29,763 nt of DNA from positions 1-29,763 of the IMG/VR virus record IMGVR_UViG_3300042390_000185. One strand, written 5' to 3'. A program made the position numbers and the translations under genes. Position 1 is the first letter of the stretch; each line of letters opens with the position of its first letter. Below the pieces are notes generated by a model that was not told the origin of the DNA, did no database searches, and saw only the letters and a list, made by a program, of their open reading frames with translations. This document shows, piece after piece, positions 1-29,763 of this stretch. This stretch comes from a virus.

Positions 1-127
1 GTAAGGTTTTTAATGCTTTCAATGTACTTTAAAATTGTCATTGGCATTCCTGTTAAAGGGCAATTGTAAAATGAATTTATCGTAACCCACATATCTTGAT
101 AATGTGTTTCGATTTTTTCGTGTTTTG
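1..127. repeat. Terminal overlap, copy 1 (circular contig)
   Basis: These bases are identical to 29637-29763. An exact 127-bp end overlap equals a commonly used maximum assembly k-mer, so I read it as the signature of a circular assembly and not as a true terminal repeat. One copy should be removed to obtain the 29,636-bp circle. Confidence 0.9.
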
Positions 128-149
128 GTTTTGATGTGTTAATTAGCAT
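1..149 (-). CDS. Hypothetical protein, 5' part (gene crosses the circular junction)
   Basis: This is the N-terminal part of a 135-aa protein whose remainder lies at 29378-29636 once the circle is closed. The ATG at 149-147 follows an A/T-rich leader, and the frame continues through the 127-bp overlap into the C-terminal part. It is the first gene after the late promoter at 186-215. Starting at the internal ATG at 92 would give 116 aa, but the upstream ATG sits about 36 bp below the promoter and adds 19 residues (MLINTSKPKHEKIETHYQD). I do not recognise the family. Confidence 0.75.
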   Translation of the reverse strand, partial: MLINTSKPKHEKIETHYQDMWVTINSFYNCPLTGMPMTILKYIESIKNL

Positions 150-185
150 GATTTTTATTTTTAGTGTTGTGTTTAATTGTGTATG

Positions 186-215
186 CAAATATACAATAGT
201 ATTTCATATTTGCAA
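186..215 (-). promoter_or_regulatory. Bacteroidota-type promoter for the late arm
   Basis: Read on the minus strand, TTGC (215-212) is followed by 18 bp and then TATATTTG (193-186), which fits the Bacteroidota TTTG / TAnnTTTG promoter. It lies between the terL terminator and the 135-aa gene starting at 149, leaving a leader of about 30 nt. It is the only clear promoter before the long run of tail and capsid genes, so it is inferred to drive the late operon. Confidence 0.7.
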
Positions 216-248
216 TATAAAATAAAAATAAATTAAAAATAAATAAAA

Positions 249-277
249 AACCCTATCCACTTCGCAGCAATAGGGTT
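249..277 (-). terminator. Rho-independent terminator after terL
   Basis: On the minus strand the 8-bp stem AACCCTAT / ATAGGGTT encloses a 13-nt loop and is followed at once by TTTTATTTATTT. It begins 23 bp after the terL stop codon and separates the packaging genes from the late promoter. Confidence 0.85.
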
Positions 278-300
278 GTACACGATTAGATAAAAAAGAA

Positions 301-2370
301 CTATCTTACTGCATAATGCCCCACATTTGGTCTGCTAAAGGTCATCATACAAGCGTATCTTGATGCATCGATTCCATGGTTAAAGGCATCTATTGGTTTA
401 TTTAATACTTTGCCATTCTTGTCCTCGATGTATTTGTAATTTCTAAACTCCTTGATTAAGTTAATGCTTCGGCTTGTTATTACCAATTTATACCTCCTCA
501 TTATATCTATGCCCATATTAATGGAATCTGCTCCCTTGATGACTGGACGTACATTAAAGCCCATACGATGAATCTCTTCAATACTCTTAGGCTCACTACT
601 ATCTGCCCATATTAAGTCTCTCCTATCAAGTTGTAGGTCCTTTAATCTATTGGCAATATCCTGATTGGTCATACCCGTTTGGAATATTAACTCATCAAGA
701 TATATTGTATCTCCCAAATGATACATGGCAATTAATGATGTTGGGTCTTGCGAGTATCCAAAGTCCATTCCATATGCTTTTAATTTTGCCTCATCAGGAA
801 TTGAGTTAATAGATGAATGGCTAAATACAAGGCTTCTCGATTGTCCTCTCTCTCCAAGTCCATATATCTTCCAATACTCAGCATCTATTAGTTTTAATCT
901 TTCAATCTCCTTTATGATGTTGTCATCGAGAAATGGATTGTCGTTATATGTGGTTACAAAGAAATCGCAGTCTTCCCTTGGGATTATCTTATCATAAATG
1001 AAATGGAACTCATCCGATGGGTTATAGTCAAGTATAGCTTTCTCAGTAGTCCTTAAAATTAGCTGCTGCCAATCTTCATAATATAACTCGTTTGCCTCGT
1101 TAATATATAGGATGGCTCTTTTTCTGCCTCGGACTTTTTGTGGTTGGTCCAACGAGATAAATTCAAATAGGTTTCCCTCCAGCTGATATTCTGAATTGGA
1201 TTTGTTATGGTCATCCTCATTGTAAATTCCATGCTCCTTGAGAATATCAAAGAAATCCCTCATTGATGATGCTCTAAGAGATGGATAGGTTTTTCTGCAA
1301 ATAGTTATAGTCTTGCCCGTATTGTTGAATGCATAGCCAAATATTAACCACATCAGAATGTTATAAGTTTTCCCAGAGTTATGAGAAATTATATTCTTAT
1401 CAGTTATTAGATAGCTATGTGTATCTTTTACTTCAATATCATAAATATCCTCTAATGTTTCGTGAAAAATTATTTGCTTTATTTCGCTAATATCTAAACA
1501 ATGTGCACCCAACTCCTCTTCAACAATATATCCTTTATAGTTGATGTCTTCACACCATACTTTTCTGCCAAATGCTTCATCATTACAATCCTTGGAATAT
1601 ATTCTTTCTTGATTTTCCTTACTATATCCTCGTCCAATTTTGCCATTCCATTCTTTGAGCCATTGTTCATCGCTTGTCTTCCTTGTTGTAACATATGGTC
1701 CATGTTCTCTCTGTGAGTTACCCATTCCAAGTTTTCTGCTCGGTTGTCTGCTCGGTTGTTGTTTAGATGATTTACTTGTGGTTTTTGATTGCGATTTTTG
1801 ACAAAATAAGTTGCTACTAATCTGTGAATTTTTATTGTAGAAGTTTTCCCATTGATTGCAATCATCGTCCTTAAATAACCATTCATATCTAATGCTGGTT
1901 TCATTATCCTTACTGCATCCACTCCTTTTTTGTTTTTGTACTTCATTGTCAATATTCTTCCAAGACTTGATATATAATACATCTGATTTGTGCCATCTAT
2001 CGCTTTCCAACATTCTGTTGGCAATGTCAATTGATTTAACATATCCATTTGAAGTGTATAATTTGTGTTCATCGGTACAAGTAATATTTGTTTCATCTAA
2101 AAGAACAAAAGTAATACTTTTTTGGTTATGTTGCCCAACCTTGTATATAAACTTATTAATAACTGGCTTTTTAACAATATTGCATTTTTCATCCATTGAC
2201 CAAACTATATCTCCTATATTAATATCCTTAATAGGCTTATAATGGTCTATGCAATTAATTAACGTATCGCCAACTAAACAACGAGTGCCTCCTTGCTCAA
2301 CTATTATCCTCTTATTGGATGTAGCCAAATGCTCAAATACTACATTAGTTCTTATCTTGGTTGCTTCCAA
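301..2370 (-). CDS. terL: Terminase large subunit interrupted by an intein
   Basis: This is the ATP-driven DNA packaging motor and headful/cos nuclease. The 689-residue precursor holds exteins of 30 and 358 residues, so the spliced TerL would be 388 aa. Walker A is reconstituted from GGTR (27-30) and SGKT (332-335). A Walker B-like AILYINEANEL is at 419-429. RNase H-like nuclease motifs are YGMDFGYS (D536), IWADSSEP (D590) and DAFNHGIDASRY (D661, H665, D668). The start is taken as TTG at 2370: a TAG lies three codons upstream in frame and no ATG precedes the P-loop. The start overlaps the terS stop by 26 bp, suggesting translational coupling. The intein and a nested out-of-frame endonuclease gene are listed separately. 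Family assignment is firm; the exact start is less certain. Confidence 0.95.
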   Translation of the reverse strand: MEATKIRTNVVFEHLATSNKRIIVEQGGTRCLVGDTLINCIDHYKPIKDINIGDIVWSMDEKCNIVKKPVINKFIYKVGQHNQKSITFVLLDETNITCTDEHKLYTSNGYVKSIDIANRMLESDRWHKSDVLYIKSWKNIDNEVQKQKRSGCSKDNETSIRYEWLFKDDDCNQWENFYNKNSQISSNLFCQKSQSKTTSKSSKQQPSRQPSRKLGMGNSQREHGPYVTTRKTSDEQWLKEWNGKIGRGYSKENQERIYSKDCNDEAFGRKVWCEDINYKGYIVEEELGAHCLDISEIKQIIFHETLEDIYDIEVKDTHSYLITDKNIISHNSGKTYNILMWLIFGYAFNNTGKTITICRKTYPSLRASSMRDFFDILKEHGIYNEDDHNKSNSEYQLEGNLFEFISLDQPQKVRGRKRAILYINEANELYYEDWQQLILRTTEKAILDYNPSDEFHFIYDKIIPREDCDFFVTTYNDNPFLDDNIIKEIERLKLIDAEYWKIYGLGERGQSRSLVFSHSSINSIPDEAKLKAYGMDFGYSQDPTSLIAMYHLGDTIYLDELIFQTGMTNQDIANRLKDLQLDRRDLIWADSSEPKSIEEIHRMGFNVRPVIKGADSINMGIDIMRRYKLVITSRSINLIKEFRNYKYIEDKNGKVLNKPIDAFNHGIDASRYACMMTFSRPNVGHYAVR
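1378..2280 (-). other. Intein in the TerL P-loop (301 residues)
   Basis: The element is a self-splicing protein that would excise itself and ligate the TerL exteins. It starts at Cys31 (block A, CLVGDTLI). Block B is ITCTDEHKLYTSNGYV with the TxxH pattern at T99-H102. Block F is DIYDIEVKDTHSYLI near 308-322. It ends with His330-Asn331 followed by Ser332 as the +1 extein residue. All residues expected for class 1 splicing are present. The central 160 or so residues, read in this frame, are polar and rich in K, S, Q and N and resemble no endonuclease. They are the shifted translation of the nested HNH gene at 1494-2096. No DOD (LAGLIDADG) motif is seen in the intein frame. Confidence 0.93.
1494..2096 (-). 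CDS. NUMOD4/HNH homing endonuclease nested out of frame inside the intein
   Basis: This 200-aa protein is encoded wholly within the intein DNA, one nucleotide out of phase with terL. It shows a NUMOD4-like segment at 30-48 (WKAIDGTNQMYYISSLGRI), an HNH_3-like core (IHRLVATYF at 90-98, VNHLNNNRADNRAENLEWVT at 108-127) and a C-terminal helix-turn-helix-like part (LAEKYGVKTSTIKDILLKRSW, about 176-196). It would cut an intein-free terL allele and spread the intein. The frame has a TAG directly before the ATG (TAGATG) and its own stop at 1494-1496, so it cannot be reached by read-through in its own frame. M17 or M19 are alternative starts closer to the usual NUMOD4 N-terminus. Protein identity is clear; its translation as a separate protein is inferred. 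Confidence 0.88.
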   Translation of the reverse strand: MKQILLVPMNTNYTLQMDMLNQLTLPTECWKAIDGTNQMYYISSLGRILTMKYKNKKGVDAVRIMKPALDMNGYLRTMIAINGKTSTIKIHRLVATYFVKNRNQKPQVNHLNNNRADNRAENLEWVTHRENMDHMLQQGRQAMNNGSKNGMAKLDEDIVRKIKKEYIPRIVMMKHLAEKYGVKTSTIKDILLKRSWVHIV

Positions 2371-2710
2371 TGATTTCTACTTCAAACTTTTTTACCTGAT
2401 GATTGTTTTCGGATTCAACATATTGCAAACTTAATTTCTTCCTTTCCTCATCATCGCATACTACTTTAAATGCAGATATCTGAAGTGTCGGATTATCTGA
2501 GTCTATCCACTTATTAAGGAGAAAATTAACCGTTGTAGATTTATTTAATGCGATTGCCTCTTTTATACTTTCCGATTTTTCTAACTCAAGATTGTAAAAT
2601 TGTGCAGATTTTAAATCGGGATAAAATGGGAATATGTGTTGAATTCGCATTATCTTATTGTCTTTAATAACCTTGACAATATCTTTTTCGTGTTGTTCTT
2701 TATTTTTCAT
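2345..2710 (-). CDS. terS: Terminase small subunit (probable)
   Basis: This 121-aa protein lies directly upstream of terL and overlaps it by 26 bp. It has an N-terminal charged helical part (HEKDIVKVIKDNKIMRIQHI) and a central stretch (KSESIKEAIALNKSTTVNFLLNKWI) typical of small terminase proteins of Bacteroidota phages, where it would recognise the packaging site and recruit TerL. The ATG at 2710 sits in an ATGA overlap with the stop of a possible 16-aa ORF (2707-2757, MEEDEYDNWFPDQSIL). Position and general look support the call; no single diagnostic motif does. Confidence 0.75.
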   Translation of the reverse strand: MKNKEQHEKDIVKVIKDNKIMRIQHIFPFYPDLKSAQFYNLELEKSESIKEAIALNKSTTVNFLLNKWIDSDNPTLQISAFKVVCDDEERKKLSLQYVESENNHQVKKFEVEIIGSNQDKN

Positions 2711-2743
2711 AATATGCTTTGGTCAGGGAACCAATTGTCGTAT

Positions 2744-2899
2744 TCATCCTCTTCCATATGCTGGGAAGAAATCTGTCATCCATTCAGGTATAATTAAAAT
2801 CTGTTTGCCTATTAAAAAATTTTCATTATCAATTATAAATGGGCAATTTGACATACCTTCAATTTCTGAGGTTTCGGTGTTTTGGAGTAAATATATCAT
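2744..2899 (-). CDS. Hypothetical protein, 51 aa
   Basis: The ORF lies between the HNH gene and terS. I chose the ATG at 2899, 8 bp after the HNH stop and preceded by AAAAAGAA, because an upstream in-frame ATG (2995, 83 aa) would run 88 bp out of frame through the HNH zinc-ligand region. The product is mixed hydrophobic (GKQILIIPEWMTDFFPAYG near the C-terminus). I do not recognise it. A 16-aa ORF at 2707-2757 overlaps its end and couples to terS by ATGA. Confidence 0.5.
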   Translation of the reverse strand: MIYLLQNTETSEIEGMSNCPFIIDNENFLIGKQILIIPEWMTDFFPAYGRG

Positions 2900-2907
2900 T
2901 TCTTTTT

Positions 2908-3159
2908 TTATTGTGTCAAGTTTGTTAAGTGCTTTGTTTTTAACATATCCATGTGTTGAGATTTGTCTCCATATTCTAAGTGGCATTTTCTGCATAGTGC
3001 CATTAGGTTTTCTATTGTGTCATTCTTCTTAGTTCCTCCCATACCTCTTGCCTCTATGTGATGGATATCTACTGCTTTAGTTCCACACATTTCGCATCCA
3101 ATGAAATCTGATACATCGTAGCTAAAATAATCCATATAGATTTTCGTGTGTCCTTTCAT
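2908..3159 (-). CDS. HNH endonuclease
   Basis: This 83-aa protein carries a classical HNH fold: CEMCGTKAVDIHHIEARGMGG followed by NLMALCRKCHLEYGD. The two CxxC pairs would bind structural zinc and the DIHH histidines form the catalytic centre. Small HNH proteins beside terminase genes, such as HK97 gp74, assist packaging-linked DNA cleavage, which fits this location just before terS and terL. The start is the ATG at 3159; the longer frame begins with TTG at 3171 inside the -7 box. It is unrelated to the NUMOD4-type HNH nested in the intein. Confidence 0.9.
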   Translation of the reverse strand: MKGHTKIYMDYFSYDVSDFIGCEMCGTKAVDIHHIEARGMGGTKKNDTIENLMALCRKCHLEYGDKSQHMDMLKTKHLTNLTQ

Positions 3160-3168
3160 TCTATTTTT

Positions 3169-3199
3169 CAAATATACAATATTATAACTTAGTATTAAA
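3169..3199 (-). promoter_or_regulatory. Possible promoter before the HNH-terS-terL genes
   Basis: On the minus strand TATATTTG (3176-3169) matches TAnnTTTG exactly, with a weak TTTA 19 bp upstream. The HNH ATG is only 9 bp below the box, so the leader would be very short. The weak -33 element lowers confidence. Confidence 0.45.
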
Positions 3200-3231
3200 A
3201 CATTAAAACGATTTTATAACAATAAATATAA

Positions 3232-3325
3232 GAAATTGGGGAATCGATGTTTAACCGTCATTTTCGGCATCTTCTCCGTGGGGTAGGACTCATTTTGTCA
3301 ACTGCTCACGACAGCCCCCAACTTC
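3232..3325 (-). other. Structured intergenic element (possible RNA or packaging/regulatory site)
   Basis: The 183-bp gap 3172-3354 has no gene. In it, GAAGTTGGGG (3325-3316, minus strand) pairs with CCCCAATTTC (3241-3232) over 10 bp, enclosing 74 nt. One pair is G-U on the minus-strand RNA but would be A-C on the plus strand, favouring a minus-strand transcript. Inside are a bulged hairpin (GATG-CCG / CGG-CATC, 3271-3246) and a possible CGTG/CACG stem (3310-3307 with 3280-3277). Base composition is richer in G and C than the surroundings. I do not recognise a known riboswitch, ribozyme or tRNA. A cos-type site is also possible given the adjacent HNH and terS genes. Confidence 0.5.
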
Positions 3326-3354
3326 TCATATTATTGTACGTTAGTAGCAATAAT

Positions 3355-3666
3355 TTATAAAACTTTTTTTTCTGCTATCCCTTTGTATGGGCTTTCAATT
3401 TCATAAATTTCTACTAATCTATCGTCTTTAAATTTATTTGTATGTTGTGTTGCATACACCTTGCATCCATACTTACCTCCCCTTTCACATACTTCTTTAT
3501 TTGCATTATTAATAGCACTATCAAGTGTTTTGTATGCACCAACAGGGTAACTATGGTTTTGCTCATTACTCCATCTATAAGCAATAGTTATAAATAAAGC
3601 CCCTTTCCAAAACACATCTGTCTTGTCGGTTAATTTTTTTAATCCTTGTATAAATCGTCTTTCCAT
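3355..3666 (-). CDS. Hypothetical protein, 103 aa
   Basis: A small soluble basic protein with an ATG start at 3666. It holds a central stretch with spaced cysteines (NKEVCERGGKYGCKVYATQH) but no complete metal-binding motif. It is the last gene of the run that begins at the promoter 6359-6389 and is followed by the structured gap. I do not recognise the family. Confidence 0.7.
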   Translation of the reverse strand: MERRFIQGLKKLTDKTDVFWKGALFITIAYRWSNEQNHSYPVGAYKTLDSAINNANKEVCERGGKYGCKVYATQHTNKFKDDRLVEIYEIESPYKGIAEKKVL

Positions 3667-3692
3667 ATCGCTACTGCTTTTATTATTTTTTG

Positions 3693-4073
3693 TTATCCTA
3701 TTTTTAATACATCAAGTTTGGATTTGAAATGTTGAATTATCATCTCCATAGTATGAGTATAGAAAGAATCAAAATCAGGATACCCAGCGTTATCTTCATT
3801 CCAATACACATAAAGTATGGCTCTTAGTCTATGGCTTGGAGTCTTCTGCTTGACATCATTTGGTGCTGCTTGGAGTTGGTTAACAATATCCAAATCGCTA
3901 TTACTGAATGCTTCCTCCTTAATGCCAATGTATGCCATCTTCTGATTCAACGAGAATAGTCTCCCAGCATCTTGTGGAGATAGTTCTTGAGTAGAGAATA
4001 CTACCTTTAAAGTTCTATCGGCTCGTGTTCCGATGGACTCAATTTGACTCGCTAAAAATATCGGTTGTCCCAT
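3693..4073 (-). CDS. Conserved phage protein of unknown function, 126 aa
   Basis: The start is the ATG at 4073; the longer frame begins with TTG at 4100. The sequence LKVVFSTQELSPQDAGRLFSLNQK, with a later segment SHRLRAILYVYWNE and a C-terminal helix (YTHTMEMIIQHFKSKLD), resembles a protein common in Bacteroidota phage replication/recombination regions. I know no function for it. It shares its cluster with the RusA-like and sigma-like genes, so a role in DNA metabolism is likely but only inferred. Confidence 0.75.
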   Translation of the reverse strand: MGQPIFLASQIESIGTRADRTLKVVFSTQELSPQDAGRLFSLNQKMAYIGIKEEAFSNSDLDIVNQLQAAPNDVKQKTPSHRLRAILYVYWNEDNAGYPDFDSFYTHTMEMIIQHFKSKLDVLKIG

Positions 4074-4206
4074 GTTTATTAATGTAATTACAATATTCAA
4101 TTCCAGCCATAACTGATTTGAATTCTACTAATATCTGCCCTTCGTAATAAATCCTAAAAATTTTATTTCCACTAAGATACGCAATTATTCCATTATACTT
4201 CTCCAT
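4039..4206 (-). CDS. Small hypothetical protein, 55 aa
   Basis: This short ORF fills the gap between the 144-aa and 126-aa genes, overlapping the former by 14 bp and the latter by 35 bp. The protein starts MEKYNGIIAYLSGNKIFRIYY and looks like a compact beta-rich domain. It follows the tightly overlapping arrangement of its neighbours, which supports it as real. I do not recognise it. Confidence 0.5.
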   Translation of the reverse strand: MEKYNGIIAYLSGNKIFRIYYEGQILVEFKSVMAGIEYCNYINKHGTTDIFSESN

Positions 4207-4627
4207 AATTTGCATATATTTTTCTTAAATCTTCAATCAAGGCTAACCATAATTTAGGAGTGCATGAGCATGGCTTATAAAGTTTCCTTGACTTGAATAC
4301 TCTTGACCAAATATGTGCAAGTTGATTGGCATCTTTGCCATCCAATACATTGGTATATGTAGCAAAGAATGTTGTGAGGAATTGGTGTTCTTCTTCATTA
4401 AGACATAATGGTTGAACTAATGGGAATACCTTGTTAAGTTTAGCTGCTCTCTCTTCGCATCCACAATCTTCTCCAGCTATCCACTTGGCTACCTTGTCAA
4501 TCCCAAGTTTCTTCGTTGCTGATGCTATCACATCTCCCACTCCCGTTATTGGTTTGGTTGTCGTTTCTTTCGTTGCGATACTCATTGTATCTCTTACTTG
4601 CTTGGCTTTTGATTTTTTGTTTTGCAT
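4193..4627 (-). CDS. Conserved phage protein with Cys pairs, 144 aa
   Basis: The N-terminal half is a basic linker followed by VGDVIASATKKLGIDKVAKW, then GEDCGCEERAAKLNKVFP; the C-terminal half contains KPCSCTPKLWLALIEDL. The CGC and CSC pairs may jointly bind a metal. Proteins with this CGCxxR segment occur in Bacteroidota phages next to sigma-like genes; their function is unknown to me. Its first 131 bp overlap the 3' end of the sigma-like gene in another frame. Confidence 0.75.
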   Translation of the reverse strand: MQNKKSKAKQVRDTMSIATKETTTKPITGVGDVIASATKKLGIDKVAKWIAGEDCGCEERAAKLNKVFPLVQPLCLNEEEHQFLTTFFATYTNVLDGKDANQLAHIWSRVFKSRKLYKPCSCTPKLWLALIEDLRKIYANYGEV

Positions 4628-5090
4628 TTTTTAAAGTATGAAATATTGAATGGGTTGGGATACCCGTATTTTGTTCTATTTTTCTCATCGACATCCCGTA
4701 ATCGAAATGAAGTTCCATCAGCATTTTTTCGTATGAGTGCATCTCATTAATGGATTGGTTTATTATTGTTATTAGTTCTTGGTAGGCTTCCTCAGGAACA
4801 TTGTTATTACTATCTGAGATATCTATATCGTTTGGCAGTTCTATGGTCTTAGAATCCTTCTTATGTGTCTTAATGGATTCATTAGTTAATAGCTTAAATA
4901 TGTATACCGTATTAACATCTCCAGCTAAATTAGTAATGCGTTCCAAGTTACCTTCCTTCTCTTGTATCTCTGCTAATTTTAAGTACATATCTTGAACTGC
5001 ATCATTGACATTGTTAGGGTTTGCCCCTACATAGATGGCTATCTTAATCCATTCCTTATGTCTTGATGCAATTCGTTCTAAGGTTAGCAT
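4497..5090 (-). CDS. Sigma-70-like RNA polymerase factor
   Basis: This 197-aa protein has a region 2-like helix (NDAVQDMYLKLAEI, about 29-42) and a C-terminal region 4-like helix-turn-helix (LHFDYGMSMRKIEQNTGIPTHSIFHTLKNAKQKI, written here in two parts: LHFDYGMSMRKIEQNTG, then IPTHSIFHTLKNAKQKI). This is the build of a small alternative sigma factor. It could redirect host polymerase to phage promoters such as the late one at 186-215; that link is inference. Its C-terminal ~40 residues are polar and overlap the next gene out of frame, so the functional protein may end near the HTH. Confidence 0.75.
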   Translation of the reverse strand: MLTLERIASRHKEWIKIAIYVGANPNNVNDAVQDMYLKLAEIQEKEGNLERITNLAGDVNTVYIFKLLTNESIKTHKKDSKTIELPNDIDISDSNNNVPEEAYQELITIINQSINEMHSYEKMLMELHFDYGMSMRKIEQNTGIPTHSIFHTLKNAKQKIKSQASKRYNEYRNERNDNQTNNGSGRCDSISNEETWD

Positions 5091-5233
5091 TTCAATAGCT
5101 TAGTATGTATCTTCTTCTGCTCTCTTGCTAAGTACTTTTTCCATTTAAACCATTCTTTGATATCAATGCCTCTTACATTGCAATAGTCAATAAAATCTGC
5201 ACTAAGTTGTATATTTATTGCTTCATCTTTCAT
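5084..5233 (-). CDS. Small hypothetical protein, 49 aa
   Basis: The ORF bridges the RusA-like and sigma-like genes, overlapping the first by 11 bp and the second by 7 bp. The product is basic at the C-terminus (EWFKWKKYLAREQKKIHTK). Tight overlaps on both sides suggest translational coupling. I do not recognise the family. Confidence 0.6.
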   Translation of the reverse strand: MKDEAINIQLSADFIDYCNVRGIDIKEWFKWKKYLAREQKKIHTKLLKC

Positions 5234-5552
5234 ATGTAATAATTTTAAATTTAATAAACTCCTTGCCTTTTAATACAATCGTTTTTTGTAGAATCATTCG
5301 ATTTATGTATCGGTCATCAATGCAATATTTTTTGCAAATTATATCGGTTATTAGTTTCTCAGGATTTAGCAAGTCAGATAAATTAGAACTGAAACCAAAT
5401 TCGTATTCAAATTGGTAAGGAGCAGCTGGAATATCTATTCTTGGCAGCAGAAATAAACAATCGGATTCAAATTTTTTATACATTGGCGTTTTGAATCTTT
5501 TACCTTGCCATGCCTGATTAACGGACAATGGCTTAATTCTGATGAGATTCAT
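5223..5552 (-). CDS. RusA-like Holliday junction resolvase
   Basis: The 109-aa protein matches the RusA family in length and layout: an N-terminal PLSVNQAWQGKRFKTP segment, then SDLLNPEKLITDIICKKYCIDD, then a beta strand. RusA enzymes cut four-way DNA junctions as dimers, here probably to resolve replication intermediates before packaging. In the usual DxDNxxKxxxD motif the second Asp is replaced by Leu (SDLLN), while the other acidic residues (D in SDL, D in ITD, DD) remain. Activity may therefore be altered. The ATG at 5552 is preferred to TTG at 5561. Confidence 0.85.
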   Translation of the reverse strand: MNLIRIKPLSVNQAWQGKRFKTPMYKKFESDCLFLLPRIDIPAAPYQFEYEFGFSSNLSDLLNPEKLITDIICKKYCIDDRYINRMILQKTIVLKGKEFIKFKIITYER

Positions 5553-5769
5553 ATACTCCAATGCTTTCGTTTAGCTTTTTAATTTCTTGAGGATTGGTAA
5601 TACGAGTACACATATGCAATGGGAATTTCTTAATCAATCTTGTATTAGTTTTCAAATAAATTTCCCCCTGATATTGAGCAGTTGCTCTGCCATAAATGAG
5701 TTCATTGTACCATTCGTTCCATACGGAATACCATTCGTTTTTTTCAATCCATGGGTTAAAGTTTTCCAT
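5533..5769 (-). CDS. Hypothetical protein, 78 aa
   Basis: The product is rich in Trp (MENFNPWIEKNEWYSVWNEW) and basic in its C-terminal half. I chose the ATG at 5769 because it overlaps the preceding gene by only 14 bp; an upstream in-frame ATG at 5817 would overlap by 62 bp through a conserved C-terminus. It overlaps the RusA-like gene by 20 bp. I do not recognise the family. Confidence 0.65.
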   Translation of the reverse strand: MENFNPWIEKNEWYSVWNEWYNELIYGRATAQYQGEIYLKTNTRLIKKFPLHMCTRITNPQEIKKLNESIGVYESHQN

Positions 5770-6058
5770 AGCCCAAGTCCTCCTTAACTTGCTCTTGGTG
5801 CTGATGTCTTTTTTCATAAATGTTCCCTCTTGTAGCTTGGTATTCAGATTGTATCTTTCTCCGCACTCTTGAGATTGTATCTATTGATGAAATCTGCTTG
5901 TCATCAATGAGATTAAGTAATCTGCTCCCAGTTATTGCCATGCAATCAGTATTCTCATATTGTAGCCATATGTAGGCACTTAGCTGAGTATCTGAATCTC
6001 GTAATTTGGGGTGCTTAATCAATGCGTTAAGTACATATCCTTGTAGTGTCTTATTCAT
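5756..6058 (-). CDS. Conserved phage protein, probable DNA-binding, 100 aa
   Basis: The sequence has helices LQGYVLNALIKHPKLRDSD and LLNLIDDKQISSIDTISRVRRKIQ followed by RGNIYEKRHQHQEQVKEDLG. This layout is common in small phage proteins near RusA genes and suggests a winged-helix or HTH-like fold. The evidence is only pattern-level. It overlaps the 95-aa gene by 8 bp. Confidence 0.65.
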   Translation of the reverse strand: MNKTLQGYVLNALIKHPKLRDSDTQLSAYIWLQYENTDCMAITGSRLLNLIDDKQISSIDTISRVRRKIQSEYQATRGNIYEKRHQHQEQVKEDLGYGKL

Positions 6059-6338
6059 AGTCTACCTCCATAGCTGGGAATCCAAGTGATGCGTATTTCC
6101 AATAGGCTGATGCATCATCCAAAAAGTATTTCGTTAATTGGTTGTAGTCTATTTCCCCTATTGGGAACAATTTAGCTTTTATAAAATCAGTAACCCATTC
6201 GAGTACTGGTCCATGATGGTAATTCAGTTGCAGAATCATTTTCTGAAACTTGTGGCGGTAGTCTTCATTGGTGGCAATCTTATAAGCTATGTCATAAGTC
6301 TCCTGATTAGTCCAATTTTTTGCGTAGTATTTTTCCAT
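6051..6338 (-). CDS. Hypothetical protein, 95 aa
   Basis: This is the first gene after the promoter at 6359-6389. The ATG at 6338, 20 bp below the -7 box and preceded by AATAAGAAAAAAA, is the likely start; a longer frame from 6380 would begin inside the promoter. The protein is helical with many aromatic residues (LNYHHGPVLEWVTDFIKAKLFP). I do not recognise it. Confidence 0.7.
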   Translation of the reverse strand: MEKYYAKNWTNQETYDIAYKIATNEDYRHKFQKMILQLNYHHGPVLEWVTDFIKAKLFPIGEIDYNQLTKYFLDDASAYWKYASLGFPAMEVDYE

Positions 6339-6358
6339 TTTTTTTCTTATTGTGTCCA

Positions 6359-6389
6359 CAAAGATATATATTAATTTCATATTTGCAAA
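6359..6389 (-). promoter_or_regulatory. Bacteroidota-type promoter
   Basis: On the minus strand TTTGC (6389-6385) is followed by 18 bp and TATCTTTG (6366-6359), a near-perfect match to the Bacteroidota consensus. It stands in the gap between the 245-aa and 95-aa genes and should drive the RusA/sigma cluster. Confidence 0.8.
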
Positions 6390-6407
6390 ACAAAATAATA
6401 TTTATTT

Positions 6408-7145
6408 TTAAAACATTAATTCTAAGTACTCTGACCGTAACATTCGTTTATTATTTATGACCACATATTTAGTACCATCCCATTCATCTCCAATGTACTT
6501 GCAACCTTGGTCCTTCCATAAGTTTTCAAAATCCTTTACAATTGAATTAAATCTTTCTTTTTGTTTTGTCTCCCAATCATTAGCAGCTGGAATATCTGCC
6601 TCTTGAGATAGCTTACTTTTTTCGGATACTTCTTTAAGGAGGGATATAGTCTTATCTGAATATTGCATATTATTTTTAGTTACAACATGAGATTTTAAAT
6701 TCTCGTTAATAAATGCCTCCCCTCTCTCTGCTATATAAACTTTAAGCCAATCAATGAAGACATCAGGTGTTAACCTAAAGAAATTTATTTTAAATGGCTT
6801 ACCATCGATTATATCGACTCTATTCTTATAAATACCTTTGATGCATTGGCTTTTAAAAAGACCAAAGTCCAAACCATTAAGATTGTAACCAATGTCCATT
6901 ATTTGTTCAGCCAAGATGATTATATCATTCTCGGAATAAGTTTCTCGATAGTAATCGAAGACATCCATCGTTGCTGCATGAATGATGGTCCTTACCTGAT
7001 TCAAGTCATTTTCTTTTCGCATTACTGCGATGGACTTGGTATCATTAATTACCTTAACTATTTCCGTTAAGGAGTGAATTGAAGTCTCGGGTAAGAATTT
7101 CTTCTCTGACTGACTTGTTGTTGCTAAGTACTGATTGTTTTCCAT
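6408..7145 (-). CDS. Conserved phage protein of unknown function, 245 aa
   Basis: The N-terminal 30 residues are rich in Ser, Thr and Gln. The middle (DVFDYYRETYSENDIIILAEQ, then NGLDFGLFKSQCIKGIYKN) is helical, and the C-terminal ~60 residues form a charged helix ending in VVINNKRMLRSEYLELMF. Similar proteins follow replication-type genes in Bacteroidota phages; a helicase-loader-like role would fit the context but no motif shows it. It overlaps the upstream gene by 92 bp. Confidence 0.7.
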   Translation of the reverse strand: MENNQYLATTSQSEKKFLPETSIHSLTEIVKVINDTKSIAVMRKENDLNQVRTIIHAATMDVFDYYRETYSENDIIILAEQIMDIGYNLNGLDFGLFKSQCIKGIYKNRVDIIDGKPFKINFFRLTPDVFIDWLKVYIAERGEAFINENLKSHVVTKNNMQYSDKTISLLKEVSEKSKLSQEADIPAANDWETKQKERFNSIVKDFENLWKDQGCKYIGDEWDGTKYVVINNKRMLRSEYLELMF

Positions 7146-7722
7146 TGTTATTTTTTAATTCAAATATACCTTGATATCCATTAGCAATCGATTCGTTAAG
7201 AATTTCTATTGCTACTTGTTCATTTTTATTGCTCAATTTCCATAACTTAGCTTTAAGTGCATCTACTGACTCAGGGAGTACTGGTACTTTCTTTGCTTTT
7301 CTAAATTTAAGAAACTCTTCAAATTTTACCTCCAAAGGGGTTTTAGGGGTATCCCCTATAATATCCTTTTCTTTATTATTATCCTTTTCTTTATCCTTAT
7401 CACTATCTTTATCCTTATCGGTATTTTTGGTATTTTTATTTATACCAATTTTACCACTCGTATTTTTGGTATTATTTTTATTCCAACGTTTACCAATATT
7501 TTCTTTATTTCTATCACATACATTTTCATACTTAATTCTATTCCTATCAATGCTTTGCCTGATTGGAATAAATACAATTTTAAGTAATCCTTCTAAATCA
7601 GGCAATATATTTGTTTGTTCATATTCAAATATTGCCTTGATTAATTGACCAGCTTGTTCATTTGAAAGTGTATCAAACACTTCCTTAAGTTCAGTAAATA
7701 AAATTAATGTTTTCTTTGTCAT
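7054..7722 (-). CDS. Phage replication-type protein (DUF6291-like N-terminus), 222 aa
   Basis: The N-terminal domain (LFTELKEVFDTLSNEQAGQL, then IKAIFEYEQTNILPDLEG) resembles the DUF6291-type domain found in phage replication proteins. Residues 100-120 are a Lys/Asp repeat (TDKDKDSDKDKEKDNNKEKD) that separates it from a helical C-terminal domain (PLEVKFEEFLKFRKAKK). The layout suggests a replication initiator or loader. The ATG at 7722 matches the start of the conserved domain; an in-frame ATG at 7770 would add 16 residues encoded by the structured leader. Its start codon lies in GCAACATGA, which can pair with an upstream leader segment. Confidence 0.75.
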   Translation of the reverse strand: MTKKTLILFTELKEVFDTLSNEQAGQLIKAIFEYEQTNILPDLEGLLKIVFIPIRQSIDRNRIKYENVCDRNKENIGKRWNKNNTKNTSGKIGINKNTKNTDKDKDSDKDKEKDNNKEKDIIGDTPKTPLEVKFEEFLKFRKAKKVPVLPESVDALKAKLWKLSNKNEQVAIEILNESIANGYQGIFELKNNNGKQSVLSNNKSVREEILTRDFNSLLNGNS

Positions 7723-7741
7723 GTTGCTTTGTTTTTTTAAA

Positions 7742-7835
7742 ATAGATAGGAGGCGAAGAAATTGCAACATGACTTATCTCGGTTTGAGATTTATGCCCCC
7801 TATCTATAAATGTCTTTATTTGTATCATGTTGCAA
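7742..7835 (-). promoter_or_regulatory. Structured 5' leader able to form a pseudoknot or mask the start codon
   Basis: In minus-strand RNA order: B' UUGCAACAUGA (7835-7825), A' AUAGAUAGGGGGC (7807-7795), a hairpin AUCUC/GAGAU (7790-7776), B UCAUGUUGCAA (7772-7762), A GCCUCCUAUCUAU (7754-7742). B' pairs with B (11 bp) and A' with A (13 bp, one G-U), and the two stems cross, giving an H-type pseudoknot. B can also pair with GCAACAUGA at 7727-7719, which contains the start codon of the 222-aa gene. A 45-aa ORF (7691-7828) also runs through the leader. Regulation by structure is inferred. Confidence 0.6.
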
Positions 7836-7838
7836 CTA

Positions 7839-7870
7839 CAAATATAATATTAATTTTTAGATTTTGACAA
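7839..7870 (-). promoter_or_regulatory. Probable Bacteroidota-type promoter before the structured leader
   Basis: TATATTTG (7846-7839, minus strand) is preceded by TTG 21 bp upstream (7870-7868). Transcription would start near 7832, just at the first leader repeat, giving a leader of about 110 nt before the ATG at 7722. The spacing is at the long end for this promoter class. Confidence 0.55.
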
Positions 7871-8269
7871 TTTTAAATAAGTTGCCGTTGGATTAAATTT
7901 AGCAGCTGGAATTACCTCCCCATCCTCAGTCATCATAATCATGTCATTGGACTTATAGGCAATTTGAGATTTTTGCTCGATAGTTTTCAATTCTGCATTC
8001 TTGGTTACCCAATCAGGTATATGGTCATAAGAATATCTACCTCCTCCATCTATTACATCTATATGGTAGCCATTATAGTCTTGCTTATTGTATTTTAAAG
8101 CCTCGCTAATCAATTGTGATTTGATTTGCTTATCAACCCCTTCCAAGGTGTCAGAAAGTGTCTTAATCGCAATTTTAAGGTCTATTGGATTTAAGTCGCC
8201 ATTTTCCGTTGCCATTACCATCTCCATCAATGTGTCAACGATTCTTTCGGTTGTTAGTTTCGTATCCAT
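7850..8269 (-). CDS. Conserved phage protein, 139 aa
   Basis: The N-terminal half is helical; the C-terminal half contains YHIDVIDGGGRYSYDHIPDW and a segment ending AKFNPTATYLKLSKSK. Proteins with this HIDVIDGGGRYSYDHIPxW stretch are common beside SSB-like genes in Bacteroidota phages. Their function is unknown to me. Its ATG shares one base with the stop of the SSB-like gene, so the two are probably translated together. Confidence 0.75.
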   Translation of the reverse strand: MDTKLTTERIVDTLMEMVMATENGDLNPIDLKIAIKTLSDTLEGVDKQIKSQLISEALKYNKQDYNGYHIDVIDGGGRYSYDHIPDWVTKNAELKTIEQKSQIAYKSNDMIMMTEDGEVIPAAKFNPTATYLKLSKSKN

Positions 8270-8766
8270 CAGAATGGTAAATCATCAGGTCCATCAATAG
8301 CACCAGCATATAGCGGTTGCTTAACTTTCTTTTCGTAATTAGCGGATTGCAATTCGTACATAATATCCTTGCCGTTCATTACATAGTCCTCAAAAAATTT
8401 GGAATATTTTACAATCTCCTCAAGTTTGATAATGCCATTAATAACTAAATCAGTTGATGCCTTAAGTACACTCATTCGTGCTATCCTAAGTTCTCTCTCG
8501 GGGTCTGCTGGTTTAGATTGGAATGATGGCTTTGCCATTTCTACAGGTTTAATGCGATAGAATGTTGTGCCGTTGTAGTCCTTGCCTTCAATGTTGTAAG
8601 TGCATTCTTTGTTGGCAATGAATTTAGATTGTTCTTGAGTCTTGCTCATGTACTCTCCAGTGTCCCCATTTTCCATGTGGATTTCAAATTTGTAGAAAAG
8701 TCCGTATTGGGGACTATTCCATGTACCGTTTCCGATAATTTGTGTTACTTTGCTATTTTTTTCCAT
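8269..8766 (-). CDS. Single-stranded DNA-binding-like protein, 165 aa
   Basis: The N-terminal ~75 residues have the strand pattern of an OB fold (TQIIGNGTWNSPQYGLFYKF). The C-terminus is the acidic tip GPDDLPF, as in SSB proteins, where it docks partner proteins. A Pro/Lys linker joins the two. It would coat ssDNA during phage replication. Neighbours are the HTH protein (22-bp overlap) and the conserved 139-aa protein. The call rests on the tip and fold pattern, not on a full family match. Confidence 0.65.
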   Translation of the reverse strand: MEKNSKVTQIIGNGTWNSPQYGLFYKFEIHMENGDTGEYMSKTQEQSKFIANKECTYNIEGKDYNGTTFYRIKPVEMAKPSFQSKPADPERELRIARMSVLKASTDLVINGIIKLEEIVKYSKFFEDYVMNGKDIMYELQSANYEKKVKQPLYAGAIDGPDDLPF

Positions 8767-8951
8767 TTTATTGTATTTTGCAGTTGATAATTCATTTTAC
8801 TTATAAGTTCAATTTCTTTCTCTAAAGATAAATCTCCTCTGTGGTGCTTAAATCTCCACGATGCGATAGTGTTATAAGGGGACTTTAACTTCTCTGCCAA
8901 AGTCCCGTTGTCTAATTTGAAAATTTCGTTAAGTGCTTCTCTGTTTGTCAT
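8745..8951 (-). CDS. Small HTH DNA-binding protein, 68 aa
   Basis: The sequence NGTLAEKLKSPYNTIASWRF, followed by KHHRGDLSLEKEIELISKMN, fits a Cro/repressor-like helix-turn-helix with an adjoining helix. The true start is the ATG at 8951, because the longer frame from 8984 would start within the promoter. Only 4 bp separate the -7 box from this ATG, so the mRNA may be leaderless. It could regulate the early promoters or act with SSB in replication; neither is shown. Confidence 0.7.
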   Translation of the reverse strand: MTNREALNEIFKLDNGTLAEKLKSPYNTIASWRFKHHRGDLSLEKEIELISKMNYQLQNTIKWKKIAK

Positions 8952-8955
8952 AGTG

Positions 8956-8984
8956 CAAAGATAGTTTGTTTTTGCAAATTGCAA
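8956..8984 (-). promoter_or_regulatory. Bacteroidota-type promoter (possibly leaderless mRNA)
   Basis: On the minus strand ATTGC (from 8985) is followed by 17 bp and TATCTTTG (8963-8956). The ATG of the HTH gene begins at 8951. With the usual start distance the transcript would begin on or next to the start codon. Confidence 0.75.
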
Positions 8985-8986
8985 TA

Positions 8987-9241
8987 CTAAAACTTTAGCA
9001 TATTAATTACTGATGAGTAGGCTGCCTCAACCTCTTCCTTGCTGCATTCAATAGCATCTTCATCGTACCATACACTTAGTAATGGATTCATATCAATGCT
9101 CTCATGCCCTTCATTAACCGTAATCCTGATACCTTTGTCTGCGGAGTAATAATGCACATAAGTAAATTTTCTCCACTTAAAACTTAGCGGAAACTCAATG
9201 TTAACCGATTCTTCTGTTGTTACTTTTCTAATTAATTCCAT
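8987..9241 (-). CDS. Hypothetical protein, 84 aa
   Basis: This is the first gene of the early arm. The ATG at 9241 lies 23 bp below the -7 box of the promoter at 9265-9296, while a longer frame (from 9319) would cover the promoter. The product is acidic, with a middle part rich in aromatic and beta-forming residues (FKWRKFTYVHYYSADKGIRI). I do not recognise it; early small acidic phage proteins often act on host proteins, but nothing here shows that. Confidence 0.65.
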   Translation of the reverse strand: MELIRKVTTEESVNIEFPLSFKWRKFTYVHYYSADKGIRITVNEGHESIDMNPLLSVWYDEDAIECSKEEVEAAYSSVINMLKF

Positions 9242-9264
9242 ATTTTTATATTTTTTAAAGTAGG

Positions 9265-9296
9265 CAAATCTACAACCTTTATTGCAAATTGCCAAA
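9265..9296 (-). promoter_or_regulatory. Bacteroidota-type promoter for the early arm
   Basis: On the minus strand TTTG (9296-9293) is followed by 20 bp and TAGATTTG (9272-9265), matching TTTG / TAnnTTTG. It is the first promoter after the lysis genes and starts the replication region. Confidence 0.75.
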
Positions 9297-9330
9297 ATGA
9301 AATAAAAATAATCAAACATAATTTATAAGT

Positions 9331-9345
9331 GCTTGATATTCAAGC
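9331..9345 (-). terminator. Hairpin after the amidase gene (possible weak terminator)
   Basis: GCTTGATATTCAAGC is a perfect 6-bp inverted repeat with a 3-nt loop, 9 bp after the amidase stop. The following minus-strand sequence is T-rich but lacks an immediate T run, so termination is uncertain; an operator is an alternative. Confidence 0.4.
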
Positions 9346-9353
9346 CCATTATT

Positions 9354-9968
9354 TTACAATGTCTTTAACATTTTAATTAATTTGGGATGAGGATAGACAT
9401 CAGATTTGTCTTTTCTAACTGAATTATGGGTATACAATCCGTTCTCTCCTTTCAAGGCTCTTTCGGTTATGTCCCAAATGTCCTCTTTGTAACTGATATC
9501 TATTTTGTATTTATCCTCCCATAGGAGCAATATCTCTCGTAGGCTATCTATTTGCCCATCGGTATAGTTTTCGTACGCTATATGCCCTTTAAATGGCTTC
9601 TCAAGGATACATATGTCGGTTACTTCCTTGTTAACATAGTTATAATATTTGCCATCCTTCTCGGTTAGGTAGCCCCAGTTACATATTTCTACTCCTATGC
9701 TTAACTTGTCAAGGTTCTTATATGGTAACGGACTAAAGTTTTTCGGTGCTAACCCAAGATGGTATGCCCAATGCTTAGAATTGAATCCTTGCACCATCGT
9801 ACCATCTCTACCGATGACAATGCAAGTAGCAACATGAACTGGAGTTCTTTGCCAATCGCTGAATACATTTTCTGCTAATGGTCCTCCAGCGGTATGATGG
9901 AGATAAATTTGAGTTTTCTTCTCCTCTACGGGATAGTAGTTATTGAACTTTATTTGCCGTAATTTCAT
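9354..9968 (-). CDS. N-acetylmuramoyl-L-alanine amidase (endolysin)
   Basis: The 204-aa protein is an Amidase_2-type enzyme that cleaves the bond between muramic acid and the peptide of peptidoglycan to lyse the host. It shows IYLHHTAGG (first zinc ligand region), NSKHWAYHLG, the conserved LSIGVEICNWG and the C-terminal YTHNSVRKDKSDVYPHPKL with the last ligands. There is no signal peptide, so release would need a holin; two small membrane-protein genes lie just upstream. The ATG at 9968 is preferred to a GTG at 10019. It overlaps the 59-aa membrane protein gene by 29 bp. Confidence 0.93.
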   Translation of the reverse strand: MKLRQIKFNNYYPVEEKKTQIYLHHTAGGPLAENVFSDWQRTPVHVATCIVIGRDGTMVQGFNSKHWAYHLGLAPKNFSPLPYKNLDKLSIGVEICNWGYLTEKDGKYYNYVNKEVTDICILEKPFKGHIAYENYTDGQIDSLREILLLWEDKYKIDISYKEDIWDITERALKGENGLYTHNSVRKDKSDVYPHPKLIKMLKTL

Positions 9969-10119
9969 CTTTGCTAAAAAATAAAACCATTGCTCCTCCG
10001 ATGAATGTTCCGCAGTCACTTAATGATGCCTTGCCTAACCATACCAATATTAATGAGATTAACATTAGTCCTAATCCAAGACATGATGTCTTCCAATTTT
10101 CAAAAACTCTATGATACAT
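9940..10119 (-). CDS. Small membrane protein, possible holin component, 59 aa
   Basis: The ORF lies between the holin-like gene and the amidase. It has a transmembrane segment at about 13-29 (CLGLGLMLISLILVWLG), a GKASL turn, a second weaker hydrophobic segment (TFIGGAMVLFF, about 38-48) and a charged tail. Similar two-segment proteins precede endolysins in Bacteroidota phages. It overlaps the amidase start by 29 bp and the upstream gene by 11 bp. A holin or antiholin role is inferred from size and position. Confidence 0.65.
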   Translation of the reverse strand: MYHRVFENWKTSCLGLGLMLISLILVWLGKASLSDCGTFIGGAMVLFFSKDEITANKVQ

Positions 10120-10318
10120 TATCCTTGTCCTTTAAATTGACTAAATTTCTTTTGCCATTAATATACTTCTTATATTCGTTAAGAGTTCTTGCTACGGTGT
10201 AGATTATCGTTGCCAAAAACAAAATGGTCTGCAAAACAATATTCAACTCAGCGTTATTAATAGTTATAAAACAAAGGACATTTGCTCCAAGAACCTTCAG
10301 GTCTTCTATCTCAATCAT
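10109..10318 (-). CDS. Holin-like membrane protein, 69 aa
   Basis: A hydrophobic first half (LKVLGANVLCFITI) and a clear transmembrane helix (NIVLQTILFLATIIYTVA, about 26-43) are followed by a basic tail (YKKYINGKRNLVNLKDK). Size, topology and position before the amidase suggest a holin that permeabilises the inner membrane. It overlaps the upstream gene by 4 bp (ATGA). Confidence 0.65.
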   Translation of the reverse strand: MIEIEDLKVLGANVLCFITINNAELNIVLQTILFLATIIYTVARTLNEYKKYINGKRNLVNLKDKDNVS

Positions 10319-10656
10319 AACGTAATGACCTCAATATTTTCTTCCCCGTAGATTGGAGTCAAAGTCCCTACCACAAATTCAATAAGCATTACTTCTGCTG
10401 CCTCTGTTTCATACCTTGTTACGTCTAAACTGCCTGACATTGTTGTATTGAAATCTGCTACGTTTGGAATTGATACTTTGCCATCAATGATAGCTTGTTC
10501 GTTTTGATACAATAGAGTAGCTACTTGAGATGGGATAGTTCCATCCTTTTGACTCTTGTTATCAGTATACGCTTCTGCTATTACTAATACACTTCCAATT
10601 CCAACTATCATTCCGCTGGATAGATTTACTTCTGCGTTTATTTTTACTACTTTCAT
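10315..10656 (-). CDS. Hypothetical protein after the tail fibre, 113 aa
   Basis: A mostly beta-type acidic protein (EVNLSSGMIVGIGSVLVIAE) that begins 3 bp after the fibre gene stop. Its position between the fibre and the lysis genes suggests a fibre accessory or virion protein. I do not recognise the family. Confidence 0.6.
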   Translation of the reverse strand: MKVVKINAEVNLSSGMIVGIGSVLVIAEAYTDNKSQKDGTIPSQVATLLYQNEQAIIDGKVSIPNVADFNTTMSGSLDVTRYETEAAEVMLIEFVVGTLTPIYGEENIEVITL

Positions 10657-10659
10657 ATT

Positions 10660-13464
10660 TTAATTATTTACAATGAATCCTATTGATACTTCTGCGGTTG
10701 CTGCTGCACCTAATGTAATCACAAATGAACCTGAACTTGGCACAACACACTTAATACTTGCCGTTGTGTCGTTTGTTCTTAATACTGCAAAAACAATTGA
10801 ATTTGTGGTTACTAAGGAATTTGTAACGGTTATGGTTGTACCAGCTGCTGCTATATTAACCGTTCCACTTGGCTTATTAATTGTTTGGTTTCCAGTTGTT
10901 CCTGATGGTGTATTTGTAGTTTCATAGCTTGGCTTTCCAGCACTACTTACCTTAAATTTACCTACTCCAGCAACTTGTAAATTTAACAAATCAGAAGTTG
11001 CACCACTTGCTAAGTTTACGGCAATTGCAGTTCCTGCTGCTACACCCGTAAAAAATCCTGATGTTGAACCATTAAAAGCACCTGACCCTAACGAAACAAG
11101 TCCATAATTAGCTGATGCCGTTGGTTCTATTGGCACTCCAAATCTTGACAATGCTACTTGATTTAAACTTCCGACTGAAAGCCAACCCGTCCCAGTTGAT
11201 GAGCCGATTGATACTCCATTCCCAAATAGTTGCATTCGCAGTTGTTCTGGGGTATTAACATATCTGCCTTGCAAATATCCAAATCCGTTGGTTTCTCCCC
11301 CAACTAATACACCAACCTCTTGACCACCCCCAAGCTTACCCCCAATAAACGAACCTGTACTAATGGCAGTAACCATACTTGTTATAGCAATAGATGTTTG
11401 CAACACATGTATTTTATTACCAAATGCTGAAATTCCATCATCAGTAATATTTAACAAATCAGTACTTGAACTATTTTGTATTTTTAAAGATGTTGTTGCA
11501 GATGTTGCACCACTACCTTTAACGTGCAATTTTGCTGTTGGTGAAGTAATATCAATTCCCACACTTCCACTACTTTGAATTATTAGCTTAGGTGTATCGT
11601 TTATTCCAAAATAAATAGGATTCGCACCTCCAGTTGTTGCAATTCTTAAAATATTCTCATTATTCCCCCAAGTTATATAAGCCCTATTCCCTCCAGCAGT
11701 ATGTTCTTTAATATTTATCCTTGCTTGACCATCAGGATGTAAGTTTCTTATATCTAAATTATAAGTAAGTCCTAAAGAATTATTTTGGTTATTAATAATT
11801 GATAATGCAGCAGAGGGAGAAGAACTGCCTATCCCTACAAAACCATCATCTCTTACAAAGAGGATTGAGTTAGAACTACTGTCAATGCAATTTAAAGTAC
11901 TTGATGCAGATGTTGTAGTTGAACCTTTAATGTGCAACCTTGAAGTTGGAACATTAGTTCCAACTCCTAACCTATCATTGGTATCATCCCAAAAGAAATT
12001 AGTTGCATCACTTGCAAATGCACTTCCATTTGAGAACTGAACTGCACCCGCAATGCCACTTGGCGTTCCACCACCACCCGTTGAGGCAATTGTAATTATT
12101 CCATCGGCAGTTGTACCCGTTGTTGTTAATGTTATTCCGCTACCTTCTACTAACTGAACACTTCCACCCGTAGATGATAAAGTAATGGTGTGCGAAGTTG
12201 GGTCTGATGTATTGGCTAATGTCTGGTTCCCACTATTCGTTCCGCTTGTGTTACCTATTACGGTAGCTTGTGCATCGGTTACATAATTCTTATTTGTACT
12301 TGCTGCAATATCAGCAGTAGTTGCATCTGCTCCAGCAGTAACCAATCCTTTGGCATCATATGTTATCTTGGTCTTTGTTGCTCCCGTAATTGATGCATTC
12401 TCATCCACCTTTGCATCTAATGCAGTCTGCAAATCTGTTTGTGAAGATAAAGTACCCGTAATTGAACCCCAAGTAACTCCTCCTCCACCTCCCGAATATT
12501 GCGGAATATTTAAAGTTGCACCAATCAAAGTTGCTGCTCCCGAAGTACCCGTTGTGGTTAAAGTTAAGGCATCTTGTTTTGATGCAGCCAATCCGCTATA
12601 TAATGAATTGACTGCATTATCTCCCGTATTTGTGCCACTTGTGTTGGCTATTGTAGTAAGGTTAGCATCTGTAACATATCTCTTATTTGTGCTATCGGCT
12701 ATATCTGCCGTAGTAGCATCTGCCCCACTTGTTACAAGTCCTTTTGAATCATAAGAAATTTTGGTCTTTGTTGCTCCTACAATAGCAGTATTTGCAGCAA
12801 CTCCTCCTAATCCAGCTAAAGTTTGGTCTCCCGTATTAATTCCACTTGTATTTGATACAACAACTAATTGAGCATCCGTTACATAACGCTTATCTGATGA
12901 ACTTGCTATGTCTGCGGTTGTGGCATCTGCTCCTGAAGTTATTAAGCCTTTAGCATCGTATGTTATTTTGGTCTTGGTTGCAGCTAATATGGCTGCATTC
13001 TCATCTACTTTATTGTCCAATTGGGCTTGGATTCCTGATGTAACTCCATCTAAATAATTGAACTCAATATTGCTTACTACTCCCGTTGATATTGCAGTTG
13101 CATTAATGCCCGTAGATGGAGCAACACTTATATTACCGCTTCCTAATATTGTAGAACTATTGATAGTCTTAATATTAGTCCCTGATACTAAGGTGTCTTG
13201 CTTGGCATCTAATGCCGTTTGAGTAGCGGTTGATATAGGCTTATTGGCATCTGAAGTATTATCTACTTCGCTAAGTCCAACATCCCCTTTAGTCAAGACC
13301 ACAATCCCTACTTTGGCATTAACTGATTGTACTGGGCTTTGTGCCTTCAATTGAGCGATGTCAATCTTCTTGGTAATGTTTTCGCTGATATCTACAATAG
13401 GTAAGACATCGTTATTGGCGATGGTTACTATTTGGGTTAATTCGGTTATTTTTTTATCGGGCAT
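10660..13464 (-). CDS. Tail fibre / receptor-binding protein, 934 aa
   Basis: The N-terminus (KKITELTQIVTIANNDVLPI) is a typical attachment segment of phage fibres. Residues 63-90 (GLSEVDNTSDANKPISTATQ) form a repeat common in tail fibres. Three ~60-residue repeats with ATKTKITYDAKGL and GADATTADIA follow at 157-216, 227-284 and 357-416. Later parts contain beta-helix-like units with RLHIKGS, VGIGSSSPSAALSI and KLHVKGSG. A glycine-rich hinge (SGGGGG) is near 324-329. The C-terminal domain (about 830-934) ends in a beta-rich fold. It would bind the host surface. Specificity cannot be read from sequence. Confidence 0.85.
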   Translation of the reverse strand: MPDKKITELTQIVTIANNDVLPIVDISENITKKIDIAQLKAQSPVQSVNAKVGIVVLTKGDVGLSEVDNTSDANKPISTATQTALDAKQDTLVSGTNIKTINSSTILGSGNISVAPSTGINATAISTGVVSNIEFNYLDGVTSGIQAQLDNKVDENAAILAATKTKITYDAKGLITSGADATTADIASSSDKRYVTDAQLVVVSNTSGINTGDQTLAGLGGVAANTAIVGATKTKISYDSKGLVTSGADATTADIADSTNKRYVTDANLTTIANTSGTNTGDNAVNSLYSGLAASKQDALTLTTTGTSGAATLIGATLNIPQYSGGGGGVTWGSITGTLSSQTDLQTALDAKVDENASITGATKTKITYDAKGLVTAGADATTADIAASTNKNYVTDAQATVIGNTSGTNSGNQTLANTSDPTSHTITLSSTGGSVQLVEGSGITLTTTGTTADGIITIASTGGGGTPSGIAGAVQFSNGSAFASDATNFFWDDTNDRLGVGTNVPTSRLHIKGSTTTSASSTLNCIDSSSNSILFVRDDGFVGIGSSSPSAALSIINNQNNSLGLTYNLDIRNLHPDGQARINIKEHTAGGNRAYITWGNNENILRIATTGGANPIYFGINDTPKLIIQSSGSVGIDITSPTAKLHVKGSGATSATTSLKIQNSSSTDLLNITDDGISAFGNKIHVLQTSIAITSMVTAISTGSFIGGKLGGGQEVGVLVGGETNGFGYLQGRYVNTPEQLRMQLFGNGVSIGSSTGTGWLSVGSLNQVALSRFGVPIEPTASANYGLVSLGSGAFNGSTSGFFTGVAAGTAIAVNLASGATSDLLNLQVAGVGKFKVSSAGKPSYETTNTPSGTTGNQTINKPSGTVNIAAAGTTITVTNSLVTTNSIVFAVLRTNDTTASIKCVVPSSGSFVITLGAAATAEVSIGFIVNN
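12217..12996 (-). repeat. Three internal repeats of the tail fibre gene
   Basis: Units of about 174-180 bp at 12996-12817, 12786-12613 and 12396-12217 encode ATKTKITYDAKGL, GADATTADIA, YVTDA and NTSGTNTG in the same order. Units 1 and 2 are nearly adjacent; unit 3 follows a 72-residue spacer with a Gly-rich hinge. Repeat gain or loss would alter fibre length. Confidence 0.85.
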
Positions 13465-13465
13465 T

Positions 13466-13690
13466 TTAAGTTTCTATTATAATTTTACTACTATCTTGTT
13501 GTAGAAGAAATGTTCCATCTTGGTTAAGCAAATATCCTAACTCAGCTGGTGGCATTGTTATACTTCCAATTCCTTGAGCAAATAAAGTCCCATCACAACA
13601 TTTCTTACTATATGTTAGCAAGTCCTTGCATAGACAAGCCCTATCTCTACTCTTAGGACTACTCCTCGATACGTCTATGAAATTCTTCAT
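13466..13690 (-). CDS. Small Cys-rich virion-associated protein, 74 aa
   Basis: The sequence has RACLCKDLLTYSKKCCDGTL followed by FAQGIGSI. Short proteins with this CxC...TYSxKCCDG pattern precede fibre genes in Bacteroidota phages. The four cysteines could bind metal or form disulphides. Function is unknown to me. It overlaps the spanin-like gene by 4 bp (ATGA) and ends 2 bp before the fibre gene. Confidence 0.7.
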   Translation of the reverse strand: MKNFIDVSRSSPKSRDRACLCKDLLTYSKKCCDGTLFAQGIGSITMPPAELGYLLNQDGTFLLQQDSSKIIIET

Positions 13691-14085
13691 TTAATTAGTC
13701 GATAAACTCCAAATAGTCCTATTAATAATATAACCAAATATAAGAGATAGTTAGGTTTCTTAGCCTCGGTATAAATTACTTGTGGCACTCTTATTTCCTT
13801 ATTGATGACTATCGTATCTCCTCTTATTATTTGGTCAACTCGGATGGTATCATGATGCCTTATTATCTTAGTCGTTGATTTGCCATTAGTGATGACAATT
13901 GTATCAATAGACTTGGTAACAAATGTATCCCGATATTCAACCGATTCAGTAATAATAGTAGTGTCAAATTTTACAACCAATGAACTATCTACGATGGATG
14001 GATTTTTAGCAATGGCTCGTTTCATGTGCCAATTTGCAGAGCATCCCGTTAATAGTATTAATATGGCTATAAAACTAATCCTCAT
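13687..14085 (-). CDS. Lipoprotein with C-terminal membrane segment, possible unimolecular spanin
   Basis: The 132-aa protein has a lipoprotein signal (MRISFIAILILLTGC, lipobox LTGC, Cys15), a periplasmic stretch rich in Thr, Ile and Asp, and a C-terminal transmembrane helix (YLLYLVILLIGLFGVYRL). An outer-membrane lipid anchor plus an inner-membrane helix in ~130 residues is the layout of unimolecular spanins such as T1 gp11, which fuse the two membranes at the end of lysis. It lies 3.7 kb from the amidase, apart from the other lysis genes. The ATG at 14085 is preferred to the GTG one codon earlier. Topology is seen; spanin function is inferred. Confidence 0.65.
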   Translation of the reverse strand: MRISFIAILILLTGCSANWHMKRAIAKNPSIVDSSLVVKFDTTIITESVEYRDTFVTKSIDTIVITNGKSTTKIIRHHDTIRVDQIIRGDTIVINKEIRVPQVIYTEAKKPNYLLYLVILLIGLFGVYRLIK

Positions 14086-14359
14086 CACTCGCCTTTGATT
14101 CTTTTTGTTTTTTAATAGTCTTTATTGGGAGTATTACTTCTATGCCCTCAAATCGCTTTAAAATGGCTTCAAGGCTTTTATGTGCTTTTGGTGTTTCTTG
14201 TGGAATGCATACATAAACTGCATCAAATTCTCCCGTTGGTGTTACTACCATAGTTACATTCTCAATTAAGCCATCGGAATCGATTAGGTAGTGGTATTTA
14301 CTTATTGGCTGCTTGTCGGAATAATGGACAATGATTTTCGTTATTTCTCGGTTTTTCAT
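14075..14359 (-). CDS. Small protein resembling the start of an amidase fold, 94 aa
   Basis: The N-terminus TKIIVHYSDKQPISKYHYLI, followed by DSDGLIENV, recalls the core of Amidase_2 enzymes (IIIHxS...YHYxIxxDGxI). The later zinc-ligand regions are absent, so it is unlikely to be an active amidase. It could be a reduced binding domain or a chance resemblance. The C-terminus is charged. It overlaps the spanin-like gene by 11 bp. Confidence 0.55.
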   Translation of the reverse strand: MKNREITKIIVHYSDKQPISKYHYLIDSDGLIENVTMVVTPTGEFDAVYVCIPQETPKAHKSLEAILKRFEGIEVILPIKTIKKQKESKASDED

Positions 14360-14425
14360 TTTTCAATAATGTATAAAAAGTTTGCAATTTAATTAATTTG
14401 TCTGCTTTGGGCTTATAAGTTTTCT

Positions 14426-14938
14426 TTAAATGTTCCATCCGCAATAGTTATTTGGGTTTGTACTTGGATATTCTCCTGATGCTTGGTTTGATGTATACTC
14501 GGGGAAATACTGCGGATAATACGTCAAATATGAAATCAATCGATGACGGTAAGTCTCCGCAATTTTCCTTTGTCGGTTTACAATTGTATCAATCTCACTC
14601 TTGTCAGGCAATTGAGTATTCTCAGGGCTATTTCTTACAATCCCAGCATTGGATATATCATACCCATGGAATTGAAGAAAGTCTGCCATTGAATAATGTA
14701 TAAGCATTGGCTGCACATATTGACTCAGCAATATCTGATAGTTGCCCGTTAAAGTATTCAATCGGACATCCGTTAAGATTTTCTGATACAAATTAGTGCC
14801 AAGTAATTCTTGGACTTCAATATCTTGAGCCACCTTAATAAAAGGAGTTATTTTATCTACATCGACATTCCCATTTAGCTGAGTGTACTTGTAGATATCA
14901 TCCTTGGTTACGAGTAATACAATATCGTTTACGGTCAT
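14426..14938 (-). CDS. Head-tail connector-type protein (DUF6712-like), 170 aa
   Basis: The sequence (DKITPFIKVAQDIEVQELLG and LLSQYVQPMLIHYSMADFLQ) fits the helical adaptor proteins of Bacteroidota phages that follow the portal and close the head below it. The ATG shares a base with the portal stop (TAATG). The C-terminus is Pro/Asn-rich and flexible. The family call is by pattern. Confidence 0.7.
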   Translation of the reverse strand: MTVNDIVLLVTKDDIYKYTQLNGNVDVDKITPFIKVAQDIEVQELLGTNLYQKILTDVRLNTLTGNYQILLSQYVQPMLIHYSMADFLQFHGYDISNAGIVRNSPENTQLPDKSEIDTIVNRQRKIAETYRHRLISYLTYYPQYFPEYTSNQASGEYPSTNPNNYCGWNI

Positions 14939-16716
14939 TATTTTAGTCCTCCTTTATTTGGCATATCAATAGGTTTGGTTTTAGCCTTATTCCAAGATGG
15001 TGGCGAAAAAGGAACTCCTGAGATATTAGCAGTAGCATTTGGCACTTCCTTATAGTTTTCTAAATCTCTATCCGTTGTTCCAATCTCATTTGGCTGCAAA
15101 GGTAAAAATGCTCCTTTTACTTGCTTTCGTTTAAAGGTCAATCTTTCCCAATAATGATGGCAATTAACTCCACCTTTGAATTTCCATATTGAGTAAGCAC
15201 TTTCTCCACTTGGTGCAAATTGTCCATTAATTCCATCATCTCCCATTTGTAATATATCTTCTCTACGATAAATTACTCCCATCGTTCTATTGGTTACCAT
15301 ATTCTTACAAAATACTCTGCTATTGGATTTGGCACTATCAGGTGCATATCGGTATCTTATTTTGTAAATTCCCGTATCATCTCCACTCTTGGCATCAGGC
15401 TCTGCAAATCGTTTGAAAAACTTGTGTTCATTAAGGTTAAGTTCCTCCTCGGCATCTTCAACCGCCATTACACTTATAAGTTCCCATTCTTCCTCATCTA
15501 TCTTCTCTCCTTTGGTTTCTAAGTGGGATAGCCATGCATTCTCATCATGCTCACAAAAGTCGGCTGAGAAACGCTGAAATGAAGTACTCATCGTTTGGCT
15601 GATAGGTGCATTTTCATTAACTAATGGATTTAATGACTTGAAATATAGTTCCAAAGAAACTCCTTGATATATAAGTATCTTGTCAACTGCTGCACATAGT
15701 ATCTCTTGGAATGGCTTAACTACCATATTCATAAAAAGAACCATTGATGTGTTCAGTTCCTCGCTATTACTTGAGAACCCATTACCAGCATTCTTAATAC
15801 CAAATATTAATGGACTTGTAATCCCATGGCTAACCAAAACCTTATCTTGAGATTCAGTTGATAGGAACTGATATTGGTTATGGGCATCACTCAATGGAAC
15901 TGGTGTTATGTCGGCTTTGTTATCTGCTCCATCATTCCAACTTATTATTGCCTTTCCCGAATTACTGCTGCCACTCCATTTGCTAAGTATACTTGCCTCA
16001 ATCAATGACTTGGTTTCCTCAGGTGGCTCTCCATTATTAAAGTTAATAAGCATTGATGGTGCAAGACCATTCATGATGTTATTAATGTGATAATTGGCAA
16101 TTTCAGTTTCAAGTTCTGCATATTGAACTCCCCCTTGATAGTCTACGGGAGAAAAATAAAATGAACCCGTTGAATATGGTTTAACTACCAATATACTTTC
16201 TGCTGCCTCAGGATTTAATTCAAAGTTTACAATCCTTTTTGGAGTCGATGTTCTTTTTAATTTTGTCCAATCATAAAAATAATAGTATGCCTCAATATCT
16301 CCATCTTCGTTGCACTTCTCAGGTCTGATGGTTTGCATCGGGAAATGGTAGACTTTCGCTATTCTACTCTTATCTTTTGATTTCACAATCTGAAATGCAC
16401 ATTGTCCCAATAACTTTAAGTCCATGGCTACATTCCTCATGCAGTCATCGCTTATTAATTTTTTTAATTCAATATACCCAGCTAAGTTTTTGCTTGACCG
16501 CTTGGCATCCAATCCCTTACCATATATTAAGTCTGCAATTCCTTTAATGCAACGATTATTTGTTGGACTGCCATGATACATATCTATAAGATGACCGTAG
16601 TAATTATTGTCTACTCCATACTCAATCCAATCTTTGTTGTTTTTTTCTATGATGGCTGGGCTTGTATAGGTAGATAGGGAAACTATCCTTACTCCATCTT
16701 TTATAGTGTTATCCAT
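14938..16716 (-). CDS. Portal protein with C-terminal extension, 592 aa
   Basis: The portal ring forms the DNA entry vertex. Residues about 1-380 carry portal-like features: NNRCIKGIADLIYGKGL near 54-70, a long middle domain and ISWNDGADNKADITPVPLSD with LFGIKNAGNGFSSNSEELNT in the ring core. Residues about 400-592 form a separate domain with IRYRYAPDSAKSNSRVFC, GVIYRREDILQM and GGVNCHHYWER, a type also found as MuF-like or stand-alone head proteins. The gene lies downstream of the capsid and tail tube genes, not next to terL as usual. It overlaps its upstream neighbour by 16 bp. Confidence 0.85.
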   Translation of the reverse strand: MDNTIKDGVRIVSLSTYTSPAIIEKNNKDWIEYGVDNNYYGHLIDMYHGSPTNNRCIKGIADLIYGKGLDAKRSSKNLAGYIELKKLISDDCMRNVAMDLKLLGQCAFQIVKSKDKSRIAKVYHFPMQTIRPEKCNEDGDIEAYYYFYDWTKLKRTSTPKRIVNFELNPEAAESILVVKPYSTGSFYFSPVDYQGGVQYAELETEIANYHINNIMNGLAPSMLINFNNGEPPEETKSLIEASILSKWSGSSNSGKAIISWNDGADNKADITPVPLSDAHNQYQFLSTESQDKVLVSHGITSPLIFGIKNAGNGFSSNSEELNTSMVLFMNMVVKPFQEILCAAVDKILIYQGVSLELYFKSLNPLVNENAPISQTMSTSFQRFSADFCEHDENAWLSHLETKGEKIDEEEWELISVMAVEDAEEELNLNEHKFFKRFAEPDAKSGDDTGIYKIRYRYAPDSAKSNSRVFCKNMVTNRTMGVIYRREDILQMGDDGINGQFAPSGESAYSIWKFKGGVNCHHYWERLTFKRKQVKGAFLPLQPNEIGTTDRDLENYKEVPNATANISGVPFSPPSWNKAKTKPIDMPNKGGLK

Positions 16717-17048
16717 GAATTATCGTTATTAGCGGTTGTTGTCCAAGTTTTTCTATGTAGCAATATGTTTGCAGAATCAATTACCCAAAGATACATATAT
16801 TCGTATAACATAATACCCGTTGTTCCATATATCCTAATTATGCACTCATCTAAATTATTTGCTACATTACTTATAGGTGTCAAAGATGGCAATGTAATCG
16901 TTACTTGTGAATTGGTGCTTGTATAGCTAACCAATGCAGTAACGGTTGTCTTGGTCTGCTTATGAATGATGTCAATATTAACTTGAGTCGCTGGGAATAC
17001 AACATAAGGATATATGCTCAACGATATCTGATTTGGTACAAGGTACAT
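16701..17048 (-). CDS. Hypothetical beta-rich protein, 115 aa
   Basis: The sequence alternates hydrophobic and Thr/Ser residues (TTVTALVSYTSTNSQVTITL) and looks like a single beta-sandwich domain. It is the first gene after the terminator at 17080-17110 and overlaps the portal start by 16 bp. I see no TAnnTTTG promoter in the 87-bp gap, so it may depend on read-through. It is probably a virion component. Confidence 0.65.
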   Translation of the reverse strand: MYLVPNQISLSIYPYVVFPATQVNIDIIHKQTKTTVTALVSYTSTNSQVTITLPSLTPISNVANNLDECIIRIYGTTGIMLYEYMYLWVIDSANILLHRKTWTTTANNDNSWITL

Positions 17049-17079
17049 ATTAATATAACCATAAACTTAATTTTTGTTA

Positions 17080-17110
17080 AAAAAAATAGCCTTACATCTC
17101 TGCAAGGCTA
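17080..17110 (-). terminator. Rho-independent terminator after the tail tube gene
   Basis: On the minus strand TAGCCTT and AAGGCTA form a 7-bp stem with a 10-nt loop, followed at once by a run of eight T. It lies 26 bp after the tail tube stop and would limit transcription into the portal genes relative to capsid and tail tube. Confidence 0.85.
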
Positions 17111-17135
17111 CTTGTACAATAAATATGGAAAAAGT

Positions 17136-17705
17136 TTATGATGGTGTACTATCAGGAGTAAATATTGTACTCAATCCAGCATATGTTGTAGAATTCAATG
17201 GTTTAGGTGGCTCTGATTCTTCTCCAATGAAAGTAACTGAATAAGTCCTTGGATCTCCTAATGCAGTTCCCCATGAACCAGCTCCCGTGGTAGCATCTGC
17301 TCCAAACTGCTCTCCCATTAACCAAAAGTTATCATTTCTATCCCAAACTACGATTCTAAATCTACCTTGTGTTAAGGTCATCATATCAGTAAAATCTTTC
17401 ATTGCAGTTGTAACTGAAGATGGTTTGAAATTTACATTTAGAGTGGTAGTAAACATTGTTGTTCCTCCATTTCTATCTGATGTTGGAGCATATTCAAACG
17501 AACTTGCACCTTTCAATTCCCAAAAATATCCAGTCTTCAATACGGCAGCAGAATCTTTTATTGTTAAAACTGAACCAATATTTGAACCCGTAGTTTGATA
17601 TGTAATAACATCACTCCATACGAATGGTATAAGGAATATCCCTTGTATACCACCGATGTATTCTTTGCAAGGCTCTAAACGAGCATCAATAGTATTACAA
17701 GCCAT
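17136..17705 (-). CDS. Major tail tube protein (probable), 189 aa
   Basis: Stacked rings of this protein form the tail tube. The sequence starts ARLEPCKEYIGGIQGIFLIP and contains TTTLNVNFKPSS and QGRFRIVVWDRNDNFWLMG, then TYSVTFIGEESEPP near the end, which is the usual build of tail tube proteins in Bacteroidota siphoviruses. It follows the capsid gene by 2 bp and is followed by a terminator, as expected for an abundant structural protein. Confidence 0.8.
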   Translation of the reverse strand: MACNTIDARLEPCKEYIGGIQGIFLIPFVWSDVITYQTTGSNIGSVLTIKDSAAVLKTGYFWELKGASSFEYAPTSDRNGGTTMFTTTLNVNFKPSSVTTAMKDFTDMMTLTQGRFRIVVWDRNDNFWLMGEQFGADATTGAGSWGTALGDPRTYSVTFIGEESEPPKPLNSTTYAGLSTIFTPDSTPS

Positions 17706-17707
17706 AA

Positions 17708-18637
17708 TTATACCGTTACGTTTAGAACTACTTGTTGTCCAACATTAGTAGCAATGATGCCACCCGTAAATCTCATGATGATTCTTACATTTTGTGAACC
17801 ATCTATATCAGCCATGTCTAACATTTTAACTTCGTTGTAGTTATCTAACAATCCCGTTCCAAAGTGTAAATCAGATTTCAAACCTAATACACAATCGTAA
17901 TCGTTAAGACCCGGGCATAATGTTACAGGAATACCTTGGAAGTTCATTGGCTTCTCTCCAACATAAAATTGGAAATTATAGTTACCAATAGAAAGTGCTG
18001 CTTGGTATGCTTTCATTGTGAATGGACCAACATAGAATTGGTATCCTTCCTTACCGTATAATGCGGCTGGAGATGCATCTAACATACTCTGCAAACGAGC
18101 AGCAATGTTTGAGCCAGTTGAGATACCTGATGCATTTACTGCGATACAAGTATTATCAAGTAAATAGCCAATCATTCCTTCAGCTAATGTACCGTTATAC
18201 CATAATGTAGATGTCCATATTCCAAGTTCAACTTGCTGAGCAACTTGTGCGGCAGTTTGGGCTAATACAAAATCTTCAAATGTTGGTGGCAAAGAATCGA
18301 ATGCTGAGAAACCCATTTGCATGGATTCCCATGTTTGTTGTAAACTTTTCTTGCAAAGCGTTAAGTTAACTTGCTTTTCAGCAAGTGTCAATACATATTC
18401 GCTAAGTGTTACTGATGAACCATCGGTGTAATCACAAGTAGAATCTGCAATAACAACGCTTGTGGCATAGTTACGGATAACTTCCTTGTAAGCCACATTT
18501 GGATGCAAGGTAATAAGACCTTTAGCAAGAGTATCGCCACTCAACAACGCAGCAGCGATGTATTTATTTGCGAACTCTCCAGCATAGGTGTTGGTACTTA
18601 ATGTAGGACCAGACAATTGGATGTTTCTATTTTTCAT
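17708..18637 (-). CDS. Major capsid protein, 309 aa
   Basis: This protein forms the head shell. The N-terminus (LSTNTYAGEFANKYIAAALL, then SGDTLAKGLITLHPNV) and length fit the major capsid proteins of Bacteroidota phages. The preceding genes encode a protease-like and a scaffold-like protein, the normal assembly set, and the next encodes the tail tube. Residues HFGTGLLDNYNEVKMLDMAD and IIMRFTGGI near the C-terminus are consistent with the HK97-like P-domain strands. Fold assignment is inferred from context. Confidence 0.85.
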   Translation of the reverse strand: MKNRNIQLSGPTLSTNTYAGEFANKYIAAALLSGDTLAKGLITLHPNVAYKEVIRNYATSVVIADSTCDYTDGSSVTLSEYVLTLAEKQVNLTLCKKSLQQTWESMQMGFSAFDSLPPTFEDFVLAQTAAQVAQQVELGIWTSTLWYNGTLAEGMIGYLLDNTCIAVNASGISTGSNIAARLQSMLDASPAALYGKEGYQFYVGPFTMKAYQAALSIGNYNFQFYVGEKPMNFQGIPVTLCPGLNDYDCVLGLKSDLHFGTGLLDNYNEVKMLDMADIDGSQNVRIIMRFTGGIIATNVGQQVVLNVTV

Positions 18638-18643
18638 TTGTTT

Positions 18644-19426
18644 TTAATTGTTGAATAATTGTGCCATAACTCGGTCTTGGATAGTTTCAGTTCTTTGAGG
18701 AGATAATTTAAACAATAGTTTATTATCTGCTTTATTCTCAGGACTGAATTTAGTTCTGCTACCTTCTTCAGTTTGTAGCTTATTTTTTAGTTCTGCATTT
18801 TCACGCATCAATTCAGCTAATTTAATATTAGTCTGAGAACTCATCTTAGTCTTACCTTTAGATTTATATTCTGCTATCATAGCCATTCCTTCTTCAGTTT
18901 CGGTAATGCTTACAATCTTATCTGCAATAGCGGTAGCAACTGCTTGTGCTATTTCAGGTGTAACTGCATCAGGTGTAACTGAATCAATTAATCCAGCTAA
19001 ATTATCTACCAATGCTCCTTGCTCTTCGGTTGTTACTTCGGCAACTGGCTCAATTTCCTCTGCAAAATGTGTTTCTTTAGTCATTGTTTCAATTACCGTT
19101 TTAGGTATTTGAGATGCAGCATCAGGTACATTTGATGCAACAACTTCCTCTTCAGCAGTTTCTTCCCCAGCAGTTGCAACTTCAACTATTACTCCTCCTC
19201 CATCTACTGATACTATTGTTCCATCTTCTAATGCGTATTCTCCCTCAGGAACTGCGATGTTTCCATCCTCAGTTACTATTGTAATGGCATCGCCAACTGC
19301 AAATGATTCTGAATCAAATGTGGTTGCTCCATCCTGAGATTTCTTTTGAGCAAGTTCAATCGCTACTGACTTTTTATAGCCAAGTAGCTCCATTACTCTA
19401 TTTAAGGTATTTTTCTCGGTTGACAT
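18644..19426 (-). CDS. Scaffold-type protein, 260 aa
   Basis: The N-terminal half is acidic with repeated Glu/Val/Ala tracts (EVATAGEETAEEEVVASNVP), the middle is Ala-rich helix and the C-terminal part contains a heptad-like helix (LAELMRENAELKNKLQTEEG) and a basic end. These are typical features of capsid scaffolds, which guide shell assembly and are then removed by the protease. Position between protease and capsid genes supports the call. Confidence 0.75.
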   Translation of the reverse strand: MSTEKNTLNRVMELLGYKKSVAIELAQKKSQDGATTFDSESFAVGDAITIVTEDGNIAVPEGEYALEDGTIVSVDGGGVIVEVATAGEETAEEEVVASNVPDAASQIPKTVIETMTKETHFAEEIEPVAEVTTEEQGALVDNLAGLIDSVTPDAVTPEIAQAVATAIADKIVSITETEEGMAMIAEYKSKGKTKMSSQTNIKLAELMRENAELKNKLQTEEGSRTKFSPENKADNKLLFKLSPQRTETIQDRVMAQLFNN

Positions 19427-19442
19427 ATATTAAAATAACTAT

Positions 19443-20042
19443 TTAATTTACTTTGTTAGATTTTTCATAACCCAATGATTTTATCAATTCATCAAGTTCT
19501 TGGTTAGGTGTAATCTTCTCTGCTTTGATTTGACTATTGTCTGCAAAGAAACCTTCTATTGAGAATCCTTTTACCAATCCCGTTTTTACATATTCCTCCC
19601 AAACTTTAGTATTATCAACTTTCATTGATACCATCCAAGTTCCTACGGCATCATTTAAGCCATACTTGGCGGATTTATCATGCACCATATCTTCCTTAAT
19701 CCATGACTCTATTAAGCATATTCCTGATAGACTTACTTGGTGTTCTAAGGTGGCATTATGTTGATTCCCCTTCTGCAAATAAAGTTCTGATGCTCTGCGA
19801 ACCGTTGCTTTTGAAAAGTAACAATGGAACTCTTCTCCATCTTGGTTACGATAAATAGGCTTGTCAGGAATTAATGCTGCACCAATCAATATTTGTTTAT
19901 CGGCATCAACGGTAGCAAATTGTATTTGCTGAGATTTCAAGGCTATAAAGTTGGACTCAATAGCTGGTGCTGATACTATGCTGATGGCATCAATACCATG
20001 AGCAATATGCTCTTCATCCAATATCAATTCAACTATACGCAT
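19443..20042 (-). CDS. XkdF-like head maturation protease, 199 aa
   Basis: The segment AALIPDKPIYRNQDGEEFHC, followed by FSKATVRRASELYLQKGNQH and NATLEHQVSLSG, matches the XkdF-type domain seen in phage prohead proteases. Later come DKSAKYGLNDAVGTWMVSMK and LVKGFSIEGFF. The conserved H and S in LEHQ and GFSIEG may belong to the active site. It would cleave scaffold and capsid during head maturation. It lies directly upstream of scaffold and capsid genes. Confidence 0.85.
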   Translation of the reverse strand: MRIVELILDEEHIAHGIDAISIVSAPAIESNFIALKSQQIQFATVDADKQILIGAALIPDKPIYRNQDGEEFHCYFSKATVRRASELYLQKGNQHNATLEHQVSLSGICLIESWIKEDMVHDKSAKYGLNDAVGTWMVSMKVDNTKVWEEYVKTGLVKGFSIEGFFADNSQIKAEKITPNQELDELIKSLGYEKSNKVN

Positions 20043-20044
20043 TG

Positions 20045-20437
20045 TTATACTTTTTTAGAAACATTATTAATATTCTCAATGGCTATAATTAATGCTCCTA
20101 AAGAACGCATTGATGCAACCAAAGTGTTATCCAATCTTTTCCATTGTGGAATTTCATTTGCCATTAATCCAAGTTTTTGTGCATCAACTCTAAACGCACT
20201 TAATTCTTTTTGTATCAATTCTTGACCGCTTTCGATTGTTTTAATTTTATTTACACCTTGATTAACTAATTGCAACACTGCTTTTAATTGAGTTGCCAAT
20301 CCATCAATTGCTTTAATGTCATTTATTAAATCACCCGTATAATTGTCTAATTGTTCAGCGGTTGCCATTTCTATTTTGACTGGGGAAACCTCTTTAACGG
20401 CACTTGATGCCATGAATTTTTGATATGATGTCTTCAT
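20045..20437 (-). CDS. Hypothetical protein between tape measure and protease, 130 aa
   Basis: The protein is helical, with a probable coiled coil (LATQLKAVLQLVNQGVNKIK, TIESGQELIQKELSAF). It ends 2 bp before the protease gene. It may act in head assembly, but I do not recognise the family. Confidence 0.6.
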   Translation of the reverse strand: MKTSYQKFMASSAVKEVSPVKIEMATAEQLDNYTGDLINDIKAIDGLATQLKAVLQLVNQGVNKIKTIESGQELIQKELSAFRVDAQKLGLMANEIPQWKRLDNTLVASMRSLGALIIAIENINNVSKKV

Positions 20438-20451
20438 AATAAATATAACTA

Positions 20452-22311
20452 TTATTTTCCTATTGTTGCACTTTGTGAAATCTTCCTATCAAGGCTTGTT
20501 CCCGTTGTAACTTCCGTTGATACAACATAGGCTTTTGTTGGTTTCATTTTATCCCCGTTGATGGATGCATTGAGTTGAGTATTACTATCAACATTTGATT
20601 TGGCTATATTGATTGATGGTCCAACTGATGGTATATTTCCTCCTGATGGTGGACTTCCACCAATATCAGATGCAAGTTTACTCGCTTCCTTTTTAATTTT
20701 AACAACATTTGCTATACCAGCTACTATGATTGCTGCTGCATTGATGTATCCCATAGGAGTTCCAGCACCAAGTGCAAGTGCTTTTGTTGCTCCTACATAA
20801 GTATCCATAATTGCTTGTCCAATAGCAATAGCACTTTTCATTTTGGAGTCTTCCTTTAACAAAGAAGATACTCCATTAAGTGCCATATTAACTGCTTGGG
20901 CTTTCATTTCTAAGTTATTTGCCGCTTCAAGTCTTTGTTGTTCAGCATATTCCTTAGCTGCTGCATTATATTCAGCCTCTCCCGTTATTCTTGCTGCGAT
21001 AAATTCTCCCTCTTTGGCAATTTTCTCAGCAAGTAATTCATTGTATTTTGCACTTCCCTCTACTTCCTTACTCATCTGCTCATCTATTGCAGTTGCATAG
21101 GCAAGTCTTGATGTCTCAATGGCTTCTAATTGTCTTTTAAGTTTATCCTTTTCGAGTATTTCAGTTTGGGCTGACGCTTCAAGTATTGCTCTATTACTTT
21201 CGGTAGTAGCATCAGTAATGGCTTTTAAACCATCTTTGCTTTGGTCTTCAATTCCTCTTATTGTATCCGATACTGCAATTTCGGTTTCTTTTATCGTAGA
21301 ATCTAACCCCTTCATCGTAATACCCAATGCAGTTATCTGAGCAGTTTTCTCAGCACTTTGTTTATTACCTTGATTTTGTAAGGCTAAGAGATTTATTTCG
21401 TTTTGTATTAGTAATTTCTGCTGCTCAATTTCTTGCCTTTTAAGTTCTAAATTTTTAGTGATGGCATCAATTCTCGCTTGGAAACTTAATCTTTCGTTAT
21501 TGGCAATACTTTCGTTTAAGGCTTGTTCTTCGGTTAAGGCTTTAATCTTCTCATTAATCTTTGCAGTTTGGATAATGATATTATTAGTAGCTGATTTTAA
21601 GGCATCGGCATTCTCTATACTTGCACTGATTGAATCTTTAATAGTGGTAACTGAATCCTTAAAGAACTTTGTAACTTTTCCTACTGCTTTTCCTACCTCT
21701 TCTTGCCTTTCTGCTTGTTTCTTTGCAATCTCTATATTCTCTGCAAGTAACCCGTTAATCTCTTCTTGTATTGATGCTGACTCCTCGGCATCTCCCGTAA
21801 AATCATTCCAATTCTTTCTTAAATTCAATACACCGATTGATAGGTCATTTACAATAGTTATAAACCCATCAAGAACTTGGTCAATTAGATTCTCTTTTAT
21901 CCATGCTGAACCATCCTTAAATGCTTTTACAACATCATCCCATGCTTTCTTTGGATTGGATATAGCGTTACCTATTGCCTCAAATGCTGGTGTTAATATT
22001 TCAGCCAATGCACTTGCAGTTCCGCTTATTACTGATAATGCTTTGGTAAATAAATTAGCTACCTTTTCGTTCTCCATAAGAGAACCCATAACACTATCAA
22101 GTATTCCTTTTCCAGCTGCAAGTCCAGCACCGAATTTAAGTCCACCGATAATAGAACCAAATTTGCTGCCTGATTTACCACCCTCTTTTAAGGACTTATT
22201 TGTGTCATCAACACTTTTCTCTGCCTTTTTAAAACTTGATGCTATTTTTTCAGCACCTTTGGATGCAGAGGAGGTATCGGCATCAACTTTAAACTTTATA
22301 TTTTCTGCCAT
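20452..22311 (-). CDS. Tail tape measure protein, 619 aa
   Basis: This protein sets tail length and is ejected with the DNA. The N-terminus (KFKVDADTSSASKGAEKIAS) is the usual start of tape measures. Long coiled-coil stretches follow (about 170-460), then a hydrophobic segment at about 493-540 (AIAIGQAIMDTYVGATKALA, YINAAAIIVAGIANVVKI), and a C-terminus with KPTKAYVVSTEVTTGT. The length points to a tail of roughly 90 nm by the usual ~0.15 nm per residue rule. It overlaps a small upstream ORF by 23 bp. Confidence 0.9.
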   Translation of the reverse strand: MAENIKFKVDADTSSASKGAEKIASSFKKAEKSVDDTNKSLKEGGKSGSKFGSIIGGLKFGAGLAAGKGILDSVMGSLMENEKVANLFTKALSVISGTASALAEILTPAFEAIGNAISNPKKAWDDVVKAFKDGSAWIKENLIDQVLDGFITIVNDLSIGVLNLRKNWNDFTGDAEESASIQEEINGLLAENIEIAKKQAERQEEVGKAVGKVTKFFKDSVTTIKDSISASIENADALKSATNNIIIQTAKINEKIKALTEEQALNESIANNERLSFQARIDAITKNLELKRQEIEQQKLLIQNEINLLALQNQGNKQSAEKTAQITALGITMKGLDSTIKETEIAVSDTIRGIEDQSKDGLKAITDATTESNRAILEASAQTEILEKDKLKRQLEAIETSRLAYATAIDEQMSKEVEGSAKYNELLAEKIAKEGEFIAARITGEAEYNAAAKEYAEQQRLEAANNLEMKAQAVNMALNGVSSLLKEDSKMKSAIAIGQAIMDTYVGATKALALGAGTPMGYINAAAIIVAGIANVVKIKKEASKLASDIGGSPPSGGNIPSVGPSINIAKSNVDSNTQLNASINGDKMKPTKAYVVSTEVTTGTSLDRKISQSATIGK

Positions 22312-22447
22312 GATAACTTCTCTTTATTTGTTTGAATGTTTCCTTAACTGTATGGAGTGCTTCCTTATGCCCTTTGGCTAAATCCACTTCATGAGATACT
22401 CCCATAAATTCATCGGCTTGTAGTAATGTTATTATTTTTGAGTACAT
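22289..22447 (-). CDS. Small hypothetical protein, 52 aa
   Basis: The ORF fills the gap between the 883-aa tail protein and the tape measure. Its ATG shares one base with the upstream stop (TAATG) and its end overlaps the tape measure start by 23 bp, a coupled arrangement. The protein is helical and basic at the end (VKETFKQIKRSYHGRKYKV). I do not recognise it. Confidence 0.6.
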   Translation of the reverse strand: MYSKIITLLQADEFMGVSHEVDLAKGHKEALHTVKETFKQIKRSYHGRKYKV

Positions 22448-25098
22448 TATATTATTTTTTCTATTGTAAACGATATCCTTGAAAATGTTACATTATGAGA
22501 AGAACCATCTCCACTTGTCATGGCTAATTTTATTACTGAACCAGCACCTACTATTGTTGAGGTAAGTAAATTGACGGTATGGTCATGATTTCCCGAAAAT
22601 ATTGAGTAGGCTTCAGTATCTATGTCATCAATTACTATCTTACTAATACCTTGGAATGAACTTGCTAAATGAAATGATAATACTGCTCTAATTCTATATT
22701 GTCCTGATTGGTTAATAGTAACAGATGATGTTGCCCCATTGCCAGTATAGATGGTAGTTTCTCCTAAATTGCTTTGAGAACTTAAATTAAAAGTAACTAA
22801 TGATGTGGTTATATTTACTACTCCTACTGAAAGGTTATAAAGTACAATTTGATTAAGTCCCATATTATTTGTCAAATTATCTTCTATGCTTAATAATTTC
22901 TGAGTTTCACTCATATTGTAATTAGAAACTGGATAAGCATCAGTAACATATGTACCAGCAAATGGAGTAGCATTAAGCATTCCCTTTACTACTCCAGCAC
23001 CATTCATAAATGTCAAGCCATTTGTACTTGAGGCTGGAATATCATATGTTGCAGTTTTTCTTGTTGACCCCGTAACATTTATTTTCCCTACATTAGGATA
23101 GGTTATCAATTCCAATACTGCTGCCTCGGATAATAAGTCATAGGTTACTTTTTGAATCTTATAGTAATTCCCTGATATGGAGATGGTATCATTAAGTTTC
23201 ATTTGCAGCCACACCAATACGGGTATATATCCCTTTAATGTTACTATCCTTGATTTGCTTGAAAACAATCTTGAAATAAATGTATTCCAAAAACTCGTAT
23301 AAAATGTATTAATTGGCAAATCTCCTTGTATTGGGCTTTCTAACCCAAACCCAAGTGAATAGCTTGATGATGTTGTTGGGGTAATAGTATATGGTGCTGA
23401 TACGGGCTGAGATGTTTTTAACACCGATGCAAAATAGAATGGATATGTAATGGCTTTAGTCCCTTGAAAATAAAACAAAATAAAATCTTGCCTTACTGCT
23501 TTATTACCATCTTCAGTTACTGATATAATATCTATATCAGTTTCTGCAATTACGATACCAGTTGCATTAACAATATTTAGTCTTTGCGGTGGATTGATAC
23601 TAAATAATGTTTCTATTTTTAATTCCCCTTCACTAAAATCTACATTTGGAGTAGCACTCATAGAACCATATTCTCTTTTATATGTTTTATAAAAAAATTT
23701 CTGAGCAAATGCTTCTCCCTTTGCATGGCTCATCGTAATTGAATTAGGAATAGTCTGCTTCTTTTGATTCATTGTAGCAAAATCAATATATTTAGTGTAT
23801 TCTTTATTTGCTCCTAATGCATACCAATCATTTAAATTATGGATTTCAAAACCATTGCTTCCATCAGGAATAATAATCGCATTAAATGAAGTCAATACTG
23901 AACTAAGAAAATCTACTATTTTAACATTAGGAAACGCATCAGCCATTATAACTGACCTATAAACATTAGGAGGTGCAATAGTACACGCTATTGTAGTATT
24001 TACGGTCATTGTAGTATTGCTCTTATATACCAATTCAATTATATCGCCTTTACTTAATCTTACTATTGCAGTAGTATGTGTCTTGCCATTATAACTTGTA
24101 GAATTTCCATTTACAAAATTTCCAACGGTTTTATTATTAACTACTATTTGTGTAAATAATTTTACTCCGATGGTTAAATTAGTTAATGTAACTCCATATG
24201 TAAATGTATAATCTCCAGCTACGGGTACGGTATATTTATTATTTACATTACTCCATGCTAAAGATGGATTAGATATAATATTATTACCAGCAGTTAGAGT
24301 ATTCAATCCTGACATTGATGTAGTAGATGCAGTAACTGATGTTAATGTACTATTCGCAGAAAATAATCCATACATCGGAGCAATAACATCATAAAATGGA
24401 CCAGCATTATTCATAGGAGTTACAAATAAATTAGTAAACTCAGGTCTTGCTAATAATGTCCCGTATAATGTAAATCCATAAGCAGTAAATATTTTTTCTA
24501 TTACTCTTTTTAAAAGTATTGATGGTCTTAAATTCTCAAATGTAATTCCTACTCCTTGTGCAATATTATTTGAAATTTTAGCCGTTGTATAAGTCCAACC
24601 AAATCCATAATCCTTAATATCCCATACAACATTTCCAGCTAATAAACCACCAGTCCACGATGATACTGCCGTTGCATCATCTATATTGTGATTATATGCT
24701 GACCAATCAATATCATTCATCATATCCTCACCCCATATGGTCAACAAATTTTTGGACTGCCCATAGAAACATATGTTGTAAGTTCTTGGAACTCCATCCG
24801 TATAATCAACGGATAATAATTCTATGATGCCAAAGAATACGGGCAATGAGTCAATCTCAATGTTAGCTAATAACTTGAATGCTGGACTCCATCCACTTGC
24901 ATTTAGTGCGATATTCTCTTCAAAATAATTATAGAATATACCGTTGTTAATATCGGTAGCTGGGATTTGAAACGATTGAGTAAAATCAGTAAATACCGTA
25001 TTTAAAGCAGTAAAATCTTTTATCTGCCTTGTTAGGCTGATAGTCTCATCTTGGAATAAATCTGCGGTAACACCCGATATTGATAGGCTAAATCTCAT
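22447..25098 (-). CDS. Large tail/baseplate protein with C1q-like domains, 883 aa
   Basis: The N-terminal ~150 residues (LTRQIKDFTALNTVFTDFTQ, SFQIPATDINNGIF, YNICFYGQSKNLLTIWGE) are of a type common in Bacteroidota phage tails. Two jelly-roll-like segments are visible: one near 270-380 (KYTVPVAGDYTFTYGVTLTN) and one near the C-terminus (NQSGQYRIRAVLSFHLAS). They resemble C1q/TNF-like folds used for surface binding. The gene sits between another structural gene and the tape measure, so a distal tail or adsorption role is likely. Domain limits are approximate. Confidence 0.7.
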   Translation of the reverse strand: MRFSLSISGVTADLFQDETISLTRQIKDFTALNTVFTDFTQSFQIPATDINNGIFYNYFEENIALNASGWSPAFKLLANIEIDSLPVFFGIIELLSVDYTDGVPRTYNICFYGQSKNLLTIWGEDMMNDIDWSAYNHNIDDATAVSSWTGGLLAGNVVWDIKDYGFGWTYTTAKISNNIAQGVGITFENLRPSILLKRVIEKIFTAYGFTLYGTLLARPEFTNLFVTPMNNAGPFYDVIAPMYGLFSANSTLTSVTASTTSMSGLNTLTAGNNIISNPSLAWSNVNNKYTVPVAGDYTFTYGVTLTNLTIGVKLFTQIVVNNKTVGNFVNGNSTSYNGKTHTTAIVRLSKGDIIELVYKSNTTMTVNTTIACTIAPPNVYRSVIMADAFPNVKIVDFLSSVLTSFNAIIIPDGSNGFEIHNLNDWYALGANKEYTKYIDFATMNQKKQTIPNSITMSHAKGEAFAQKFFYKTYKREYGSMSATPNVDFSEGELKIETLFSINPPQRLNIVNATGIVIAETDIDIISVTEDGNKAVRQDFILFYFQGTKAITYPFYFASVLKTSQPVSAPYTITPTTSSSYSLGFGLESPIQGDLPINTFYTSFWNTFISRLFSSKSRIVTLKGYIPVLVWLQMKLNDTISISGNYYKIQKVTYDLLSEAAVLELITYPNVGKINVTGSTRKTATYDIPASSTNGLTFMNGAGVVKGMLNATPFAGTYVTDAYPVSNYNMSETQKLLSIEDNLTNNMGLNQIVLYNLSVGVVNITTSLVTFNLSSQSNLGETTIYTGNGATSSVTINQSGQYRIRAVLSFHLASSFQGISKIVIDDIDTEAYSIFSGNHDHTVNLLTSTIVGAGSVIKLAMTSGDGSSHNVTFSRISFTIEKII

Positions 25099-26219
25099 CG
25101 AACAATCTTGTTAATTAATGGCTGAGAATATTCTAACTGCATCGTATATTGTATCAATTTTATATTGGTGGCTTTCTTAACCTCCACTTGGGAATCTATT
25201 ACATTGGCTGCATAGTAATCCGTTCCATCACAAATGAGTATTGCCTCAGAGGATGTAAACTGCACCATTGATTCAACTGCCGATTCAGGTATCCAATTTG
25301 TGTTGACATTTAATGTCTTTTTTGTATTGATGTTAAAGTTCTTCTTCTGCCTCATGCCATATGTCCATTGTGTAGTCATATTTGCACCTACAAATAATGC
25401 ACTTTCATAATTCTCTTTGGTAACTGATACATTAGCTTGGCTCACTCCATTCCATGTCATCCCTTCCCATACTCCATACTTGTTTAAGAATAAAGTAGTG
25501 GTATTGCCATATTTATTTGGACATTCAAATGTGATTGGAATAACAACATTGCCACTTGCAGCAACAAATGTTATTTGGGTATTTGTTCCCCATAATAAAG
25601 CTAAATTCAATGCTTCCCTAAGTTCAATTCCTTGAATGGATAGACTGCTTGTTGTTCCAGCAGTTGGATAATAAGTTGCTGCTCCTATTTGAATGCTTGT
25701 AACTACTGATGCATCATACCATAAATAATCCATAGTGCAATCAGTATTCAATAGTATGGATGTTCTATCCGTATAAACTTTATTTGTATATGCGGCATCT
25801 ATTCCATCTATCGTATAACTATATCCCCTTGTAACTAATATTCGATTAGAGTCTACTATTGCACTTATAGGACTTGCTCCACTTGCAGTATTATATCCTG
25901 ATGTTTTTATCAGCACCCAATATGCTCCAGTTCCAATAGTTGGCTGAAGTGTTCCAAATACAAATGCGTTCAAGGAAATATATTGAGTTACTATTCTATG
26001 AATATCTATGTAGGCTCTACTTGATGCATAGGTATCAGGCAATTTTGTTAGCGTTGCAATTGGAGTAGCTGGAGTAGTTGTGCTTCCACTCCATACATAG
26101 ATATCAAAATTGTAATAGAATCCAGCAGTACCTGAGTTGGCTGCATCGCTTACTTGATATATCAATGGACTATTTGCTCCTAATCTTCCACTCGGTTGTT
26201 GGTTGTATGTTATTGCCAT
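25095..26219 (-). CDS. Tail structural protein, 374 aa
   Basis: A beta-rich protein starting ITYNQQPSGRLGANSPLIYQ, with fibronectin-like strand spacing in the first 110 residues. The C-terminal part (NVNTNWIPESAVESMVQFTS) resembles distal tail proteins of Bacteroidota phages. It overlaps the 883-aa gene by 4 bp (ATGA), suggesting coordinated synthesis. Confidence 0.65.
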   Translation of the reverse strand: MAITYNQQPSGRLGANSPLIYQVSDAANSGTAGFYYNFDIYVWSGSTTTPATPIATLTKLPDTYASSRAYIDIHRIVTQYISLNAFVFGTLQPTIGTGAYWVLIKTSGYNTASGASPISAIVDSNRILVTRGYSYTIDGIDAAYTNKVYTDRTSILLNTDCTMDYLWYDASVVTSIQIGAATYYPTAGTTSSLSIQGIELREALNLALLWGTNTQITFVAASGNVVIPITFECPNKYGNTTTLFLNKYGVWEGMTWNGVSQANVSVTKENYESALFVGANMTTQWTYGMRQKKNFNINTKKTLNVNTNWIPESAVESMVQFTSSEAILICDGTDYYAANVIDSQVEVKKATNIKLIQYTMQLEYSQPLINKIVR

Positions 26220-26761
26220 TAGATAATATTTAAAATGTCTTTTTTAATTGCCTTGGTCAATGCACCTTGATATCGTTTAAGGACATCCTTTCTTGCTGGT
26301 TCTACAAAATCAAAACCCTCGATGCCAAAGTATTTAATCTTTCTATTCATTAGAAAACCCATTGTCTCTCTGCTCATTGATTTAAACTGCCCCGTTTCCG
26401 ATTGCCTTGGTTTTATTTTCTTGTCCTTAATCCATTGTTGCATGGCTTTAATCGGAATACCCTTTCCTTTCTTTCTCCCGTTAATTACATAATAAGAATA
26501 TGGCAACATAATAACTTCCCAATCTAAACCTTTGCCTTCTACTCGGACTGAATCTATTAAATTTCCCGATGCCTTGTAGTTACTTGTGTAAGTGCTTTTG
26601 GTTATCTTGCTTGGTTTCCATGTCTTACCATCCTTTGTCCATTTAGCCCTGATGCTGACTCTTTTTCTCTTCCTCCTTAGTTGACCTTGAATCTGCAATT
26701 TGAATTCAACTGCCATCCTCTCAATCTGCTTTTCAGTATTAGGCATTTTAGCACCAGCCAT
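26219..26761 (-). CDS. HK97 gp10-like neck/tail completion protein, 180 aa
   Basis: The N-terminus is a basic helix (IQGQLRRKRKRVSIRAKW). It is followed by ASGNLIDSVRVEG and YSYYVINGRKKGKG, the pattern of HK97 gp10-like proteins (TGxLxxSI...Y..y...G) that help join head and tail. It shares one base with the next gene's start and overlaps the upstream gene by 14 bp. Confidence 0.7.
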   Translation of the reverse strand: MAGAKMPNTEKQIERMAVEFKLQIQGQLRRKRKRVSIRAKWTKDGKTWKPSKITKSTYTSNYKASGNLIDSVRVEGKGLDWEVIMLPYSYYVINGRKKGKGIPIKAMQQWIKDKKIKPRQSETGQFKSMSRETMGFLMNRKIKYFGIEGFDFVEPARKDVLKRYQGALTKAIKKDILNII

Positions 26762-27242
26762 CAGTAACTATTGGATTAATGATGGTTAGATTAATATCGA
26801 GAGTAAATCCACTTAATACTGCATCGAATGAGTCAGCAAATGGATTCATTGTAAAAGGTCTCACAACATTAAGATTAGTATACATAGCCATCTCCTGACT
26901 GCGGATAGCCTTCACAAGCCTTACATAGAGTTCTTGAATAATGAATGCATAATTATTGTCTTCGGTATATCCAGCAGATGCAAATACATCTACTAAGTTC
27001 TTGCCTTGGAAATCCGTTGAATAGCTTATGTTTTGGTCTCCAAACATAACTTGATACGATAATGTTGTAATGGCTTCATCGACATCAATTCTTACCAAAG
27101 TAATATGGAGCAATGGGAATACCGTTACACTCTTAAAATCAAATTCAGTTAAACTGCCATGGGAGTATTGTGCATCTAAACTTGCAGCTATGGTCTTCCA
27201 AAAGTAATTCCCAGTACCGATGTGATTTTGGTTTATGTTCAT
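26748..27242 (-). CDS. Probable tail terminator/neck protein, 164 aa
   Basis: The sequence KSVTVFPLLHITLVRIDVDE followed by AITTLSYQVMFGD suits proteins that cap the tail tube; the end contains FTLDINLTIINPI. It starts in an ATGA overlap with the chaperone extension frame and precedes the gp10-like gene, which fits a neck gene pair. The call rests on position and general pattern. Confidence 0.55.
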   Translation of the reverse strand: MNINQNHIGTGNYFWKTIAASLDAQYSHGSLTEFDFKSVTVFPLLHITLVRIDVDEAITTLSYQVMFGDQNISYSTDFQGKNLVDVFASAGYTEDNNYAFIIQELYVRLVKAIRSQEMAMYTNLNVVRPFTMNPFADSFDAVLSGFTLDINLTIINPIVTDGWC

Positions 27243-27499
27243 TTTCTATTCCCTTTTTTTATTATTTTGTTTTGGATGCTTTGCCAGTCAATTTTGTAGG
27301 CTGAAAACATAAAGGCGGTATGGATAGAGAGTTCTGATACTTTTTCCAAATTAAGGATGTCCCCGTTACAAAGTCCATAAATGAATCCAGCCCATCCCCA
27401 TTTCTTAGTGAATCCCTCAAAATTGATATCGCTGTTCCCTTCTTCGTTCCCTCCAAAGATTTCAGGATATAACCCAATAATTCTTGTCCGATATTGCAA
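27239..27499 (-). CDS. Tail assembly chaperone, frameshift extension
   Basis: This frame has no ATG at its start and is entered by -1 slippage from the chaperone gene at the T9 run (27506-27498). Shifted after residue 158, it adds 86 residues and gives a 244-aa product. It contains FTKKWGWAGFIYGLCNGDIL and SIHTAFMFSAYKID, the pattern of the second chaperone part (KxGWxxxxYxLxxGDI) in Bacteroidota phages. Slippage at a point nearer 27400 is also possible, since the 0 frame still looks coding there. Confidence 0.7.
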   Translation of the reverse strand: MQYRTRIIGLYPEIFGGNEEGNSDINFEGFTKKWGWAGFIYGLCNGDILNLEKVSELSIHTAFMFSAYKIDWQSIQNKIIKKGNRK

Positions 27500-27972
27500 A
27501 AAAAAACATGAGCAGATAGTACTATTCCTACGGGCATATTTTTAAAGTCTGCATTCATTCTACCTGAGTATGGCTCAATGGCATAATGGTTATATGGCTG
27601 CTGCTCTACTATTGGACGATAAAGGATTGACATAACTTTCCATAAGTCCTTATTGTCTTTTTCGTAGGATTCAATATCGGCAAACTCGCCAATAGATAAC
27701 TTATCCAAGTTTGGAATAAATCCGTAGTCAATTCCGTTAAATGTAAAATTAGATGCAAAAGGGACTCTCTCAGCTATTGCAGTATTGATTTGGGATAAGA
27801 TGCTCTCTTTCTCCTTTTGTTTTAACTTGCGTACTGCCTCTGTGCTTATTTCACAAAATAGTGAGATAGCCATGATTGACAAATCATTGTCATTTGGATT
27901 GGTGTCCAAGTATTCAAGGAACTCAGTCCATTGATAAAGTTTGATGTCGTTAATTGATTGTGGAACTGCCAT
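27262..27972 (-). CDS. Tail assembly chaperone, 236 aa
   Basis: This is the 0-frame product of a gene type that assists tape measure folding and tail tube polymerisation. It contains FNGIDYGFIPNLDKLSIGEF and FADIESY, then a helical part with MPVGIVLSAHVFFCNIGQEL. A T9 run at 27506-27498 places the heptamer T TTT TTT in the frame required for -1 slippage, giving the extended form. Usually the two forms are expressed at a fixed ratio. The last ~50 residues of the 0 frame overlap the extension and may be a by-product. Confidence 0.75.
   Translation of the reverse strand: MAVPQSINDIKLYQWTEFLEYLDTNPNDNDLSIMAISLFCEISTEAVRKLKQKEKESILSQINTAIAERVPFASNFTFNGIDYGFIPNLDKLSIGEFADIESYEKDNKDLWKVMSILYRPIVEQQPYNHYAIEPYSGRMNADFKNMPVGIVLSAHVFFCNIGQELLGYILKSLEGTKKGTAISILRDSLRNGDGLDSFMDFVTGTSLIWKKYQNSLSIPPLCFQPTKLTGKASKTK
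27498..27506 (-). promoter_or_regulatory. -1 frameshift slippery site (T9)
   Basis: On the minus strand the codons GTT TTT TTT TGC contain the heptamer T TTT TTT in the X XXY YYZ phase. Slipping back one base continues in the frame of 27239-27499 (L-Q-Y-R). This matches the location of frameshift sites between the two tail assembly chaperone parts in siphoviruses. Confidence 0.65.
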
Positions 27973-28013
27973 CTTTTAATATAACTTATTTTTGTTTAAA
28001 TGTTTGGTTTGGC

Positions 28014-28214
28014 TTATTTGCCATTAAAGATACGATTTTCTTCGCTAATAATGAAATCTCCAACTATCCATGGGTCATTGAAGTTCATATAATTCCTTTT
28101 GATTATATGGTTATATTTTTCAAGTAGCAATAGCATTTCAAGTATTCCTAATGGCTTTTTGCTGGAGATGTATTCTAATACATCATTCTGATATGTTATA
28201 AGTGTATCTTTCAT
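28014..28214 (-). CDS. Hypothetical protein, 66 aa
   Basis: A small helical protein (LEYISSKKPLGILEMLLLLE), preceded by ATTAAA-type leader sequence and beginning 1 bp after the PAPS-reductase-like stop. I do not recognise it. Confidence 0.6.
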   Translation of the reverse strand: MKDTLITYQNDVLEYISSKKPLGILEMLLLLEKYNHIIKRNYMNFNDPWIVGDFIISEENRIFNGK

Positions 28215-28215
28215 T

Positions 28216-28974
28216 TTAATCTATATTGCAAAAACATTCAAATGATGGGTCTTCGTCAAACAATCCTTGCTGGGCTACGGTTTTATCTTTTAACATTTGA
28301 TAGCTTATTTCTTTTTTAAAAGTGTTATTTGTTTTATTCTCATTATCAATCCACCAATCAAATAATTCAGGTTTTTCGTTTGCAATTATTGCTAATTTCC
28401 CTTTACCCTTTAGGAAACATAAATCGCAGTTGCCATATGGTTCTTTGACTTTTAAATCAAATTCTTGCTTTGACCACCATTTTAAAACATCTGCTTTTGT
28501 AGTTTGGGATTTTACTAATGGCAATTCTACATCAATAGATATCTTTGCTTCTTTTATTTTTGCCCATCTTCGTGGCTCATCATATCGGATTCCATTGTAA
28601 TTGGTATATTCTTTAATCCCAATACTTTTTAAATATCGTTTTAAAGTTTTAATCTTTAATTCGGTTGTACAATATCGCATTCTTACATTAGGCAAAAATC
28701 CTTTATAATGTTCTATGACCTCTTTAAATGGTCTTCCATCTCGTGATGCAGTTTCATAGTTAACTATTTCAAATTTATTTCCTTTGCGGTATTCAAGCCA
28801 TAGTATATTAAGATTCCAACGCTTATCGCATTCGTTAATAAAATCTAAGGTTAATGGCATTTCCTTTCCTGTATTTTGAAAGCATACAATATAATCTTTA
28901 AGACCTTCATCAATAAGTTTTTTAGTCATATATGCTGATGTCCTACCTCCGCTAAAATTAATTATGTTGGTCAT
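28216..28974 (-). CDS. PAPS-reductase-family (PP-loop) enzyme, 252 aa
   Basis: The N-terminus INFSGGRTSAYMTKKLID carries the PP-loop SGGxxS (8-12) of the adenine nucleotide alpha-hydrolase superfamily, which activates substrates with ATP or PAPS. Cys residues occur in RMRYCTTELKIK, GNCDLCFLKGKG and SFECFCNID; the CDLC and CFC pairs could hold an Fe-S cluster. Phage relatives are often annotated as PAPS reductase-like and may act in sulfur metabolism or in DNA or nucleotide modification; the role here is not evident. It lies early in the late operon, 2 bp after the 51-aa gene. Confidence 0.85.
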   Translation of the reverse strand: MTNIINFSGGRTSAYMTKKLIDEGLKDYIVCFQNTGKEMPLTLDFINECDKRWNLNILWLEYRKGNKFEIVNYETASRDGRPFKEVIEHYKGFLPNVRMRYCTTELKIKTLKRYLKSIGIKEYTNYNGIRYDEPRRWAKIKEAKISIDVELPLVKSQTTKADVLKWWSKQEFDLKVKEPYGNCDLCFLKGKGKLAIIANEKPELFDWWIDNENKTNNTFKKEISYQMLKDKTVAQQGLFDEDPSFECFCNID

Positions 28975-28976
28975 TA

Positions 28977-29132
28977 CTATTCTTCAATTATTTGGTAGAA
29001 GTCCTTTACAAATATTCCATCATGGATATCTTGTTTCTCGTAGTCATGGAGCATAAACTCTGCCATGTCTAAATCTAATTCAGAGCATATTACCTCTCCA
29101 GTTTCTCGGTTGATTACTTTGTATGTTTTCAT
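28977..29132 (-). CDS. Small conserved-looking protein, 51 aa
   Basis: The acidic protein begins KTYKVINRETGEVICSELDL and has a C-terminal helix. Its ATG overlaps the preceding stop (ATGA) and its own stop precedes the PP-loop gene by 2 bp, so the three genes are probably translated as a set. I do not recognise it. Confidence 0.65.
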   Translation of the reverse strand: MKTYKVINRETGEVICSELDLDMAEFMLHDYEKQDIHDGIFVKDFYQIIEE

Positions 29133-29305
29133 ATTTTAATTGGTTCTAATAAATTAAATCTAATGTGGTATCTCTCTTTCTGCTCATTTTCTACAATACA
29201 AGTTGCGTTATGCTCATATACTATCTTTACCTTATCGCCCTTTTTGCCGTATCGACATGATGGCTTTGATATTGAGAAATGGTCTTTTATAAGTTGATGC
29301 GTCAT
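29129..29305 (-). CDS. Small basic protein, 58 aa
   Basis: The start is the ATG at 29305, 7 nt after the micropeptide stop and preceded by A/T-rich sequence; a longer frame would need a GTG at 29350 inside the micropeptide. The middle (KKGDKVKIVYEHNATCIVEN) looks like a small SH3-like beta barrel. It ends in an ATGA overlap. I do not recognise it. Confidence 0.65.
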   Translation of the reverse strand: MTHQLIKDHFSISKPSCRYGKKGDKVKIVYEHNATCIVENEQKERYHIRFNLLEPIKI

Positions 29306-29312
29306 ATTTTTT

Positions 29313-29375
29313 TTATTTAGGCTTAGCACCCGACCCTTGCCGAGTGCCACCCCTTTTTTCTTTTTTCTTCGCCAT
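29313..29375 (-). CDS. 20-aa basic micropeptide (GGxRxGSGxKPK)
   Basis: The peptide MAKKKEKRGGTRQGSGAKPK begins 2 bp after the stop of the 135-aa gene and ends 7 bp before the next ATG. RGGxRxGSGxKP is the N-terminal DNA-contact-like motif of many phage terminase small subunits and other DNA-binding proteins, here standing alone. It might be a DNA-binding micropeptide, a relic of a longer gene or a coupling ORF. Its tight fit between two genes supports translation. Confidence 0.6.
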   Translation of the reverse strand: MAKKKEKRGGTRQGSGAKPK

Positions 29376-29377
29376 TA

Positions 29378-29763
29378 TTACATCTCATTAAATCTATCCA
29401 TTACCTTTAAAAATTCTTTTTGTGCTTTAATAGTTGAATACGCTTCCCACTCTGAATAAGTACCTGACCATTTAAAAGACATTTCACCAAATCCATCATT
29501 TCTTTTTCTTATAAGAAATATGTGTTTTTCGCCATTTCTATGAGTAATAACATAACTAACAGCAGCAGAATAAGCAGTTGCACCTGTATTAAAATACTGT
29601 TGTTTTGGATTAACTTTCTCTACGTCTAAATTATAAGTAAGGTTTTTAATGCTTTCAATGTACTTTAAAATTGTCATTGGCATTCCTGTTAAAGGGCAAT
29701 TGTAAAATGAATTTATCGTAACCCACATATCTTGATAATGTGTTTCGATTTTTTCGTGTTTTG
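29378..29763 (-). CDS. Hypothetical protein, 3' part (gene crosses the circular junction)
   Basis: This part supplies all but the first few residues of the 135-aa product that starts at 149 in the other copy of the overlap. The sequence contains an N-terminal NCPLTGMPMTILKYIESIKN and a C-terminal beta-rich domain (AVSYVITHRNGEKHIFLIRK) with a terminal helix. CPLTG is reminiscent of a short Cys turn but has no second pair. I do not recognise the family. It is the first late gene. Confidence 0.75.
   Translation of the reverse strand, partial: KHEKIETHYQDMWVTINSFYNCPLTGMPMTILKYIESIKNLTYNLDVEKVNPKQQYFNTGATAYSAAVSYVITHRNGEKHIFLIRKRNDGFGEMSFKWSGTYSEWEAYSTIKAQKEFLKVMDRFNEM
29637..29763. repeat. Terminal overlap, copy 2 (circular contig)
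   Basis: Identical to bases 1-127; see copy 1. The reading frame of the 135-aa gene runs through without a break when the two copies are merged, which supports circularity. Confidence 0.9.

Follow-up and report, generated by a model that had tools for sequence, protein, structure and literature searches.

A phage terminase intein with a predicted separate HNH endonuclease in an overlapping reading frame

Introduction

In bifunctional inteins such as PI-SceI, the homing endonuclease is normally in frame and forms part of the excised protein. NUMOD4/HNH homing endonucleases of the I-HmuI type are carried by phage group I introns. Fractured genes, in which a free-standing endonuclease lies between the halves of a split intein, were reportedly described by Dassa et al. 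in 2009. Split inteins with an endonuclease between the halves are cited as known in PMC10448857. Inteins in the P-loop of the large terminase subunit (TerL) of mycobacteriophages splice and cut (PMC5050341). Among published cases, the closest is the ShiLan insertion (2025), which has an HNH out of frame but no intein. The ShiLan domain and the Pacc40 insertion both lie in DNA methylases of phages and comprise an out-of-frame HNH (Arsenault, Gosselin and Gogarten 2025, PMC11855218). These authors detected neither splicing motifs of inteins nor a fold resembling one, and proposed that the inserted segment remains part of the protein (PMC11855218). For overlapping frames, the same paper cites a preprint on non-canonical actinobacteriophage inteins (Gosselin et al. 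2025) and Gorbalenya 1998. The general idea of out-of-frame endonucleases in inteins may already be described in Gosselin et al. 2025. Our literature search for prior out-of-frame endonuclease cases yielded the ShiLan line of work alone, with Gosselin 2025 and Gorbalenya 1998 lying outside the comparison.

The DNA analysed here (hereafter the window, 29,763 nucleotides) was positions 1-29,763 of the phage record IMGVR_UViG_3300042390_000185 in IMG/VR. Its TerL very probably harbours a mobile intein, inserted in the Walker A loop, with two predicted products from overlapping frames, a Hint intein and a separate HNH endonuclease. As in ShiLan and Pacc40, the HNH occupies a different frame of a stop-free insertion that reads through in the frame of the host gene and has a homing-like distribution; unlike there, a Hint domain whose splicing residues are invariant is encoded in the host frame. 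With the bifunctional mycobacteriophage inteins it shares a TerL P-loop position and a homing endonuclease, but theirs is in frame and excised with the intein, whereas that of the window would be a separate product of the other frame. Fractured genes, too, encode the endonuclease apart from the splicing protein, a layout shared by three relatives described below; in contrast, the window intein is contiguous, would splice in cis and holds the HNH wholly nested. The likeness to I-HmuI concerns fold and domain order, and the difference the carrier, an intein instead of an RNA intron.

Results

The large genes of the window were mostly located on the minus strand, as was the TerL ORF at 301-2370 (689 aa, from the ORF list and profiles). 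Terminase profiles began at residue 329, and Hint and Intein_splicing matched between residues 30 and 331; TIGR01547, TIGR01443 and TIGR01445 concurred with the Pfam placement. The ORF and the empty-site relatives placed the N-extein at 2281-2370 (minus, 30 codons), ending with ..EQGGTR in the Walker A loop. The C-extein at 301-1377 (minus) began with SGKTY.. and comprised the ATPase and the RNase H-like nuclease (Pfam Terminase_3 and Terminase_3C, TIGR01547; PHROG terminase large subunit). The insertion site between EQGGTR and SGKTY was thus inside the Walker A loop. The intein itself covered 1378-2280 (minus, 301 codons, TerL codons 31-331) and ran from C1 to ..IISHN301, followed by the +1 Ser. 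All residues of a class 1 cis-splicing intein were present: the N-terminal Cys, the block B His, the penultimate His, the C-terminal Asn and the +1 Ser. Its halves were contiguous in one ORF, as opposed to those of a split (fractured) intein. The first-pass annotation had read a complete intein from Cys31 to His330-Asn331 before Ser332, and profiles, motifs and the relatives with empty sites confirmed these borders.

In the AlphaFold model of the intein frame (mean pLDDT 54.9), residues 1-93 and 257-301 were predicted to be ordered and the residues between them disordered. The values were about 78-89 for residues 1-90 and below 50 over residues 94-256. The N-terminal splicing part accordingly lay at 2002-2280, the C-terminal part (YDIEV..H, IISHN) at 1378-1512 and the 163-residue linker, which overlaps the HNH gene, at 1513-2001 (all minus). 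Foldseek matched the ordered part to the solved inteins NpuDnaB, gp41-1 and NpuDnaE, placing it in the Hint fold. Motifs and models together supported the assignment as a predicted cis-splicing Hint intein.

Within the intein DNA, a second frame in phase +1 relative to TerL was open from 2096 (1494-2096, 200 codons) to a TAG stop at 1494-1496. Its product matched NUMOD4 and HNH_3 in Pfam and had the conserved HNH-motif residues of I-HmuI-like HNH homing endonucleases. These residues were invariant in the alignment of nested and non-nested relatives. AlphaFold predicted the protein with a mean pLDDT of 88, and the top and only strong Foldseek match of the model was I-HmuI (1u3e, E 5.9e-9). Near TerL, a further short ORF on the minus strand (2908-3171) showed an HNH-like motif (CEMCG..HHIEARG..CRKCH); judging from the motif, it is perhaps a packaging-associated HNH nuclease.

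Three other contigs (L002-L004) carried the same insert in identical or nearly identical form, and an assembly error was therefore dismissed. Intein-free TerL homologues, which the first-pass annotation had suggested seeking, were found in three phages with approximately 93% DNA identity (L005-L007); their TerL lacked exactly the 301 codons. The HNH proteins were 39-54% identical between TerLs that were just 17-25% identical. TerL identity and HNH identity were correlated (0.77), so that horizontal spread was not cleanly separable from old vertical descent. The empty sites and the recurrence of the HNH family in distant TerLs suggest that the element is mobile.

A scan with the window HNH detected the same nested layout in a diverged phage (L085), with 61% identity in the HNH and 41% in the intein frame. 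A 9-nt gap between the two sequences inside the overlap preserved both frames. Scanning with a two-row HNH alignment yielded 80 loci. Beyond the window's own copies, the HNH was located within a longer ORF in 27 contigs including L085, in phase +1 every time, and the outer ORF was a TerL whose intein occupied the same site. Identity among these TerLs went down to about 20%. A separate scan used the intein sequence instead of the HNH and yielded 50 loci; apart from the window's own copies, 31 of them matched contiguously over the full length. The HNH was out of frame in the same phase in 31/31; neither an in-frame HNH nor an HNH-less intein was present among these matches. The combined set held 30 distinct inteins, which fell into 22 clusters at 90% identity; all were at the same TerL site and open in both frames. 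Phase +1 in 30/30 meant that the endonuclease was never in frame with the splicing domain, as it is in bifunctional inteins. C1, the block B His and the C-terminal His-Asn were invariant in a 20-member alignment, and intein/Hint profiles matched 20/20 nested members. A scan of the genome_contigs set with the HNH alignment returned no relative. One copy (L236, 915-3038) appeared to be decaying: the N-terminal half of its HNH (1237-1656) was shortened while the intein frame was still open.

The survey also bore on the HNH start. Within block B, taken as C-T-x-x-H plus the residues just after, an HNH-frame ATG was present in 24 of the 30 inteins and spanned the codon junction before or after the His; no such ATG was found in the other six (L135, L220, L227 and L229-L231). 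Six members (L085, L117, L121-L123 and L125) had an HNH-frame stop 9 nt ahead of the conserved ATG, and free-standing HNH relatives started with MNYTL at the aligned place. Because of this common start, the stops and the MNYTL starts, translation of the window HNH probably begins at the ATG at 2070-2072, inside the block B codons (C-T-D-E-H, 2065-2079, minus), and not at 2096. The gene would then comprise 1494-2072 (minus, 192 aa). Inspection by eye showed no ribosome-binding site for the HNH. The earlier proposal of an HNH within the intein DNA, shifted by one nucleotide, stood, while its start at 2096 and its length of 200 aa gave way to 2072 and 192 aa.

Intein-frame stops were absent from 20 nested copies and averaged 21.9 (range 12-30) in 41 HNH relatives outside the layout; these counts and the substitution tests cover the HNH family of the Walker A site. 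There was likewise no intein-frame stop in any of the 30 distinct inteins. When the window HNH was recoded with the phage's own codon usage, a mean of 18.5 intein-frame stops arose and 0/2000 trials were stop-free. Seven nested HNHs recoded with the window codon usage showed means of 18-22 stops, again with zero stops in 0/2000 trials each. The open intein frame over the HNH is more than chance. Recoding of the HNHs could bring the stops down to 0 in the intein frame, compared with a floor of 3-9 in the third frame. A phase +1 stop requires an HNH codon NNT before AA, AG or GA, and since NNT always has the synonym NNC, the intein frame can always be cleared synonymously. In the window HNH, no codon before AA, AG or GA ended in T. 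In the splicing parts that flank the overlap, pairwise substitutions peaked at the third position of intein codons, and within the overlap at the third position of HNH codons, which is intein position 1. Because related pairs were pooled, these tallies by position describe a pattern and are not a formal test. HNH identity exceeded intein-frame identity in 189/190 pairs. Both frames show signs of maintenance by selection.

The same HNH family was also present in other layouts. In L136 (2583-4862), L140 (2574-4856) and L146 (2625-4874), an ORF for the TerL N-terminus and N-intein was followed by the HNH and then by an ORF for the C-intein and TerL C-terminus. The HNH overlapped both flanking ORFs in the same +1 phase at both junctions. 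As the two intein halves occupy different ORFs here, again at the Walker A site, these three are likely natural split inteins. Free-standing HNH genes were located directly upstream of an intein-free TerL in L128-L134, L138, L141 and L144. A leftover TerL N-terminus (..QLLYGGAAG..) preceded the HNH and the intact TerL in L128, L129, L131 and L138. It broke off at the Walker A position used by the inteins, as though the insertion had provided the gene with a new 5' end and so restored it. In the midpoint-rooted HNH tree, the upstream copies grouped with the nested L137 with strong support, inside a larger group of nested and upstream copies. This topology fits an escape of the upstream copies from an intein, a putative direction under midpoint rooting. 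In L151, L156 and L161, an HNH was found beside a TerL ORF without its N-terminus, and Rfam detected no intron there. At gathering score, neither an RNA intron nor any other Rfam family matched in seven loci, and carriage of the non-nested HNH copies by group I introns was therefore unsupported by this test. The recurrence of the family at one TerL site is consistent with an enzyme that would cut the intein-free allele there.

Out-of-frame endonucleases were not restricted to this site. A second TerL intein site, in the nuclease domain, harboured an out-of-frame HNH_3 protein in phase +2 (L102, 3222-3866; L105, 1841-2467; L116, 4901-5446; L154, 5198-5935; also L190, L191, L192 and L193), including the GenBank records Highwayman (Acinetobacter phage), TJE1 (Tetrasphaera phage), LS06-2018-MD07 and MT838676. 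L116 and L154 had an out-of-frame HNH in each of the two inteins of a single TerL. Helicase inteins of Vibrio phage K391 and Corynebacterium phage phi673 held an out-of-frame DUF559 (restriction-nuclease-like) protein (L196, 2254-3042; L198, 2248-2892). Each nested ORF of the second site and the helicases was wholly within the outer ORF. Phase +1 as the sole possible phase was dropped: second-site inteins use the other phase and their HNHs also allow zero stops there, which limits the phase rule to the HNH family of the window. Five GenBank HNH matches that seemed nested by feature names were not nested by annotation (the dUTPase case by feature table only).

Discussion

The comparative evidence supports the first-pass proposal that one stretch of DNA would encode a separate endonuclease and, in the other frame, the linker of a splicing intein. 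A TerL precursor would be made, from which the intein would splice itself out and restore EQGGTR-SGKT. The HNH would be translated independently by internal initiation and, in a co-infecting phage whose terL has no intein, could cut that gene at the Walker A site, after which repair of the cut terL would copy in the whole element. Such an element likely originated from a mini-intein that acquired an HNH gene out of frame, with synonymous changes keeping the intein frame open.

By a different route, ribosomes translating the TerL/intein frame would undergo programmed frameshifting into the HNH, so that a Hint-N-HNH fusion would be made and no free HNH. The two frames lie head to tail on one mRNA, and the lack of a visible HNH ribosome-binding site would suit this route. 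However, the HNH-frame stop 9 nt before the ATG in six members leaves almost no room for a shift, and the ATG is at the same place in 24/30 inteins, where free-standing relatives also begin; frameshifting is therefore unlikely. Sequencing or assembly frameshifts that moved an ordinary in-frame HNH out of frame have a negligible probability. The first-pass annotation had named indels near the endonuclease borders and relatives with an in-frame HNH as grounds for rejecting the layout. Neither was borne out: the same sequence is present in other contigs, 30 distinct inteins share one phase, the 9-nt gap relative to L085 keeps both frames, and all full-length relatives are out of frame. The artefact was refuted by these relatives, and the layout stands.

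Two further readings deny a function to one of the frames. If the intein were inactive or the open TerL frame incidental, the insertion would remain part of TerL, in line with the proposal for the ShiLan domain. The unusual, predicted disordered linker would agree with this, but an insertion kept in the Walker A loop would disrupt the essential terminase ATPase. The invariant splicing residues, the predicted Hint fold and the profile matches in 20/20 members also speak against retention, which is very unlikely. Marginally less likely still is an HNH that is a decaying remnant, with the intein frame alone mattering. Decay does occur, as the shortened HNH of L236 illustrates; nevertheless, substitutions in the overlap follow HNH codons, the HNH is the better conserved product in nearly all pairs and its motif residues are conserved. 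A Hint intein with a separate, maintained HNH remains the preferred reading.

A wider interpretation is put forward tentatively, with slightly more doubt than belief. Out-of-frame nesting in contiguous inteins might be a widespread, selected phage architecture, covering at least two TerL sites and helicases with NUMOD4-HNH, zinc-finger HNH and DUF559 proteins. Such nesting might be a missing link that connects bifunctional with naturally split inteins, because one stop and a restart would give the split layout, which is seen in relatives with the same HNH family and phase; the HNH could also leave and become free-standing.

Textbook inteins join endonuclease and splicing in one polypeptide; here, one DNA stretch would give rise to two proteins. 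If this is true, the dose, timing and decay of the endonuclease would be separable from the splicing of an essential gene. The use of one frame has a codon-level explanation in the phase rule. Annotation pipelines may report the long ORF only and overlook the endonuclease. Nested, split and free-standing relatives with one HNH family would provide a testable route to split inteins and to carrier switching of homing genes.
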